A stretch of DNA of 64,000 bases from Anaerobacillus isosaccharinicus. GTDB lineage: Bacteria > Bacillota > Bacilli > Bacillales > Anaerobacillaceae. Each line of letters starts with the position of its first letter. Within the stretch, counting starts at the first letter, position 1. Position numbers and translations under genes: made by a program. The notes under the pieces were generated by a model. It did no database searches and was not told the DNA's origin. It saw nothing but the letters and a program-made list of their open reading frames with translations. Shown one piece after another: positions 1 through 64,000 of the stretch. The stretch covers positions 2,532,164 to 2,596,163 of the forward strand of contig NZ_CP063356.1 in assembly GCF_001866075.3 (NCBI RefSeq). The letters run 5' to 3'.

Positions 1-18
1 TAATAAGGGGAAGGTAAA

Positions 19-555
19 ATGCGAAAAATATTAGCAGTAACTTTTCTTGTTTTCTTAGTGAGCTTAGTAGGCTGTGGATCAGAAGAAGACAAAAAAGAAG
101 TTGTCCTTGATGGGGGAAGCCAGTATAATCAGGCAAATTTTGATTTGGCGCTTTTAGATACAAACGGCAATGTACAAACGATTACTCCAGACGGAAAAAC
201 AATTTATGCTTATTTTACAGGGATTGGCTGACAAATTTGCATTACTCAGCTAGTTGAGCTGAACAATAATATTGATAAATTTCCTGGTGTTAAGATATAC
301 GCAATTAGCTTGTCTTCTCCAGATGAGCACAGCCAATTACAAGAAGCATATAAGCAACAGTTAGAACACTTTGAATTTTTTACTGACTACCAAGGTGAAT
401 TTGGTGAACGGTTTGGTTTTATTGATTTAGAGGCAAACAAAGTTTATCGCGGATATGTAGGTGTAAATCCAGCCACAACAAATATGGTCATTGAAATTGA
501 TTATCTAATTGGTGACAATCTTAAAAAAGTGATAAAGGTAATGGAAGAATTGTAA
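19..555 (+). CDS. Thioredoxin-fold lipoprotein with in-frame TGA; candidate selenoprotein
   Basis: The N-terminus is a lipoprotein signal with lipobox LVGC at Cys19. The rest reads as a redoxin/SCO-like fold, beta-strand YAYFTGIG then the redox site then TQLVELN. At 229-231 the frame meets TGA and continues open in the same frame to 553-555 with no other defect. The residues around it are GIG-(TGA)-QIC, so the stop replaces the first residue of a CxxC-type motif. A 6-bp stem TCAGCT/AGCTGA with a 5-nt loop lies at 246-262, about 20 nt after the TGA, where a bacterial SECIS would sit. Selenocysteine insertion is inference; a nonsense mutation in a lipoprotein gene is the alternative. The start follows AAGGGGAAGG. 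Confidence 0.65.
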
Positions 556-559
556 AGAA

Positions 560-602
560 AAATCTCTTCAGGCTATCTAAGTAGCCTTGAAGAGATTTTT
601 TA
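560..602 (+). terminator. Rho-independent terminator after the redoxin lipoprotein
   Basis: A long stem, AATCTCTTCA paired with TTGAAGAGATT and an inner GGCTA/TAGCC stem, ends in a T-run. It lies directly after the stop at 555. Confidence 0.85.
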
Positions 603-716
603 TTTTTATAAAAAAACTTAAAATATCAGCAAACGTCTAATCACATTAAGTAAGAACTGAATATAGTGATCTTAAGTGGTGGATACCACAATAAATAAAA
701 AGGAGTGTATGTAAAC

Positions 717-818
717 ATGGCTCACGCTCACGGATTAGGTGCAGGATTTGCGTTAATCGTAGTATTGTTTATCCTTTTAGTAATTATTGGGGCTTCATAC
801 GTAGGTTACGGCTACTAA
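717..818 (+). CDS. YjcZ-family sporulation microprotein (33 aa)
   Basis: The 33-residue product is MAHAHGLGAG followed by one hydrophobic segment, FALIVVLFILLVIIGA, and a short Tyr/Gly tail. This is the signature of the YjcZ/YhfM-type sporulation microproteins that occur in many copies in Bacillaceae. The ribosome site AAAAGGAGTG lies 10 nt upstream, and a terminator follows. A second family member is encoded at 20069-20182 on the other strand. The molecular role is unknown; a membrane-associated peptide made in sporulating cells is the family expectation. Confidence 0.85.
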   Translation: MAHAHGLGAGFALIVVLFILLVIIGASYVGYGY

Positions 819-830
819 TATGATGCTTCA

Positions 831-870
831 AAAAGGATGTCCATTCATTTGGGCATCCTTTTGTTTTTTT
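831..870 (+). terminator. Terminator after YjcZ microprotein
   Basis: The hairpin AAAAGGATG-TCC...GGGCATCCTTTT is followed by TTGTTTTTTT. Confidence 0.85.
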
Positions 871-982
871 ATAGGTGAGTTTTAATGATCGAGCAAATTA
901 CATACTTCCATCGAGGTTGTTTTTAATGTAAGTAAAAATAGAAATACAGATAAAACCCTCAAACAAGTTATTCAAATCTAAT

Positions 983-1102
983 TATAATAAGGCTTAAACT
1001 ATGAAGTATTTGTGATAACGGATAACGATTATCAAATAGCATCAAATCCCGACACATGAAACGTTGATTTATCAACATTTTCGAGTGTAGGGATTTTTTC
1101 TT
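983..1102 (+). ncRNA. Candidate untranslated RNA with Fur-like box and own terminator
   Basis: No coding frame is visible between 870 and 1320. A TATAAT hexamer lies at 983-988. At 1020-1034 the sequence GGATAAC-G-ATTATCA matches the 7-1-7 Fur box TGATAAT-N-ATTATCA at 13 of 15 positions. A long hairpin follows, with AAATCCC at 1044-1050 pairing with GGGATTT at 1090-1096 and GTTGAT/ATCAAC near the tip, then a T-run. This is a compact promoter/operator/terminator unit about 60-110 nt long, the layout of a Fur-controlled small RNA. It could instead be an attenuated leader of the downstream tatA cluster. The transcription start is not resolved. Confidence 0.4.
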
Positions 1103-1146
1103 TCACAATTACGTGTTTTCCCTACAAGAACTACCACAATTTCCGA

Positions 1147-1164
1147 TAGTGAAAAAGATCACAA
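1147..1164 (+). promoter_or_regulatory. FNR/CRP-type box upstream of tatA
   Basis: The site reads AGTGA-AAAAGA-TCACA, close to the Bacillus Fnr consensus TGTGA-N6-TCACA. A TATAG-like -10 sequence lies at 1175-1180. It precedes the Tat/molybdoenzyme genes, which would be expected to respond to anaerobiosis. An FNR-like protein is encoded at 49353-50051. Confidence 0.45.
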
Positions 1165-1326
1165 ATGATGCATTATAGAGATAGAAAAACAAGCAAATAG
1201 TTTACACCACTTACCATGTATAGAATTAGACACATTTGTTCAGTTTTTCACAAAGGTACCTTTTAGCGTGCTAGGTTATTTTGGCGAAAGGGGGAAGATA
1301 AAGTTAATTTAAGGAGGAGATGAAAG

Positions 1327-1527
1327 ATGTTAACAAACGTTGGTATTCCAGGTTTAATTTTAATTTTAGTTATTGCTCTAATTATTTTTGGTCCAAAAAG
1401 GTTACCAGAAATGGGAAGAGCAATTGGTCAAACTTTGAAGGAATTTAAAAAGTCAACTCGCCAACTAACAGAAGGCGATGATGACAAACCACTAGAAAAA
1501 ACGCAAGAGGCAAGTAACAATCTTTAA
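1327..1527 (+). CDS. tatA: Twin-arginine translocase subunit TatA
   Basis: The 66-residue protein has one N-terminal membrane helix (about residues 5-20), the [14 protein letters not shown] hinge and an amphipathic helix with a charged tail. These are diagnostic of the pore-forming TatA/E subunits that move folded proteins across the membrane. Immediately downstream is a membrane anchor, then a molybdoenzyme with a twin-arginine signal, so this TatA is probably dedicated to exporting that enzyme. No tatC is present nearby, so a TatC encoded elsewhere would be needed. AAGGAGGAG sets the start. Confidence 0.93.
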
Positions 1528-1547
1528 TTTAAAAGGAGGTAAATAAT

Positions 1548-2465
1548 ATGATCGGAAGTGCAATTTGGGATATTCGAGTATCCATTGACTTGTTTTTAGG
1601 TGGTATTGGTATCGCCCTATTTTTATTCTCAGTAATTTTAAGCTTCTACAACCCAGCTCGTTATGAGAAATTAATCAAAATTTCAGCATACCTTGCACCA
1701 ATAACAGCTGGAGTTGGATTATTCACTCTAGTAACTGAGTTGGGAAAACCATTCAGAATGGTGATCACTTATTTTTATGTAAACCCTCAATCAGTAACAT
1801 CATGGGGTGGATTTATTCAAGGGGCGTTTTTAGCAGTATCAGCGATTTACGCAGTAATGCTATTTTTAAACAAAACTGTTTCTTCATTAAAGGTTGTACA
1901 ATTAATTGGGTCGTTCCTAGCAGTTGCTGTTGGTATGTACCATGGGTTACTTTTAACATCAATCAGTCTTCCACTTTGGGCAGACGGTTCTGTGGCTGTA
2001 TTATTCTTAGTATCCTCACTAGCAGGTGGTTCAGCTTTTGTGATGATGATGAGATCATTATCAACTGATGCAGGCGAAGTTTCACAAGGAATGAAGGAAG
2101 TTGCAGCAGCGACAGAAGGAGCAAAAGTATTTAATTTCAATGGAATTTTTTTCACTTTAATTACAGCACAGTTAGTAACGACGGTATTTTGGTTTATCGC
2201 GATGAACCGCGGGAGTCGTTATCAGCTTGAATCAATTCAAACAATGTTAGCAGATTATGGAGTGTTCTTCTGGGTATTAGCAGTTGCAATTGGAATTGTT
2301 GTTCCTTTCGCAATCTCGTTATTTCAGTTGATAACAGGATCAAGAAATACGATGTCAAAAGGATTATCAATGATTGTTTTTCTAGCAGTAATTGCGGGAA
2401 GTTTTGCTCTAAAGTATATCATCATTGAAGCAGGTCAAATTCAAGTTCCTATTCAATTACTATAA
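1548..2465 (+). CDS. NrfD/PsrC-like membrane anchor subunit of molybdoenzyme
   Basis: The 305-residue protein has about eight predicted membrane helices and begins MIGSAIWDIRVSIDLFLGGI, typical of the NrfD/PsrC/DmsC-type quinol-interacting anchors. In CISM respiratory enzymes this subunit takes electrons from menaquinol and passes them to the four-cluster ferredoxin subunit. It lies 20 nt after tatA behind AAAGGAGG and 27 nt before the catalytic gene. The order anchor-catalytic-FeS-chaperone matches the C-A-B-D layout I recall for arsenate respiratory operons of Firmicutes. No heme ligand pattern was assigned. Confidence 0.88.
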   Translation: MIGSAIWDIRVSIDLFLGGIGIALFLFSVILSFYNPARYEKLIKISAYLAPITAGVGLFTLVTELGKPFRMVITYFYVNPQSVTSWGGFIQGAFLAVSAIYAVMLFLNKTVSSLKVVQLIGSFLAVAVGMYHGLLLTSISLPLWADGSVAVLFLVSSLAGGSAFVMMMRSLSTDAGEVSQGMKEVAAATEGAKVFNFNGIFFTLITAQLVTTVFWFIAMNRGSRYQLESIQTMLADYGVFFWVLAVAIGIVVPFAISLFQLITGSRNTMSKGLSMIVFLAVIAGSFALKYIIIEAGQIQVPIQLL

Positions 2466-2492
2466 TTTTGATAGGTGGAGGTGGAAGTAGTT

Positions 2493-5036
2493 ATGGAATT
2501 AAATCGTCGAAATTTTATTAAATTATCAGCAGTAAGTGGTTTGTTTGCTGCAGGTGCTACACAAGCAAAGCCAGCACTTACAGCATTTACAGAAACTAAA
2601 GCTAGTGCAGCTACTAATACAGAAGGAGAATGGGTAGGTTCAACATGTCAAGGTTGTACAACATGGTGTCCTGTTCAGGTTTATGTTGTAAATGGTAGAG
2701 CCACTAAAGTTCGTGGTAACCCGAATGCAAAAGCAAATCATGGTGAAGTTTGTGTTCGTGCCCATCTATCACTACAACAGGTGTATGATCCTGACCGTGT
2801 AAAACAACCAATGAAGCGTACAAATCAAAATAAAGGTAAAGATCAAGATCCACAATTTGTTCCGATTACCTGGGAAGAAGCAATGGACACAATTGCAGAG
2901 AAAATCTTGGAACTTCGTAAAAATGGAGAATCTCATAAATTTTCAGTTTGGCGTGGGCGTTATACTGCGAACAACGAAATCTTATACGGAAGCTTAGCAA
3001 AAATGGTTGGTTCACCAAATAATATATCACACAGTTCAATTTGTGCAGAGGCGGAAAAGTTCGGTCCGTATTACACTGAAGCTTTATGGGGCTACCGTGA
3101 TTATGACCACGCAAATTGTCGTTATGAACTTTTATGGGGCGCGGATCCTATCTCATCCAATCGCCAAGTACCACATACGATTAATATTTGGGGTAACACA
3201 ATGGATCGGGCAACAATTGCTTGTATTGATCCACGTTTATCAGCAACCGCGGCGAAGGCAGATGAATGGTTACCTATTATTCCTGGGGAAGATGGTGCGT
3301 TAGCGACAGCAATTGCTCATGTACTGTTAACAGAAGGATTATGGTATAAGCCATTTGTTGGTGATTTTGTTGATGGCGTGAATAAGTTTGTAGCTGGTAG
3401 AACCGTTCGTGAAGAAGATTTTGAAGAAATTGAAGGCTATGGTGTAGTTAAATGGTGGAATTTAGCATTAAAAGATACAACACCTGAATGGGCAGCAGAA
3501 CGTTGTGGAATTCCAGTTGATCAAATTCTTCGGGTAGCTCGTGGTTTTGGGGAAGCGGCTCCACATGCAATATCATTCTTATCACCAGGCGCTAGTATGC
3601 AAATTCGAGGTGGTTATACAGCGATTGCTGTTCATGCTCTTAACGGACTTGTTGGTTCAGCAGATAATAAAGGTGGTACATTATCTTGGTCTAGTGTTCC
3701 GTCAAATGGAATGCCAAGCTTTGATGATTACCTTGATGATATTGCCAAAAAAGGAGCCAAAGAAAAACGTATTGACCAAGGTGGAACATTGAAATTCCCA
3801 GGTCTTAATAAAAAATCTGGTGGTTCAAAGTTTACTGCAAACATGGCGCAGGCAATGCTTGATGAGGATCCATATGACTTAAAAGTTGTTTTGAGCTACT
3901 GGAATAACTTTAACTTTAGTTGCCCTGATACAAATAAGTGGGATAAAGCCTTAGCAAAATTACCATTTTTAGTTCATATGACAGTAAATCCTGCTGAGAT
4001 GACACACTTTGCAGACATTGTATTACCAGTAACTCATCAATTGTATGAACGTTTAAGTCCTGTTAAGGGTTCCGGTGGTAATATGCATGCACACATGACA
4101 TTAACACAGCGTGTTATCGAACCATTATGGGATGTGAAGATTGATGAAACTGAAATACCGTTTATGTTAGCGGAAGCATTGGCAAAGAAAGGTTTTTCGA
4201 ACATTTATGATTATTATACAAAAGAATTCGTCGATCCAGAAACAGGTAAGCGTCCAACAACGCCAGAGGAATTTAATGAAATTGTAACTAAAATTTATAG
4301 TGAACCAGTTTGGAACCCATCTATTGAGAAGAAGGGTGACAACATCAATGGTTGGGAAGAATTTAAGAAGGTTGCTGTGTGGAATTCTGTACCTTATCAG
4401 TTCAAGAAGAAGTGGGGCGGAAACTGGGGCACTGATACAGGTAAGTTTGAATTCTACAGTGAAACGTTGAAGCGAGTTTTAGGTGAACATGCTGAGGCAA
4501 ATGATGCTTCAATAGACCAAGTCATGGAAGCGACATTAAACACAGCGCGTGGTGAGCTAGCATTTGTTGGTCACTATGAGCCAGCTTATCGTCATGGTGA
4601 GGAAACTGAATTTCCATTTATTTTCTCGGAGCATCGTTCTCGTTTAAACCGTGAAGCGCGTTCTGCGAATACTTCTTGGTATCAAGAATTTAAGAACGCT
4701 GACCCAGGTGATGTTGCATGGGATGATGTAGCGAAAATCAATCCAATTGATGCTGCAAAACTAGGAGTTAATGATGGCGACAAAGTAAAACTAACGTCAC
4801 CATATGGTGATATTACTGTAACTGCGAAACTTTGGGAAGGGACACGTCCTGGAGTAATCTCTAAATGTTATGGTCAAGGTCACTGGGCGTACGGAAGAAC
4901 AGCGTCATTGGATTTTGGAAAGAAAATTGCCCGCGGTGGTAACAACAATACTATTCTAGCGGATGCATATGAAGCGTTAAGTGGTAGTACTGCTCGTCAC
5001 GGTGGTACAACAAGAATAAAAGTCGAAAAAGTATAA
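2493..5036 (+). CDS. Tat-exported molybdopterin oxyanion reductase, ArrA-like catalytic subunit
   Basis: The 847-residue protein starts at an ATG 11 nt after GGAGG; an in-frame GTG at 2475 lies within the ribosome site. The Tat signal is NRRNFIKLSA. A [4Fe-4S] motif C52-x2-C55-x3-C59-x27-C87 precedes the molybdopterin domains. C184, in SSICAEAEKF, is the expected Mo ligand. R156, Y157, H180 and K189 keep the spacing of the arsenate-binding residues I recall from Shewanella ArrA (R165, Y166, H189, K198, C193). The motif QFVPITWEEAM fits ArrA. However, YYTEALWGY and ALKDTT differ from the usual ArrA forms. Arsenate, antimonate or selenate are all possible substrates; family assignment is firm, substrate is not. 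Confidence 0.88.
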   Translation: MELNRRNFIKLSAVSGLFAAGATQAKPALTAFTETKASAATNTEGEWVGSTCQGCTTWCPVQVYVVNGRATKVRGNPNAKANHGEVCVRAHLSLQQVYDPDRVKQPMKRTNQNKGKDQDPQFVPITWEEAMDTIAEKILELRKNGESHKFSVWRGRYTANNEILYGSLAKMVGSPNNISHSSICAEAEKFGPYYTEALWGYRDYDHANCRYELLWGADPISSNRQVPHTINIWGNTMDRATIACIDPRLSATAAKADEWLPIIPGEDGALATAIAHVLLTEGLWYKPFVGDFVDGVNKFVAGRTVREEDFEEIEGYGVVKWWNLALKDTTPEWAAERCGIPVDQILRVARGFGEAAPHAISFLSPGASMQIRGGYTAIAVHALNGLVGSADNKGGTLSWSSVPSNGMPSFDDYLDDIAKKGAKEKRIDQGGTLKFPGLNKKSGGSKFTANMAQAMLDEDPYDLKVVLSYWNNFNFSCPDTNKWDKALAKLPFLVHMTVNPAEMTHFADIVLPVTHQLYERLSPVKGSGGNMHAHMTLTQRVIEPLWDVKIDETEIPFMLAEALAKKGFSNIYDYYTKEFVDPETGKRPTTPEEFNEIVTKIYSEPVWNPSIEKKGDNINGWEEFKKVAVWNSVPYQFKKKWGGNWGTDTGKFEFYSETLKRVLGEHAEANDASIDQVMEATLNTARGELAFVGHYEPAYRHGEETEFPFIFSEHRSRLNREARSANTSWYQEFKNADPGDVAWDDVAKINPIDAAKLGVNDGDKVKLTSPYGDITVTAKLWEGTRPGVISKCYGQGHWAYGRTASLDFGKKIARGGNNNTILADAYEALSGSTARHGGTTRIKVEKV

Positions 5037-5060
5037 GAAAACATGTGGAGGTGAAAAAAA

Positions 5061-5753
5061 ATGGCAAAAAACTATGCAATGGTCATTGATTTACAAAAAT
5101 GTGTAGGGTGTGCAGCTTGTTCAGTTGCTTGTAAAAATGAAAATAATACAGATATAGGTAAAAATTGGTCTTCAGCAATCCAAAGAACGATTGGAACGTT
5201 CCCAAATGTTAAATATGAGTATATTCCAACCTTATGTAATCATTGTGAAAACGCTCCGTGTGCAAAAGCTTGTCCAACGCAAGCCATGTATAAAGATGAA
5301 AATGGATTAACGCTCCATAATACTGATAAATGTATTGGGTGTAAGAGTTGCATGCTTGCATGTCCGTATGGAGTTATATCAGCAAATAAGAGAGATCCAC
5401 ACGAATATTGGAAGCAAGAAGATGCATTCATTGGTGGGGGAATGACGGCAACACCAAAAGAAGTAACAGAAAGAACTGGTACTCCAATTCCTTATTACAA
5501 TGCCGACCGTGAAAAGACTTATGAGGGCATTCGTTATAAAGGGATTGTGGAAAAGTGCACTTTCTGTGATCATCGTCTAGCAGAGGGAGAGAAGCCATAT
5601 TGCTCTGTAGCTTGTCCAGCTAAATGTCGTTACGTTGGTGACTTAAATGACCCGACTGACGAAATAAATGAATTACTAGGTAAATATGCGGCTCGGCAGC
5701 TACAACCTGATAAAGGAACTAAGCCGAAAGTATTCTATATAAGAAGTTTCTAA
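5061..5753 (+). CDS. Four-[4Fe-4S] electron-transfer subunit (ArrB/PsrB-like)
   Basis: The 230-residue protein contains sixteen cysteines arranged as four ferredoxin motifs: CVGCAACSVAC, CNHCENAPCAKAC, CIGCKSCMLAC and the split CTFCDHR...CSVACPAKC. This is the standard beta subunit of CISM molybdoenzymes, which relays electrons from the membrane anchor to the catalytic subunit. It has no signal peptide and would be co-exported with the Tat-bearing partner. It lies 24 nt behind the catalytic gene with a GGAGGTG site. A terminator-like hairpin follows at 5789. Confidence 0.93.
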   Translation: MAKNYAMVIDLQKCVGCAACSVACKNENNTDIGKNWSSAIQRTIGTFPNVKYEYIPTLCNHCENAPCAKACPTQAMYKDENGLTLHNTDKCIGCKSCMLACPYGVISANKRDPHEYWKQEDAFIGGGMTATPKEVTERTGTPIPYYNADREKTYEGIRYKGIVEKCTFCDHRLAEGEKPYCSVACPAKCRYVGDLNDPTDEINELLGKYAARQLQPDKGTKPKVFYIRSF

Positions 5754-5788
5754 GGATAATAGTATAAGTGTTTTAGAAAACTAGACTA

Positions 5789-5819
5789 ATGAGGGCGAGG
5801 TGTTTATCGCCCTCATTTT
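5789..5819 (+). terminator. Hairpin/attenuator between Fe-S subunit and chaperone genes
   Basis: ATGAGGGCGA pairs perfectly with TCGCCCTCAT and is followed by TTTT. It could lower expression of the downstream chaperone relative to the enzyme subunits. Confidence 0.7.
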
Positions 5820-5848
5820 ACAAAAAAAATATACGAGGAGTGAGGAAC

Positions 5849-6475
5849 GTGGAAGCAACGAACTCATTAGAGCGTGTTCAACATAAAGCAAATACTTTTA
5901 AAGTACTATCAGTTCTTTACAAGCAACCAAGTGAAGATTTCCACTATTATTTAACCCATTTAAAAATAAGTATTAGTAATATTTATCCGCAACTACTAAA
6001 CGATGTAGAGAAATTAGAGTTTGAATTTCAAAAGTATGATACGAAATTAATTAACTTAGAGGTTGAGCACGCAAAGCTTTTTGTCGGTCCATTTGACGTA
6101 CTTTGTCCTCCTTATAGTAGTATTTATTTAAATGAAGGGCGTGCAGTTTTTGGTGAATCGACTCTAGAAGCAATTAATGCTTACAATGAGGCTGGAATTG
6201 AATTGTCAAAAGAATATAAAGAACTCCCTGATCATATTTCAACAGAACTGGAATTTATTTATTTTTTATATTTTTCTTATCATGATAATCCCCAATTTAA
6301 ATATTTGCAGCAAATTGAATCATTTATTGAAAGTCATTTAGGTAGATGGGTAGTTCCTTTTATCGCTAAAGTTGAAGAAAGAGCAGCTACCGATTTTTAC
6401 AAAGTACTATCAACTATATTAGCTCAAGTTATAGCTAAAGAAGCATTGGAATTGAAAGAGAGAATGAGTGATTAG
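5849..6475 (+). CDS. TorD-family molybdoenzyme maturation chaperone
   Basis: The 208-residue, mostly helical cytoplasmic protein carries the family pattern EHAKLFVGP...CPPYSSIYLNEGR followed by LPDHISTELEFIYFL. TorD/DmsD/NarJ-type chaperones bind the Tat signal of their molybdoenzyme and hold it for cofactor insertion. I chose the GTG at 5849, preceded by GAGGAGTGAGG. The longer frame from 5789 begins inside the terminator hairpin and has no ribosome site. It is the last gene before the insertion sequence, whose presumed end lies only 7 nt after the stop codon. Confidence 0.85.
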   Translation: MEATNSLERVQHKANTFKVLSVLYKQPSEDFHYYLTHLKISISNIYPQLLNDVEKLEFEFQKYDTKLINLEVEHAKLFVGPFDVLCPPYSSIYLNEGRAVFGESTLEAINAYNEAGIELSKEYKELPDHISTELEFIYFLYFSYHDNPQFKYLQQIESFIESHLGRWVVPFIAKVEERAATDFYKVLSTILAQVIAKEALELKERMSD

Positions 6476-6481
6476 TATTAG

Positions 6482-8313
6482 AATAGAGACTCGGAAATTA
6501 AATGATTAATTTGCGGTCTCCTGGAGTGTATCAGCTGGATTTAAGAAGGAAAAATGGAATTTTCAAAGCCATTTTCAAAAGAATGCATGACAAATAAACC
6601 ACATGTTGTGGATTTTTTGAAAATTGTTCTTTATGATGGGTTTATAAGGACAAAAGAGATTGAATAATTGGGTTCGCAGCCACAAAGTTATTCTTTTTTG
6701 CTTCCTTTATCCACGCATCGGCATGTTGGCACATGCCGATGATATATGTACGAATATTCCAATGCCGAGAACTTCGTCCTCTTGAATCTTCTAAACGATA
6801 ATCCACTTTTTGACGTTTGATACAACGCTCGACTCCAGTTCGTAAAGAATAGCGTTTTCGCCATTCCTTACTACCTCGCTTGACGCGAGGAAAAAGACGA
6901 GGATTATCCTTCGTCGCTGTATAAAATGTTCGACCATATTTTGAATCGGAACATGGATTTGGACATTCCCACTTCCCACAAACGGCTGGACAACGCCATT
7001 TGCGGCGGTAGGTTTTCTGATTTAGTCCCCAATGGATCATCTCTCGACCGATTGGGCAAATTGGAACCCCTTTAAGGTTTATATCCATTTGTTTGTGCTG
7101 AAATTGTTTAGAACGTCTTGGATTAAGGTCAATGATGGCTGAAACATCATAGTGTTCTAACATTTCATAGATAGGGGTTGCATCTAAGGCTGAATCTAAA
7201 ATGACTTCACCAATTTTCCAATCAGAATACCATTGTTGGAGTTCGCTAAATGCGCTTATAAACAAAACAGAATCGTGTTTACTGGCTCGGTAGAGCCTTG
7301 GATAAATAGGTAAGTCATAAGGACTATCAGAAGCAGATACCATGAAAAGACTTCTACCATAATAGTACTTTTCTCTAGAACTATCCCAACCATAATCAGC
7401 ATCAGGGTCTGAGAATTGACGCTTACATTGGCACTTCCAGTTCCCTTGTTTACGACATTCACAAAGAAACTTACCGTAAGGTTTACCACCGGTCAGAACT
7501 GGAGAACCATCACCTAGAATGCTTAGAGATTTTGTGTTTCCTAATAATCCTGCTTCTGCTGATTTATTGACAAACAAAGACTGAAAGATTATTTGAAGCT
7601 GATCATGAGCCTTCGGTATATAGTTTTGATGTTTATTTTTCAAAGTGCGTTTAACTAGCTTTTCTACAATCTTTGGGTTTTTAGGATCTAGTTTCTGATT
7701 CTTTTTTCCTTTCTTTCGAGGTTTTGCTAACTTTCTTTTATTTCTTTTTGATAAATGTGGAGTTGAAGCAAGCCATAGACGATTGAAAAAGTCGTAAAAC
7801 GTTCCGACTCCAGGAACGTTGCTTGGAGAAAATCCACTAAGGACAGCATAAATCGGTGTTGTTTTTAAATGGTAAACCCATTGATCAACACTCGTTACAT
7901 TGTGATAATGCATTAGCATTAAACTTCTCAACATATCACAAGGATTACGCGGTTTTCTTCCTCTTGGATTAGAGGAATAACGGTGTCTAAGCAACATGGC
8001 GGCATCGGTTAGGTCAATCAAGGAACACCAAATTATTGGTCTAGAGTAAAAGGTTTTTAAAAATGTTTTATCCTTATAGAGTTCTTCTAATTGCTCAACA
8101 ACAAAAGACAGATAGGATTCATGAGAACGGACGTTTTTTAGCATAAAAATTCCCCCAATACGAGTTTTTTAATGTCTTCAACTCGATTGTTGGGGCGATC
8201 TGAATTTGTCAAGAGGAAAATTTGTTCGTACCCTTTAATTAGGGGTGAAACAATAAAAAGCCCAAGTCGAAAGACTAGAGCTGAAGCGGAAATTTAATTT
8301 CCGAGAGACTATT
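6482..8313. mobile_element. Insertion sequence (about 1.8 kb) with 22-bp terminal inverted repeats
   Basis: A perfect 14-bp inverted repeat, CTCGGAAATTAAAT at 6490-6503 and its complement at 8292-8305, brackets the transposase gene. It extends to 22 bp (6482-6503 and 8292-8313) with a 3-nt mismatch block. TAG flanks both outer ends and may be a short target duplication. The element lies between the torD-like gene and the ferredoxin gene of the respiratory island. End positions are my inference; copies elsewhere in the genome would confirm them. Confidence 0.55.
6642..8144 (-). CDS. DDE-type IS transposase (500 aa)
   Basis: The protein begins with a helical DNA-binding region containing RGRKPRNPCDMLRSLMLMHY, as in DUF772-type transposases. 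A basic Lys/Arg stretch follows, then a catalytic-domain pattern: LSILGDGSPV (first Asp), VILDSALDATPIYEML (second Asp) and SLRTGVERCIKRQKVDYRL (Glu). A cysteine-rich insertion (CECRKQ...CQCKRQ and CPAVCGKWECPNPC) looks like zinc binding. The frame is full length and uninterrupted, so the element may be active. I could not name the IS family with confidence; IS4/IS5/IS1182-like DDE_Tnp_1 is the best guess. Confidence 0.88.
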   Translation of the reverse strand: MLKNVRSHESYLSFVVEQLEELYKDKTFLKTFYSRPIIWCSLIDLTDAAMLLRHRYSSNPRGRKPRNPCDMLRSLMLMHYHNVTSVDQWVYHLKTTPIYAVLSGFSPSNVPGVGTFYDFFNRLWLASTPHLSKRNKRKLAKPRKKGKKNQKLDPKNPKIVEKLVKRTLKNKHQNYIPKAHDQLQIIFQSLFVNKSAEAGLLGNTKSLSILGDGSPVLTGGKPYGKFLCECRKQGNWKCQCKRQFSDPDADYGWDSSREKYYYGRSLFMVSASDSPYDLPIYPRLYRASKHDSVLFISAFSELQQWYSDWKIGEVILDSALDATPIYEMLEHYDVSAIIDLNPRRSKQFQHKQMDINLKGVPICPIGREMIHWGLNQKTYRRKWRCPAVCGKWECPNPCSDSKYGRTFYTATKDNPRLFPRVKRGSKEWRKRYSLRTGVERCIKRQKVDYRLEDSRGRSSRHWNIRTYIIGMCQHADAWIKEAKKNNFVAANPIIQSLLSL

Positions 8314-8336
8314 TAGATTATGTGAGGTGAATGTAT

Positions 8337-9425
8337 ATGTGGCAAAGGTGGCTGATGAAAAGGGTAATTGATAAATCATCTGTTCGTTTTTTAGAGTATT
8401 ATTGCCTTTACTCGAGAAACAAAAATGCAGTTTGTACGTCTTGTATTGATATTTGTCCAACAAAGGCGATAATTCTTGAAGAAGGAAAAATTACATTTGA
8501 CCAAAATAGTTGTAATGACTGTAACCTTTGCATTCACCACTGTCCAACAGATGCCTTATATTTAGAAAAAGAAACTCTACAGCAATATGAGAAAAAAATA
8601 ATTACTAGAGACTCGGTGTGCTTTACTTGTGAAAAACAAGAGCATAGCAGAGATGACATTATTATACCTTGTTTATCAAGTTTGTCACCTGAACTTGTAT
8701 TAATAGCGCTAATGCAAAAAAAGTCAGTGCAAATATTTTCTGAACCCGCAATTTGTCAAAAATGTACTTTAAATTATAATGTTGAAAAATCAATTAGTTG
8801 GCTTCAAGAAATTGATTATATTGCATACGGTGATGTTCATATCATAAATGATAGCTATGAAAAAAGTGGAAAAAAAAGACCGATTACAAGAAGAGAGCTA
8901 TTTTCCCTTTCAAAAACGAAAGCGAAGGATGAAGTTGGGTCACTACTTCTAGACTCATTTGATTTAAAGTTAACTGTAAAAAACAAAATCCCATTACCTG
9001 AACGAAGAAAATATTTAGCTGAATTCATCATAAGAGAAAAGGGAGAAAGATATCTATCTATCCATTTAGCTGAAGGTTTAAATCTAACTAGAGTAAAGGT
9101 TGATGAAGAATGTGATTTGTGTGGGAGATGTACTCAACTTTGCCCGACAGGGGCTTTAAATCTTAGTGATGAAAACGACCATTTAACTTTAACATATCAG
9201 GCTATTCAGTGTATAAATTGTGAAATTTGCAGTAATAACTGTTCATATATAGAACGCTCGACAGAAACTTGTCTTTGTAGAAGTGTTATTTCACCGCGAA
9301 AAATAAAATCATCGAGTGTAAAGTCGTGTCCTAGGTGTAACGGTGACATACCTAATCATTTAGAATTGTGTAAGGATTGCTTCGATATTCAAAAAAAGCA
9401 AAATGAGTTATTCTCTAATTGGTAA
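8337..9425 (+). CDS. Polyferredoxin-like 4Fe-4S protein (362 aa)
   Basis: The cytoplasmic protein starts at the ATG 6 nt after GAGGTGA. An N-terminal pair of clusters (CTSCIDICP, CNDCNLCIHHCP) is followed by CFTCEKQ...CQKCTLN and then a second pair (CDLCGRCTQLCP, CINCEICSNNC). The C-terminal tail, CPRCNGDIPNHLELCKDC, resembles a zinc ribbon. The NapF-like layout suggests an electron carrier or a maturation factor for the nearby molybdoenzyme. It is separated from that operon only by the insertion sequence and ends in its own terminator. The precise role is unknown. Confidence 0.8.
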   Translation: MWQRWLMKRVIDKSSVRFLEYYCLYSRNKNAVCTSCIDICPTKAIILEEGKITFDQNSCNDCNLCIHHCPTDALYLEKETLQQYEKKIITRDSVCFTCEKQEHSRDDIIIPCLSSLSPELVLIALMQKKSVQIFSEPAICQKCTLNYNVEKSISWLQEIDYIAYGDVHIINDSYEKSGKKRPITRRELFSLSKTKAKDEVGSLLLDSFDLKLTVKNKIPLPERRKYLAEFIIREKGERYLSIHLAEGLNLTRVKVDEECDLCGRCTQLCPTGALNLSDENDHLTLTYQAIQCINCEICSNNCSYIERSTETCLCRSVISPRKIKSSSVKSCPRCNGDIPNHLELCKDCFDIQKKQNELFSNW

Positions 9426-9452
9426 TTATTATTATATTAAATTTGAATGAAG

Positions 9453-9497
9453 AAGTTCAGCTAACCATCGTGTATATGGTGGTACCTGAACTTTTTT
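9453..9497 (+). terminator. Terminator after the polyferredoxin gene
   Basis: AAGTTCAG pairs with CTGAACTT; an inner CCAT/ATGG stem and a T-run complete it. Confidence 0.85.
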
Positions 9498-9609
9498 AGG
9501 TTTTAAATGAAAATCGAATTTTAAACGACAGTTTCTTGTTTTATCTACAATGCAAAGTTTAAAAAGGTATAATGAAAATTAGAAATGAAAAAGTGGAGGT
9601 GTGGACTGG

Positions 9610-10524
9610 ATGCGTAAAGCAGGACTCTCTTTGTTATTCGTTTTATTATTGTTCGCTTGCTCTAATTCAAATAGTACGATAATTCCTCTAAAATCATCAG
9701 GTACTGAAGTGCTAGAGTCTCAAATTGAAAAAGGGGACACAATTACAGTTGCATTTGCCTCCGTAGTATCTCCTCAAGAAACAAGGGTTAAATATGATTT
9801 GTTAATAAACTATTTAGAGGAAAAGTTAGAAAGACCAATAATTATTGTACAGAAGCAGACTTATGATGAAGTGAATGAGATGGTTGAAGCAGGCGATGTA
9901 GATATTGCTTTTATCTGTTCACTCTCGTATGTAATTGGTAAAGAGAAAAATTATTTAGACGGGATTGCAGCACCAGTTGTGAATGGATCTAATTTATACC
10001 GTTCCTATGTCATAACCCATATAAATAGTGAAATAGATACATTTGAAGATCTAGGGGGAAAGAGATTCGCTTTTGCTGATCCTTTTTCTTACTCAGGTAG
10101 ATTATCCGTACTTAACATGTTAGATGAAAGAGGTCTAACAACGAATTTTTTCGATGATCTATTTTATACGTATAGCCACGATTATTCTGTAAGTGCGGTA
10201 GCAAGAGGCGCTGTTGATGCTGCAGCTGTTGATAGTCTATTATTTGATCAATTAGTTAAACTAAATAATGATGATGCAAGCCTGGTAAAGATTATAGAAT
10301 ATGGGAAATATGCTGGGACACCACCTATCGTTGTCTCAAAAAAAATAGAACAGCAGGTAAAGCAAAAAATAAAAAATGTTATTTTAGGATTAAAAGACGA
10401 TCCTATAGGAAGAGGTATTTTGCAAGAGTTAAAAATTGATGAGTATGTCGAAATAGATGATGAAAAATATCTACCTATTAAAAATATGTTGCATCTATTA
10501 GGTGATGATAATGTTGAAGATTAA
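9610..10524 (+). CDS. PhnD-like oxyanion-binding lipoprotein of a sensory system
   Basis: The 304-residue protein has a lipoprotein signal with Cys about 16 residues in (LLFAC). A phosphonate/oxyanion-binding fold follows: TVAFASVVSPQETRVKYDLL, then VDIAFICSLSYV and GGKRFAFADPFSYSGRL. PF12974-type proteins include AioX, the arsenite sensor of AioSR, and the sensory region of TtrS. No ABC transporter genes accompany it. The downstream kinase gene overlaps it by 14 nt, so it is most likely the ligand-binding component of that two-component system. The ligand is unknown; the respiratory oxyanion of the upstream enzyme is the natural candidate. Confidence 0.87.
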   Translation: MRKAGLSLLFVLLLFACSNSNSTIIPLKSSGTEVLESQIEKGDTITVAFASVVSPQETRVKYDLLINYLEEKLERPIIIVQKQTYDEVNEMVEAGDVDIAFICSLSYVIGKEKNYLDGIAAPVVNGSNLYRSYVITHINSEIDTFEDLGGKRFAFADPFSYSGRLSVLNMLDERGLTTNFFDDLFYTYSHDYSVSAVARGAVDAAAVDSLLFDQLVKLNNDDASLVKIIEYGKYAGTPPIVVSKKIEQQVKQKIKNVILGLKDDPIGRGILQELKIDEYVEIDDEKYLPIKNMLHLLGDDNVED

Positions 10525-12418
10525 AAATAGGATTGCAGAATATATTACTAGCATATCAATATTTGTAAAAATATATGGAATGTTTTTTGCAGTTATATTT
10601 TTAATTACGGCTTTAAGTATTGTTGTAGTGCGTTTTTCCACAAGTGAAACGTTATCATATCAACTTGATGAACGTGTTAAATCGATCGGGAGTGATGTTG
10701 CTGCTAGAAGTGCAGATTTAATGCTTACCAATAATATTTATGCGATGCAGAAGTTAGTTTATGATACGGTTGCGCATTATAAAGATATTGAATATGTATT
10801 TATCCTAGATGAAAATGGAAAGGTTATTGTCCACACGTATGGAAATGATCGACCTAGTATGGAATTAATTCATATCAACACAGTTGATAGCCTAGTAGAT
10901 AACCATTTAGTTATGATTGAGACGGAGAAGGGGTTTATTAGAGACGTTGCTGTCCCAATAGTAAAAGGGCTTGGTGGAACTGTTCGAGTCGGGTTGCGGA
11001 GTGACTTTTTAGATGAGGCGTTAATTAGTGTTACTTCGAAAATAATTCTTACAATGGTAATTGTCCTAGCTTTATTAATTTTCATTGTATTATTTGTGAC
11101 ACGAGTTATTGTATATCCGATAAAGCAGCTTGTAGAACTCACAAAAAAAGCTTCAAGAGGTGACTTTACACATCGAATTTTTACCTATCCAAAGGATGAA
11201 ATCGGTAAACTTACCCAATCCTTTAACAAAATGTTGTCCGATCTTGAAAAAGCGGATGTCGAAAAAGAAGAATACTATAATCAGATTATTTCTCGCAATC
11301 GAGAGCTAAAACTCCTTAATAGTATATCCGCTAATATAACATCCGTTATAGAACTACGAGAGGTACTTTTGCAATTTGTAACGAATTTAGTAAACGAGCT
11401 ATCGTTAAATAGTGCTGTGATTGAAGTGAAGCTTGTTGATAGCTTAGAAACTTTTTATTACTCAGGAAGTAATTGTCCTTTGGATGAATTTGAGCTTATA
11501 ACAGACGAAAGACAAAGAGTATGTACTTGTAAAGATGGAACAAAGAAACACTTTAACAAGTTTCCACTTCTAGTTAAAGAGCAGAAAATTGGCGAAGTTA
11601 ATATCTGTAGCTCACAAGAACTAGACCCTTATTCAGTAAAAATTTTAACATCTATTGGAAATCAACTATCAGTAACAATCGAAAATATTCAACTGTGGCT
11701 GGAAGTAAAGCAAAAGGAAAAAATTCGGTTGATGCTTCTTGAAAAAATTATGACTGTGCAAGAGGAAGAGCGGAAAAGAATTGCTAGAGAACTTCATGAT
11801 GAAACGAGCCATTCAATTTCTTCTATAATACTAGGTTTAAAAGTACTCCAGGAAAGTTCTAATGAAGAGGTAAAACAAAAAGAAATTGATCACCTTAGGG
11901 AGTTAGCTCATCATACGTTAGAAGAAGTTCACGAATTAGCTTGGCAACTTAGACCTAGTATACTTGATAAGTTTGGCTTGAAAGTTGCTATTGAAAGATA
12001 TGTTGAGGAGTATAGTAAAAAGTATCCCGTCGACTTCGATTTGATTTTTAATGGAATTGATACCGACCGAATAAGACCTGACATGGAAACTGCAATTTTT
12101 AGAATTATCCAAGAAGCGCTCACAAATATTTTGAAATATGCAAACGCCAAGTCTGTTAGTGTGATTATCATGAAGAATAGTCATATGATTTCCGTTATTA
12201 TTGAAGATGATGGTATTGGTTTTAACGTGGAGAGTGTACTAAATAAAGATCCTTCAAAATATAACTTAGGTATTAGAGGGATGCAGGAACGTGTTTCGAT
12301 ATTAGGTGGAACGCTAAATATCGAATCAGAGACTGGAGAAGGAACAGCTGTCATGGTGAAGTTACCATTAACAGACGGGGGAGGAGAATTACTTGACGAT
12401 CAGAATTATGCTAGCTGA
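10511..12418 (+). CDS. NarL-type membrane histidine kinase with HAMP and GAF-like domains
   Basis: The 635-residue kinase has a membrane helix near residues 21-43, an extracytoplasmic region to about 175, a second helix at about 177-200, then HAMP. A GAF-like region at about 265-400 contains C322, C338, C340 and C366. The HisKA_3 phospho-acceptor is H429 in RIARELHDETSH, and the ATPase N-box is IIQEALTNILKYA. The ATG at 10511 follows AGGTGAT inside the upstream lipoprotein gene. Translational coupling on both sides (lipoprotein and regulator) indicates one sensory unit. The cysteine set could bind a metal or Fe-S cluster; that is inference. Confidence 0.92.
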   Translation: MLKIKNRIAEYITSISIFVKIYGMFFAVIFLITALSIVVVRFSTSETLSYQLDERVKSIGSDVAARSADLMLTNNIYAMQKLVYDTVAHYKDIEYVFILDENGKVIVHTYGNDRPSMELIHINTVDSLVDNHLVMIETEKGFIRDVAVPIVKGLGGTVRVGLRSDFLDEALISVTSKIILTMVIVLALLIFIVLFVTRVIVYPIKQLVELTKKASRGDFTHRIFTYPKDEIGKLTQSFNKMLSDLEKADVEKEEYYNQIISRNRELKLLNSISANITSVIELREVLLQFVTNLVNELSLNSAVIEVKLVDSLETFYYSGSNCPLDEFELITDERQRVCTCKDGTKKHFNKFPLLVKEQKIGEVNICSSQELDPYSVKILTSIGNQLSVTIENIQLWLEVKQKEKIRLMLLEKIMTVQEEERKRIARELHDETSHSISSIILGLKVLQESSNEEVKQKEIDHLRELAHHTLEEVHELAWQLRPSILDKFGLKVAIERYVEEYSKKYPVDFDLIFNGIDTDRIRPDMETAIFRIIQEALTNILKYANAKSVSVIIMKNSHMISVIIEDDGIGFNVESVLNKDPSKYNLGIRGMQERVSILGGTLNIESETGEGTAVMVKLPLTDGGGELLDDQNYAS

Positions 12419-13058
12419 TGATCATCCTGTATTTCGATCAGGTTTGAAGAACATTATTCTTACAACCGATGAAAAAATGGAGTTCAAAATCGTTTGTGAA
12501 GCCCATAATGGAAAAATTGCAGTTGAGATGGCTTTAGAAATGGAGCCAGATGTCATTATCATGGATATTAATATGCCTGAAATGGACGGTATTGAGGCAA
12601 CGAGAGCAATTAAAGAAGCCTTGCCTAAGACAAAAATATTAATCTTAACGATGTACTCTGATGAAGCCTATTTGAAAGAAGGCCTAAAGGCGGGAGCATC
12701 TGGTTATGTTCTAAAAAGGGCTGTTGATACAGAGTTGATATCAGCAATACAAACAGTTCTAAATGGTGAGGCATATATTTATCCGACTCTTATTCCTAGT
12801 TTGTATAATAGTTCTACAGAAGTAAATTCTGATCAAGAACCTGAAGAAGATGAAGATTTGTTAAGTCCCCGGGAAAAAGAAGTTCTAAAATATATTGCCC
12901 TAGGCTACACTCAAAAGGAAATTTCAACAGAGCTTTTTATCAGTATCAAAACAGTAGATACGTATAAAACAAGAATTATGGAAAAAATAGGTGCGAGTAA
13001 AAAATCAAACATTGTTCGTTATGCCTTAAAGCACGGAATATTAACTGATAAAGATTAG
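12393..13058 (+). CDS. NarL/LuxR-family response regulator
   Basis: The 221-residue regulator has a receiver domain with D9/D10, phospho-acceptor D58 in IIMDINMPEMDG and the conserved switch Lys in YVLKRAVD. The C-terminal LuxR-type helix-turn-helix is LSPREKEVLKYIALGYTQ...KTVDTYKTRIMEK. It starts with TTG behind GGAGGAG and overlaps the kinase gene by 26 nt. It should act as a transcription activator for the oxyanion-reduction genes upstream; the target is inferred from gene order only. Confidence 0.93.
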   Translation: MTIRIMLADDHPVFRSGLKNIILTTDEKMEFKIVCEAHNGKIAVEMALEMEPDVIIMDINMPEMDGIEATRAIKEALPKTKILILTMYSDEAYLKEGLKAGASGYVLKRAVDTELISAIQTVLNGEAYIYPTLIPSLYNSSTEVNSDQEPEEDEDLLSPREKEVLKYIALGYTQKEISTELFISIKTVDTYKTRIMEKIGASKKSNIVRYALKHGILTDKD

Positions 13059-13070
13059 CAAATGAACAAA

Positions 13071-13103
13071 ATTCCTCAGTAATTATTACTGAGGAATTTT
13101 TTT
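13071..13103 (+). terminator. Terminator of the sensory operon
   Basis: AATTCCTCAGTAA pairs with TTACTGAGGAATT and is followed by seven T. Confidence 0.9.
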
Positions 13104-13134
13104 ACTTAGTGCAAACTTGTAGTTTTTTTATTTT

Positions 13135-13986
13135 TTAAAAGAAAAATAACGGCCTTCGTGGTTGAACTTCTCTTTCATTAGTAGGCGGATATGGTATGAT
13201 CTGATCCCAAGGTGGTGGTGGTAATACAGCACCTTTTCCTTCTTTAAAAGGGGAGTCTACACGATTATCTTTTGCATCACGTGCTTTTTTCAGATCTTTT
13301 ACAATGTAGTGGCCAATTTGTCTACCAAGCCGTAAACCTTCACTATTGTCGATCGGGAAATGAACACATGCGTATAAGCGAGACATTGAATTTTCCTCAG
13401 CAATCTCTTTCAATCTAGCACGTTCTGCTGGGAAGAAATAACTTAAAACTACTTCAACGGCCCCACTAACTGTTGCATGACCTGACGGATATGCAGGAAA
13501 ATGTGGTGTTGGTAAGACAGTTTCAATGTCTGGATCTAGTTGATCGGGCCTCGCGACATCTAAAACATATTTTAGATGCCAACAGATGATTAAAGCGTCG
13601 TTAATAGCCGCTTGAGTGACAGCGATAATTCTAGCAGCTCTAGCTGGGCTAACGTTGTATGTGTCAACCAGACGGTCAATAACTGGTGTCCATTGCTTTG
13701 TTGGGGGACCAAAACCGAAATAGTTAGCGATTGTTCGTTGTTCATCCGTTAAATTTTGCTGTGCATTCTTTACGGCTTCGAGTTCAGTTCCGAAAAAATC
13801 AATACGTTGTGGGTTTCGAATCTTAAAAGAGACTAGTTTTCCTTCTAAATCCGTCCATTGGTTACACCAATTCTTTTTAAAGTAATACAGTGGCCAAGAT
13901 CCAGCCTCTGGCTCAACTGGCTTTACTTTGCCAGCACTAAATTTTGACCATTTTGGGGTCTTATAGCGTTTTTGTGGCGTTTCCAT
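13135..13986 (-). CDS. Vanadium-dependent haloperoxidase / PAP2-superfamily protein
   Basis: The 283-residue protein carries the complete PAP2/haloperoxidase active-site triad: K139-x6-R146-P147, P-S168-G169-H170 and S202-R203-x5-H209-x3-D213. Length and motif spacing fit the soluble vanadium-haloperoxidase-like branch rather than membrane PAP2 lipid phosphatases. No signal peptide or membrane helix is visible. Acid phosphatase activity cannot be excluded, because the catalytic residues are shared. It is convergent with the sensory operon and monocistronic. Confidence 0.85.
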   Translation of the reverse strand: METPQKRYKTPKWSKFSAGKVKPVEPEAGSWPLYYFKKNWCNQWTDLEGKLVSFKIRNPQRIDFFGTELEAVKNAQQNLTDEQRTIANYFGFGPPTKQWTPVIDRLVDTYNVSPARAARIIAVTQAAINDALIICWHLKYVLDVARPDQLDPDIETVLPTPHFPAYPSGHATVSGAVEVVLSYFFPAERARLKEIAEENSMSRLYACVHFPIDNSEGLRLGRQIGHYIVKDLKKARDAKDNRVDSPFKEGKGAVLPPPPWDQIIPYPPTNEREVQPRRPLFFF

Positions 13987-14267
13987 TTGTATAGTTCACC
14001 TCTATTTTTACTAATGATGTCAATCGAAATGCATGAGGATTCCTTATAATGCAAATCGATTGCAATTTTTTCCTTATTTGATTGGGCATTATAGACCCAT
14101 AAGTTTCTTTATAATTTATGAACACTAAACCTAATAGGTGATGAAAGTTTACAGGGAAATTGAAATTACAAATGGACAGCATGCTTTAGGGATTATTGAA
14201 ACAGTCATATAGCATATGGAACAAAAACTAGAAGAACATAAGAAATAAAGGAACTGAAATGATTAAT

Positions 14268-14504
14268 GAGGCTGGGACAAAAGTGTTTTAATCAATGAGA
14301 ATCCGAACGAGATGATGGTTGGTACAACCCTTCGCTTCGGAAATATACTTCGCTTTCCGCGGGCGGCTGGTGAGCCTCCTCGTGCTTACGCACTGTGGGG
14401 TCTCACCCTTGCCTCTAATCCCGCAGGAGTCTACGTATATTTCCTCCGCTACGGTTTATATTGTTCGGATTTTCAGTTAAACACTTTAGTTATGTCTCAG
14501 CCTC
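14268..14504. repeat. MITE-like 237-bp imperfect inverted-repeat element
   Basis: The ends are inverted: GAGGCTGGGACA with AAAGTGTTT and ATCCGAAC on the left, matched by the complement of GTCTCAGCCTC, AAACACTTT and GTTCGGAT on the right. The GC-rich core (CTTTCCGCGGGCGG ... CCCGCAGGAGTC) is also partly palindromic. The core resembles a non-coding repeat I recall from many Bacillaceae genomes. The rest of the gap 13987-14811 shows no convincing gene. Confidence 0.7.
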
Positions 14505-14811
14505 TTTTAATTGATTATCATTTCCCCTTAGTTTTAAAAATTAAATTATTTTCTTCCTCATACCTCTTGACAAAATTACGGAATTTTCATAAAATCTTTT
14601 TAATTAAACAAAAACATATAAAGTTACTCGGATATTAATTCATACCTACAAAGTATGTTTATTTCCAAAAAGACAAAAATGGAAAGAAATGAATTTCGAT
14701 AAAGGAAGTTTCTATGATTGAAATTTTAAAAGATTGCTATTAAAAATGAAAGTACATAAGAGTTTGCTTTTGTGTAGAAAGTGAGTTTTTTGAAAAGGAG
14801 CTGATTTAATA

Positions 14812-15522
14812 ATGGAGGAGCTGTCTTACAGTTCAATTTCTGATGAACAACTTACGAAGATCAATACAGAACTTACTAAAAAAGATGCCATTGATGTGTT
14901 GAAATGGGCTTATAAGAAATACGGAGAAGAACTAGTATACGCATGTAGCTTTGGTGCTGAAGGAATAGTTTTAGTTGATCTAATTAGCAAAGTAAAAAAG
15001 GATGCAACGATTGTATTCTTAGATACGGAGTTTCACTTTAAAGAGACGTATGACCTTATTAATAAAGTAATAGAAAAATATCCAACTTTAAAGATTAAAA
15101 TGGTTAAACCGAGTTTAACAGTAGATAAACAAAAAGAGTTGCACGGTGATGAGTTATGGAAAAAAGCCCCGGATCAATGTTGTAACATTCGAAAATTAAC
15201 TCCGTTGGCAGAGGAATTAACTAAATACCAAGCCTGGATATCGGGATTAAGAAGAGAGCAATCATCAACAAGGTCACATGTACAGTTTGTAAATAAAGAT
15301 AATCGCTTTCAATCAATCAAGATTTGTCCCCTTATTCATTGGACCTGGGACGAGATCTGGATGTATATCAAGCTTCATAATCTCCATTACAATGAGCTTC
15401 ACGACAAAAGTTACCCGAGTATTGGTTGTGAGAATTGTACACTACCAGTAGCTGAGGGAGAAGATGCCAGACAAGGCCGTTGGGCAAATTCAACAAAGAC
15501 GGAATGTGGACTGCATCAGTGA
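14812..15522 (+). CDS. cysH: APS/PAPS reductase (CysH), Fe-S type
   Basis: The 236-residue protein has the PAPS-reductase fold with [11 protein letters not shown] (PP-loop-like) and [10 protein letters not shown] at [12 protein letters not shown] and CxxC at IGCENC form the four-cysteine set of [4Fe-4S] assimilatory reductases, and the C-terminal ECGLH carries the catalytic Cys. It reduces adenylyl- or phosphoadenylyl-sulfate to sulfite in the cytoplasm. It heads the cysH-sat-cysP-cysC operon, as in Bacillus. AAAAGGAG precedes the ATG. No riboswitch was recognised in the leader. Confidence 0.95.
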
Positions 15523-15615
15523 TGAATTAATTATGAATTTTTGCGAGTGTTACTCCGAGGTTAAAGTTTTAGTGGGTAGGGCTTGGAAGATAAATGACAT
15601 TAGGGGGAATTAGTG

Positions 15616-16770
15616 ATGAGTTTAAGTTTACCGCATGGAGGTACTTTAGTAGATCGTTTAGATGAAAGTTATGATTTCTCACAGATTGTTAATGAAGTTG
15701 AGTTAGATGATTTTGCGTTATCAGATTTAAAATTAATAGCAAATGGCGCTTTTAGTCCTTTAACTGGATTTTTAGGAAAACTAGATTATGAGAGTGTCGT
15801 CAACAACATGCGTTTAGCGGATGGAACAGTTTGGAGTATTCCAATCACACTTCCAGTAACAGAAGAAAAAGCCTCACAGTTATCACTTGGTGAAGAGGTA
15901 AAGCTTACGGTTAATGGGGTAACTTATGGGGTGATAACACTTGAGGAAAAATTTGTTCCAAATAAGGTTGTTGAAGCTGCAAAAGTTTATGGAACAACCG
16001 AAGTAGCACATCCAGGTGTTAAAAAACTGTTTGACCGTCCTAATGTTTATCTAGTAGGTTCAATCACTCTAGTAAAAAAAATAGAAGCTGATCGCTTCCA
16101 AGAATTTTATCTAGATCCAACTGAAACGAGAAGTGAATTCAACAGCTTGGGCTGGAAAAAAGTCGTAGGGTTTCAAACGCGTAACCCGGTTCATAGAGCC
16201 CATGAGTATATACAAAAAGCAGCATTAGAGATTGTCGATGGATTGTTTCTAAATCCATTAGTAGGAGAAACGAAATCTGATGATATTCCTGCAGATGTGA
16301 GAATGGAGAGCTACCAGGTATTGCTGGATCATTATTACCCTAAAAACCGAGTATTCCTAGCGGTATTTCCTGCGGCGATGCGATATGCAGGCCCAAGAGA
16401 AGCCATTTTTCATGCGATCGTTCGAAAAAATTACGGATGCACTCATTTTATCGTTGGCCGTGATCACGCCGGTGTAGGTGATTACTATGGAACATACGAT
16501 GCTCAATTAATTTTTAGCCATTTTACTGAAAAAGAATTAGGGATTACGCCTCTTTTCTTTGAGCATAGTTTTTATTGTGAAAAATGCGGTAATATGGCCA
16601 GTACAAAAACATGCCCACATTCAAAAGAAGATCGAATTATTTTATCGGGAACGAAAGTACGAGAGATGTTAAAAAATGGTGAAATTCCACCAGCAGAATT
16701 TAGCAGAAAAGAAGTCGTTGAAGTATTAATACGTGGCTTAGCAGCAAAAGAAGTTTCAGTTGCAAGATAA
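15616..16770 (+). CDS. sat: Sulfate adenylyltransferase
   Basis: The 384-residue protein is the single-chain ATP sulfurylase. It shows [14 protein letters not shown], the nucleotide-binding QTRNP and HxxH motifs, and [20 protein letters not shown]...KTCPH metal-binding segment follows near the C-terminus. It makes APS from sulfate and ATP for CysH and CysC. I prefer the ATG at 15616, 8 nt after GGGGG, over the adjacent GTG. It lies in the sulfate assimilation operon, with cysP 34 nt downstream. Confidence 0.96.
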
Positions 16771-16804
16771 CTGAAATGCTCGCTTTTAGGAGAGGGAGAG
16801 GAAG

Positions 16805-17884
16805 ATGGTATTAATCGTCATAGCGTTCATCATTGCCTTCTTTTTTGCAATGAACATTGGTGCTAGTGGGACTGCCGCTGCAATGGGGCCAGCCTATGGA
16901 AGTGGGGCAATTAAAAAGAAGAGAAATGCGATGCTTATTGTAGCAGTCTTTGCCTTCCTAGGTGCATTAGCTGGAGGCGAGGTAGTTAAAACAATTGGTG
17001 GAGGGATTATTCCCGCTGATATAATTAATGTTGAGGTAACGGTCATCATTTTAGCGGCAGCTTGTTTAACATTGTTTATTGCCAATTTATTGGGCATCCC
17101 ATTATCAACAAGTGAAGTTGTTGTTGGTTCTCTCGTTGGTGCTGGAATTGCCTTTCAAGCAGTATTCTTCGACCGTCTTCTAATAATCATATCATTTTGG
17201 GTGATCGTCCCTATTGTTGCATTTTTATTAGCGATTATAGCTGGAAGAACTATTCGTTTTTTAGAAAAGAAGTTTCCTTCTTTGAAGGAAAACGGCAAGT
17301 GGCATAAGTGGCTAGTTCTACTTTTAATTACATCTGGAGGATTAGAAGCATACGCAGCAGGAATGAATAATGTCGCAAATGCCGTTGGGCCTCTAGTTGG
17401 TGCTGGGTTAATCGATATTAGTACAGCAGTTATTGTCGGTGGATTGTTTGTTTCTTTAGGAGCGGTAATCCTAGGCGGAAAAGTTCTTGAAACAAATGGG
17501 AAGAAGATAACCCAAATTTCCCTTTTACAAGGTAGCGCCGTTTCAATCACTGGTGGAACACTTGTTATTATTGCATCGGTATTTGGTTTACCTGTTCCGT
17601 TAACGCAAGTAACAACATCAGCCATTGTCGGAATTGGAACGGTAAATACTGGTTACAAAGTTTTTCAAAAAGACATTATTAAAAAGATCTTCATGGTCTG
17701 GATCGTCTCTCCAGTATTCTCCCTAGTCCTTTGTTATGGGCTGATTACGCTATTTTTAAAAGCAGATTTTTATACAAGCTTTGTTATTATTAGCGTATTT
17801 ATTGCAACGATTGGATCTGTCAAATTAGCACAGGCAACGAAAAGAGAGCAAAGTGTTATTCACGATCAAGGTGGCGGAATATAA
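16805..17884 (+). CDS. cysP: Sulfate permease of the PiT family (CysP)
   Basis: The 359-residue membrane protein has about ten helices and the two inverted PiT signatures. These are GANDxxxN-like segments, seen here as MNIGASGTAAAMGPAYGSG and GMNNVANAVGPLVGAG. In Bacillus the PiT homologue inside the cysH operon is the sulfate transporter CysP rather than a phosphate carrier, and this gene occupies the same position. It supplies sulfate to Sat. Confidence 0.92.
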   Translation: MVLIVIAFIIAFFFAMNIGASGTAAAMGPAYGSGAIKKKRNAMLIVAVFAFLGALAGGEVVKTIGGGIIPADIINVEVTVIILAAACLTLFIANLLGIPLSTSEVVVGSLVGAGIAFQAVFFDRLLIIISFWVIVPIVAFLLAIIAGRTIRFLEKKFPSLKENGKWHKWLVLLLITSGGLEAYAAGMNNVANAVGPLVGAGLIDISTAVIVGGLFVSLGAVILGGKVLETNGKKITQISLLQGSAVSITGGTLVIIASVFGLPVPLTQVTTSAIVGIGTVNTGYKVFQKDIIKKIFMVWIVSPVFSLVLCYGLITLFLKADFYTSFVIISVFIATIGSVKLAQATKREQSVIHDQGGGI

Positions 17885-17916
17885 TTTTTCAAAATACTAG
17901 AGAAAGTGGGATTTGA

Positions 17917-18519
17917 ATGTCAGAAAATATAGTTTGGCACGAGACGACAATTTCTAAAGTTGATAGGCAAAAGCAGAAAAAACATAAAAGCTGCATCCTC
18001 TGGTTTACAGGGCTTTCAGGGTCAGGAAAATCAACATTAGCAAATGCTGTTGAGAAAAAGTTGATTTTGCAAAATGTTCACTCTTATGTACTCGATGGTG
18101 ATAATGTTCGTCACGGATTAAATAAAGATCTTGGATTTTCCGATGAAGATCGAAAAGAAAACATTCGTCGCATTGGCGAAGTATCAAAGTTATTTTTAGA
18201 TGCAGGGATCATTACCTTGACAGCTTTTATTTCACCATTTCGTGAAGATCGAGATTTAGTTCGATCGCTAGTGGAAGAAGGGGAATTTATTGAAATATTT
18301 GTAAATTCTTCACTAGAAACGTGTGAAAGTCGTGATCCAAAAGGCTTATACAAAAAAGCCAGAGCCGGTATTATTCCTGAATTTACAGGAATAAGCTCTC
18401 CATACGAACAACCGGAACATCCTGAGTTAACGATTGAAACCGACAAGCTTACTATCGAAGAAAGTGTCGCCAAAGTGTTACAGTATTTAGAGGAAAAGTC
18501 TATTTTGGGTGTCCGCTAA
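17917..18519 (+). CDS. cysC: Adenylyl-sulfate kinase
   Basis: The 200-residue P-loop kinase has Walker [13 protein letters not shown], the APS-binding [17 protein letters not shown] and [13 protein letters not shown]. It phosphorylates APS to PAPS. It is the last gene of the sulfate operon, 32 nt behind cysP. Length and motifs are complete. Confidence 0.96.
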
Positions 18520-18669
18520 CTTTCATTGGTGTCAGACACCATAAATGGACATTTCATCCAGAAAATCCACCTGGTACGGACAGATGAATAAACTTCGTCA
18601 CTCCCTAATGCATAAGACAACCTGAAAGGGCCATATCCTTTAAAGAAAAAACATCGAGGTGAGTGCGTA

Positions 18670-18810
18670 ATGAAGGGGATTGATTGGCAAATGGTTGCCT
18701 TTGTTGGGGTTTCGCTATTTCAAGAATATCTTATTAATATTCAATTACCAAAAGTCTATTTTTGGGATCAACAGTTTTCAAACCACCATGATGATAGAAA
18801 AATAGCATAG
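18670..18810 (+). CDS. Small hypothetical protein (46 aa)
   Basis: The short frame starts MKGIDWQMVAFVGVSLFQEY behind a GAGGTGAG site. It has a hydrophobic centre, a PKVYFWDQ segment and a His/Asp-rich tail. I do not recognise a family. It lies alone after the sulfate operon and before a bidirectional terminator. The ribosome site and the composition support translation, but no homologue can be checked here. Confidence 0.5.
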   Translation: MKGIDWQMVAFVGVSLFQEYLINIQLPKVYFWDQQFSNHHDDRKIA

Positions 18811-18874
18811 TGACAAGCTACAACTATTGGAGCAGCAATGTGCACCTCCAATAATCAACTAAAACTAAAAATAG

Positions 18875-18957
18875 AATGCAGAGTTTGCTCAAAACTGTTA
18901 ATAGGCATAGGATAGGAATCCTAGCCATTTGACTACTTGAGCGAGCCCTGCATTTTT
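18875..18957. terminator. Long hairpin terminator between convergent small genes
   Basis: AATGCAG pairs with CTGCATT and TTGCTCAA with TTGAGCGA; a T-rich end follows on the plus strand. It separates the 46-aa gene from the YppG-like gene. Confidence 0.6.
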
Positions 18958-18971
18958 ATATTTGTAATCTA

Positions 18972-19334
18972 TTACTTTAGAAACCCACCTAACATTTTCA
19001 TCATTGGGCTCACTTGATTTACTAAGCCCATAGCAGTCTGAACGCCACCACTAATTTTTTGAAAATCAATTTGACCTTGTTCATTTCTAAATATGGATTG
19101 CTTTGGTGCCTGCTGTGCAGGGACTTGCTGCTGATATGGGAACAATCCCTGCCGCTGTGGTTGTTGATAGTATTGCATTGGCGCTTGTGAAGTAGGATTT
19201 TGAAATCCTCCTTGTCGAGCCCCACCGAAAAGCCCTCGTCTTGGCTGTCTTTGTGGATAACCGATCATCTGTTGTGGTACTTGGTATTGTTGAAACTGTT
19301 GTTGTTGCAACATTCTACTTCTTTGTGGGAACAA
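18972..19334 (-). CDS. YppG-like Gln/Pro-rich protein
   Basis: The 120-residue protein is low complexity in its first two thirds (repeats of QQQ, QPQR and MQYYQ). It ends in the conserved region QIDFQKISGGVQTAMGLVNQ then VSPMMKMLGGFLK. That C-terminus is characteristic of YppG-type proteins of Bacillus. A role in the spore coat or surface is suspected for the family but not shown by the sequence. The TTG start at 19334 lies 8 nt after AAAGGGG. Confidence 0.75.
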   Translation of the reverse strand: MFPQRSRMLQQQQFQQYQVPQQMIGYPQRQPRRGLFGGARQGGFQNPTSQAPMQYYQQPQRQGLFPYQQQVPAQQAPKQSIFRNEQGQIDFQKISGGVQTAMGLVNQVSPMMKMLGGFLK

Positions 19335-19541
19335 ATCATCAACCCCTTTCCTTTTTATTATTTACTCCTAACTATTCTAGCCTATGAATTTGAAATAGAA
19401 CTGGCACGGTTAATAACTATGAGACTAACAAATTCAGGCTAAATACTACTAGTTGAATAGCCTTTTTTTGAAAAAAGTAGAATATGTACAATCAATTAAA
19501 AGAGAGCTTAATACAATAGTTAGAGAAAAGGAGGTTTTGGG

Positions 19542-19850
19542 ATGAGTTATTACCATCTTTGTTGCCAGCACAAAGGCAAGGTTGTTCACATTTATGAAAA
19601 AAGTGGAAAAGTACACTACGGAAAGATTGTGGAGGTAGATAGAGAGTATGTTTGGATTGATCGATCGGTAGCAGGAAGCCCAAGAGGATTCGGTTACGGC
19701 GGTTATGGCTATGGCGGCTACGGTTATGGAGGCTATGGGCATGGTGCCTACGGTCATGGCGCCTTCGGTCATCGTAGAAATCCTTTTCTTGCCCCTGTTG
19801 CTCTTGCAGCAGTCGGTGGCTTAGCGCTAGGTGCAGCATTTTTCTGGTAA
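19542..19850 (+). CDS. Gly/Tyr-repeat small protein with C-terminal membrane helix
   Basis: The first 45 residues form an SH3/Sm-like strand region (GKVVHIYEKSGKVHYGKIVE). A GYGGYG repeat with His follows at about residues 48-75, then FLAPVALAAVGGLALGAAFF, a membrane helix. This layout is common in small Bacillus spore or surface proteins. AAAGGAGG sets the start and a terminator follows. Function is unknown. Confidence 0.75.
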   Translation: MSYYHLCCQHKGKVVHIYEKSGKVHYGKIVEVDREYVWIDRSVAGSPRGFGYGGYGYGGYGYGGYGHGAYGHGAFGHRRNPFLAPVALAAVGGLALGAAFFW

Positions 19851-19860
19851 AAAATTCAAA

Positions 19861-19889
19861 GGCTGTCTCTTTTGAGGCAGTTCTTTTTT
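19861..19889 (+). terminator. Terminator after Gly/Tyr-repeat gene
   Basis: GGCTGTCTC pairs with GAGGCAGTTC and is followed by TTTTTT. Confidence 0.75.
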
Positions 19890-20023
19890 CGTTATAAGCA
19901 CTAATTCATTGAAGTTTAATATCACATGAAAATTTCTAAGAACACTTCCACACTACGCCGATAAAGATAATGATGGGACCACTTATATAAATGGAGCAAT
20001 TCAAGTTTTAAAATAAATAATAT

Positions 20024-20056
20024 AAAGAAAAAGGCACGCCATTTTTGACGTGCCTT
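20024..20056 (-). terminator. Terminator of the second YjcZ microprotein gene
   Basis: On the minus strand AAGGCACG pairs with CGTGCCTT and is followed by TTTCTTTAT. Confidence 0.85.
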
Positions 20057-20068
20057 CGTAATTCTAGA

Positions 20069-20182
20069 TTAGTATAACCAAGACGCTCCGATAATTACTA
20101 GCAAAATAAATAAAACTAGAATTAACGCGAAACCACTTGCTGCTCCTGTAGTTGGTGCTCCTGTTGGAAGACATCCTGCCAT
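20069..20182 (-). CDS. YjcZ-family sporulation microprotein (37 aa)
   Basis: The product starts MAGCLPTGAPTTGAASG and continues with the helix FALILVLFILLVIIGASWLY. The hydrophobic segment is nearly identical to the microprotein at 717-818, so these are paralogues. AAAGGAGG lies 9 nt upstream on the minus strand. It is monocistronic with its own terminator. Confidence 0.87.
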   Translation of the reverse strand: MAGCLPTGAPTTGAASGFALILVLFILLVIIGASWLY

Positions 20183-20312
20183 GAAAAAAACCTCCTTTAA
20201 ATTTAAGGTACAATTTAACGTATGCACCGCGGACTAAATTGTTAATGGAAGCCTCTAAAATAGGCATTTATCTAGGTATGAATTGGCCAAGCATCGCATA
20301 AAATTTTAGTAA

Positions 20313-20357
20313 TTGAGTGAATTTCATAATTACCAAAAATAGGTCATATTAGACTAG
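20313..20357 (+). repeat. Dispersed 45-bp repeat, copy 1
   Basis: Contains TGAGTGAATTTCATAATTAC followed by a CAAAAAT and CATA segment. It is shared with 26603-26647 and, on the other strand, 55958-56000. It lies about 110 bp upstream of the M50 protease gene. Confidence 0.65.
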
Positions 20358-20463
20358 ATGTTGTAGCAAGAGTAATACGGATCTAAACATCGGATCTTAA
20401 TGGCAAGAAAATTGAATGATGAAATTCATTAAAGATTTCAAAATAATTAATGGAGGGGAAAAG

Positions 20464-21327
20464 ATGGAAAATACACTTATATTGTTTGCATTTGCTCTTT
20501 TAGTATCGGTAGTGATCCACGAGTTTGGACATTTTGTAGCGTTTCGTCTTTTTGGTGGTAGGGTAGAGGAGTTTGCAATAGGTTTTGGTCCTTCACTTCT
20601 GCAAAAAAAGATCGGGAAAAGCACATTTTCATTACGACTTTTTCCATTAGGTGGATATGTTCAGCCGAATGGAAAAGATTTTCGTCGTTATAATTACTAT
20701 AAAAAAATGATCTTTTTTTCAGCAGGGATTTTTATGAATTTTGTTTTGTATTTTGTTAGTTTTGGGTTTGCTAGTATAAGTCACGGAAAAAGTTTTATTA
20801 ATGGCTTAGTTGTCGCCATGGATGGCCTTATTTATATAGTTAGTAATATAGGTGAACTTTTTCGGTCACTAAGAATTGACTTATTGTTCAGTAGTCAAGG
20901 AAGCATTGAATCCCAAATGCAAATCGTTCATGGGTTTGGTAGCAGTGTTGATTTTTGGATGATGATAGCTGTCATTAACATAACCCTAATTTTTATTAAC
21001 AGCTTACCATTTCCATCCTTAGATGGAGGGCGAATTGTCGTTACCTCTGTAGAGCATCTCCTTTTAAAAGTTGGCGTTGCCAAGGAAAAAATCGAAAAAG
21101 TGACGAATCCGTTATACTACTTTTCATGGGTATTATTAATGGCTCTCATTGGTTTGCAAATAATATCGGCAAACACATTTCAATTTATTGAAGACACTAA
21201 GTACTTAGGCGAAAGTTATGGAATGAATAATTTAGAAATTTTCCTCTGGACGAGTTTATGTATCGTATTTTTTATTAATATCTATATTTTTATAAGTAAT
21301 CGCTTTACGAAGATGAAACGAGCATAA
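20464..21327 (+). CDS. M50-family (site-2-type) membrane metalloprotease
   Basis: The 287-residue protein has the zinc motif HEFGH (H19, E20, H23) in the first membrane helix. The third-ligand motif SLDGGR lies in a later helix, typical of RseP/SpoIVFB-type intramembrane proteases. No PDZ domain is obvious. The ATG at 20464 follows GGAGGGG; upstream in-frame Met codons lack a ribosome site. The natural substrate is unknown. A strong terminator follows. Confidence 0.87.
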   Translation: MENTLILFAFALLVSVVIHEFGHFVAFRLFGGRVEEFAIGFGPSLLQKKIGKSTFSLRLFPLGGYVQPNGKDFRRYNYYKKMIFFSAGIFMNFVLYFVSFGFASISHGKSFINGLVVAMDGLIYIVSNIGELFRSLRIDLLFSSQGSIESQMQIVHGFGSSVDFWMMIAVINITLIFINSLPFPSLDGGRIVVTSVEHLLLKVGVAKEKIEKVTNPLYYFSWVLLMALIGLQIISANTFQFIEDTKYLGESYGMNNLEIFLWTSLCIVFFINIYIFISNRFTKMKRA

Positions 21328-21333
21328 CAAAAA

Positions 21334-21372
21334 AGCCGGTTTTCTCTTTTGGAGAACCGGCTATGTTTTATT
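21334..21372 (+). terminator. Terminator after M50 protease gene
   Basis: AGCCGGTTTTCTC pairs with GAGAACCGGCT and is followed by ATGTTTTATT. Confidence 0.85.
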
Positions 21373-21407
21373 ATGTAACTAGAGGCTATATCTTTTGCTT
21401 GGCTTTT

Positions 21408-21932
21408 TTATTTGTTAACCCCACTTGCTTCAAATATGATTGGAAAATAATTGAATACCCATAAATAAAAAATAATAATAATAAATGAAGCTAAAATTGC
21501 CTGGCCTTGTCTTACTTGTGCAAGTCTTAATATTGGGTACATCGTTAAATAAAAAAAGAATGTCCAACCAATATGCCAACCATTTGTATAATGAAAATAA
21601 CCCATCTCTTTAGCAATTAACTCCAGTAGAACAGAAGTAATGATCCATTTTCCGTAATACCAACTTTTTCGATGTGTTGGATAGAAACTAAGAAAAAGGA
21701 TCGTCCAGCAGGGAAAAATAATAAAGCAATAGATTGATTTAGTTAGAAATTCATTTACGATTGGTTTTCTAAGTTCCCACAACCATCTACCTGTACTATG
21801 ACCGAGGAAATGGTAATAAAGATTAAATAGAGCAAAAAAGAGAAATGGTACAAATGAGTCTCTCCATTTATGCCATTTACGTGAAAGTAGTAACCCGAGA
21901 ATCATTCCAAAGGTCAATGAATAATGAAACAA
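21408..21932 (-). CDS. CBO0543-like multi-pass membrane protein
   Basis: The 174-residue protein has about five hydrophobic helices. The segment FNLYYHFLG near residue 36 and GWHIGWTFFFYLTMYP near the C-terminus recur in the protein at 62643-63209 (FNALYYYLC and GWNIGWSALLYLKMY), so the two are paralogues. The organisation recalls the CBO0543 family of Firmicutes, whose function is unknown. The TTG start follows GGGAGGGATC on the minus strand. Confidence 0.65.
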   Translation of the reverse strand: MFHYSLTFGMILGLLLSRKWHKWRDSFVPFLFFALFNLYYHFLGHSTGRWLWELRKPIVNEFLTKSIYCFIIFPCWTILFLSFYPTHRKSWYYGKWIITSVLLELIAKEMGYFHYTNGWHIGWTFFFYLTMYPILRLAQVRQGQAILASFIIIIFYLWVFNYFPIIFEASGVNK

Positions 21933-22200
21933 GTTGATCCCTCCCCGTTGAAAAATCCTAGTATATTTTACATACTGATTTTATAGTGCCCTTTTTATGA
22001 AATTTATTTCGTAGGATTTTGACCGAAATACTCCGTGTGTATTACGGTGTAATCGGTAGGTTAACGATAGAGAATGATGTATCTTTACAATTAGCAAAAA
22101 AAATTTTATTAAGTATTAAAGTATTTAGTCCTGCTAAAATGTCACCTGACTTAGAAGAATTTTACAAATTATAAGTTTATTGGCGATGTCAAGGAGAACT

Positions 22201-22250
22201 AAAAAAGATAGATTTCGCAGTTTTGCTTTTGCGTAATCTATCTTTTTTTA
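22201..22250. terminator. Bidirectional terminator
   Basis: AAAAAAGATAGATT pairs with AATCTATCTTTTTTT around a 20-nt loop. It serves the minus-strand mmsA gene. The preceding gap 21933-22200 holds no convincing gene. Confidence 0.85.
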
Positions 22251-22261
22251 GTTTCTATGTT

Positions 22262-23722
22262 TTAAAACCAGCGGCTAGTTACCATTTTCTTTCGTGTGAA
22301 AAATTCGACTCCATCTTTTCCGTTAGCATGAAGATCGCCGTAAAAGGATTTTTTCCACCCGGAGAATGGGAAGAAGGCCATTGGCGCTGGAATGTTAACA
22401 TTTACTCCGAGCATACCTGCTTCTATTGTTTCACGGAATTGGCGAACTGCCTTTCCACTTGATGTATAGAGGACAGCTCCATTTGCAAACTCAGATTTAT
22501 TGGCTATCGATATAGCTTCTTCTAAATCTTTTACTCGAACGATACTTAAGACGGGTGCAAAAATTTCGTCTTTCCAAATTTGCATTTCCTCTGTTACGTG
22601 GTCAAAAATTGTTGCACCTAGAAAGTAGCCTTTCTCATTTTCCCTAACATCAATTCTACCGTCTCGAAGCAATCTGGCCTGTTCTTTCTCGCCTAATTCA
22701 ATATAATTCTTTACTCGATGGAGGTGTGATTGGCGGATAACAGGACCCATAAAAACATCTGGATCTATGCCGTTGCCCATCTTTATTTCGTTTGCTGCTT
22801 GGACAAGCCTTTCCACAAATTCGTTAGCAATTTCATCAACGACAGTGACTACGGCGCAAGCCATACAACGCTCACCTGCACTACCGAAAGCTGCACCAAT
22901 AATACCTTGTATTGCTTTATCAATATTACAATCGGCTAAAACAATAGAGTGGTTTTTTGCCCCTGCTAATGCTTGGACTCTCTTGCCATTTGCCGCAGCA
23001 GACTTATAAATATATTCTGCAACGGGTTGAGATCCAACGAAGGAGACTGCTTTAATATCCTCATGCTCTAAAATACCGTTTACAACATCCTGTGCACCGT
23101 GAACGATATTTAAGACTCCGTTTGGTAGGCCGGCTTCTGTGAAAAGTTCAACTAAACGTTCTGCAAGTAGTGGAGTTCGTTCAGATGGCTTTAAGACGAA
23201 AGTATTTCCACAACTAATTGCTAGCGGGAACATCCAGCATGGGACCATCATTGGAAAGTTAAATGGAGTTATTCCACCAACAACCCCAATTGGATAGCGA
23301 TACATAGCCGATTCCATGTCTGAGGCGATATCAGGGAGAACAGAGCCCATCATTAAAGTAGGCGCGCCTGCTGCGAATTCAACACATTCAAGTCCTCTCT
23401 GTACTTCACCCCGAGCCTCTTCCAAATTTTTTCCGTTTTCTTTCGTAATTAACATAGCTAACTCTTCAGCATGTTTTATAATCAGCTGTTGAAAGCTGAA
23501 GAGGATACGAGCTCTTTTAGGAACTGGTGTTTTTTTCCAAGTTATAAAAGCTTCTGCTGCAGCTTTTACCGCTAAGTCTACATCTTCTTTTGTAGATAAT
23601 GGTACTTCAGCTAAAACTTCGCCAGTTGCTGGATTAAATACTTTTTCTGTTGTTCCTGAGGTTGATGCTACCCATTCTCCATTAATATAATTCTTTAACT
23701 GTTTATTTGTTTTGATCTTCAT
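22262..23722 (-). CDS. mmsA: CoA-acylating methylmalonate/malonate-semialdehyde dehydrogenase
   Basis: The 486-residue ALDH-fold enzyme has the MMSDH signatures [15 protein letters not shown] and GERCMA with catalytic C286. The Glu that normal aldehyde dehydrogenases use as general base is replaced by the CoA-acylating pattern. It converts methylmalonate or malonate semialdehyde to propionyl- or acetyl-CoA with NAD and CoA. It overlaps the iron alcohol dehydrogenase gene by 4 nt, so the pair would oxidise a hydroxyacid such as 3-hydroxypropionate or 3-hydroxyisobutyrate. Substrate is inference. Expression should depend on the sigma-54 promoter at 24967. Confidence 0.88.
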
Positions 23723-24930
23723 ACTGTTTCCCCTTTTCTGTCGAGTGTTTCATTGCCTGAAAATTGAAAGTTAAAGCATACTTTATATAATTCTACTATT
23801 TCTTCTTTTGTTGGTACCCTCGGATTATTTCTAGGACTGCCACTAGCCAGAGCATCACTAGCCATTTTATCAATGACTTGGCTAAAAACTTCTTCATCAA
23901 TGCCCCATAATTTTAAGTTAGGGATATCTAAATCTAAACAAAGTTTCTTAACTTCTTCAACTGCAAGCAATGCACTTTCAACGTTGGATAGTGTTGTTTT
24001 TTTAGAGAATATTTCACCAAGCTTGGCAAGCTGGTCAATACACTCCGCTTGGCTAAATTCTAATACTGCTGGAAGTAGCATTGCATTTGAAACGCCATGT
24101 GGGACATGGAATAGGGCGCCAATTGGGCGGGACATACCATGAACTAAACATACTGATGAATTTGAAAAGGCAATTCCTGCTTGCATCGAACCTAACGCCA
24201 TCGCTTCTCTTGCATTTAAGTCTTCTCCATTAGCGTAAGCACTCCGAATATTGTTTACAATTAGGTCCATGGCAGATAGGGCTAATACATCTGTCATTGG
24301 ATGAGCTTTTTTTGATAAAAAAGCTTCAACAGCATGACTAAGGGCATCTACACCAGTTGCAGCAGTCACTGATTTAGGAGAAGAAACTGTTAAAATTGGA
24401 TCAACAATAGCAACACTTGGTATAAATGCTGGTTGCTTGATCATCATTTTCACATCACTTTTTGTATTTGTTATGACTGTTACATCTGATACTTCTGAAC
24501 CAGTTCCTGCGGTTGTTGGAATTGAGATGTGAGGAACCGCTTTTTTGTCGGCAAGTTTGTTTCCTCCCATATAATCACCGATATATCCTCCATTAGTTGC
24601 TACAATGGCAACTGCTTTAGCTGTATCAATACAACTTCCTCCACCTAGTGAGATAATTAGGTCGCAGGCTTCTTCTGTAAATAATTTTAGTGACTCATCG
24701 ACATAAATATCGATTGGCTCACTTTTGATGTCTAAATATATTGCATGATTCACTTTGTAGGCATTTAAAAACTGTATACATTGATCAATATATCCTAGGT
24801 CGTTCATAATCGGGTCGCTTATAATAAGTGCTTTCTTTCCTCTGGAAGCTGCTTCTTTTCCAACTGTTTCAAAAGATCCTCTGCCATAAAATATTGTTTC
24901 AGGCATTTTTAATGATGAGAATGTGTTCAA
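23719..24930 (-). CDS. Iron-containing alcohol dehydrogenase
   Basis: The 403-residue protein has the NAD-binding [10 protein letters not shown] and the two metal-ligand regions [12 protein letters not shown] and [15 protein letters not shown], with the expected Asp and His residues. I chose the TTG at 24930, 6 nt after AAGGAGGGG. The longer frame from 24957 would translate the ribosome site itself. Its stop overlaps mmsA. Together they suggest oxidation of a hydroxylated short-chain acid to its semialdehyde and then to acyl-CoA. Confidence 0.92.
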
Positions 24931-24966
24931 TCTTAACCCCTCCTTACGTAGTTTCATTTATATCAA

Positions 24967-24982
24967 TGCAAACTTTATGCCA
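24967..24982 (-). promoter_or_regulatory. Sigma-54 -24/-12 promoter of the alcohol dehydrogenase operon
   Basis: On the minus strand TGGCAT-AAAGT-TTGCA matches the TGGCAC-N5-TTGCA consensus at all but one position. It lies 37 nt upstream of the TTG start. Confidence 0.8.
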
Positions 24983-25069
24983 ATTTATAAGAATCTTTCT
25001 AGAAAATTAAAGAATTACCCTAAAGCTAGCTTACTTTTATAGCTGTATGTTTTTCTAAGCATCCACAAT

Positions 25070-25097
25070 AAAAAAAAGACACTTCTGATAAAGTGTC
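25070..25097 (-). terminator. Terminator of the minus-strand sigma-54 activator
   Basis: On the minus strand GACACTT pairs with AAGTGTC and is followed by TTTTTTTT. Confidence 0.75.
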
Positions 25098-25163
25098 CGA
25101 TTATTCCGACAACAATTAAAAAAGTGTCGGGAAGTGCAGGGGAGGTGTCGGAAAATCCCTACA
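25094..25163. promoter_or_regulatory. Putative enhancer sites (TGTC-N10-GACA) for the sigma-54 activator
   Basis: An 18-bp palindrome TGTC-N10-GACA occupies 25094-25111 and a near copy TGTC-N10-TACA 25146-25163. A further TGTCGGG half lies at 25125. They are 110-180 bp upstream of the -24/-12 promoter, a usual distance for activator binding. The last site runs into the activator's stop codon. Confidence 0.6.
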
Positions 25164-26574
25164 AATTAAATTGTTTTAGTTTGTCATACAAAGTTGAACG
25201 GTGAATTCCTAGTTTCCTTGCTGCTTTTGCCTTGTTTCCATTTGTTTCTTTCAGCGCATTGGTGATTATTTCTCTCTCTTCTAATTTTTTTTCCGCTTTT
25301 AACTCGAGGAAAATAGTAGAAGTTTGTTTATCTATTTCAAGCTTTTCAACCATAGGATAACTTGGTTGAAGGGTGATTGAAGTCTGGTTAAAAAGCAAAG
25401 ACACGTCAGATGCGGATATTTCCTTTTTTTCAACTAAACTTATCATTCTTTCTACTATATTTACCAGTTCACGAATATTTCCAGGCCATTCATAGGACAA
25501 TAATTGAACTAAAGCTTTATTTGTTAATTGCTTAGTAGAAATATTATATTTTTGGCAAATTTCTTCAATATAGTAGCTCAATAAAAGTGGGATATCTTCT
25601 TTTCTTTCTCTTAAAGGAGGAATGTGTAATCGAATGATATTTAACCGGTAATATAAGTCTTCTCGAAATGTACCTTGTTGTACCATTTGTTCTATAGCTT
25701 TATTTGTAGCAGTAATGATTCTTGTATTCGTTCGGTAAGGCTTCACTCCACCGACACGTATCCCTTCTTTTTCTTGCAGTACTCTTAAAATTTTTGATTG
25801 CATTGATAAGGGCATATCTCCAATTTCATCTAAAAACAACGTTCCTTCATGAGCAAGTTCAAACTTGCCAGGCTTTCCTCCCTTACGAGCTCCTGTAAAC
25901 GCTCCATCTTCATACCCAAATAACTCTGATTCTAGTAAATGATCAGGAATCGCGGCGCAATTGACACTGATAAAGGGTCCATCACAGTATGGACTTAAAT
26001 GATGAATACTTTGAGCAAAAAGCTCTTTTCCTGTTCCACTTTCACCTGTGATTAAAACAGTAGCAAGAGTCTTCGCTGCTTTTCTTGCTAGTTGTTTAGT
26101 TTGTGCGATCTTATCACTTTTTCCGATAATTTTTTCTAATGTTATCTTTCGTTTTTCTTCAGGAATAACAAGATTGTTTGAATGGATTATTGATTTCCTA
26201 TCTGTTTGTTGATGTTTTTCTAAAATTTTATAAAGTTCGGAAACACCCTCAAAGATTAACATTCCAATAACTGCAATCACTCGTCCATCTTTGCGAATTG
26301 GAATTCGGTGTACAATCATTTCTTGTCCATTTATGATTTGTAGTGATCCGCGCTCAGGTATTCCTGACTCAAGAACATTGTGTAGTCGTGTATTTTCAAT
26401 AATTTTGGTTACATGTTGTCCTAATGCTTCAGCTTTTTTAATGCCGGTAAAGCGACTATAAGCATCATTAAAGTGAATAATTTCGGCTGATTCATTAACA
26501 ACAACAATGCCTTCGTACGCACTATCTAAAATAGTACTTAATATATCAAGTGAGTGTTCTTGATAGTTGTTCAT
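25159..26574 (-). CDS. Sigma-54-dependent activator (PAS-AAA+-Fis)
   Basis: The 471-residue regulator begins with a PAS domain (about residues 10-120). The AAA+ domain follows, with Walker A GESGTGKE, the sigma-54 contact loop GAFTGA and Walker [11 protein letters not shown] Fis-type helix-turn-helix closes the protein ([17 protein letters not shown]). The ATG at 26574 lies behind AAAGGAG; the longer frame lacks a site. It is adjacent to the alcohol dehydrogenase/mmsA operon and probably activates it in response to a PAS ligand. It pairs divergently with a similar activator at 26814. Confidence 0.92.
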
Positions 26575-26602
26575 TATTTTTTCTCCTTTTATGGTTTTAA
26601 TA

Positions 26603-26647
26603 GCTGAGTGAATTTCATAATTACCAAAAACAAGCCATACCAAACTA
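26603..26647 (+). repeat. Dispersed 45-bp repeat, copy 2
   Basis: TGAGTGAATTTCATAATTAC is identical to copy 1, and GCCATACCAAACTA matches copy 3. It lies in the divergent promoter region between the two sigma-54 activators. Confidence 0.65.
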
Positions 26648-26813
26648 TATATAGTTACGAGAGTTAACCCTATTGTAAACTATTTTCTGAATGTTTTAAA
26701 TTATTTATAAATAGAGCTTCTTTTTAATGAATTTTCAAAAAAAATAGAATAGTATTAGACATAGAGTTTTTTTCTGCTCTACTTGTAAACTTACTAGAAA
26801 GGAGAATTTTGTT

Positions 26814-28544
26814 TTGATGAGTATTTCAAATGATAAGCTAAAAAATTACGCTGAAATGTTTGAATTAATACATAACGGGATTTGTATTATTAATAATCAA
26901 GGGTTAATCGTTTATTGCAATAAGTCTTGCCTAGTATCATTAAATACCACTGAAGATGACGTTATCGGAAATTATATTAATAGTATTGTAGATGAACCTT
27001 TAGAAATGGTGTTTAGACAAGGAATTACTTGCTCCAATGTTTTACGCATAGTCGGTAATCAAACTCTATTAGTTAATCAAGCTCCTATTTATGAAAATGG
27101 GCAAATAATCGGTGCTATTCACATGTTTCAGAACGTTTCTGAATTAAATAGTATCATTCATGGAACTGGAGAAAAGGAATCCTCCCAAATAAAGGAGGTA
27201 CTTGAATTACTTTACCATGGGATTGTAATTGTTGATAAAGAGGGATTCATTACAATGATGAACCAACCATACTGTTCTTTATTAGGTTTAAATATGGACG
27301 ATGTAATTGGTAAACATGTTACAGAGGTATTACCGAATAGTAAGATGCATATCGTCGTAAAAACTGGACAATCACACTACGGAGATTTTATGACCCTAAA
27401 TGGTAGGGATATTATTGTTATGCGTCATCCTATTAGAAAAAATGGAGAAATCGTAGGTGCTATTGGAAAAGTAATGTTCACAGACGTCGAAGATTTAAAA
27501 ACGTTAACCCAGCGTTTAAACATCGTTGAAACTAAATACAACTATTATAAAAAGGAATTAAAACGAATACGGGGAGCGAAGTATTCGTTTGATCAAATCG
27601 TCGGAGATAATGAAAAAATGGTAGAAGCTAAAAGCTTGGCCAAAAGAGTAGCTAATAGTCGGTCTACTGTGCTAATAGGGGGAGAGAGTGGAACGGGAAA
27701 AGAGCTTTTCGTTCATGCGATTCATGAAGCAAGTAATCGCTCAGATGGCCCGTTAGTTCGCATTAATTGTGGAGCCATCCCAGCCAATATTCTCGAATCA
27801 GAATTGTTTGGTTATGAGGAAGGGGCTTTTACTGGAGCTAAAAAAGGTGGGAGACTTGGAAAAATAGAACAGGCCGAAGGAGGAACTTTATTTTTAGATG
27901 AAATTGGTGATATGCCCCTACATATGCAGGTAAAATTACTTCGTGTTCTTCAGGAGAAGGAAGTCGAGCGTCTAGGCGGTAACGAGGTAAACCAAGTTAA
28001 TATAAGAGTTATTGCTGCAACAAACAGATCATTAGATGAAATGGTCAAAAAAGGTGAGTTTCGTGAAGACTTATTTTATCGCCTGAATGTGTTTCATATT
28101 CACATCCCCCCATTACGAGACCGTGGACAAGATGTAATGAATACTGCACATTTCTTACTAGGCAAATTATGTGATGAACTTGGTATAACAATTAAAGGCT
28201 TTGACCGACAAGTTGAACAGCTTTTTACTAATTATCATTGGCCTGGTAATGTTCGAGAAATGGAAAATGTTATTGAAAGGGCAATTCACTTAGCAGGACC
28301 GGGGTCATATATATGTCTTCAACATCTTTCGATTCATTTGCAGAATTTAACAGAAGAATTAAACGATTTCAGTGGCTTTTCATTAGAAAAAGAAATAGAA
28401 ATGGCAGAAATAAAGGCGATAAAACGTGCTCTAAAAACGACAAAAGGGCACAAGATAAAAGCTGCTGAAGTCCTTGGTATACATCGTGCAAGCCTTTATC
28501 GGAAACTAGAAAAATATAATTTAGTGGAATATATCAGCGATTAA
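26814..28544 (+). CDS. Sigma-54-dependent activator (PAS-PAS-AAA+-Fis)
   Basis: The 576-residue protein has two PAS domains, at about residues 10-110 and 125-230. The AAA+ domain has GESGTGKE, the GAFTGA loop (EEGAFTGAKKGG) and [10 protein letters not shown] Fis-type helix-turn-helix ends the protein (KAAEVLGIHRASLYRKL). TTG at 26814 is 9 nt after AAAGGAG, and ATG follows as the next codon; either may be used. The downstream 3-hydroxybutyrate operon has a near-perfect sigma-54 promoter, so this is its likely activator. Confidence 0.92.
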   Translation: MMSISNDKLKNYAEMFELIHNGICIINNQGLIVYCNKSCLVSLNTTEDDVIGNYINSIVDEPLEMVFRQGITCSNVLRIVGNQTLLVNQAPIYENGQIIGAIHMFQNVSELNSIIHGTGEKESSQIKEVLELLYHGIVIVDKEGFITMMNQPYCSLLGLNMDDVIGKHVTEVLPNSKMHIVVKTGQSHYGDFMTLNGRDIIVMRHPIRKNGEIVGAIGKVMFTDVEDLKTLTQRLNIVETKYNYYKKELKRIRGAKYSFDQIVGDNEKMVEAKSLAKRVANSRSTVLIGGESGTGKELFVHAIHEASNRSDGPLVRINCGAIPANILESELFGYEEGAFTGAKKGGRLGKIEQAEGGTLFLDEIGDMPLHMQVKLLRVLQEKEVERLGGNEVNQVNIRVIAATNRSLDEMVKKGEFREDLFYRLNVFHIHIPPLRDRGQDVMNTAHFLLGKLCDELGITIKGFDRQVEQLFTNYHWPGNVREMENVIERAIHLAGPGSYICLQHLSIHLQNLTEELNDFSGFSLEKEIEMAEIKAIKRALKTTKGHKIKAAEVLGIHRASLYRKLEKYNLVEYISD

Positions 28545-28550
28545 TAGTGG

Positions 28551-28668
28551 TGTCGCAAATTTGAAACATGTATCAAATTTGCGACATTATGAAAACGCTT
28601 ACTAAAAACGGTATTTTTATGAATTCTTTGTGAACAAGACTGTTTTTTTCTGTCTCATTTATGCGACA
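28551..28668. promoter_or_regulatory. Putative enhancer sites (TGTC-N10-GACA) for the 3-hydroxybutyrate operon
   Basis: A perfect TGTC-N10-GACA lies at 28651-28668. Two abutting near copies, TGTC-N10-AACA (28551-28568) and TGTA-N10-GACA (28569-28586), together form a long hairpin-like palindrome. All lie 155-275 bp upstream of the -24/-12 promoter. Confidence 0.6.
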
Positions 28669-28823
28669 AAACAATCTTGTTACTCCTATTAAAGGTTAAG
28701 ACATCTTCTATTTAATGCTACATTAAGAAAAAAAATTAAATCCTTTACGATCCCCTGATTTGAACCATCCTATTATTTTAAATATTCCCAATAATCTTAA
28801 AATATAAATAATGTTTTCGTTTT

Positions 28824-28839
28824 TGGCACGATTATTGCA
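28824..28839 (+). promoter_or_regulatory. Sigma-54 -24/-12 promoter of the 3-hydroxybutyrate operon
   Basis: TGGCAC-GATTA-TTGCA is an exact match to the consensus with the correct 5-nt spacing. It lies 40 nt upstream of the dehydrogenase start. Confidence 0.88.
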
Positions 28840-28878
28840 ATATAAATGTAATGGCGGAAAGAAAAGGGGGTACATAGT

Positions 28879-29658
28879 TTGGATATTAAAAATAAGGTTG
28901 TTCTCATTACAGGAGCTGCAAGTGGAATTGGCTTGGAAATAGCTCAATCTTTTGCTATGAATGGAGCGAAAGTAGTGATAACCGACATAAATGATGATCA
29001 AATTGAAACCCAAGTCTCGGTTTTACAAGCAGCTGGTTATGAAGTAGTAGGGAAAAAATGCAATGTTTGTTATGAGGATGACATAAAACGTGCCATAGAC
29101 TTTACTGTTGAGAAATATGAAAGATTGGACGTATTAATTAATAATGCTGGGCTTCAATATGTTTCTCCGGTAGAAGAGTTTCCAACTGATCGATTTGAAT
29201 TACTAATAAAAGTCATGTTGACCGGTCCATTTTTAGCAATAAAGTATGCTTTTCCCTTAATGAAGAAGCAAGGTTTTGGAAGGATTATTAATATGGCTTC
29301 GATAAATGGACTTGTTGGGTTTGCTGGAAAAGCTGCCTATAACAGTGCAAAGCATGGCGTGATCGGATTGACAAAGGTTGCTGCATTAGAGGGGGCTGAA
29401 TTCGGTATTACGGTTAATGCTCTTTGTCCTGGTTATGTAGATACTCCATTAGTAAGAAATCAGTTGGCGGATTTAGCTAAAACGAGAAATGTCCGTTTAG
29501 AAAAAGTATTAGAAGAGGTAATTTATCCTTTAGTTCCACAAAAACGTTTGCTACAACCAAATGAGATTTCAGATTATGCGATGTTTTTGGCTAGTGACAA
29601 AGGAGTTGGAATTACTGGCCAAGCAGTCGTAATGGATGGTGGTTATACCACGCAATAA
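28879..29658 (+). CDS. 3-Hydroxybutyrate dehydrogenase (SDR family)
   Basis: The 259-residue classical SDR shows GAASGIGLEIA for NAD binding, LINNAGLQYVSPVEEF, catalytic Ser in NMASING and YNSAK. The C-terminal ICPGYVxTPLV-like segment (LCPGYVDTPLVRNQL) is typical of D-3-hydroxybutyrate dehydrogenase. It oxidises 3-hydroxybutyrate to acetoacetate. The CoA-transferase encoded later in the cluster would then activate acetoacetate. The TTG start follows AAAGGGGG. Confidence 0.88.
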   Translation: MDIKNKVVLITGAASGIGLEIAQSFAMNGAKVVITDINDDQIETQVSVLQAAGYEVVGKKCNVCYEDDIKRAIDFTVEKYERLDVLINNAGLQYVSPVEEFPTDRFELLIKVMLTGPFLAIKYAFPLMKKQGFGRIINMASINGLVGFAGKAAYNSAKHGVIGLTKVAALEGAEFGITVNALCPGYVDTPLVRNQLADLAKTRNVRLEKVLEEVIYPLVPQKRLLQPNEISDYAMFLASDKGVGITGQAVVMDGGYTTQ

Positions 29659-29742
29659 AAGGAAGCTACCATTCTAGCAATCTGAATGGTTTTAATAATA
29701 GCTTTATTTTTAACCATTTTAAATAAAAAGGGGATAAAAGAC

Positions 29743-30843
29743 ATGATTAAGAAGAAAATTTTGAAGTTAGCAATGACTGTGGCATTAGGTTTTGCACTAT
29801 TGGCGGGGTGTTCTTCTACTACAAGTAATAGTAGCTCTGACGGAGTATCCCAAGAAAAAGTTAAGTGGCAACTTGCTACCTCTTGGCCAGACTCGATTAT
29901 GATACAAGATATGCCAGTACAATGGGCTAAGATGATTAAGGAAATTAGTAATGGGCGTTTTGAAATTGATGTTCATCCTGCGGGTTCACTAGTCGGTGCT
30001 GCTGAAGTATTAGACGCAACAACGTCAGGAACAGTTGATGCTTATCATACGTTTAGTGGATACTGGATTGGAAAAATGTCTGGTTCGCCATTCTTCTCTT
30101 CCGTACCAATGACCATGGAACCATTTATGTACATGACTTGGATTTATGAAGGTGGCGGACTTGAACTATGGCAAAGAATGTATGATGAGGCAGGTTATAA
30201 TGTAAAAATTATTCCTTTAGGTATTCAACATCCTGAAACTTTAGCATGGTCAAACAAACCCTTAAAGACACTTGACGATTGGTCTGGCTTAAAATATCGT
30301 GGTGTTGGCTGGTGGGCAGAAATTTTACGTGATAATAACGTAAACGTAACATCAGTTCCTGGTGGTGAGATCTATCCTTCTCTTGAGCGTGGGGTTATCG
30401 ATGCAGCGGAATTTAGTTCTCCTTTTAACGATAAAGGATTAGGGTTTTATGAGGTTACTGATTACTTAGCTGGTCCTGGTATGCATCAACCTAGTACATT
30501 ATTCTATATCGGTATTAACAAAGACGCTTGGAATGCTTTACCAGCTGATTTACAAGTTTTAGCTGAAACGGCTGCAAGAGCAACTACATTATGGAGCTGG
30601 ACACATGACTTTGATCAAAGTATGAAAGCAGTTGACTATTTTGAAGAAAAAGGCATTAAGCAAGTTAGAGTTGACGAGTCTGTTCAATTAAAGCTTCAAA
30701 AAGATACATGGGAGTTACTAGATAAAAGATCAGCTGATGAAGGTGGCGTATTTGCGGATATTTGGGCATCTATGAAGGATTACCGTGCTAAGTTTATTGA
30801 TTACGAGGATTTAATGGTACCTGTACGTGGTTCTAAACAATAA
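29743..30843 (+). CDS. TRAP transporter solute-binding lipoprotein (DctP family)
   Basis: The 366-residue protein has a lipobox ALLAGC. The DctP fold follows: WQLATSWPDS near the N-terminus, then VHPAGSLVGAAEVLDA, and the ligand-contact Arg in LKYRGVGWW. It resembles the TakP-like branch that binds oxo- and hydroxy-monocarboxylates. The ATG at 29743 follows AAGGGG; the upstream in-frame start lacks a site. Within this operon the likely ligand is 3-hydroxybutyrate or acetoacetate. Confidence 0.92.
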   Translation: MIKKKILKLAMTVALGFALLAGCSSTTSNSSSDGVSQEKVKWQLATSWPDSIMIQDMPVQWAKMIKEISNGRFEIDVHPAGSLVGAAEVLDATTSGTVDAYHTFSGYWIGKMSGSPFFSSVPMTMEPFMYMTWIYEGGGLELWQRMYDEAGYNVKIIPLGIQHPETLAWSNKPLKTLDDWSGLKYRGVGWWAEILRDNNVNVTSVPGGEIYPSLERGVIDAAEFSSPFNDKGLGFYEVTDYLAGPGMHQPSTLFYIGINKDAWNALPADLQVLAETAARATTLWSWTHDFDQSMKAVDYFEEKGIKQVRVDESVQLKLQKDTWELLDKRSADEGGVFADIWASMKDYRAKFIDYEDLMVPVRGSKQ

Positions 30844-30892
30844 TTTTGTAGCAATGCTGCAATAGTGGATAAAAGGCGTAATACCCTTTGAT

Positions 30893-30937
30893 ACCTAACT
30901 CTAAAACAAAATGTTATTGCCTGTTTTAGAGTTAGGT
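30893..30937 (+). terminator. Hairpin between dctP-like and dctQ-like genes
   Basis: ACCTAACTCTAAAACA pairs with TGTTTTAGAGTTAGGT and is followed by TTATT. It would stop part of the transcripts and favour the binding protein over the membrane subunits. Confidence 0.75.
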
Positions 30938-30985
30938 TTATTGCTACTATAGCTATTCACAATGTTCATAAAGGAGGGATAAATA

Positions 30986-31504
30986 TTGAAGCCGTTATTA
31001 CAAGTTTTTAGCTATATCGATAGATTTCATGAGTTTGTTGCAAAGATGACAGCTTGGCTCATCATAGTATTAATCTTTACGATGACTTTTGAAGTAGGCT
31101 CGCGCTATTTGTTTAGTAACCCAACAATATGGAGCTATGATTTAAGCTATTTTTTATCTAGTTTATTTTTAATGTTTGGTATGGCTTATACATTGAGTGT
31201 AAAGGGACATGTAAATATTGATATTTTTTATGCGCGTTTTACACCACGTGTGAAAGCAGGCTTTGATATCGCTTTTGCATTATTACTTTTTTTCCCATTG
31301 TGGTTTTTGATTATTAAACTAATGATCCCGCATTTTCAATTTTCTTTTAATATGAATGAAAGAAGCTCTTTTGGGAGCTGGTTTCCAATTATTTGGCCTT
31401 TTAAATTATGGATCCTCTTTGGATTAATCATGTTATTAGTCCAAGGGATTGTAGAGTTTCTTCGTGATGTGCTTTGGTTGATAAAAGGTGGTGAACGTCC
31501 TTGA
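30986..31504 (+). CDS. TRAP transporter small membrane subunit (DctQ)
   Basis: The 172-residue protein has four membrane helices and the DctQ features SRYLFSNPTIWSYDLSYFL and GHVNIDIFY. It bridges the solute-binding protein and DctM. The TTG start is behind AAAGGAGGG. The stop overlaps the start of DctM by 4 nt. Confidence 0.92.
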   Translation: MKPLLQVFSYIDRFHEFVAKMTAWLIIVLIFTMTFEVGSRYLFSNPTIWSYDLSYFLSSLFLMFGMAYTLSVKGHVNIDIFYARFTPRVKAGFDIAFALLLFFPLWFLIIKLMIPHFQFSFNMNERSSFGSWFPIIWPFKLWILFGLIMLLVQGIVEFLRDVLWLIKGGERP

Positions 31505-32817
31505 GTCCAGAATTAATTACCCTATTAATGCTTGGTACACTCATTATTTTGATTGTTCTAGGTTATCCAATTGCTTTTGTTTTAGGTGGAGTAGCGACAA
31601 TTTTCGGATTAGTTTTTGTGGGTCCTAATGTTATTAATTTCTTTATGTTAAAAATGTACGGTACATTGTCTGATTATGTTTTAATAGCAATTCCATTATT
31701 TATTTTCATGGGTGCAATAATTGAAAAATCCGGATTAGCGATGCGTCTATATGATGCTATGCACATTTTAATGGGGCGTTTAAGAGGTGGTTTACTAATT
31801 GCTACAATTATTACTTGTACAATTTTTGCTGCTGCAACGGGGGTAATTGGTGCTTCAGTTGTAACAATGGGCTTGCTCGCTTTACCTGCAATGATGAAAT
31901 ATAAATACGATATTCCAATGGCTACAGGTTCCATTTGTGCTGGAGGTACTTTAGGAGTGTTAATACCACCGAGTGTGCTTATCTTAGTGTATGGTCCTAC
32001 AGCAGGTATATCTGTTGGTAAATTGTTTATGGCAGCAATTGTTCCAGGTTTATTATTAGCGTCTGCATATGTTATTTACGTTATTATTCGTTGTTATATG
32101 AATCCAGAGTTAGGACCTGCTCTTCCTAAAAGTGCTGTAAAAGAAGTTACAACAGGTCGTAAAATTTATTTATTTGCCACTTCTGTTTTACCGGTATCAT
32201 TATTAATTCTTTCTGTATTAGGTGCCATCTTCTTAGGAATTGCTGCTCCAACAGAAGCAGCAGGTATCGGTGCATTTGCTTCTTTAATTTTAGCCGCAGC
32301 TTATCGTAATTTAACTTGGCAAAATTTAAAAGAGGCCGTTTACAGCACGATGAAAATAAGTTCAATGATATTCTTAGTTCTTATTGCAGCTGGATTCTTC
32401 ACAACAATATTTATTCGAGTTGGTGGTGGCAGAGTCGTAACCGATTTTGTAACTGGGTTACCATTTCCAAGTTGGGGAATTTTAGTTGTCATGCTGTTAA
32501 TAGTCTTTTTAATGGGAATGTTTATCGATTGGATTGGTACAATTATGATTGCCGTACCATTATTTACACCAATTGCAGCAAGCCTTGGCTATGATCCAAT
32601 TTGGTTTGCGATGATGGTTATCGTTGTCATGCAAACGGGCTTTTTAACACCTCCATTTGCATATGCCATCTTCTACCTAAAAGGAATAGCTCCTCCAGAA
32701 GTAAAAACTGGTCATATTTATAAAGGGGTTATCCCATTTATTATTATTCAGTTTGCAGTAATTATTTTATTAGCTCTTTTCCCAGGTTTAATCACGTGGC
32801 TACCAAGTTTAATGTAA
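31501..32817 (+). CDS. TRAP transporter large membrane subunit (DctM)
   Basis: The 438-residue protein has about twelve hydrophobic segments. It carries the DctM patterns IPLFIFMGAIIEKSG, GVIGASVVTMGLLALPAM, GTLGVLIPPSVLILVYG and PTEAAGIGAF. It forms the sodium-coupled transport channel with DctQ. It starts with TTG overlapping the dctQ stop. It ends about 180 bp before the CoA-transferase genes. Confidence 0.94.
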   Translation: MSPELITLLMLGTLIILIVLGYPIAFVLGGVATIFGLVFVGPNVINFFMLKMYGTLSDYVLIAIPLFIFMGAIIEKSGLAMRLYDAMHILMGRLRGGLLIATIITCTIFAAATGVIGASVVTMGLLALPAMMKYKYDIPMATGSICAGGTLGVLIPPSVLILVYGPTAGISVGKLFMAAIVPGLLLASAYVIYVIIRCYMNPELGPALPKSAVKEVTTGRKIYLFATSVLPVSLLILSVLGAIFLGIAAPTEAAGIGAFASLILAAAYRNLTWQNLKEAVYSTMKISSMIFLVLIAAGFFTTIFIRVGGGRVVTDFVTGLPFPSWGILVVMLLIVFLMGMFIDWIGTIMIAVPLFTPIAASLGYDPIWFAMMVIVVMQTGFLTPPFAYAIFYLKGIAPPEVKTGHIYKGVIPFIIIQFAVIILLALFPGLITWLPSLM

Positions 32818-32995
32818 TAGGGTGATCAATGTGCTACAAAACTATATAGCTATCGCCCCTCTAATTCCGGCATTACTTGGTAATCAAGGTGTCTGTGTAT
32901 GGGCTCTCAAGTAGTGTAGAAAATCTACAACGGTTAGCAGATAAACTTTAAAAACGAAAATAATGATATCTATGTGATAGAAAGGGTGTGTAATT

Positions 32996-33685
32996 TTGAA
33001 TAAGTTATATACATCTTACGAAGAAGCAGTAGATTCGATTCAAAACGGTGCAGTATTAATGGTTGGCGGATTCGGTTTATGTGGGATCCCAGAAATTTTA
33101 ATTTTAGCATTAGCTCACAAAGGAGTAAGAGACTTAACAATTATTTCCAATAATTGTGGTGTTGACGATTGGGGATTAGGAATTTTACTTCAAAATCGTC
33201 AGATCAAAAAAATTGTTGCTTCATATGTAGGGGAAAACAAAGAGTTTGAAAGACAGTATTTAGCAGGAGAGGTTGAGGTAGTATTAATGCCACAAGGAAC
33301 CTTAGCAGAAAAAATTCGTGCAGGTGGAGCAGGTATTCCTGCTTTTTATACACCAGCTGGAGTTGGAACACCGATTGCTGATGGAAAGGAGATTCGCAAT
33401 TTTAACGGAAAAGATTACGTTCTTGAAGAAGCTTTAATGGCTGATTTTAGCTTAATCAAGGGCTGGAAAGCAGACAACTACGGAAATATCATTTATAACA
33501 AAACAGCTCGAAACTTTAACCCGATGATTGCGGCAGCTGGGAAGGTTACTATTGCTGAGGTAGAGGAAATTGTTGAAGTTGGTCAATTAAATCCAGATCA
33601 TATTCATACACCAAGTATTTATGTTCAAAAAGTATTAAAAGGAAATTTTGAAAAGCGGATTGAACGTAAAACGATTCAAGTATAA
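32996..33685 (+). CDS. scoA: 3-Oxoacid CoA-transferase subunit A
   Basis: The 229-residue protein has the type-I CoA-transferase alpha signature [13 protein letters not shown], and later [20 protein letters not shown]. With subunit B it transfers CoA from succinyl-CoA to acetoacetate, completing 3-hydroxybutyrate degradation to acetoacetyl-CoA. It starts with TTG behind AAAGGGTG. Six nt separate it from subunit B. Confidence 0.94.
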
Positions 33686-33691
33686 GGGGGA

Positions 33692-34348
33692 ATGAAAGTG
33701 AAACTAACGAGAGAACAAATTGCTCAAAGGGCTGAAAAAGAAGTTCAAGATGGTTTCTATGTGAACTTAGGAATAGGGATGCCAACATTAGTAGCAAATT
33801 ATATTTCTTCCAATAAAACTGTTATTTTACAATCAGAAAATGGACTACTAGGAATCGGTCCATATCCTGCTGAAGACCAAGTAGATCCAGACTTAATTAA
33901 TGCCGGTAAAGAAACGGTAACGGAAATTAACGGTGCAGCTTACTTTGATAGTGCAGAATCGTTTGCCATGATTAGAGGTGGTCATATTGATTTAGCTATT
34001 TTAGGAGCTATGGAAGTTTCGAAAGATGGAGATTTAGCAAACTGGATGATTCCTGGGAAGCTAGTAAAAGGAATGGGGGGGGCTATGGACCTCGTTCACG
34101 GCGCAAAAAGAATTGTTGTCATTATGGACCATGTTAATAAACATGGTGAATCAAAAATTTTAAACAAATGTACATTACCGTTAACGGGAAAACAAGTTGT
34201 TCAACGAATCATTACAGACCGTGCTGTTCTAGATGTAACACCTGAAGGACTAAAGCTAATTGAAGTAGCTGAAGGTTTTACAGTAGAAGATATCCAATCA
34301 TGTACAGAACCGGAGTTAATTATTGCAGAAACACTTCAAAAAATATAA
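33692..34348 (+). CDS. scoB: 3-Oxoacid CoA-transferase subunit B
   Basis: The 218-residue beta subunit has LGIGMPTLV near the start and the catalytic glutamate in [25 protein letters not shown] and [15 protein letters not shown] follow. It forms the heterodimer or tetramer with subunit A. The gene is the last enzyme of the sigma-54-controlled cluster. Confidence 0.94.
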
Positions 34349-34387
34349 CTCTAGTAAATCACCAAAATAAGAATGAGGTGGTCTTAC

Positions 34388-34615
34388 TTGGGACTAAAAA
34401 AGGTAGCTAAAAAGAAAACGTATGAACTAATTGTAGAAGAGATAAAAACTCTAATTCAAAATGAAGAACTTAATTCAGGGCAACGATTGCCAACAATCAA
34501 AAAATTAGCAGAGAATTATAATGTTGGGCAAGCATCGATAAGAGAGACATTAGTTGCTCTAGAGGTTGAAGGAATTATTCAAAGACGGAATTGTCGAGTG
34601 TATGAAATAGTCTAA
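34388..34615 (+). CDS. Stand-alone GntR-type winged-helix protein (75 aa)
   Basis: The protein consists only of a GntR winged helix: LPTIKKLAENYNVGQASIRE for the helix-turn-helix and ALEVEGIIQRRN for the wing. No effector-binding domain follows; the frame ends at IV and a terminator comes soon after. TTG at 34388 is 6 nt after GAGGTGG. It is 40 nt behind scoB and may modulate the operon. It might also be a remnant of a longer FadR-like regulator. Confidence 0.75.
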   Translation: MGLKKVAKKKTYELIVEEIKTLIQNEELNSGQRLPTIKKLAENYNVGQASIRETLVALEVEGIIQRRNCRVYEIV

Positions 34616-34637
34616 CCTTTCGACAAATCTATAAAGA

Positions 34638-34723
34638 GATAGCCAAGAACAGGATTACTTGGCTATCGAGTTGAATCTTTACCTTACACAATCAAAATGT
34701 GTAGTAAGGATTTTTTTTTTTTT
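34638..34723 (+). terminator. Two consecutive hairpins ending the CoA-transferase operon
   Basis: GATAGCCAAG/CTTGGCTATC at 34638-34667 is followed by CCTTACACA/TGTGTAGTAAGG at 34682-34709 with a 13-T run. Confidence 0.85.
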
Positions 34724-34826
34724 AATAGTTTCAAATAGGTGTGCAAATATAGGACAAGGAAAATCTTTTCGACAGTTGTAATTGTTTAGGGTTTTGTGAA
34801 ACGAATTATACTTAAGCGCCTTATTT

Positions 34827-35282
34827 TCACAACAACTCAGTTATACTTGAAATAATATTTCCTCGACGATACAAAAACTCTCCAACTAGCCACAATAAAA
34901 TGACGGTTGTCATTAGTATTAGAGCAACAGCTCGTTTTCTACTTGCTTCAATTCCCTTCATCGTTTTAAAGTGCTTTGAAAACTGAAACAAAAAGCCAAC
35001 GAAAATAAAGGAAAGAAGAGGAATGCCGAGAATAACTAAACTATGGATGGAACGAATATGATAGTGTAAAACAGCGAGTTCTTGTTTATTTTCACTATTG
35101 ATTTCAAATTCAAATAATTCCTTATTAAAAACACCATGTTCAATGAGCACTGTACCATCAATTTCTTGGAAGGTGTAATTACTAGGGAAAATATTTAATA
35201 GCACAATTGGAACATATAGCATGGTTAGAACGACAAAGTACGTCAAACTAATCCTAAGCCAAACACTGTAATCGCCTTTCAA
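34827..35282 (-). CDS. Hypothetical membrane protein (151 aa)
   Basis: The protein has an N-terminal helix at about residues 12-32, an exposed loop of roughly 60 residues and two further helices (LVILGIPLLSFIFVGFLF and ALILMTTVILLWLVGEFL). I do not recognise a family. A GAAAGG-type site precedes the start on the minus strand. It is convergent with the CoA-transferase operon and divergent from the SDR gene. Confidence 0.55.
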   Translation of the reverse strand: MKGDYSVWLRISLTYFVVLTMLYVPIVLLNIFPSNYTFQEIDGTVLIEHGVFNKELFEFEINSENKQELAVLHYHIRSIHSLVILGIPLLSFIFVGFLFQFSKHFKTMKGIEASRKRAVALILMTTVILLWLVGEFLYRRGNIISSITELL

Positions 35283-35418
35283 AGATAAACACTTCCTTTC
35301 CTACAAAGAATACCATTTCTTGTTCAAAATGTTTAGTAGTAACCGTATCTCTTGATTTTATAAGTGTGTTAGTTATGATGGAAATATTAAGTAATCTATT
35401 TTAGAGGTGAGTGCAAAG

Positions 35419-36513
35419 ATGAATTCGTATTTTTTTACAGGATTTCCTGGTTTTCTTGCAACATCACTAGTAAAAAGAATTATTGAGACAAAAACTGGTA
35501 TTCATCATTTTTACCTTCTTGTTCTACCGCATTTTATTGAAAAAGCGGAGCAAGAAGTAAAAAAAATAGTAGAAGGAACTGATCTTACTACTAGTCATTT
35601 TACAATTATTCCTGGTGACATTACAAAAGTAAATTTAAAGCTTCCAATTAAATTGATTGATCAGCTTGAAGAAGAGCTCACTCATATTTTTCATTTAGCA
35701 GCCATTTATGATTTAGCCGTTCCAAAAGATTTGGCTTATGATGTCAATGTGATTGGTACAAAAATTATGAATGATTGGATTTTGACATTAAAGAACGTAA
35801 AACGATATGTTTATTTCAGCACGGCCTATGTTTCTGGAACTCGTGAAGGGTTAATCTTAGAGAACGACTTAGAGATGAGTCAACAGTTTAAAAATCATTA
35901 CGAGTGGACAAAGTTTGAAGCTGAGAAGCTCGTTCAAAATGTCATGGATCAAGTGCCGTTAACAATTATTCGCCCTGGAATTGTCAAAGGTCATTCGAAA
36001 ACGGGAGAGACGATTAAGTTTGATGGACCGTACTTTATCTTAAACTTTCTCGACAGGCTCAAAAAGATTCCTAGAATACCGTATCTCGGTAAAGGAGAAG
36101 TAGAAGGGAATTTCGTTCCTGTTGATTATGTGATTGATGCCACGGTGTATTTAGGGCATAAAGACGAGGGTGTAGGTAAAACGTATCATTTAACTGATCC
36201 TAATCCATACACAATGCGCGAAGTCTATGAAATGTTGATGAGACAATATTTACAGAAAGAGCCTTTAGGGACAGTGCCCTTAACAGTAGCAAAGTCATTT
36301 CTTTCATTTTCTTTTCTGCGAAAATGGACGAAGGTTGAAAAGGAATCGTTAGACTATTTCCGATTCCAAGCTAAATATGACTGTACACATGCCCAAACTG
36401 ATTTAAAAGACTCTGGAATTTTTTGCCCGGATTTTAAAGAGACACTACCAGCCATGATAGATTTTTATGAAAAGTATAAAGATGATCAAGATAAGCAATT
36501 AAAGATTTTGTAG
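35419..36513 (+). CDS. SDR-family oxidoreductase, fatty-acyl/thioester reductase-like
   Basis: The 364-residue extended SDR has FTGFPGFLATSLVKR for nucleotide binding, the pair STAYVSG and YEWTKFEAEKLV (Tyr-x3-Lys), and GEVEGNFVPVDYVIDA. This matches the NAD_binding_4 group, which includes fatty-acyl-CoA reductases and thioester reductases. ATG at 35419 lies 8 nt after GAGGTGA. The next gene encodes an aldehyde dehydrogenase, so an acyl/aldehyde interconversion is plausible; substrate unknown. Confidence 0.82.
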   Translation: MNSYFFTGFPGFLATSLVKRIIETKTGIHHFYLLVLPHFIEKAEQEVKKIVEGTDLTTSHFTIIPGDITKVNLKLPIKLIDQLEEELTHIFHLAAIYDLAVPKDLAYDVNVIGTKIMNDWILTLKNVKRYVYFSTAYVSGTREGLILENDLEMSQQFKNHYEWTKFEAEKLVQNVMDQVPLTIIRPGIVKGHSKTGETIKFDGPYFILNFLDRLKKIPRIPYLGKGEVEGNFVPVDYVIDATVYLGHKDEGVGKTYHLTDPNPYTMREVYEMLMRQYLQKEPLGTVPLTVAKSFLSFSFLRKWTKVEKESLDYFRFQAKYDCTHAQTDLKDSGIFCPDFKETLPAMIDFYEKYKDDQDKQLKIL

Positions 36514-36525
36514 GGAGGTTTTCCT

Positions 36526-37884
36526 TTGGAAAGCTACAAAGCATTAGTAGAAAAGCAACGAGCTTTTTTTCGTACAGGTAAAACAAAAGAAGTTAAGTTT
36601 CGAATTGAGTCGCTAGAAAAGCTTCGTAAAGCAGTTCGTGATCATGAAGAAGAGCTAATGAAAGCATTATATGTGGATCTACATAAAACAGAATTTGATG
36701 CCTATGCCACTGAAATTGGATTTGTTCTACATGAAATTCGATTTGTTCTAAAAAATTTAAACTCATGGGTTAAGCCTAGGAAAGTAAAGACTCCCATGAC
36801 CCATATCGGTTCGACAAGTATGATTTATCCAGAGCCTTACGGAGTTTCTTTGATAATTGCACCCTGGAATTATCCATTTCAATTGGCGGTGGCGCCTTTA
36901 ATCGGGGCTATTGCTGCAGGAAACTGCTCTATTTTAAAGCCTTCAGAATTAACGCCCTCTACATCAACCTTAATGGCAAAGTTGATTAAGGAAACGTTCC
37001 CTGAAGAATACATCGCTGTTGTGGAAGGTGCAGTCGCTACAAGTCAGGCTCTACTTGCTGAACAATTTGATTACATCTTTTTTACAGGGAGTGTACCTGT
37101 TGGAAAAGTCATTATGGAGGCAGCCGCTAAAAATTTAACACCAGTAACATTAGAGTTAGGAGGAAAGAGTCCTTGTATCGTTGAGAAAACAGCAAATTTA
37201 AAGCTTGCTGCTAAGCGGATAGCTTGGGGCAAATATTTAAATGCCGGACAAACCTGCATAGCGCCCGATTATTTATATATCCAAGAAAATTGTAAAGATG
37301 AATTTCTGATTTTTTTCAAGGAAGCGATTAAAGAGATGTTTGCAGATAGGGAGACCTATACTCGTATTGTAAGCGAAAGGCACTTTATCCGCCTGAGGGA
37401 GTTTTTAAACGATGGTTCTATATATGCGGGTGGACACGCAGATCAAACTAGTTTATGGATCGAGCCGACTGTTCTTACAAATATTACTTGGAATGATTCG
37501 GTGATGGAAGAGGAGATTTTCGGACCTATTTTACCAGTTCTTGAATTTGAAGATTTAGATGAAGTCATCCAACAAATTCAAGAAAAACCAAACCCATTAG
37601 CACTCTATCTGTTTTCAGAAAACCAAGAGGTCCAAGAGAAAATCATTAACAATATCTCCTTTGGTGGTGGCTGTGTTAACGATACGATTTATCATATTAC
37701 TTCACCGTATCTACCATTTGGTGGAGTGGGGAGTAGTGGCGTCGGAGCTTACCACGGAAAAGGTAGTTTTGATACGTTTTCACACGAAAAAAGCATCCTA
37801 AAGCAAACAACGAAATTTGATATTCCCTTCCGCTATCCAAATGTAAAAAACGGATTGAAGAAGATCAAGATGTTTTTGAAATAA
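36526..37884 (+). CDS. Class-3-type aldehyde dehydrogenase
   Basis: The 452-residue protein shows IIAPWNYPFQLAVAPLIGAI, LELGGKSPCIVEKTA with the general base and NAGQTCIAPDY with the catalytic Cys. PFGGVGSSGVGAYHGKGSFDTF near the end is typical of the ALDH3/YwdH group that oxidises medium- and long-chain aldehydes. TTG starts 12 nt behind GGGAGG. It forms an operon with the SDR gene upstream. Confidence 0.93.
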   Translation: MESYKALVEKQRAFFRTGKTKEVKFRIESLEKLRKAVRDHEEELMKALYVDLHKTEFDAYATEIGFVLHEIRFVLKNLNSWVKPRKVKTPMTHIGSTSMIYPEPYGVSLIIAPWNYPFQLAVAPLIGAIAAGNCSILKPSELTPSTSTLMAKLIKETFPEEYIAVVEGAVATSQALLAEQFDYIFFTGSVPVGKVIMEAAAKNLTPVTLELGGKSPCIVEKTANLKLAAKRIAWGKYLNAGQTCIAPDYLYIQENCKDEFLIFFKEAIKEMFADRETYTRIVSERHFIRLREFLNDGSIYAGGHADQTSLWIEPTVLTNITWNDSVMEEEIFGPILPVLEFEDLDEVIQQIQEKPNPLALYLFSENQEVQEKIINNISFGGGCVNDTIYHITSPYLPFGGVGSSGVGAYHGKGSFDTFSHEKSILKQTTKFDIPFRYPNVKNGLKKIKMFLK

Positions 37885-37906
37885 GGATTAAAAGGGGAAA
37901 AACTGA

Positions 37907-38143
37907 ATGTTAAATTCTAATAAAAAGACAGTTCCAACACCAATATTAGCGATTGCTATCGAAGGGGTTGACGCTAACAGAGAATCAATACTGGATGAAA
38001 CCTATCCCCTTACGGCAACGTTATATGCAGTGATGCGGGAAGATGAGCCAGAAGATAGTGCGGCAAGTGAGTTGCTTCGCTGGATGATTAGTGAAGAGGT
38101 AAGTAAGCTACTAGAAAAAGGTGGGCTAATTTCAGTGAATTAA
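37907..38143 (+). CDS. PstS-like C-terminal fragment (78 aa)
   Basis: The sequence ILAIAIEGVDANRESI, TYPLTATLYAVMREDEP and LLRWMISEEVSKLLEKGGL aligns by eye with the last quarter of phosphate-binding PstS-type proteins. No signal peptide or N-terminal lobes are present. AAAAGGGG lies 9 nt before the ATG, and the frame is intact. It is 22 nt after the aldehyde dehydrogenase gene. It is either a relic of a larger gene or a small standalone protein. Confidence 0.6.
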   Translation: MLNSNKKTVPTPILAIAIEGVDANRESILDETYPLTATLYAVMREDEPEDSAASELLRWMISEEVSKLLEKGGLISVN

Positions 38144-38162
38144 GAACTTTAAAAAACGAAAA

Positions 38163-38226
38163 GAGGGTACTCAATTAATAAGAGCTGACATCATTTTATT
38201 TAGTCACCGCTATGATTTGAGTACCC
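38163..38226. repeat. 11-bp inverted repeat after the PstS fragment
   Basis: AGGGTACTCAA and TTGAGTACCCT are separated by about 40 nt. No T-run follows, so a terminator role is uncertain. Confidence 0.5.
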
Positions 38227-38274
38227 TATACATGGGTTACCCTATAGAGAAAATGTCATAAAATAACAATTTTT

Positions 38275-39114
38275 TTATTTGTTTTCTTTTTCTTCAGAAT
38301 AGACAAGAATTCTTAAACCTTTTGATAGTAAGATCATTAACAAGTGAAAAAATAATTCGTACTTTAATTGTAGTTTTGATTTCATAATTTTGAACCTTTT
38401 TAATATCCAATCGAATAAAAGTCTGAGAACTAAAACAGTAAATATATTTAAAGATTTATTTTTGTAGATGGCCCAAGTATTAATTTTAGAGAGAACGATT
38501 GTGTAAAGTGGTACGATGTTGAAATGTTCGCGCCAAGAATGATTGGATCCGATCCCGAATCTCATTTTTCTAAAAATAGCTAAACTATATAATAAGGTAC
38601 TATTTATCACAACTAGGGAATTGAATAATGTTAAGAATTGTACCAATGGGGATCTTTTTTTTAGGTGCTTTCCCCAAAAATCGCTAAGTAAGAAGTAAAA
38701 TGGTAATAAGGTAGCAGTGTAACTTGTTCTCCACCATTTTGTTTTAAAAACCCCAAGTTTGATAAACACTTTTTCGATAATGACAAAATACATAGTGAAC
38801 AACAGTTTTCCTTTTAACCCTAATTTAAAGGTTGTTATAAAAAGTGCGGTTATTGGTACAAAGACGGCTTGGGATAAAAGGGCTCCAATGGTATTATCAA
38901 GAGCTCTAATTTTAAAAAAATTTGGCTTATAAATGTAGGATTGAAATATATTAAAAGCAATGTATTCAAAGAGAAAAGCTTTTGCAATATTAGAAAGTAG
39001 CAAAATAACGAGCTGTTTTCGATCTTTACCTTTATAAAAAGTGTAGAGAAGCATACCAACATGAATAAAGGTCAAAAAAATAAACGGATATTGATTTGCA
39101 TTTCGCTTTTTCAT
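38275..39114 (-). CDS. Hypothetical multi-pass membrane protein (279 aa)
   Basis: Seven or so hydrophobic segments alternate with Lys/Arg-rich loops. The first begins FIFLTFIHVGMLLYTFYKG, and a later one reads TLLPFYFLLSDFWGKHLKK. No enzyme motif is visible. I placed the start at the ATG at 39114, with GGTGAT upstream. It resembles other unannotated Bacillaceae membrane proteins such as the CBO0543 group only in general architecture. Confidence 0.55.
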   Translation of the reverse strand: MKKRNANQYPFIFLTFIHVGMLLYTFYKGKDRKQLVILLLSNIAKAFLFEYIAFNIFQSYIYKPNFFKIRALDNTIGALLSQAVFVPITALFITTFKLGLKGKLLFTMYFVIIEKVFIKLGVFKTKWWRTSYTATLLPFYFLLSDFWGKHLKKRSPLVQFLTLFNSLVVINSTLLYSLAIFRKMRFGIGSNHSWREHFNIVPLYTIVLSKINTWAIYKNKSLNIFTVLVLRLLFDWILKRFKIMKSKLQLKYELFFHLLMILLSKGLRILVYSEEKENK

Positions 39115-39180
39115 GTTGATCACCATCCAATCAAAGATATGGATAGTATTTGGTTTATATTTAAAACTTATTACAAGGAA

Positions 39181-40005
39181 TTACTTTTTTGTTTCAATCC
39201 AGGAAAACATCTTGTTTATTGCATCAATATGGACAGCAAAAGGAAGGTGGTGTTCATATCCCTCGTATAATTGAAGGGAGGATTTCTTTTGATGTGATTT
39301 AAGTTCTTCATACATGTTTAGTCCATGACTGACAGCAACTTGGGAATCTTCTGTCCCATGCATGATCAAAACAGGACACTGGATTTCTCTGGCAAGTTTA
39401 ACTGGTGACCGTTGTTGATAAGCGATTGGCAACTTCCTAGGTGAGCCACCGACGACTCGTTTTAACATTCTACGTAAGTCAATTCTTTCCTCGTATGTAT
39501 CAGTTAAATTAGAGACCCCACCCCAAAGGATAAGTCTATGAGTGTTTGGCATGGTGATTGCCGTTTTTGTTGCATTAATCGAGCCACGCGAAAAGCCCAT
39601 TATTGAAATCTTCTCTTGATCGACAAATGGAATAGTCTCTAGTAAACGAAATGCAGAGTGAACATCTTCACAGTCAGCACCACCAAATTCATCTCGACCT
39701 TCTCCTCCTTCATGTCCACGATAACAAGGAGCAAGCACGATGTAACCTTGATTTGCAAATGCTTCGACCCAACTTGGTTTCACTCTTCCAAAATGCCCGA
39801 TTCCGCCACGACAATAAATAAAGCCTGGTAAATGTACTTTTTTTAGACTAACTCTACATGGCACGATTGACTCGGACACTTTTTCAACAGGTAAGTCACC
39901 AAAAAGTTTTGCAACTTCCTTTTCCGAAATGTCTAAATGATTTGGTAATCCGAGATATCCCTTAACTTTTAGATTGTTGGATAAATATGTAATTTTGAAA
40001 ATCAT
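39181..40005 (-). CDS. Alpha/beta hydrolase (dienelactone hydrolase/peptidase-like)
   Basis: The 274-residue protein shows the oxyanion region YCRGGIGHFGRV, the nucleophile elbow GFSRGS and the acid residue in MHGTEDSQV. The catalytic His is in YEGYEHHLPF. The order matches prolyl-oligopeptidase or BAAT-like esterases acting in the cytoplasm. The start follows AAAGGAG. Substrate is unknown; neighbours give no clue. Confidence 0.87.
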   Translation of the reverse strand: MIFKITYLSNNLKVKGYLGLPNHLDISEKEVAKLFGDLPVEKVSESIVPCRVSLKKVHLPGFIYCRGGIGHFGRVKPSWVEAFANQGYIVLAPCYRGHEGGEGRDEFGGADCEDVHSAFRLLETIPFVDQEKISIMGFSRGSINATKTAITMPNTHRLILWGGVSNLTDTYEERIDLRRMLKRVVGGSPRKLPIAYQQRSPVKLAREIQCPVLIMHGTEDSQVAVSHGLNMYEELKSHQKKSSLQLYEGYEHHLPFAVHIDAINKMFSWIETKK

Positions 40006-40177
40006 CCTAATTTTCTCCTTTAAAATATTCTTCCTATTTTGCTATAAAATAATAGAAAAGTAAAGGAAACGACAACTAAGGAAGACGGAAGTTGATAATG
40101 CTTTTAAGTCCCAATTATTGTTTAGTACTTGTTAAGTTAGCAAAAGATAATGGAAATAAGTGATTAGGAGGAATTAC

Positions 40178-40303
40178 ATGTCAACAGCGATAAAAAAACA
40201 ATTAAAAAGTATATCCGCAACTGAATTTGGGAATTTGATTACCAAAAATCTTGGTAGAAGAATGCATTTTGAGAATGGATCTGCTCTTTTCGAAGAACGT
40301 TAG
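40178..40303 (+). CDS. Small hypothetical protein (41 aa)
   Basis: The frame encodes MSTAIKKQLKSISATEF then a mixed-charge helix ending ENGSALFEER. It has an excellent TTAGGAGGAATTAC ribosome site, and its stop lies 15 nt before the next gene. No family recognised. It is soluble and basic in its first half. Co-transcription with the TM2-like membrane gene is likely. Confidence 0.55.
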   Translation: MSTAIKKQLKSISATEFGNLITKNLGRRMHFENGSALFEER

Positions 40304-40318
40304 TAAGGGGCGTATTTT

Positions 40319-40786
40319 ATGCAAGAGGTAAAATCTAAACTAAATTATGAAGCTTTATTATGGAGCATCGCCCTCCCTGGCTTTGGCCAATTTATTAACA
40401 AGAAGATCGTCAAAGGAATAGTGTTAATTTTTTTCGAAGTCATCATCAATGTGATGAGTAACTTCAATTTAGCCATTGTCGAATCTTTCAATGGTAATAT
40501 TTATCGAGCCATTGAAATTACAAACTATCAATGGTTAATGTTTTATCCTTGTTTTTATATGTATTCTTTATGGGATGCATTTCGCGATTCAAATACGGGG
40601 TTAGATCGCTATCTCTATTTACCGTTTGCTTTTAGCGCATACTTTGTTACAGTTGGTCTTATTTATTCTGCTAGAATAACGATATTTGGCGTGTTAATCG
40701 GACCGGTTTTCTTACCAATGTTATTTGTCATCCCAGGTCTTATCATTGGCTTTACGATCAGGAAAATCGTTACATTTAAATATTAA
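40319..40786 (+). CDS. TM2-like membrane protein (155 aa)
   Basis: The N-terminal hairpin LPGFGQFINKKIVKGIVLIFFE is the TM2/DUF5683-type motif of paired helices. Three more hydrophobic segments follow (for example SAYFVTVGLIYSA and LIGPVFLPMLFVIPGLIIGF). AAGGGG lies 9 nt before the ATG. Function is unknown. Confidence 0.7.
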   Translation: MQEVKSKLNYEALLWSIALPGFGQFINKKIVKGIVLIFFEVIINVMSNFNLAIVESFNGNIYRAIEITNYQWLMFYPCFYMYSLWDAFRDSNTGLDRYLYLPFAFSAYFVTVGLIYSARITIFGVLIGPVFLPMLFVIPGLIIGFTIRKIVTFKY

Positions 40787-41004
40787 TAAAAAAAACGAAT
40801 TTCTGTTTAATTATTTTTGTTTTCTTTAACACATATAATACTAAAAGCATTCTTAACATCCCACTCACCTCACTATATAGAATATGAATTAGAAAGCTTG
40901 GCTAATTCACGTTCTTTTTTTGAGGAAGGATAATCCAATTTTTCTAATGTAAAAAAACAATGTTGCTAAGAGCAATTAATTAAATTTAAATTAATTTTCA
41001 AAAG

Positions 41005-41035
41005 AGCCTCTTGAGATTTTTCAAGAGGCTTTTCT
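41005..41035. terminator. Bidirectional terminator
   Basis: AGCCTCTTGA pairs with TCAAGAGGCT, with T-rich tails on both strands. It separates the TM2-like gene from the convergent ferritin-like gene. Confidence 0.8.
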
Positions 41036-41047
41036 AATTTTCCGTTA

Positions 41048-41470
41048 TCATTGCAAGAGGCTAGTTAAAAACGAGGTGTGCTGCCGATCGTCATCAAGTA
41101 TTTCTTCAATAAGCTGTCGACTTTCACCATCTAAATCGCCTTTGACAATCTCCTCTGACATTTTTATCCCGATGGATTCCCCTTTTAATGCGCCTTGAAT
41201 TAAACCTTCTGTTGTATCAGGGAGATTCAATTGACTAAGGAATCCTTGCATGGATCCAAGGATTCCCTCATCGTCCACGGGTGTGCCGCCTAGATTTTGA
41301 ATTCGCTCAGCAACCAACATCGCATGTTGTTTATGCTCTTGTTGAATTTTTTGAAATTCCCTTTTGATATCGGGGTCTTGAAGCTTTTGGATGTAATGCT
41401 CATACGAATGAATTCCCATGTATTGCCCTTTTAAAAATTCATTAAGTTCTTTTACTATAGTTTCAGCCAT
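41048..41470 (-). CDS. Ferritin-like DUF2383-type protein
   Basis: The 140-residue, all-helical protein has acidic/His metal-ligand pairs: GIHSYEHYIQ, QQEHKQHAMLVAERI and a later DDDRQHTSFL. These are spaced like the di-iron four-helix bundles of the ferritin-like/PA2169 group. No signal peptide. AAGGGGGTG precedes the start on the minus strand. A role in stress or metal handling is a family-level guess. Confidence 0.7.
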   Translation of the reverse strand: MAETIVKELNEFLKGQYMGIHSYEHYIQKLQDPDIKREFQKIQQEHKQHAMLVAERIQNLGGTPVDDEGILGSMQGFLSQLNLPDTTEGLIQGALKGESIGIKMSEEIVKGDLDGESRQLIEEILDDDRQHTSFLTSLLQ

Positions 41471-41510
41471 ACTTTCACCCCCTTTGCATCTATTTTTTGA
41501 TTAAGGAGCG

Positions 41511-41680
41511 CTTACTATCCAATTTCTGAACCATATAAACGGGTAAGGCCATGTTTATTATCCAATTTTTTAACTTTATAAGCGGAAACGCGATGTTTAT
41601 TATCCAAATCACTAAATTTATTAGCCCAAACACCTCGTTTATTATCCAAATCCCAAGGTTAATTAGCGGAAAAATTTTTT
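41511..41680. repeat. Four imperfect tandem repeats, about 42-bp unit
   Basis: The core TTTATTATCCAA (first copy TTACTATCCAA) recurs at about 41511, 41554, 41596 and 41637, spaced 42-43 bp, with interleaved TTATAAGCGGAAACG-like stretches. No gene is visible in the gap 41471-41863 apart from promoter elements near its right end. Confidence 0.65.
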
Positions 41681-41691
41681 CGAAAAACCCC

Positions 41692-41719
41692 TTGCTAAAT
41701 TTTTCAAACTCGATATAAT
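41692..41719 (+). promoter_or_regulatory. Sigma-A-type promoter of the GntR/ABC operon
   Basis: TTGCTA and TATAAT are separated by 16 nt, about 145 nt before the regulator gene. Confidence 0.7.
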
Positions 41720-41767
41720 AAAACTGTACTAGTTAAGATAATACACTTAATACACGTGATACGAACT

Positions 41768-41839
41768 GAGTGTAGAGTTTAAAGTTTAAAGTGAGTGAAA
41801 GTATAGCTTCGAAGCGAAAACCTTCATAACTCTACACTC
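41768..41839 (+). promoter_or_regulatory. Leader inverted repeat before the GntR regulator
   Basis: GAGTGTAGAGTT at 41768-41779 and AACTCTACACTC at 41828-41839 are perfect complements in the transcribed leader. The second arm ends 24 nt before the start codon, near the ribosome site. It may be a structured leader or two operator halves. Confidence 0.5.
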
Positions 41840-41863
41840 TACACTCATGAAAGGAGGACAACA

Positions 41864-42262
41864 ATGTTTCAATTAGACTTACGTAGCAGAGTACCAATTT
41901 ATGAGCAGTTAGTCGAGAAAATGAAGGAACTAATCATTCATGAAGTGTTTCAAAAAGATGAGCAGCTACCTTCCGTAAGAGCACTTGCAGCTGATTTGAC
42001 GATTAACCCAAACACAATTCAAAAGGCGTACCGAGAACTCGAACATCAAGGCTACATTTACTCAATCCCAGGTAAGGGCAAATTTGTCTCGCCGCAAGCA
42101 GATGCAACTAATAATGAAAAGGTGAAGAAGATGAAAAAGGACTTAGTTAAGCTCATTTCTGAAGCTTTATATTTAGGGATCGATAAAGAGGAAATTTTAT
42201 CTTTAATTTCTGTTGCCGAACAGAGTGTAAAGGGAGGTGAAGGCAATGATACAAATTCATAA
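41864..42262 (+). CDS. GntR-family regulator, YtrA subfamily
   Basis: The 132-residue protein has the YtrA winged helix: SRVPIYEQLVEKMKELI, QLPSVRALAADLTINPNTIQ and YIYSIPGKGKFV. A short dimerisation helix follows. YtrA-type repressors control the ABC exporter genes that follow them, as here, where the ATPase start lies within its 3' end. AAAGGAGGA sets the start. A second module of this type begins at 63387. Confidence 0.92.
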   Translation: MFQLDLRSRVPIYEQLVEKMKELIIHEVFQKDEQLPSVRALAADLTINPNTIQKAYRELEHQGYIYSIPGKGKFVSPQADATNNEKVKKMKKDLVKLISEALYLGIDKEEILSLISVAEQSVKGGEGNDTNS

Positions 42263-43145
42263 TATTAGAAAAGAATTTGACGATATTGAGGCAGTAAAAA
42301 ATATGAATTTGACGATCGAAAAAGGTTCGATTTACGGTTTGCTCGGGTCTAATGGTGCCGGAAAAACAACGCTATTAAAAATAATTGGTGGAATTTATAA
42401 ACAGGACTCGGGAGATGTTTTCATAAGCAATGAACCTGTCTTTGAAAATGTACAACTGAAAAGTAGAACGATTGTTTTAACGGATTCCTTATACTTTTTT
42501 CCTCAATCAACAGTTAGACAAATGGCGAATTTCTATCAAAGTGTTTACCCTTTATGGAACGAAGAGCGTTTTTTGCAATTAAACAAGGTGTTCCCGATCA
42601 GTGTGAATAAAAAGATCCACCGGATGTCAAAAGGAATGCAAAGACAAGTAGCTTTCTGGTTATCCTTATCAACAATGCCGGAATTAATGATTTTGGATGA
42701 GCCTTTTGATGGTCTTGACGCAGTTATGAGACAAAAGGTGAAAAACTTACTAATTCAAGACGTTGCAGAGAGAGAGCTCACAATCATCATTTCTTCTCAT
42801 AATTTGCGGGAAGTTGAGGATCTTTGCGATCACATCGGCGTTATGCATCAAGGTGAGATTATTATTCAAAAAGACCTTGATGACTTAAAATCAGATGTTC
42901 ATAAAATTCAAGTCGCATTTAAAGGTGAAGTGCCTGCTACATTTTTAGAGGGAGTAGATGTTCTATATAAAGAGGAACGAGGAAGTGTACGTATGTACAT
43001 CGTCAGAGGACAAGAACGTGAGATTTCTGCTCATGTTTATGGCAATAAACCTGTTCTATTTGACATACTGCCACTAACATTAGAAGAAATTTTCATTTAT
43101 GAAATGAGGGATGTTGGCTATGCAATTGAAAACGTTATTGTTTAA
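42246..43145 (+). CDS. ABC transporter ATP-binding protein
   Basis: The 299-residue ATPase shows Walker A GSNGAGKTT and the Walker B segment LMILDEPFDGLD. The signature region is divergent (RMSKGMQRQVAFWLSL). It is typical of YtrB/BcrA-type exporters. ATG at 42246 lies 8 nt after GGGAGG. It overlaps the regulator by 17 nt and the permease by 26 nt. Cargo is unknown; peptide antibiotics are common for this family. Confidence 0.93.
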   Translation: MIQIHNIRKEFDDIEAVKNMNLTIEKGSIYGLLGSNGAGKTTLLKIIGGIYKQDSGDVFISNEPVFENVQLKSRTIVLTDSLYFFPQSTVRQMANFYQSVYPLWNEERFLQLNKVFPISVNKKIHRMSKGMQRQVAFWLSLSTMPELMILDEPFDGLDAVMRQKVKNLLIQDVAERELTIIISSHNLREVEDLCDHIGVMHQGEIIIQKDLDDLKSDVHKIQVAFKGEVPATFLEGVDVLYKEERGSVRMYIVRGQEREISAHVYGNKPVLFDILPLTLEEIFIYEMRDVGYAIENVIV

Positions 43146-45123
43146 TCGTGGAATTATGACGCAAAATCTTAGAAGTGTTGGTTGGATCGGCATTGCCTAC
43201 TTCTTATGTTTATTTTTTTCCGTACCATTACAAATTTTGATGATCTTTAGTTCTGAAGAGAATTCTAGAATGCACTATTTACATCAAGCGGAGAACTTGT
43301 TTAGGTTTACAGAAGAATTTCAACTAATTCTAATGTTTACAGTACCAGTTCTACTTGCGATCTTTTTATTCCGTTATCTGCATGTGAAATTATCTTCGGA
43401 CTATATTCATAGTTTACCCATCAAACGTGTGGCACTATATCATCAACATTTAATCTTTGGAATTGTTATGCTCATGATCCCAGTTTTACTTACGGGGGTT
43501 ATCTTGCTTGTATTAAGCGGCTTTGTTGATGCCCCAGAATTATTAAAAATTTCTTTAATTGGGCAGTGGGTTGGTTCAACCATCCTCATAAATACGTTTG
43601 TTTTTACAGCATCAGTTTTTGTAGCGATGTTTACTGGAATTTCCGTTTTCCAAGGTGTACTGACTTATATTTTGTTTGTTTTCCCAGCAGGAGTAACCGT
43701 TTTATTTTTTATGAACATAAAATATTTGTTACATGGCTTCGCAGTGGATTATTACTTACACAATCAGATGGAAAGGATTGTCCCATTTGTAACTGCATCT
43801 AAGCTTGTTCGTGAGTCATTATCAGGAATAGAAATTGCGGTATTTTTACTATTAACTTTAATTTCCTACTTAATTGCATTAGTAGCTTATCAAAAAAGGA
43901 AAGTAGAGACGGCCACACAAGCAATTGCTTTCCGTTCACTTCAGCCTGTGTTTTTATATGGAGTAACCTTTTGTTCGATGCTTTTAGGTGGTATGTATTT
44001 TGGTGAAACTCAAGAAGCTCTTGGTTGGCGTATTTTCGGCTATATTATCGCTTCAATCATCGGGTACTTTGTAGCTTTAATGATTTTAGAGAAATCGTGG
44101 CGCGTTCTGACGAAATGGAAAGGTTATAGTATATTTGTGACAATCATGGTGCTTTTAGCTCTATTAATCAGTTTTGATGTAACAGGTTATGAAAATCGAA
44201 TTCCTAGCTTAGATAAGATTGAGCGTGCGTATTTCGGCGAAGGTGTTTATATGATGGATGAAAAGCGTTTTGATTCAGACATACATGACTATAAGTATAG
44301 AGAACGTTACTATTATCAAGAAAAAGAAAATATCGAAAATATTCGCCAACTCCATGAACAAATAGTTAAAACACAAGGTAGGTTTGACCAATATTCTGGT
44401 CACTATCGTAACGCTGTTTTCGGTTATGAGTTAGCAAATGGCAAAATGGTTGTTCGACAATATCGTGTACCTCAAGACTTTTATACAAAACCTAATCAGT
44501 TTTATGGTGCTATTTTGGAGTCAGAAGAGCATAAATGGAATGTTCATGGTGTTTTAAGATTGGATGATGTCACCGAAATTGATAAAATTACGATTATGTC
44601 CAATCGAGGTATGCAACAATTAACGATTACAAATCGTGATGACATCGAAAGCTTCCATCGTACTTTTCAAAAAGAGTTTAAAGAAGAGACGTATGAACAA
44701 TTTCAATCTAACGTTGGATCATGGGCGTCTGTCGATTATTTATTGAAAGATAATCAGCGAGTCTATTCAGCTTGGAAGAAATCATTTGATCAAGTAGAAG
44801 CTTGGTTAGAAGAAAGAAACCTAGTAAAACAAGCGCGCCTAACAGGAGAGGATATTTCTTATGCTATTGTTATTAAAAAAGATAAAGAATATCTCTATGA
44901 TTATATGCGCTACGATGATACGCTAAAGGAGTTTGAAAATAGGCCAGATGCCATTCGGATAGATAACTTTGATCAACTTGAAGAGTGCTTAAAACTATCT
45001 TCCTGGAATGACAGTGGTGATTTTGTGATCGCCTACTATCTTCATGCTGATTACTCTTCACCATTATTTGAGTCGATTGATTTTAATAATGCTCCTACGT
45101 TTATAAAAGAAAAGTTGGAATAA
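43120..45123 (+). CDS. ABC-2-type permease with extracellular domain (667 aa)
   Basis: The N-terminal half has six helices (for example MIPVLLTGVILLVLSGF and LTYILFVFPAGVTVLFFM) ending near residue 355. About 300 soluble residues follow, containing DVTEIDKITIMSNRGMQQLT and acidic helices. This is the DUF6449/YtrF-like pattern of large Bacillus exporters. I took the ATG at 43120 because the ATG at 43111 directly abuts the GAGGG site. It forms one operon with the regulator and ATPase. Confidence 0.85.
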   Translation: MQLKTLLFNRGIMTQNLRSVGWIGIAYFLCLFFSVPLQILMIFSSEENSRMHYLHQAENLFRFTEEFQLILMFTVPVLLAIFLFRYLHVKLSSDYIHSLPIKRVALYHQHLIFGIVMLMIPVLLTGVILLVLSGFVDAPELLKISLIGQWVGSTILINTFVFTASVFVAMFTGISVFQGVLTYILFVFPAGVTVLFFMNIKYLLHGFAVDYYLHNQMERIVPFVTASKLVRESLSGIEIAVFLLLTLISYLIALVAYQKRKVETATQAIAFRSLQPVFLYGVTFCSMLLGGMYFGETQEALGWRIFGYIIASIIGYFVALMILEKSWRVLTKWKGYSIFVTIMVLLALLISFDVTGYENRIPSLDKIERAYFGEGVYMMDEKRFDSDIHDYKYRERYYYQEKENIENIRQLHEQIVKTQGRFDQYSGHYRNAVFGYELANGKMVVRQYRVPQDFYTKPNQFYGAILESEEHKWNVHGVLRLDDVTEIDKITIMSNRGMQQLTITNRDDIESFHRTFQKEFKEETYEQFQSNVGSWASVDYLLKDNQRVYSAWKKSFDQVEAWLEERNLVKQARLTGEDISYAIVIKKDKEYLYDYMRYDDTLKEFENRPDAIRIDNFDQLEECLKLSSWNDSGDFVIAYYLHADYSSPLFESIDFNNAPTFIKEKLE

Positions 45124-45128
45124 TAAAG

Positions 45129-45167
45129 AAGGATAAACACTAGTTTTTTGGCCTAGTGTTTATCCTT
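45129..45167 (+). terminator. Terminator of the GntR/ABC operon
   Basis: AAGGATAAACACTAG pairs with CTAGTGTTTATCCTT. Confidence 0.85.
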
Positions 45168-45187
45168 TAATTGTTAAGGGAAGGCAG

Positions 45188-45688
45188 CTAAGCTTGGTGA
45201 GGACGATCACCAAGCTTATTTTTTTGTAGATCATTCTTGAAAAACCAACTAAAGAAACCTCGTAATAGAAAGAGTGTCGCGTAAACACTCATCCAAGTAA
45301 CTGTCCAATGCCAGCTTACGTAATGGATAAGGTCTGTATTTTTTTCGATTATCACTTCTGGAATTGTGATAGCTGTACATATGAAACAGTAATAAAGAAT
45401 ACGTCTAAAGAGACTGCTGTTTGTTGGATAAAAATAGTTAAAAAAAATACCAATGACTGGATAGACAAAAAACTCAAATGTAAAACTTGTTTGATTTACA
45501 GAAGCCAATTCCCGCACTGGATATTCAATTAAATTCCACTGTACGACTAGAATACCGAGAAACCAAGCACTAAATTGTTGAAATAAAAAAGAAATACTTG
45601 CTTTTCGATAATGATGATATGGAATAAAAAATAAGGAAATAATTGTGGCAGACCAGACGACATAAAGAATTGTTACTTCAATACTCAT
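45188..45688 (-). CDS. CBO0543-family membrane protein
   Basis: The 166-residue protein has five membrane helices. The segment EYPVRELASVNQTSFTFEFF then YPVIGIFFNYFYPTNSS is shared in order with the upstream gene (APVREFPDATKVNFSLEYI then FQLWYPENKG). The ATG overlaps the stop of that gene by 4 nt, so the two are translationally coupled paralogues. Function is unknown. Confidence 0.78.
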   Translation of the reverse strand: MSIEVTILYVVWSATIISLFFIPYHHYRKASISFLFQQFSAWFLGILVVQWNLIEYPVRELASVNQTSFTFEFFVYPVIGIFFNYFYPTNSSLFRRILYYCFICTAITIPEVIIEKNTDLIHYVSWHWTVTWMSVYATLFLLRGFFSWFFKNDLQKNKLGDRPHQA

Positions 45689-46179
45689 GAAGGGCTAACC
45701 CCTATTGTATTAGTTGATACGGGCTTCATAAACCAGACAATATATCTTCTAACTAACAGCAACTCAATTGTGAAGTTACAAAAACTCCGAATTAAATTAT
45801 CGATATTTACACTCATTAGTTCTGTCAGTTCACCAACAATGAGCATAAAAAATAAAATCCCAGCTACAGTTACAATATAATGAACAGTGCGTCTAACCTT
45901 CCCTTTATTTTCAGGATACCAAAGTTGAAACAGTACAGCAGCAGTGGGAAAGGCAATATACTCTAAAGAAAAATTGACTTTTGTCGCATCTGGAAACTCA
46001 CGTACGGGAGCTGATAAAAGACCGAAATAGGTAAGAGTAATACTGAAAATCCAGGTTAATGTTTGAAAAAAAAGGAAGACGGCAACCATTTCACGACGTC
46101 GTGATTTTGGAATTACTTTATAGAGAATGACTGGTAAAGTTATCCATAGCACGAATAGAACGATTTGTTCATTGGTCAA
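45685..46179 (-). CDS. CBO0543-family membrane protein
   Basis: The 164-residue protein has five membrane helices and the family motif APVREFPDATKVNFSLEYI. TTG at 46179 is 8 nt after GGAGG, which fits better than the GTG at 46188 that overlaps the ribosome site. It is the first gene of a two-gene operon with the paralogue above. No catalytic residues are evident. Confidence 0.78.
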   Translation of the reverse strand: MTNEQIVLFVLWITLPVILYKVIPKSRRREMVAVFLFFQTLTWIFSITLTYFGLLSAPVREFPDATKVNFSLEYIAFPTAAVLFQLWYPENKGKVRRTVHYIVTVAGILFFMLIVGELTELMSVNIDNLIRSFCNFTIELLLVRRYIVWFMKPVSTNTIGVSPS

Positions 46180-46328
46180 TTTTAACACCTCCTATAGGAG
46201 TTAGTATCTCATAGTGTTTTTTGACTTATGCGAAAAAAGTTTTATATCTAAACCATTTTACCAAAATAAAAATGTTGTGGTTTTCATAGTCTTTCAGCTA
46301 ATCTATGGATAGAAGTTTTAGGAAGGAT

Positions 46329-47282
46329 ATGAATTGCGTGACGACTGAACAATTTTTTACTAATAAATATGGAATCGTTTTAGCTGCGGTCGTATGTACA
46401 GCTCTATGGGGGAGTGCATTTCCAGTAATTAAATTAAGCTATGAAGCTCTTAATATCCAGCAAGGGGACACAGCGCAGCAAGTTTTATTTGCGGGTTACC
46501 GCTTTTTTCTTGCGGCATTGCTAATTTTTCTATTTATGGCAAGCTTTAAGAAAAAAATTCGCTATGAACAAGGGTCACTGAAGCCATTATTGATCCTCGG
46601 CTTTTTCCAAACATTTTTTCAATATGTACTCTTTTATGTCGGTTTAAGTTATAGCACGGGAATACAAGGAGCGATTATTGCTGGGACGATTTCGTTCTTT
46701 CAAATTATTTTTGCCCATTTTATGTACGCAAACGATAAACTATCGATGCGCAAAACTGTGGGACTTTTTGTTGGTTTTACTGGTGTTATTCTCGTGAACG
46801 TAACGAGGGGAACGTTTGAATTTCAATATGGCTTTGGAGAGCTTTGTTTAACAATTGCCATGGTTTCATGCGCCTATGGAAATATCTTAGCAAGGAACGC
46901 ATCGGCTAAGCTGAATGTGATGTATTTAACAGCATCCCAAATGTTGTTAGGTGGAATTGGTTTATTAAGTGTCGGAGTTGTTTTTGCGGGGTGGATGCCA
47001 TTTCAATTTACACCATACTCACTTGGACTACTGTTCTATTTGGCCGTTTTATCTTCAAGTGGATTTGTCATTTGGAATAATATCATGAAATATAATTACG
47101 TTGGTCAAGTATCGATGTATTTGTTTTTAATACCAGTGTTTGGAGTGCTTTTATCGTCATTCCTACTTAATGAAATCATCCATATTTTTGTTTTGCTTGG
47201 ACTGATGTTTGTAACAACGGGGATTATTATAGTGAACCGAAAAAAGCCTACGCGGGCACAGGTGTTGAAGTCAGTTAGTTGA
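46329..47282 (+). CDS. EamA-type DMT-superfamily permease
   Basis: The protein has ten membrane helices in two EamA halves. It starts with IVLAAVVCTALWGSAFPVIK and shows FVGFTGVILVN and the second-half motif SSGFVIWNNIMKY. Metabolite efflux is the usual role; cargo unknown. The start is uncertain among ATG 46305, ATG 46329 and GTG 46338. I favour 46329 or 46338 because an AGGAAGG site precedes them. Confidence 0.87.
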   Translation: MNCVTTEQFFTNKYGIVLAAVVCTALWGSAFPVIKLSYEALNIQQGDTAQQVLFAGYRFFLAALLIFLFMASFKKKIRYEQGSLKPLLILGFFQTFFQYVLFYVGLSYSTGIQGAIIAGTISFFQIIFAHFMYANDKLSMRKTVGLFVGFTGVILVNVTRGTFEFQYGFGELCLTIAMVSCAYGNILARNASAKLNVMYLTASQMLLGGIGLLSVGVVFAGWMPFQFTPYSLGLLFYLAVLSSSGFVIWNNIMKYNYVGQVSMYLFLIPVFGVLLSSFLLNEIIHIFVLLGLMFVTTGIIIVNRKKPTRAQVLKSVS

Positions 47283-47309
47283 AAATAATGGATAAAGTTG
47301 TGAATTCAT

Positions 47310-47487
47310 GGTAGTAGAGCACGATTATCGACAATACTGAAATGATAAGGCACTAATGGTGCGTAATAGAGCCCGAAAATCGTTGAAGCTGAAAAACTGG
47401 GTCACTAATACGCCTGCTGAATAATGCCGAAAATCATAAGACAAAAAAGCTGGGGCACTAATGATACGAATTAGCGCCCAACAATAA
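47310..47487. repeat. Imperfect tandem repeats of about 55-65 bp
   Basis: Units containing GCACTAATGGTGCG, GTCACTAATACGCC or GCACTAATGATACG alternate with CCGAAAATCGTTGAAG or CCGAAAATCATAAGA. At least three degenerate copies are present. They resemble low-complexity intergenic repeats of other Bacillaceae. Confidence 0.5.
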
Positions 47488-47634
47488 TTAAATAAAACCA
47501 TTATGTTTAATTTCATCAATCGATTCCTGAATTTTGAGATGATGTACAATTGTCATGACAATAATAATGATACTTAGGCAACTTGATAAAATCGTGCTGC
47601 TAATCAATAATCGTTTAACTTTATGATTGAACAT
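47488..47634 (-). CDS. Small single-pass membrane protein (48 aa)
   Basis: The frame encodes MFNHKVKRLLISSTIL followed by a hydrophobic helix (CLSIIIIVMTIVHHL) and a short charged tail. GGTGGGTGAT precedes the ATG by 4 nt on the minus strand. The basic N-terminus and single helix look like a genuine small membrane protein. I know no family. Confidence 0.5.
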   Translation of the reverse strand: MFNHKVKRLLISSTILSSCLSIIIIVMTIVHHLKIQESIDEIKHNGFI

Positions 47635-47815
47635 AGCGATCACCCACCATTTTTTTCTTTAGTATGTTTAATTATTAGGGGAAATATTTATTTAAGCGTT
47701 TATTTTCGTTGAGAACTAACATAGAACAATCATTAGAAATGAATGACGAAAAAGTTGTATACTATTTTTAATAGCGTATCTATTGAAAAATACTAACCAG
47801 AAGGGTGGCTATAAC

Positions 47816-48382
47816 ATGAAAAAGATTGCCGTTTTTTGTGGTTCAAGCTCGGGGTTTGATCCTTGTTATATGGAAGCAGCAAGAGCGTTAGGGAAGAAAC
47901 TAGCCGAAGAAAAAATAGATCTTATTTATGGTGGTGCACAAGTTGGGTGCATGGGTGCTGTCGCAGATGCCGTGATTGAAAGTGGTGGGAATGTCATTGG
48001 TGTTATTCCTAAAAAGCTAATGAGAGTAGAAATTGCTCATGATAATTTAACCGAGTTACACGTCGTTGAAACGATGCATGAACGAAAAGCAATGATGGCT
48101 GAACTTGCCGATGGGTTTATTGCGATGCCAGGTGGATCTGGAACATTAGAAGAGTGGTTTGAAGTGTTAACATGGGCACAAATCGGTTATCACCAAAAAC
48201 CATGCAGCTTGTTAAACGTAAATAATTACTACACACCGCTCTTAAGCTTATTCGACCATATGATTGAACAAGGCTTTGTCAGGGAGGAATATCGCCCATT
48301 AATTATCATGGAACAAGATCCAGCAAAACTGGTTCATAGGCTTCAAAATTATCAACCGACATATGTACATAAGTGGGATTAA
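47816..48382 (+). CDS. LOG-family nucleotide 5'-monophosphate phosphoribohydrolase
   Basis: The 188-residue protein shows IAVFCGSSSG, LIYGGAQVGCMG, VIPKKLM, HERKAMM and the catalytic motif PGGSGTLEE. LOG/YvdD proteins cleave cytokinin-type or AMP nucleotides to base and ribose 5-phosphate. ATG at 47816 follows AAGGGTGG; the frame upstream lacks a site. It is monocistronic with a hairpin terminator. Confidence 0.93.
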   Translation: MKKIAVFCGSSSGFDPCYMEAARALGKKLAEEKIDLIYGGAQVGCMGAVADAVIESGGNVIGVIPKKLMRVEIAHDNLTELHVVETMHERKAMMAELADGFIAMPGGSGTLEEWFEVLTWAQIGYHQKPCSLLNVNNYYTPLLSLFDHMIEQGFVREEYRPLIIMEQDPAKLVHRLQNYQPTYVHKWD

Positions 48383-48403
48383 GGAGCAGAAATGCTCCTT
48401 TAC
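48381..48403 (+). terminator. Terminator after the LOG gene
   Basis: AAGGAGCA pairs with TGCTCCTT around GAAA. Confidence 0.7.
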
Positions 48404-48562
48404 AAATCTCCTCTTCCTTTTTTTAAAAAAATTCAGCTGCACATCAGTTAGGTGGTTATTAAAAAGCCCTAAAATTTGCCAGGCTACTAGTATTTATGGT
48501 TAAAATAGCTTAAAAGGCTTTAAATTATATTATCGAATACCTTGGCAAAGGAAGGGTAACTC

Positions 48563-49021
48563 ATGAAAAATGCTCGTTTATATGAAACGCATATTCAAAC
48601 AACCAATCTAGAGGAAGCTATTGCGTTCTATCAAAGTATTGAATTAGAGCTAGCTTATGTAATTCAGGGTAGGCGTGTAGCTTTTTTTTGGCTAGGCGAC
48701 AGTTTAAAAAAAGAGCAAATGCTAGGCATATGGGAAGTGTCTAGTGAAAATTTTAGAAAATCACATTTTGCTTTTCATGTACCGTATGAAGCATTACTAA
48801 AGGTTCCGAGCTATCTAGCACAAAAAGAGATTAAATTAACAGCAAGTTTTGGACTGGATGCAAGTGAACCAGTTGTACATTCATGGATGCCAGCGGCGAG
48901 CTATTATTTTTCTGATAGAGATGGAAATTCGTTAGAATATATTACTGTTCTACAAGGAGATCCCATCCCAGAGCTAGGGGTCGTTCATCTAAGCAAATGG
49001 GAGCAAGCAAGTAAGAGATAA
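48563..49021 (+). CDS. Glyoxalase/VOC-family protein
   Basis: The 152-residue protein has the beta-alpha-beta VOC repeat: ETHIQTTNLEEAIAFYQSIE in the first half and SYYFSDRDGNSLEYITVL in the second. His (ETHIQ) and Glu (SLEYI) are at metal-ligand positions. Substrate is unknown. GAAGGGTAAC precedes the ATG; a strong terminator follows. Confidence 0.85.
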   Translation: MKNARLYETHIQTTNLEEAIAFYQSIELELAYVIQGRRVAFFWLGDSLKKEQMLGIWEVSSENFRKSHFAFHVPYEALLKVPSYLAQKEIKLTASFGLDASEPVVHSWMPAASYYFSDRDGNSLEYITVLQGDPIPELGVVHLSKWEQASKR

Positions 49022-49030
49022 ATAGATATT

Positions 49031-49060
49031 AAGATTAGTCAATTTGACTAATCTTTTTTT
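49031..49060 (+). terminator. Terminator after VOC gene
   Basis: AAGATTAGTCAA pairs with TTGACTAATCTT and is followed by TTTTT. The rest of the gap to 49352 shows only a weak TCTGGAT/ATCCAGA pair. Confidence 0.85.
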
Positions 49061-49352
49061 ATGAAAAAAAGGTGTACCATTTTCCTAACCAAACGTAAAA
49101 AAGATCTCATTTAAGCGCTATAACATCTTAAAAAAAACCTTCTGGATAAATATCTTAAACTGCTTATACGACTTCACACATCCAGATTAACCTTTTCGTA
49201 ATTTAACCTATTACAAGTATTTCCCTGTGCTTTAAACTACGACTTCGACGGTGCGATCAGAATTTTTTTGAAGATGACTTATGTCACTTCGTCTTTAAGA
49301 ACTGTGCGATATAGTTAAAGAAAAATGAAAATTATTAAGTTAGGAGATTATC

Positions 49353-50051
49353 ATGGGGTGTACTCAAAACTGTAATCTTAGTAGTACGTGCTTAAATGTA
49401 GTACCTATTTTTCAAGGCATGACTCAAGACGACCTAGCCATTTTACAGGGGGTAGTTACAAGCCGCCGTTTTAATAAAGGAGAAATTGTTTTTAGAGAGG
49501 GTGAAAGTTCAAAAGCTCTTTTCATTATTCAAAAAGGATTAATCAAACTTGCAAAAGTTTCAGTTGATGGAAAAGAACAAATTATTCGTTTGCAATTTGA
49601 AGGTGATTTCTTTGGGCAGTTTTCATTACTTCAAAATGAGAACCATTATGCAAATGCAGAAACTCTAGAGGAAACCATTATTTGTACAATTGAAAAACAG
49701 CCATTTATCGAAGCGTTGGAACGAAGTCCAAACATGGCGCTTCGTTTTATCAGTGCCTTAAATAACCGCTTGCATCATGCAGATGAGTGGATGAGTGTAT
49801 TAAGCTTAATGGATGTTGAACAGCGGTTAGCGCGGGTAATTTTGTTATTTTCAGAGAAGCTAGCAATAGCAAATGGCCAGTTCACACTTCCAATCTCTAA
49901 AAAAGACTTAGCTTCTTTAATAGGAACGACGCCTGAAACTCTAAGCCGCAAACTAGTAGCTTTTGTCGAAAAACAAATTCTAGTCTTAAAGCAGCGTCGA
50001 GATATTCAGGTCGTCGATCAAGACAAACTTAAATTAATAGCAGGATTATAA
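49353..50051 (+). CDS. CRP/FNR-family regulator with FNR-type cysteines
   Basis: The 232-residue protein has C3, C7 and C13 at the N-terminus (CX3CX5C) and C111 in ETIICTIEK, which corresponds to the fourth cluster ligand C122 of E. coli FNR. A cyclic-nucleotide-fold domain and a DNA-binding domain with recognition helix TPETLSRKL (the E-x2-SR class) follow. An oxygen-labile [4Fe-4S] cluster is therefore likely, which would make it an anaerobic regulator. The FNR-like box at 1147 is a possible target. A GGAGA site precedes the start. Confidence 0.88.
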   Translation: MGCTQNCNLSSTCLNVVPIFQGMTQDDLAILQGVVTSRRFNKGEIVFREGESSKALFIIQKGLIKLAKVSVDGKEQIIRLQFEGDFFGQFSLLQNENHYANAETLEETIICTIEKQPFIEALERSPNMALRFISALNNRLHHADEWMSVLSLMDVEQRLARVILLFSEKLAIANGQFTLPISKKDLASLIGTTPETLSRKLVAFVEKQILVLKQRRDIQVVDQDKLKLIAGL

Positions 50052-50091
50052 CAAGATAAGCGCAGGAGCTTTGGTTAGACATGACATTCAT

Positions 50092-50337
50092 TTAAAATTT
50101 CACTGCCATGATCCGGTAGTGCTCTGGAGCCAGTTCATTAATAATTGCCGTCATTCCTAAAGTAGTTAACGCAGTAACCAATGGTTCTGCTCGAAGCAGT
50201 AAATGGATTTCAAAAACTGTCCCTGTTGGGGCTTTTTTTACATAATCCAATATTTGATTTCGTGGATGTTCACCGTTTTTAATTTTTTCACGGACATCAA
50301 TAATAGCTTTATTAGCGTCTAATTGTACATTAAGCAT
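50092..50337 (-). CDS. DUF2249-like small protein (81 aa)
   Basis: The protein has the alternating strand/helix pattern of DUF2249: LDANKAIIDVREKIKNGEHP, GTVFEIHLLLRAEPLV and INELAPEHYRIMAVKF. It overlaps the 3' end of the GGDEF-EAL gene by 8 nt and is coupled to it. DUF2249 members occur with redox and nitrogen-oxide genes, but the function is unknown. Confidence 0.65.
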   Translation of the reverse strand: MLNVQLDANKAIIDVREKIKNGEHPRNQILDYVKKAPTGTVFEIHLLLRAEPLVTALTTLGMTAIINELAPEHYRIMAVKF

Positions 50338-51955
50338 TTTTTTGGACCACCTTTTTGGTTTTATTTAAAAAATCTATAACGTTAGCAGAAGGAAGGGGTT
50401 TACTAAAATAGAAGCCTTGAACGGCATCACACGAAGACTTCTTAACGTATGACAACTGTTTATACGTTTCTACCCCTTCTGCGACTACATTTAAATTTAG
50501 ATCATGTGCTAAGGTTGTAATTGCCGTTGTTAAGGCTTTACTACTAGGGTTTATATCGATGTCAAAAATAAATGATCGATCAATTTTCAAAGTATTTACC
50601 GGTAATTTTTTTAAATAATTTAATGAAGAATATCCTGTACCAAAATCATCAATCGATATTTGTACACCAAGATCCTTTAATTGCTGAAGAACTGAAACGG
50701 CGGAATCAATATCATGGATAACCATACTTTCAGTAATCTCAAGCTCAAGAAGACTTGGGTCAATCTTTGTTTCCTTGATGACAGCTTCGATTTTTTCAAC
50801 AATATTTTTTTGGAGAAATTGTTGTGCTGATAGATTTACAGCAACGTGGAGAGAGTAAAATCCTGCTCTTTCCCACTGCTTAATTTGTAAGCAAGCATTC
50901 TTTAGTACCCAATCACCAATCGGTAAAATTAAGCCTGTTTCTTCGGCAATAGGAATAAAATCTGAAGGTGGAATCATGCCAAAATCAGGGTGATTCCATC
51001 TTAATAGTGCTTCGAAACCTAGAATTCTATTTGTTTTCAAATCTAGCTGAGGCTGATAACTTATCGATAATTGATGATTATCTATTGCTTTGCGCAAATC
51101 ATTCTCAATGATTAACCTCTCAAAGGCACCTGCATTGACCTCCACTTTCGCCATTTCAAATTGATTTCTCCCCTTTTTCTTTGCCCGGTACATCGCAGAA
51201 TCAGCATTTGAAATTAGTACTTCGGCTTCATCACCATCATACGGATACAAGCTCACTCCAATACTAGTTGTAATATGAATTTCAATCTCGTTCAAATGAA
51301 AAGGAAGTGCAAATTGTTCTAAAATGATTTTTGTTAATTTCTCTGCATCTGCTTCACTCTCGATACCCTCCAAAATACAAATAAACTCGTCACCACCCAT
51401 TCTTGCAACGATATGGTCATTACCAAGACTAGATTTAAGTCGTTGTGAAACTTGTTGCAAAAGGAGATCGCCATAAGAATGCCCTAACGTATCATTAACA
51501 AATTTAAATCGATCAAGATCTAAAAAAAGCACTGCAAAGATTCGTTCGTTTTGTCGAGAATAAGTAAGGGTTTTCTGGAGTTCTTGTTGAAGCAAAAATC
51601 GATTAGGGAGCTTCGTTAGCGAATCAAGTCCGCTTTTTTGAAAGGTTGAAAATAAAAACATCTTATGGGTTGTCTCACCTAAGTCATTTTCGACTGGATT
51701 TGTCGTAAGCCAATGGTTAAGTAGACTACCATTTTTCCTTTTAAGATTAATCTCACCTTGCCAGCTACAAGGAGTAGGTTGAGTAAAGAAATTACTTGCT
51801 TTTTTATGAAGCACCTCGGTCTCATCGTAACCACTTATTTGTAGGAATGCGGAATTGACAAACTGAACTGTGCCCGCTAAATCAATTATCAAAATTCCAT
51901 CGTTAAATTGTTGCAAGGCATCTTTGTAGAAATTTTCTACATCTTTCGCCATCAT
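50330..51955 (-). CDS. PAS-GGDEF-EAL cyclic-di-GMP protein
   Basis: The 541-residue cytoplasmic protein has a PAS domain (residues 10-120, ILIIDLAGTVQFVNSAF). An intact diguanylate cyclase motif follows (RMGGDEFICIL), then a phosphodiesterase EAL domain (GFEALLRWNHP, SIDDFGTGYSSL). Both active sites look complete, so it may make and degrade cyclic-di-GMP under PAS control. The start follows GAGGTG. It forms an operon with the DUF2249 gene. Confidence 0.93.
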   Translation of the reverse strand: MMAKDVENFYKDALQQFNDGILIIDLAGTVQFVNSAFLQISGYDETEVLHKKASNFFTQPTPCSWQGEINLKRKNGSLLNHWLTTNPVENDLGETTHKMFLFSTFQKSGLDSLTKLPNRFLLQQELQKTLTYSRQNERIFAVLFLDLDRFKFVNDTLGHSYGDLLLQQVSQRLKSSLGNDHIVARMGGDEFICILEGIESEADAEKLTKIILEQFALPFHLNEIEIHITTSIGVSLYPYDGDEAEVLISNADSAMYRAKKKGRNQFEMAKVEVNAGAFERLIIENDLRKAIDNHQLSISYQPQLDLKTNRILGFEALLRWNHPDFGMIPPSDFIPIAEETGLILPIGDWVLKNACLQIKQWERAGFYSLHVAVNLSAQQFLQKNIVEKIEAVIKETKIDPSLLELEITESMVIHDIDSAVSVLQQLKDLGVQISIDDFGTGYSSLNYLKKLPVNTLKIDRSFIFDIDINPSSKALTTAITTLAHDLNLNVVAEGVETYKQLSYVKKSSCDAVQGFYFSKPLPSANVIDFLNKTKKVVQKNA

Positions 51956-52084
51956 TTCTTTCACCTCGTGAAATCAGCCATTACAATTATCATACTGAGT
52001 AAAACCATCCATGTAATTGATATAAATCAAGGTTATTAACAACTTTCTTTGTGATAATGAAAGAAAAAAATGGAGTTGAATTTC

Positions 52085-52534
52085 GTGAATTTATTCACTT
52101 TTGATGATATGAAAAATATTAAACGCAAAACTCTAGGCGATGCTGTTCCATTAGAGCTTTTTCGTTCTGTTCGGTTAATCGGCATGTACCAAGGATTACC
52201 TATGAAAGGGAAAAATACGACACTAGCAGTAGGACGTAAAATTGGTGAAAGTATGGAAGTAACCTCACTTGAAGAGGCTTTGCAGTTATTTGAGGAGTTA
52301 AAAATCGGTATCCCAAGGGTTATTGAGAAAAACGGAAGTGAACTACATATAGCAATTGAAGATTGCTTTTGTGAGGGTCTTCCTGTCCATGAAGGAAATA
52401 TGGTTTGTGATTTAGAGGGTGCTATTCTTGAAGGTGCGCTTTCACCCATTTATAAAGGCAAAATTCATGTTCGTGAGGTTAAGTGTAATGTTAACGGTGA
52501 TGCGGAATGTGAGTATAAGATTAGATTTTCGTAA
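52085..52534 (+). CDS. V4R-domain protein
   Basis: The roughly 149-residue protein carries the V4R fold: LFRSVRLIGMYQGLPM, IEDCFCEGLPV, MVCDLEGAILEGAL and VREVKCNVNGDAECEYKI. Several conserved Cys could bind metal or heme. V4R domains act as small-ligand sensors or as parts of reductases. GTG at 52085 is 9 nt after GGAG; an ATG at 52070 is the alternative. It lies divergent from the GGDEF-EAL gene. Confidence 0.75.
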   Translation: MNLFTFDDMKNIKRKTLGDAVPLELFRSVRLIGMYQGLPMKGKNTTLAVGRKIGESMEVTSLEEALQLFEELKIGIPRVIEKNGSELHIAIEDCFCEGLPVHEGNMVCDLEGAILEGALSPIYKGKIHVREVKCNVNGDAECEYKIRFS

Positions 52535-52651
52535 CAATATCCCTAGAAAATCCAAGCGTCTTGGGATCTGCGAGTAGATTAGAGACTTAGCATAAAGATG
52601 CATATATTTATTCAATTACTTTTTTGGGACACTCTATTAGTGTACTATTTA

Positions 52652-52687
52652 GAACACAGTGGTTACCTAAAAGGAATCACTGTGTTC
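52652..52687 (+). terminator. Hairpin after V4R gene
   Basis: GAACACAGTG pairs with CACTGTGTTC and is followed by TCTTGT. Confidence 0.65.
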
Positions 52688-52747
52688 TCTTGTATATTGA
52701 AACCTTTCTTAGTCTTTAAACGTCAATAGTAGAGGAGGGAGATGTAT

Positions 52748-53599
52748 ATGATGCGCTTAATTAAAGGTCTTTGTATGCTTGGCTTCGTGTTGTTCCTAGT
52801 GGCTTGTCAATCGTCACAGCTAGGTCATGACCAAACAAAAACGTTTGCCAAAATGTACCCAGCGGAATTAGCCGATGTAACTCAACTAGAAATACGCCGA
52901 GGTGACGGTGAAGTAAAAATGATTACTGATCTTCAATTAATTGGGAATCTGTTCCAAAAAATAAGAGATCTACCGTTTGTACCTGATGAAGATCAAGAGG
53001 GAGGGGTCGGCTTTTTATATGCTGTTAAAATATATGAACAAAGTGAATTGACCTTTACCTTTACAACAAACAAGATTAATGGTTATTACTACAAATCAAA
53101 TGAAATAGTAAATTCAGCGTTGGAACAACTATTCAAAGAAGATAATTCCAAAAACGTAACCCAAGATATAAGCATGACAGGGTATGTAGTTAAAAAAGAA
53201 GAAGATTGAATTCTTGTCATAAGTTCCGAAAAACAAGATTTTAGTGCAACAGGAGGAATTGCAGAGTATTATGAAGCGATTTGGTTTTCTGATGCCCCAT
53301 TAGGTGTCATATTAGGTGAGAAAGTAGAAGTGTGGTACGAGTATGTCTTAACATCTTACCCAGGTCAATCGACTGCTGAGAAAATTACGATTATGCCAAC
53401 AGAGCAACCAATAGAGGCCACCTTGACCGAAGCGGAGGCTGTGGCACAAGCACTGGAGAACGATGCACTAAACGGCGACATGTCGATCTACACAATTTTA
53501 TTCGTTAGTTACGACACGAACTCAAGGCTTTGGTCGGTCCATGTTAAAGACGCAATGTCCCCAGAGGAGGAAATCACAATTGAGGTACGTGATCATTAA
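52748..53599 (+). pseudogene. DUF3221-type lipoprotein gene interrupted by in-frame TGA
   Basis: A lipoprotein signal (FVLFLVACQSS) is followed by a domain ending near residue 140 and then the DUF3221 region. TGA at 53207-53209 splits that region inside GYVVKKEED-(stop)-ILVISSEKQDF. The same frame continues without defect through EYYEAIWFSDAPLG, KVEVWYEYV and TSYPGQSTAEK to 53599. CGA to TGA would explain it as a recent nonsense mutation. No Cys is expected at this position, so selenocysteine is less likely here than at 229. Readthrough cannot be excluded. Confidence 0.7.
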
Positions 53600-53829
53600 T
53601 CTTTAACAAAAATAAATGAGAGGATTTGATTACCTGCGGTGATATGATCAATATCCTTTAAATTAAAATGTTCAACGACATGAAAGTCAACGGTATAAAA
53701 TAACAGCGAGTGTTTTTCCTCGTCTATATCTAAAATTGTTCCGTACACTGAAGTTAACCCTCTATAAGGTATTTTCAATTCTAGTGATACTGATGTAGAA
53801 TTTTCTTTAAGTTTTTTTAGAGGATTCAT
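53596..53829 (-). CDS. Hypothetical protein (77 aa)
   Basis: The small soluble protein is beta-rich (SVSLELKIPYRGLTSVYG and SLLFYTVDFHVVEHF). GGGTGGG precedes the ATG by about 7 nt on the minus strand. It overlaps the end of the DUF3221 gene by 4 nt, convergent. The strand pattern recalls small YolD- or Sm-like folds, but I cannot assign a family. Confidence 0.55.
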   Translation of the reverse strand: MNPLKKLKENSTSVSLELKIPYRGLTSVYGTILDIDEEKHSLLFYTVDFHVVEHFNLKDIDHITAGNQILSFIFVKD

Positions 53830-53935
53830 ATAATATTCCCACCCTTCAATGTTATTGACATTATATTATAACCAAAACAAAAAAGAAAAAATGAGCACTT
53901 AGTCTTGGTTTAAATTCTTTCAAGATCGACGTCTT

Positions 53936-53975
53936 CTAACTGGCTATAGTAAGAAATTAAATCTTAGCCAGTTAG
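53936..53975 (+). terminator. Hairpin in the gap before pepF
   Basis: CTAACTGGCTA pairs with TAGCCAGTTAG. No immediate T-run; the role is uncertain. Confidence 0.5.
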
Positions 53976-54069
53976 TCGTTCAAGTTTTTCTAATATTTTG
54001 TCATCGAGTTATTTTTAAGATATACTAATTTTTAGAGAAACGAAATAAATAGTAGAGGAGAACTTAACG

Positions 54070-55872
54070 ATGGCGAAAAAAACAATGCGAAGTGAAGTTT
54101 CTGTTGAACTAACATGGAATTTAAATGACTTATTTGAAACAAAAGAGGCTTGGGAAAAAGAGCTTGCCGCGGTTGAAGCAGATTTACCTACTGTAACTCA
54201 ATATAAAGGGAGACTAGGTGAAGGTGCGCGTGTCTTACTAGATTGTTTAAATGCTCAAGAAGAATTATATAGACGGGTAATCCTTGTCGCTACATATGCA
54301 CGATTAAAACAAACAGAAGACGGAACAAACCCAGAATCTCAAGGGAATTCAGCCCGCACAGGAGCGGTACTTGCCACTGTTGAAGCTGGCTTAACATTCG
54401 TTGATTCAGAGATCCTTGCTTTACCAGATGGAACAATTGATCAATACTTAAAAGAAGAAAAAGGATTAGAAGATTTCCGTAAAAACCTTGAAGAGCTAAT
54501 GGAGAAAAAGCCTCATCAGCTTAGTCCGGAGACAGAAGAAACGTTAGCGGCATTAGGACAAGTGTTGTCTTCCCCTTACATGACATATGAAATGAGTAAA
54601 TCATCTGATATGGATTTTCCATCATTTAAAGATGATCAAGGTCAGGAATTACCATTGACATTTGCTCTTTTCGAAGATCGGTATGAACTATCAGCAAATA
54701 CAGAAGTACGTAGAAATTCATACGAAGCGTTTACGAAAACGTTACATCAATATAAAAATACGTTTGCTGCTACTTACGCGACAGAAATTAAAAAACAAGT
54801 AGTTTTATCTCGTCAGCGTAAGTACGAAAGTGTTACTCACATGTTACTTCAGCCGCACCAAGTGACATTAGAAATGTACAACAACCAACTAGATATTATT
54901 CAAGAAGAACTAGCGCCACATATGCGTCGCTTTGCCGAGTTAAAAAAGCGAGTTCTTGGTTTAGATAAAATGATGTTTTGTGATTTAAAAGCACCGCTTG
55001 ACCCAGAATTTAATCCGACGACGACCTATGAAGAAGCTTCTGAAACGATTCTTAAGTCGTTAGAAGTTATGGGACCAGAATACCATGGTGTGATGAAAAA
55101 AGCGCTAACTGAAAGATGGATTGATTTAGCTGAAAACGTTGGGAAAGCGACAGGCGCATTTTGCTCAAGCCCATACGGAGTTCATCCTTATATTTTAATT
55201 ACATGGACAGATATGATGCGCGGTGCCTTTATTCTGACGCATGAATTAGGCCATGCAGGTCACTTCTACTATGCTGGAGGAAATCAGCGACTTGTGAATA
55301 CACGTCCATCTCTTTATTTTATCGAAGCACCATCAACGATTAATGAGTTGTTATTAAGTCAACATCTGTTAAAAACAACGGATGATACTCGTATGAAGCG
55401 TTGGTTATTATTGCAGTCTCTTGGAACATATTACCATAACTTTGTAACACACTTACTTGAAGGTGAGTTACAACGTAGAGTGTATGCCTTAGCTGAAGCG
55501 GGGAAACCAATTACAGCTACAATTCTTAGTGAACAAAAGAAAGAGTTATTAGAGAAATTCTGGGGAGATACTGTCGAGATTGATGACGGAGCAGCCCTGA
55601 CGTGGGTGCGTCAACCTCATTACTATATGGGCCTTTACCCTTACACTTATTCAGCAGGTCTTACAGCGTCTACTGCCGTTGCCGAGCTGATTAAAGAAGA
55701 AGGTCAGCCAGCGGTTGATCGCTGGATCGAGGTATTAAAAGCAGGTGGAACGATGAGACCGCTAGACTTAATGAAGCACGCTGGGGTTGACATGTCGACA
55801 CCAGATCCAATTCGTAAAGCAGTTGCATACGTTGGCTCACTCGTTGACGAATTAGAAAAAAGCTACGAATAA
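54070..55872 (+). CDS. pepF: Oligoendopeptidase F (M3B metallopeptidase)
   Basis: The 600-residue cytoplasmic zinc peptidase has the M3 motif HELGHAGH with the downstream Glu in IEAPSTINELLLS. The substrate-binding PHYYMGLYPYTYSAG lies near the C-terminus. It cleaves oligopeptides of about 7-17 residues. Length is full for PepF. A GAGGAGA site precedes the start. It is monocistronic. Confidence 0.96.
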   Translation: MAKKTMRSEVSVELTWNLNDLFETKEAWEKELAAVEADLPTVTQYKGRLGEGARVLLDCLNAQEELYRRVILVATYARLKQTEDGTNPESQGNSARTGAVLATVEAGLTFVDSEILALPDGTIDQYLKEEKGLEDFRKNLEELMEKKPHQLSPETEETLAALGQVLSSPYMTYEMSKSSDMDFPSFKDDQGQELPLTFALFEDRYELSANTEVRRNSYEAFTKTLHQYKNTFAATYATEIKKQVVLSRQRKYESVTHMLLQPHQVTLEMYNNQLDIIQEELAPHMRRFAELKKRVLGLDKMMFCDLKAPLDPEFNPTTTYEEASETILKSLEVMGPEYHGVMKKALTERWIDLAENVGKATGAFCSSPYGVHPYILITWTDMMRGAFILTHELGHAGHFYYAGGNQRLVNTRPSLYFIEAPSTINELLLSQHLLKTTDDTRMKRWLLLQSLGTYYHNFVTHLLEGELQRRVYALAEAGKPITATILSEQKKELLEKFWGDTVEIDDGAALTWVRQPHYYMGLYPYTYSAGLTASTAVAELIKEEGQPAVDRWIEVLKAGGTMRPLDLMKHAGVDMSTPDPIRKAVAYVGSLVDELEKSYE

Positions 55873-55957
55873 TACCAATGAGAAGACTTTTTAAAAGTGA
55901 TCGTCTATAACATAATAATAATTATTCAATATTATCGGCATTGTTCGTAACTACAGG

Positions 55958-56000
55958 TAGTTTGGTATGGCTCAGTTTAGGTAATGAAATTCACTCAACA
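55958..56000 (-). repeat. Dispersed 45-bp repeat, copy 3
   Basis: On the minus strand TTGAGTGAATTTCATTACC and GCCATACCAAACTA match copies 1 and 2, with a 3-nt deletion. It lies about 100 bp upstream of the cold-shock gene. Confidence 0.65.
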
Positions 56001-56041
56001 GAAAAAATTAAAATAAAAAGTTTAAAATAATTTCACATGGG

Positions 56042-56047
56042 TATAAT
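56042..56047 (+). promoter_or_regulatory. -10 element of the cold-shock gene
   Basis: TATAAT is preceded by TTTCACATGGG; about 50 nt of untranslated leader follow. No clear -35 was assigned. Confidence 0.5.
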
Positions 56048-56105
56048 AACAGAGCAAGTAAATTTGCAATTTCATGTATTTGCTACATGCTAGGAGGAAA
56101 CAAAA

Positions 56106-56306
56106 ATGGAACATGGTAAAGTTAAATGGTTTAACAGTGAAAAAGGTTTTGGGTTCATTGAGCGTGATGGTGGGGATGACGTATTCGTTCACTTCTCAGC
56201 TATTCAAGGCGAGGGTTACAAATCATTAGATGAAGGTCAAGAAGTAACTTTTGACATCGAAAATGGTCAACGTGGTCCACAAGCGACTAACGTTCGTAAA
56301 GCATAA
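56106..56306 (+). CDS. Cold-shock protein (Csp family)
   Basis: The 66-residue OB-fold protein has both RNA-binding motifs, [10 protein letters not shown] and DVFVHFSAI. It acts as an RNA chaperone. CTAGGAGGAAAC precedes the ATG. A terminator follows. Confidence 0.97.
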
Positions 56307-56323
56307 AAATAGTGAACCAAGTG

Positions 56324-56354
56324 ACAGATCCTATTCATTTAGGGTCTGTTTTTT
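56324..56354 (+). terminator. Terminator of the cold-shock gene
   Basis: ACAGATCCT pairs with AGGGTCTGT and is followed by TTTTT. Confidence 0.8.
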
Positions 56355-56544
56355 GATGGAAAAAATTAATTTTAACCAACAAAGGTATTACCTACATGGG
56401 TACAGAATAACTATAGTGTGTTAAGTGTTGAACAATTCAAACGTATATATTTATATGTTTACAATATTATGAAATTTATCGTATTATTATAGTTGAAAAG
56501 AACCGGTTAAAAATACCTACAAAATTATCTAGGGAGTTAAAATT

Positions 56545-57828
56545 ATGCAGTATATCCTAGTAAGCCTGCTATTTTTATTATTAGGGATTTTTGCTTATAC
56601 TCTTTTTCTACATGAGCGAGATATTGAGAAGGAAAATCGTAATTTTTTTATTGGCCTTTTTGCTTTGATTGCCATTCTTGTTTGCAAACAGTTTCCGATC
56701 CCAAACTTTTTTGGGGGGGTATTCGATTTTAAATACATCCCATTTCTTCTTGGTGGAATATATGGGGGGCGTTATGTTGCCTATGCATTGTTTATTGGGC
56801 TTACTGCTTTTAATTTTTATATTGGAGACGAACATTATGTAAGTAATTTGGTTATTAGCAGTTTAATGCTTTTCACAATTGTTTACTTCCTTCTTCCAAA
56901 ATTTCATTTGTTTTCAAAGAAAAAGAAAATAATCAGTCTAATGATTGTGCTTTTTTTCTTTTCTTGTTTAACAATTGTTTTAAATGTTGGTTTAATTAAA
57001 GAAGTCATGGAAAATCCTGGTTTATTTGTCATGTTTGGTATTGTCCAAGCGATTTCTATAGGGATGATTGTTTTGATTAGCGAATACATAAGGGAAAGTA
57101 CGATTATTAAGGCTGAGTATATTGAGGCAGAAAAGCTTCGTGTTGTAAGTCAATTAGCAGCAAGTGTTTCTCATGAAGTAAGAAATCCGTTGACGGTAAC
57201 AAGGGGATTCATTCAACTTCTCGATGATCCCAATTTAGACCAAAAGAAAAAGGTAGAATTTTTACATTTATCATTACAAGAGTTGGATCGGGCCCAGGAA
57301 ATTATCACACAATATCTCACATTGGCAAAGCCTATTAACAGAGATCATGATGCGCTTCTTCATCTTCCAGAGGAAATTGATTACATTACAAGAGTGATGA
57401 ATCCGTTTGCATTATTACACGACGTTGAAATAATGACCGAAGTCCATGCTGAATGTCAGATCGTAGGTGATCAACAGAAGTTGCGTCAATGCTTAATGAA
57501 TCTCGTTAAAAATGCTATTGAAGCGATGGAAAATGGGGGTAAGGTGACTCTAACTGCTGGTTATCATGAAGAACAGGTAGTGATTAGTATCCGCGATACA
57601 GGAGTGGGGATGTCAAAAGAACAAATATCTTTGCTTGGTGGAGCATATCAGTCAACGAAAGATACAGGAACAGGGCTTGGTTTAATGGTAGTCTTTAATA
57701 GTATAAGAGCCATGGGAGGAAAAATAGAGGTTGAAAGTAGTGAGGGAGTGGGCACAGTGTTTAGTTTAACATTTCCCAAAATAACCGAGGCAAATCATGA
57801 GAACTACAATAAAAGTAGAATTGTATAA
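56545..57828 (+). CDS. 5TM-type sensor histidine kinase (tandem copy 1)
   Basis: The 427-residue kinase has five to six N-terminal helices including FDFKYIPFLLGGIYGGRYVA, the 5TM-5TMR_LYT signature. HisKA follows with H210 in ASVSHEVRNPLTV, then the ATPase (NLVKNAIEAMENGG, DTGVGMS, GTGLGL). No response regulator gene is adjacent, as in KinB-like sporulation kinases that feed Spo0F; that link is inference. An AGGGAG site precedes the ATG. The next gene is a close paralogue. Confidence 0.92.
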   Translation: MQYILVSLLFLLLGIFAYTLFLHERDIEKENRNFFIGLFALIAILVCKQFPIPNFFGGVFDFKYIPFLLGGIYGGRYVAYALFIGLTAFNFYIGDEHYVSNLVISSLMLFTIVYFLLPKFHLFSKKKKIISLMIVLFFFSCLTIVLNVGLIKEVMENPGLFVMFGIVQAISIGMIVLISEYIRESTIIKAEYIEAEKLRVVSQLAASVSHEVRNPLTVTRGFIQLLDDPNLDQKKKVEFLHLSLQELDRAQEIITQYLTLAKPINRDHDALLHLPEEIDYITRVMNPFALLHDVEIMTEVHAECQIVGDQQKLRQCLMNLVKNAIEAMENGGKVTLTAGYHEEQVVISIRDTGVGMSKEQISLLGGAYQSTKDTGTGLGLMVVFNSIRAMGGKIEVESSEGVGTVFSLTFPKITEANHENYNKSRIV

Positions 57829-57883
57829 TATTAATAGAAGAATCAACCTGATATATATTTTTTTCATAGGGGCAGGTGATTAA

Positions 57884-59137
57884 ATGATAAACTTGCTGTT
57901 AAATGTGTTGATTATTTTAGTATGTGTATTTTTGTTGTCTTATTTATTTTTGCAATTTCCACAAGTGAATAAGAAGTATCGGCAGTTTATCATAGCTTCT
58001 ATTTCTATGCTTGGGATTGCTTTATGTATGTTGTTTCCATACTACGATCTTGATGGGGCTATTTATGATTTACGAATTATTCCATTTTTATTAGGAGCAT
58101 TATATGGAGGGAGAAAGGTAGCGGCTTCCCTATTTATTGGTTTATTGTTAGTCAGGTTTTATATTGAGTTTGATCCAGGTTTTTTTGTTAGTGCTGTTCA
58201 TGCATTTCTCTTGTTGCTATTCACTTACCATTTTTCTTCACTATTTTTGAAAAGTAAGCTATCGAGGCAACTCTTAATAACTCTCTCTCTTGTTTTTGTA
58301 ATGGCATTTTTAAACTATAGTATTTTCTTCATTTTTTATTTTGAACGATTAAATTATTCTTTAATTACTTCTGCCCTAAACCACTTTACTATTCTGAGCT
58401 TAACCTTAATCTTAGTACTATACATAATTGAATATATTAAACGAGATTTAAAGTTTAAAGAAGAGCTCAATGGCGCCGAGAAATTGCGTGTTGTGAGTCA
58501 ATTAGCAGCAAGTGTTTCTCATGAAGTTCGAAATCCATTAACAGTTACGAAAGGGTTTTTGCAATTATTAAGAAACGAGAATATCGAATATGAAAAACAG
58601 AAGGAGTATTTAGCACTATCTTTACAGGAATTGGATCGAGCAGAGCAGACAATTACTAACTACTTAAATTTTGCAAAGCCAAGCGAAAAGTATAATGTAG
58701 AGAAGCTTTGTTTAAAAAAAGAAATTGAATATCTTGTTGAGGTGATCACACCGTACGCCTTAATGCAAGGTGTAGAGATCGTCATTTCTACGCTGAAAGA
58801 TGGTAGATTTGTTTTTGGAGATAAGCATCGATTACGCCAATGTTTAATTAGCATAGCTAAAAATGGAATTGAAGCGATGCCTAATGGTGGAGAGCTAACA
58901 ATTTGTACTAGAAAGGGAATCGAAGAAAATGTCATTTCAATTAAGGATAATGGGGTTGGAATGTCACAAGAAGATTTAGAACGGTTGGGTACACCACTAA
59001 AGACAAAAGAAGTAGGCACAGGTATTGGTACGATGGTTGCTTACAGCATCATTAAAGAGATGGGCGGCAAAGTGAAAGTGGAAAGTAAGCGTGGTATCGG
59101 AACTGAATTTTCACTAGTGTTTCCTAATGAAAAATAA
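57884..59137 (+). CDS. 5TM-type sensor histidine kinase (tandem copy 2)
   Basis: The 417-residue kinase repeats the architecture of the upstream gene: membrane region with YDLRIIPFLLGALYGGRKVA, H213 in ASVSHEVRNPLTV and ATPase IAKNGIEAMPNGG, DNGVGMS. The block EKLRVVSQLAASVSHEVRNP is identical in both, whereas the membrane halves differ. This suggests duplication with a conserved output and a changed input. GGGGCAGGTG precedes the ATG. Confidence 0.92.
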   Translation: MINLLLNVLIILVCVFLLSYLFLQFPQVNKKYRQFIIASISMLGIALCMLFPYYDLDGAIYDLRIIPFLLGALYGGRKVAASLFIGLLLVRFYIEFDPGFFVSAVHAFLLLLFTYHFSSLFLKSKLSRQLLITLSLVFVMAFLNYSIFFIFYFERLNYSLITSALNHFTILSLTLILVLYIIEYIKRDLKFKEELNGAEKLRVVSQLAASVSHEVRNPLTVTKGFLQLLRNENIEYEKQKEYLALSLQELDRAEQTITNYLNFAKPSEKYNVEKLCLKKEIEYLVEVITPYALMQGVEIVISTLKDGRFVFGDKHRLRQCLISIAKNGIEAMPNGGELTICTRKGIEENVISIKDNGVGMSQEDLERLGTPLKTKEVGTGIGTMVAYSIIKEMGGKVKVESKRGIGTEFSLVFPNEK

Positions 59138-59170
59138 GTGTCAGTTCACTTAGGTGAGCCGACACTTATT
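59133..59170. terminator. Bidirectional terminator after the kinase pair
   Basis: AATAAGTGTC pairs with GACACTTATT around an inner CAC/GTG stem. Confidence 0.85.
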
Positions 59171-59185
59171 TGTGTGAAGGATAAT

Positions 59186-59587
59186 TTAAAAGTTATACCA
59201 ATTTGACATAAAGACAAACGTACCAATAATTATAGCAATATAAACAAAACCAATCTTTGCAATTTTATCTAAGTGCTTGCGCTTCATATCATCATTAGTC
59301 TCTAGGCGATAAAGTTTTAGACGTTTAGAGAATATCCCAAGGAATGCTCCTAGGGCTAAGATAAGAACAACTGATATCCAAACTCTAAATGATGTAAAAA
59401 CAGGGTATAATATGAACCCAGTAATAAGCGTTACGAATAGCGCTAAATTCGCTAGCATGACAATTCCTTTCCAAATAGGCGCAGACTCTAATGGTTGTCC
59501 ATTACGGCTTTTAATGAATGCTAGAATTGGAAGCGGCACGACAGCAAGGAATAGTATAGAAATAATTTGATGGATAATTAAAGACAT
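59186..59587 (-). CDS. Hypothetical four-helix membrane protein (133 aa)
   Basis: The hydrophobic segments are IISILFLAVVPLPILAFI, WKGIVMLANLALFVTLITGF, WISVVLILALGAFLGIF and IGFVYIAIIIGTFVFMS, with a basic loop RKHLDKIAK. A His near the N-terminus (IHQI) could hint at a small heme-copper- or YisL-like protein, but no motif proves it. GGAGG-type site precedes the start. Confidence 0.6.
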   Translation of the reverse strand: MSLIIHQIISILFLAVVPLPILAFIKSRNGQPLESAPIWKGIVMLANLALFVTLITGFILYPVFTSFRVWISVVLILALGAFLGIFSKRLKLYRLETNDDMKRKHLDKIAKIGFVYIAIIIGTFVFMSNWYNF

Positions 59588-59795
59588 TGTTGACCTCCTA
59601 ATATGATTGCAGATGAGAATAGATTATCAGTATTGACAAGGGTAAAGCAAATTATATGCATTTTGACGTGAAAAAATTTTTTTCTGTTTTCTCGCACCCT
59701 TAGGATAATGTTACAATAATATATATCATTAGGTATTTGACTAGATGAACGGGTAATAATATTATTGAATTTTTGATTGAAAGGGCTGGTTTATA

Positions 59796-60431
59796 GTGAC
59801 GACCACTCATACGTACTCAAAGGGTGAAGAAATTGCGAACGCCATCACCCATGGAATTGGGATTATTTTTAGTATTTCTGCATTAACATTGTTAATTGTT
59901 TTTGCTGCTTTAGAAGGTTCTGTAGCATCTATTATTAGCTACACTGTTTATGGAGTGACAATGCTACTTTTGTATGTATCGTCAACACTTCTTCACGCCT
60001 TCCCAGAAGGAAAAGTAAAGAATTTATTCGAGATTTTTGACCACTCGTCCATATACTTATTTATCGCAGGATCTTATACACCAATTTTAATAAATGTTAT
60101 CGGCGGAAAACTAGGGGTCTATTTGCTAGCGATTTTATGGTCTATTGCCGCAATAGGTATCTTGTTTAAAATATTTTTTGTTAAACGCTTTTTGTATGCT
60201 TCAACAATGCTCTACATTGTTATGGGCTGGCTCATTGTTTTCGCTTGGCAACCTTTAGTGACAAATTTTGATGATGTTGGTTTAATCCTATTAATTATTG
60301 GTGGTTTATTGTATACAATTGGAGCATTATTTTATATGTTTCGCTGGTTCCCGTTTCATCATATGGTTTGGCATCTGTTTGTCCTAGCTGGAACGATCGT
60401 CCACTTTTTTGCGATATTGATATTTGCATAA
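59796..60431 (+). CDS. PAQR/hemolysin III-family membrane protein
   Basis: The 211-residue protein has seven helices and the PAQR metal-ligand residues: GEEIANAITHGIG, SSTLLHAFPEGKVKNLFEIFDHSSIY and the C-terminal HHMVWHLFVLAGTIVHFF. TrhA/YplQ homologues adjust membrane fluidity or act in zinc-dependent lipid chemistry. It starts with GTG behind AAAGGGC. The downstream gap holds a repeat. Confidence 0.93.
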   Translation: MTTTHTYSKGEEIANAITHGIGIIFSISALTLLIVFAALEGSVASIISYTVYGVTMLLLYVSSTLLHAFPEGKVKNLFEIFDHSSIYLFIAGSYTPILINVIGGKLGVYLLAILWSIAAIGILFKIFFVKRFLYASTMLYIVMGWLIVFAWQPLVTNFDDVGLILLIIGGLLYTIGALFYMFRWFPFHHMVWHLFVLAGTIVHFFAILIFA

Positions 60432-60457
60432 CAGGAACTGGTTTTATCTTGACGTTG

Positions 60458-60543
60458 CGGACATCAGTTCCGTTATTTTTGATAAAAATTGAGCTTTTTG
60501 GCAAATAGTGATGATTTTGAACACATAACGGAACTGATGTCCG
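60458..60543. repeat. Perfect 19-bp inverted repeat with 48-bp spacer
   Basis: CGGACATCAGTTCCGTTAT at 60458-60476 and its exact complement at 60525-60543. A partial third unit (TAACGGATTTTATGTCCG) follows to about 60597. No gene is visible in the gap 60432-60759. Confidence 0.75.
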
Positions 60544-60759
60544 ATAAAATCAAAAAAATCGAAAATTAATGAAAATAACGGATTTTATGTCCGTAAAACC
60601 ACTAAGCTCAGCACACATCAACCCTTGTTGTGTGATTTTTTTTGTATAACTAAGAAGTTTTTGGATTAAAAGGTAAAAGATTATAGCTAGTTAAAAATTG
60701 TGATCACACCTATAATGAAGAAGGTTTTAAATTAGTTCGAATTAAAGGAAGTGTATGAT

Positions 60760-61224
60760 ATGTCAAAGAAATTATCCATGGTTGGATATGCTTTTGTTAT
60801 TGTTCTAGTAGGGTTCTTTTTTTACCAACAATATATTGGCAACCCAAACGTAATTTTAGCTTATATTGATGAAACAGATTATATGGTTCAACAATATAAC
60901 GATTTGTACGATGGTGAAGCGAAAGCCATTGATACATCTGATGGAGAGTTAACTAAATATACGGAAGAAATATTAATTCCAGGTTTAAAAGAGATTTTAG
61001 CTGCTTCTACAGCGTACAGTGAGAAAATAGAAAACAATGAGCTAAAAGACGTTCACAACCTTCATACAGAGGCTATTTCTTATTATTTACAGGCTGAAGA
61101 GGCTTGGGTAGCTGGCGAAAGCTTTGATGAATTTTTTGTTAAAGGTGATGAGTTGTACGAATTATATGAAGCTGAGTTTGGAAGACTTGCAGAAAAAATG
61201 AATGTAGAACTCGAGTGGGAATAA
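60760..61224 (+). CDS. Membrane-anchored or secreted helical protein (154 aa)
   Basis: An N-terminal helix (MVGYAFVIVLVGFFFYQQY) is followed by an acidic all-helical domain rich in Glu, Tyr and Leu (ELTKYTEEILIPGLKEILAA). No catalytic motif. The membrane anchor without a lipobox suggests an externally displayed domain. ATG at 60760 lies 8 nt after GGAAG. A strong terminator follows. Family not recognised. Confidence 0.65.
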   Translation: MSKKLSMVGYAFVIVLVGFFFYQQYIGNPNVILAYIDETDYMVQQYNDLYDGEAKAIDTSDGELTKYTEEILIPGLKEILAASTAYSEKIENNELKDVHNLHTEAISYYLQAEEAWVAGESFDEFFVKGDELYELYEAEFGRLAEKMNVELEWE

Positions 61225-61228
61225 AAAA

Positions 61229-61271
61229 GATGAGCTAGTTGTCGATGACTGACAATCTAGCTCATTTTTTT
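61229..61271 (+). terminator. Terminator after the helical membrane protein
   Basis: ATGAGCTAG pairs with CTAGCTCAT, with inner GTC/GAC, and is followed by TTTTT. Confidence 0.85.
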
Positions 61272-61314
61272 CTGTAACGTTTTCTATGTTTCCTATAGTA
61301 AGAGATTGAAGTCT

Positions 61315-62418
61315 CTACCTCATTTTCCCCCTGGCATCAACAGGCCAACTGTCAACGATAACACTATTACGGTGAACATTGTATTCGTCAAAAAGATTAG
61401 CAACAACACAAGCATGGTTTGGGATAATTTGCACTTTATCAGTTAGGGCTAATGTAGAAGTCGCACTTAGTGTGGCAACGCCATGTTCTTCAGAAAGTCT
61501 TTCTATTGTAACTTCAGGGTGGCCAATGACGCTACCGAAACCAACAACGCTTTTGTTCCCATGGGCACCTTGGTCTAAGGCGAGTGCTTTACTACCAGTG
61601 TCGAAAATGATGCGATCTTTTTTTACACTGGCAACGGAAGCAAGGACTGTTAAAGCACAGTTAGAAGCTGTTGCGACGCCGAGTCCTACTTGGCACATAT
61701 CGTAAAAAGCTGCGTTTCCAGGTCGAATTTCAGTTATTCCGTCAATGGTAGCACCGTATTTAAATGTTGGTGTAGATCCAATACTTCGATGTTTGATTGG
61801 AATCCCTGCTTGCTCACAAAGGATTGCGCTGTCTAATACTGTTTGTGCTTCACATTTGGCGATCGATTTAATTTGTTCGAGAGAAGTTGCTGCGTAAGAG
61901 TGGCCAGCATGAGTGAAGATACCTGTTAAATGGATGTTAGGTAGTTTGGTAATCTCCGTTGCAAGGTCTAACACTTCATTTACTTCAACACCGCAACGGT
62001 TTAAGCCTGAATTTACTTTGATCCACACTGTTATGGGACTGGCACCGTTAAATGCTTCATCAACGATTTTGGCTTGCTCTAGTGAATCAATAGCTATCGT
62101 GATTTTTGCCTGATTAGTTAACGTTCGAAGTCGCTCTAATTTTTGTTCACTTGATAGGGGATAAGCGATTAAAATATCAACTATTCCAGCAGCGACCATG
62201 ACCTCTGCTTCTTCAAGTTTTGCAACTGTTATTCCACATGCCCCTCTTTCAAGCTGCATTTTTGCGATTTGAAGACTTTTATGAGTTTTTATATGAGGTC
62301 TCCAGCTAATATTGTTTTCTTTGGCAATGGAACTAATTTCATCTAAGTTTTTTTCGAGCAGATTGAGGTCAAGGAGTAAAGCAGGAGTATCGAGCTTAAG
62401 TATGGAATTATTGGTCAA
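61315..62418 (-). CDS. D-threonine aldolase / D-serine dehydratase-like PLP enzyme
   Basis: The 367-residue fold-type III PLP enzyme has the Schiff-base Lys in WRPHIKTHKS and VWIKVNSGLNRCGVE in the barrel. The C-terminal metal motif is IIPNHACVVANLFDEY (His-x-Cys). This set is typical of the DSD1/D-threonine aldolase group, which cleaves D-beta-hydroxy amino acids. It starts with TTG behind GAGGTGATC. Substrate among D-threonine, D-serine and related amino acids is not resolved. Confidence 0.88.
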   Translation of the reverse strand: MTNNSILKLDTPALLLDLNLLEKNLDEISSIAKENNISWRPHIKTHKSLQIAKMQLERGACGITVAKLEEAEVMVAAGIVDILIAYPLSSEQKLERLRTLTNQAKITIAIDSLEQAKIVDEAFNGASPITVWIKVNSGLNRCGVEVNEVLDLATEITKLPNIHLTGIFTHAGHSYAATSLEQIKSIAKCEAQTVLDSAILCEQAGIPIKHRSIGSTPTFKYGATIDGITEIRPGNAAFYDMCQVGLGVATASNCALTVLASVASVKKDRIIFDTGSKALALDQGAHGNKSVVGFGSVIGHPEVTIERLSEEHGVATLSATSTLALTDKVQIIPNHACVVANLFDEYNVHRNSVIVDSWPVDARGKMR

Positions 62419-62642
62419 GAGAGATCACCTCATTTTCAAAGTTTGATTACTATGACTGTATCATAGGAAAAGAAGTGAGGAAAGTTCAAACGATTCGTAA
62501 TAGCATATGTAGTTCACCCTAATCAATTAAGGAGATTTCAGGGAAATGCATTTGTTTCTACTATAAATAATTGAAAATTTCATCCACCATACATTTATTT
62601 ACAGTATTTGTAAAAGATATATTCATATCGGTGAAAGAAGGT

Positions 62643-63209
62643 ATGAATTTGAACATCATTATTATAGTACTTTTGTTTCTATTAAATATAAGATATCAAT
62701 CGTTTAAGCACCTAAAAAAATATGCACCAACTATGGTATATGTATCAACATTTAATGCACTTTATTATTATTTATGTAAACATTATTTGCTATGGGACTT
62801 TAAGTCAATAAATCTCAGTGTTAGATGGTTAAGGGGATTACATATATTTATCTTAACGCCTTCTTTGGTTCTCTTATATTTAACGAAATTTCCTAGAAAG
62901 ATCGAGAAACAACCAATTTATATTCTAAAGTGGGTGGCTGTTTCAAGTATCTGTGAGTTTATTGTTTTCAAACAAGGGTTACTTTTCTTCAAAAGGGGCT
63001 GGAATATAGGTTGGTCAGCGTTGTTATATTTAAAAATGTATGTTTATAGTTATTTCTTTAAAGAACATAAGCTAACAGTTCTCGGCCTTTCGATCATTAC
63101 AACAGTTACTGCATTAAAAATCTTTAACGTTCCACTTAGAAATGATCAATTGAAGGGACCTCTCGCTATCCCTTTTTTAAAGAAAAAAAAGAAATTCATA
63201 TCATTTTAA
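62643..63209 (+). CDS. CBO0543-like membrane protein
   Basis: The 188-residue protein has five hydrophobic segments and the motifs FNALYYYLC and GWNIGWSALLYLKMY shared with 21408-21932. I place the start at about 62643 because the paralogue starts there. The frame opens at 62571 but has no ribosome site at that point; GAAGGT abuts the ATG, so TTG at 62649 is also possible. A terminator follows. Confidence 0.6.
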   Translation: MNLNIIIIVLLFLLNIRYQSFKHLKKYAPTMVYVSTFNALYYYLCKHYLLWDFKSINLSVRWLRGLHIFILTPSLVLLYLTKFPRKIEKQPIYILKWVAVSSICEFIVFKQGLLFFKRGWNIGWSALLYLKMYVYSYFFKEHKLTVLGLSIITTVTALKIFNVPLRNDQLKGPLAIPFLKKKKKFISF

Positions 63210-63210
63210 G

Positions 63211-63237
63211 AAAGGATGGTATTTGCCATCCTTTTTC
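63211..63237 (+). terminator. Terminator after the CBO0543-like gene
   Basis: AAAGGATGG pairs with CCATCCTTT and is followed by TTTCT. Confidence 0.85.
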
Positions 63238-63307
63238 TAATTTATTTGAAGTCCATGTGGGAATTTGTGTAAAAATTATAAAAGTAAAGAATTCTTTTGA
63301 TTGCCTC

Positions 63308-63358
63308 TTGCATTTTTTGGTAAACTATATTATAGTACATTACAACAGTAATGCACTA
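63308..63358 (+). promoter_or_regulatory. Promoter with overlapping palindromic operator
   Basis: TTGCAT (63308-63313) and TATAGT (63331-63336) are 17 nt apart. TAGTACATTAC-AACA-GTAATGCACTA (63333-63358), an imperfect palindrome with one mismatched pair, overlaps the -10 and start site. This is a good candidate operator for the GntR protein it precedes. Confidence 0.75.
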
Positions 63359-63386
63359 TGTTAGATACTTAGTTAGGGGGTGCGCC

Positions 63387-63764
63387 GTGATTTTAAATAC
63401 TGATGGAACGAAGCCAATTTATGTTCAAATTTCTGATTGGCTAGAAACCGAAATATTGTCTGGAAATATTGGAGCAGATGAGAAGGTATATTCTCAATAT
63501 CAACTTGCCGAGATGTTTAATATAAACCCCGCAACAGCAGCAAAAGGCTTAAATATGTTAGCAGATGAGAATATTGTGTATAAAAAACGAGGGTTAGGGA
63601 TGTTTGTGTCTCCTGATGCACTTGATATGATTTTGATAAAACGGAAAAGTCTAACGTTAAAACGATTAGTTTTAGAGATCGTAACAGAGGCAAGGCAACT
63701 TGGTGTATCCGAAACAGAATTGGTTGAGATGATTAAAGAAGTGAATAACGTTAGGGAGGAATAG
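63387..63764 (+). CDS. GntR-family regulator, YtrA subfamily
   Basis: The 125-residue protein shows GTKPIYVQISDWLETEIL, YSQYQLAEMFNINPATAAKG and YKKRGLGMFVS. GTG at 63387 follows AGGGGGTG; the frame upstream is not preceded by a site. It probably represses its own operon through the palindrome at 63333 and controls the ABC transporter that follows. Confidence 0.92.
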   Translation: MILNTDGTKPIYVQISDWLETEILSGNIGADEKVYSQYQLAEMFNINPATAAKGLNMLADENIVYKKRGLGMFVSPDALDMILIKRKSLTLKRLVLEIVTEARQLGVSETELVEMIKEVNNVREE

Positions 63765-63766
63765 AG

Positions 63767-64000
63767 ATGAATGTCATTCAATGTGAAAACTTAAATAAAA
63801 AGTACAGTAGCAGTCATGCCTTAAAAAACTTGTCATTTACAATTGAGGAAAATAAAATTACTGGATTGATTGGACGAAATGGCGCCGGAAAAACAACCTT
63901 ATTAAAACTAATTGCTGGCTTTTCACAACCGTCTTCGGGTAAAGTGGTGGTTTTTTCTGAAGTCCCTTTTAATAACTTGAAAGTTTCCCAAAATATGATT
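63767..64000 (+). CDS. ABC transporter ATP-binding protein (partial, window end)
   Basis: The first 78 residues include VIQCENLNKKY, the Walker A GRNGAGKTTLLKL and AGFSQPSSGKV. The gene runs beyond the window. It starts 2 nt after the stop of the GntR gene behind AGGGAGGA, giving the same regulator-ATPase order as at 41864-43145. Confidence 0.93.
   Translation, partial: MNVIQCENLNKKYSSSHALKNLSFTIEENKITGLIGRNGAGKTTLLKLIAGFSQPSSGKVVVFSEVPFNNLKVSQNMI

Follow-up and report, generated by a model that had tools for sequence, protein, structure and literature searches.

An in-frame TGA in a lipoprotein gene of Anaerobacillus isosaccharinicus is almost certainly read as selenocysteine in a peroxiredoxin-like family of Bacilli

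The locus and its neighbourhood

The window, i.e. the whole stretch of 64,000 nucleotides of A. isosaccharinicus DNA that was analysed, begins with a gene on the forward strand (Table 1) whose translation is one frame, MRKILAVTFLVFLVSLVGC...FTGIG*QIC...MEEL*, with the TGA at 229-231 as its sole internal stop. This confirms the preliminary description, according to which both halves of the gene are intact, share one frame and are interrupted by this TGA only. The prediction that the product is a lipoprotein is supported by a signal peptide with a lipobox cysteine: the Cys19 column is invariant in all 49 family members compared and a simple lipobox pattern matched 47 of them, the remaining two (L064 and L076) being near misses by eye. 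The hairpin directly 3' of the gene is missing from the output of a simple terminator scan and was found by folding.

Table 1 Features of the selenolipoprotein locus and of the operon next to it, with positions in the window.
Feature	Position	Strand	Basis and remarks
Likely ribosome-binding site, AAGGGGAAGG	5..14	+	By eye
Selenolipoprotein gene (predicted)	19..555	+	178 aa with Sec71; ATG at 19, TAA at 553-555; homologues and PF00578
Lipobox LVGC with predicted modified Cys19	64..75	+	Sequence; behind hydrophobic signal peptide; first 19 residues are the predicted lipoprotein signal
Probable Sec codon TGA (Sec71)	229..231	+	First position of the UxxC pair; conserved in homologues
Cys74	238..240	+	Second UxxC residue, at the peroxiredoxin peroxidatic position; alignment; invariant in 49 members
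Candidate bSECIS hairpin	246..262	+	6-bp stem, loop AGUUG (position 2 is G, then U); within the QLVEL codons; comparison
Arg144	448..450	+	Aligned with the conserved peroxiredoxin Arg; invariant in 49 members; alignment
Terminator-like hairpin and T-run	557..607	+	Fold of 557-601, -25.3 kcal/mol; directly 3' of the stop, ahead of the downstream operon
tatA	1327..1527	+	NF011430, 95.3 bits, cut-off 62; ahead of the neighbouring operon
NrfD-like membrane subunit	1548..2465	+	PF03916, 96.1 bits
ArrA-like molybdopterin subunit	2493..5036	+	NF041714, 1106 bits (from 2502), below cut-off 1600; ATG by eye
ArrB-like Fe-S subunit	5061..5753	+	NF041715, 319.5 bits, below cut-off 450
TorD/NarJ-type chaperone	5849..6475	+	PF02613, 93.6 bits

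Since the scores of the ArrA- and ArrB-like subunits lie below the NCBIfam cut-offs, the assignment of arsenate as the substrate of the neighbouring operon is guesswork based on the nearest family. The vicinity of the gene to an oxyanion-respiration-like operon, as described before, was found again beyond the window: in four Anaerobacillus genomes, including that of the window, a close ArrA homologue (at least 68% identity) is encoded on the same strand as the gene, at a distance of 1.9 to 3.1 kb. In two Anaerobacillus genomes, the gene has no close ArrA homologue next to it; the closest ArrA relative in G005 has 45% identity and lies about 234 kb from the gene, and no ArrA was detected in G002 at E 1e-100. 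In G004, where the gene was not found, the distance of ArrA to the end of its contig is 1.6 kb. As a terminator-like hairpin follows the stop codon in the window, co-transcription with the arr-like operon is not implied. At three other Anaerobacillus loci, the sole NrfD match is weak (25-29% identity) and is situated beyond the chaperone gene. Elsewhere in the window, a 500-aa open frame (6642-8144, minus strand), transposase-like by eye, directly follows the arr-like operon, and 56026-56353 (plus strand) matches the cspA thermoregulator of Rfam with 78.6 bits at a gathering score of 78.

A different neighbourhood was seen at 12 of the 49 loci, from four families, where the gene is preceded by ctaG and sco in the same orientation, with a gene for a YtkA-like lipoprotein between sco and the selenoprotein gene at two of the 12. 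At the other 37 loci, some of which had flanks of 1.5 kb only, ctaG-sco was not seen, and a respiratory role of the product thus rests on clade-specific neighbourhoods. Downstream of the gene, a cupredoxin lipoprotein gene was found at 2/49 loci and at 5 of 72 loci from a pattern scan; these two sets overlap in part, so that the 121 pooled loci are not separate genomes.

Selenocysteine machinery and conservation of the TGA codon

The host genome is a single contig of 5.23 Mb and codes for SelB (357 bits), SelA (554 bits) and SelD (402 bits), and its tRNA-Sec was found by both ARAGORN and Rfam. All four components (selA, selB, selC and selD) are therefore present, and the absence of the machinery, named in the preliminary description as an argument against selenocysteine, does not apply. 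The SelD gene of this genome (L008, 14664-15713, minus strand) has an in-frame TGA of its own in the motif GGUGCK; other SelDs also contain Sec. Beside selA, we noticed a gene for a small SelW/Rdx-like protein (L008, 15761-16057, plus strand) with a CxxU motif (FCMQUNYAPK) and a hairpin 3' of its TGA, whose product is probably another selenoprotein.

Within the genus, a match to the protein was obtained in six of seven genomes, each with one TGA at codon 71. In the order, the search returned 53 matches from 51 of 397 genomes, and exactly one TGA was present in 52 of them. Fifty of the 53 matches were read, the other three being the second match of G242, one match of G365 and one of G025, of which that of G025 (L091) was read separately. 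The TGA stands at codon 71 in 49 of the 50, where Cys is the third residue after it and a similar hairpin follows at constant distance; the order match lacking a TGA (L084 in G126) was rejected as a BCP-like peroxiredoxin without signal peptide from a genome without selA match. Among the 397 sampled order genomes, selA was found in 181, including all 50 with a TGA-bearing match (count by eye); this co-occurrence gives a Fisher p of about 1e-19, in which shared ancestry is ignored. The expectation that an exported selenolipoprotein would be unusual in Bacilli was not borne out by these counts. In one genome (G554, estimated contamination 7%), two selA genes scored above the cut-off.

The columns that are invariant among the 49 members include Cys19, Thr67, Sec71, Cys74, Q77-L78-V79, L81 and Arg144. 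For the segment past the TGA, dN/dS was computed for two pairs and came to 0.08 and 0.05, at a dS close to saturation; these values point to strong purifying selection downstream of the TGA. A scan of genome contigs with the single protein as query found no relative. A pattern scan of the contigs, in which TGA, TGC or TGT was allowed, gave at least 120 stretches, and 117 of the 120 listed carry TGA; ten of these 117 belong to a separate family (motif RTxxWUxxC), and the three stretches with TGC or TGT (L120, L174 and L228) look unrelated and were discarded. As judged from these comparisons, the apparent stop at 229-231 is almost certainly read as selenocysteine.

The hairpin downstream of the TGA

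The stem of the candidate bSECIS is formed by 246-251 and 257-262 around a loop at 252-256 (TCAGCT-AGTTG-AGCTGA), and the distance from the UGA to the loop is 20 nt. Its minimum free energy (MFE) was -7.4 kcal/mol for 229-268 and -7.8 kcal/mol for 226-275, single-sequence fold z-scores were -0.34 (50-nt window), -1.20 (40-nt window) and -2.32 (240-268), and upon folding of 220-290 a competing structure beats the hairpin. Judged by energy alone the hairpin is unremarkable, and so the case for a bSECIS rests on comparison. In 44 distinct homologous sequences, the stem positions are paired in 97.7% of cells at the same distance from the TGA, and this value drops to at most 39.4% if the partner is slid by 1-3 columns. 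Two-sided changes were found at two pairs, in 25 cells altogether; none of 500 shuffles reached 25, although the shuffles ignore relatedness and 0/500 is therefore no probability. The loop GU is invariant in these 44 sequences, which stem from the protein search.

Covariation was also seen between two synonymous positions, base 3 of the Gln77 codon and base 1 of the Leu81 codon, with 32 G-C, 10 A-U, two G-U and no A-C combinations (n=44) and, after addition of sequences from the pattern scan, which leaves both positions free, 52 G-C, 31 A-U, five G-U and no A-C (n=88). For the fourth residue of QLV(E/Q)L, all 49 members use GAG or CAG, compared to 244 GAG among 879 Glu codons elsewhere in these genes, a background test that counts sequences as independent. 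According to the accessible part of a published bSECIS model (PMC13188914), the loop comprises 3-9 nt and the upper stem 4-16 bp, a G lies within the first two loop positions and is usually followed by G or U, the loop lies 16-37 nt from the UGA and the MFE is at most -7.5 kcal/mol. Within that part of the model, the loop (5 nt), stem (6 bp), loop G and spacing (20 nt) of 246-262 fall inside the limits, and the energy is borderline, with the value for 229-268 just above and that for 226-275 just below the limit. The stem and G-containing loop that had been proposed at SECIS distance thus stood up to the comparison.

A cysteine homologue

A search of the class with a profile gave matches in 362 of 398 genomes. 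Among the matches listed, nine reached at least 160 bits, all of them with one TGA, and the next scored 68 bits. Eight of the lower listed matches without TGA were read: seven are BCP- or AhpC-like and one (L098) is a lipoprotein with CSAC at the UxxC site. A further candidate, L109, was discarded because it is an AhpC whose TGA is located in a leader and not at the redox site. The genome of L098 (G477, 98% complete) has no selA match at E 1e-20, and the DNA of L098 lacks both the hairpin consensus and the GU loop. A three-member group of L098 and two Sec members from selA genomes aligned with the family over most of its length (hhalign E 8e-26), and in a tree with three RTxxWUxxC redoxins as outgroup L098 is nested among Sec members with support of 0.90 and 0.96. 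This nesting suggests, as a single case, that Sec was changed to Cys in L098 and that the SECIS consensus was lost along with it. When further Cys homologues were sought in the family of G477, L098 alone was found, in one of three genomes. The one distant homologue without TGA hence carries Cys at this position, and neither Trp nor Arg, which had been named beforehand as residues that would speak against selenocysteine.

Fold and relation to known families

The protein of the window matches PF00578 (AhpC-TSA) with 33.3 bits at a cut-off of 26, all 49 members match this profile at E 0.001 or better, and a structure model searched against the PDB gave PrxQ/BCP and other peroxidases as best matches. 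The predicted fold is peroxiredoxin-like (AhpC-TSA, PrxQ/BCP), so that of the thioredoxin-fold lipoprotein proposed at the outset the lipoprotein, with its invariant Cys19, stood, whereas a plain thioredoxin fold did not. The typical peroxiredoxin motif is PxxxTxxC, as is also visible in the aligned BCP row, and the conserved Arg of peroxiredoxins has an active-site role. In alignment and model, the motif is replaced by TxxxUxxC, with Thr67 for Pro, Sec71 for Thr and Cys74 at the peroxidatic position; the family thus has the fold and the conserved Arg of typical peroxiredoxins without PxxxTxxC, and differs from PrxQ/BCP by TxxxUxxC and the predicted lipid anchor.

In the accessible parts of two reviews (PMC9312934, PMC13188914), selenoprotein families are named by domain plus motif, and Prx-like thiol:disulfide oxidoreductase selenoproteins with PF00578 and UxxC or UxxU, for example WP_010940744.1, are described. 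PF00578 and UxxC (here U71-Q-I-C74) are common to both, and the family falls under this domain-plus-motif definition as given in those parts. Likened to the Prx-like UxxC selenoproteins by these partial descriptions only, it differs in being a lipoprotein, in its occurrence in Bacilli only among the sampled genomes and in having Sec nearly throughout.

Likeness to other families is weak: three members of the main family scored 28 to 32 bits with the SelL-related model NF040769 (cut-off 120) and one scored 23.7 bits with that of the TUGYCR (seleno)protein NF053656 (cut-off 100), and neither model was listed for the window protein at E 0.1 or better. The window protein and three scanned members from other clades stayed below the cut-offs of all NCBIfam models, and the other five genus members gave weak E-values, at best 2.9e-05. 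ResA is an exported CxxC thiol oxidoreductase that serves cytochrome assembly. The profile match to ResA and related proteins is marginal (E 0.02 in one of six genus members, and 20.9 bits at a cut-off of 170 for the distant L097).

The different family from the pattern scan, with the motif RTxxWUxxCKxQLVEL (L128, L143, L147, L176, L190 and L192, and the similar L223, L230, L233 and L234), shares UxxC and the same QLVEL hairpin codons. These redoxins, which were aligned among themselves, are longer and have another N-terminus, and the simple lipobox pattern matched none of six that were examined for it. The six members with titles are from proteobacterial, acidobacterial and armatimonadete MAGs, and the two that were scanned lie below every NCBIfam cut-off listed.

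Distribution of the family

In the searches of order, class and phylum, members were found only in Bacilli among the sampled genomes. At a threshold of E 1e-16, which is too strict for low-scoring members like L112, the phylum search gave matches in three of 398 genomes, i.e. that of the window, G089 and G1111; the match in G1111 turned out to be an AhpC when read. The genera among 80 titled loci of the pattern scan include Cytobacillus, Neobacillus, Mesobacillus, Fictibacillus, Halalkalibacter, Salibacterium, Alkalicoccus, Anaerobacillus and Ammoniphilus. A member is also present in Alkalihalophilus pseudofirmus OF4 (L179). We found no published account of a surface selenoprotein family of Bacilli, which may be listed in supplementary tables. 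As Cys versions are nearly absent, the family should be hard to find by methods that pair TGA with Cys, and many annotations probably show its genes in split or truncated form. Difficulty with families that have few Cys homologues is a weakness that deep-Sep names in itself, in the accessible part of that source (PMC12013277).

Discussion

The best explanation as a whole, to which we give a probability of roughly 90%, is a lipid-anchored selenoprotein of peroxiredoxin fold with a Sec71 read by means of a bSECIS and a presumed role as an oxidoreductase in respiratory assembly. The UGA at 229-231 would be read as Sec by SelB with Sec-tRNA, directed by the bSECIS hairpin 20 nt downstream, as the comparison of homologues suggests. 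The product would be anchored by its lipid outside the membrane, and Sec71 would pair with Cys74 at the peroxidatic position, as alignment and model indicate. The selenolate of Sec71 may then attack an extracytoplasmic disulfide or oxidised thiol, with a Sec71-Cys74 selenylsulfide as the likely intermediate, and could be re-reduced by a membrane thiol-reductant pathway. In this manner, the protein might keep cysteines reduced while exported respiratory enzymes, or the copper chaperones of these enzymes, are assembled. Putative clients are Sco/CuA of the caa3 oxidase where the gene belongs to the ctaG-sco clade and, possibly, the ArrA-type reductase of Anaerobacillus. We infer an extracytoplasmic selenol/thiol oxidoreductase that would serve respiratory enzymes.

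The three explanations that dispense with selenocysteine differ in how far they fall behind. An assembly or sequencing error in the genome of the window has a negligible probability, since the same TGA is present in many separate genomes, with all six matches of the genus carrying it and 52 of the 53 in the order having one TGA. An ordinary nonsense mutation with a decaying C-terminal half would account for the frame stopping at 229-231 under table 11, where two ORFs are listed, but is very improbable in view of the TGA at the same codon in 49 of 50 homologues read, the dN/dS of 0.05-0.08 past it in two pairs, the hairpin covariation and the co-occurrence with selA. Slightly less remote, and still improbable, is a true stop that serves as a switch by regulated or near-cognate read-through, e.g. 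with Trp, and involves no Sec. In favour of such a switch, hairpins 3' of stops can raise read-through in general; against it stand the sole non-TGA homologue found, which has Cys in a genome without selA match, the presence of selA in all 50 genomes with a TGA-bearing match and the agreement of the hairpin with most of the bSECIS constraints in the accessible part of the published model.

A selenoprotein that acts as a peroxidase at the cell surface, with Cys74 or Sec71 reducing peroxides and the other residue resolving, is a serious alternative as to function, albeit one that we consider less likely. It would be in line with PF00578 in 49/49 members, with PrxQ/BCP and other peroxidases as top structural matches and with the alignment of Cys74 to the peroxidatic Cys and of Arg144 to the conserved peroxiredoxin Arg, so that both scaffold and Arg fit. 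The usual peroxide-binding motif is lost, however, by the replacement of Pro and Thr by Thr67 and Sec71, UxxC is the arrangement of thiol oxidoreductases, and the linked genes code for assembly factors (CtaG, Sco) and not for a thioredoxin or AhpF partner.

Thanks to its ctaG-sco and arrA neighbourhoods, the family offers a function that can be tested directly, and the distant Cys homologue L098, in a genome without selA match, is a good candidate for replacement of Sec by Cys with SECIS loss. We tentatively propose, as a doubtful generalisation, that the nearly Sec-only surface selenolipoproteins of Bacilli build or protect extracytoplasmic respiratory metalloenzymes, by Sco/CuA reduction in the ctaG-sco clade and on an arsenate-type reductase beside arrA. 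If true, selenium supply would be linked with how these bacteria choose and assemble terminal electron acceptors.
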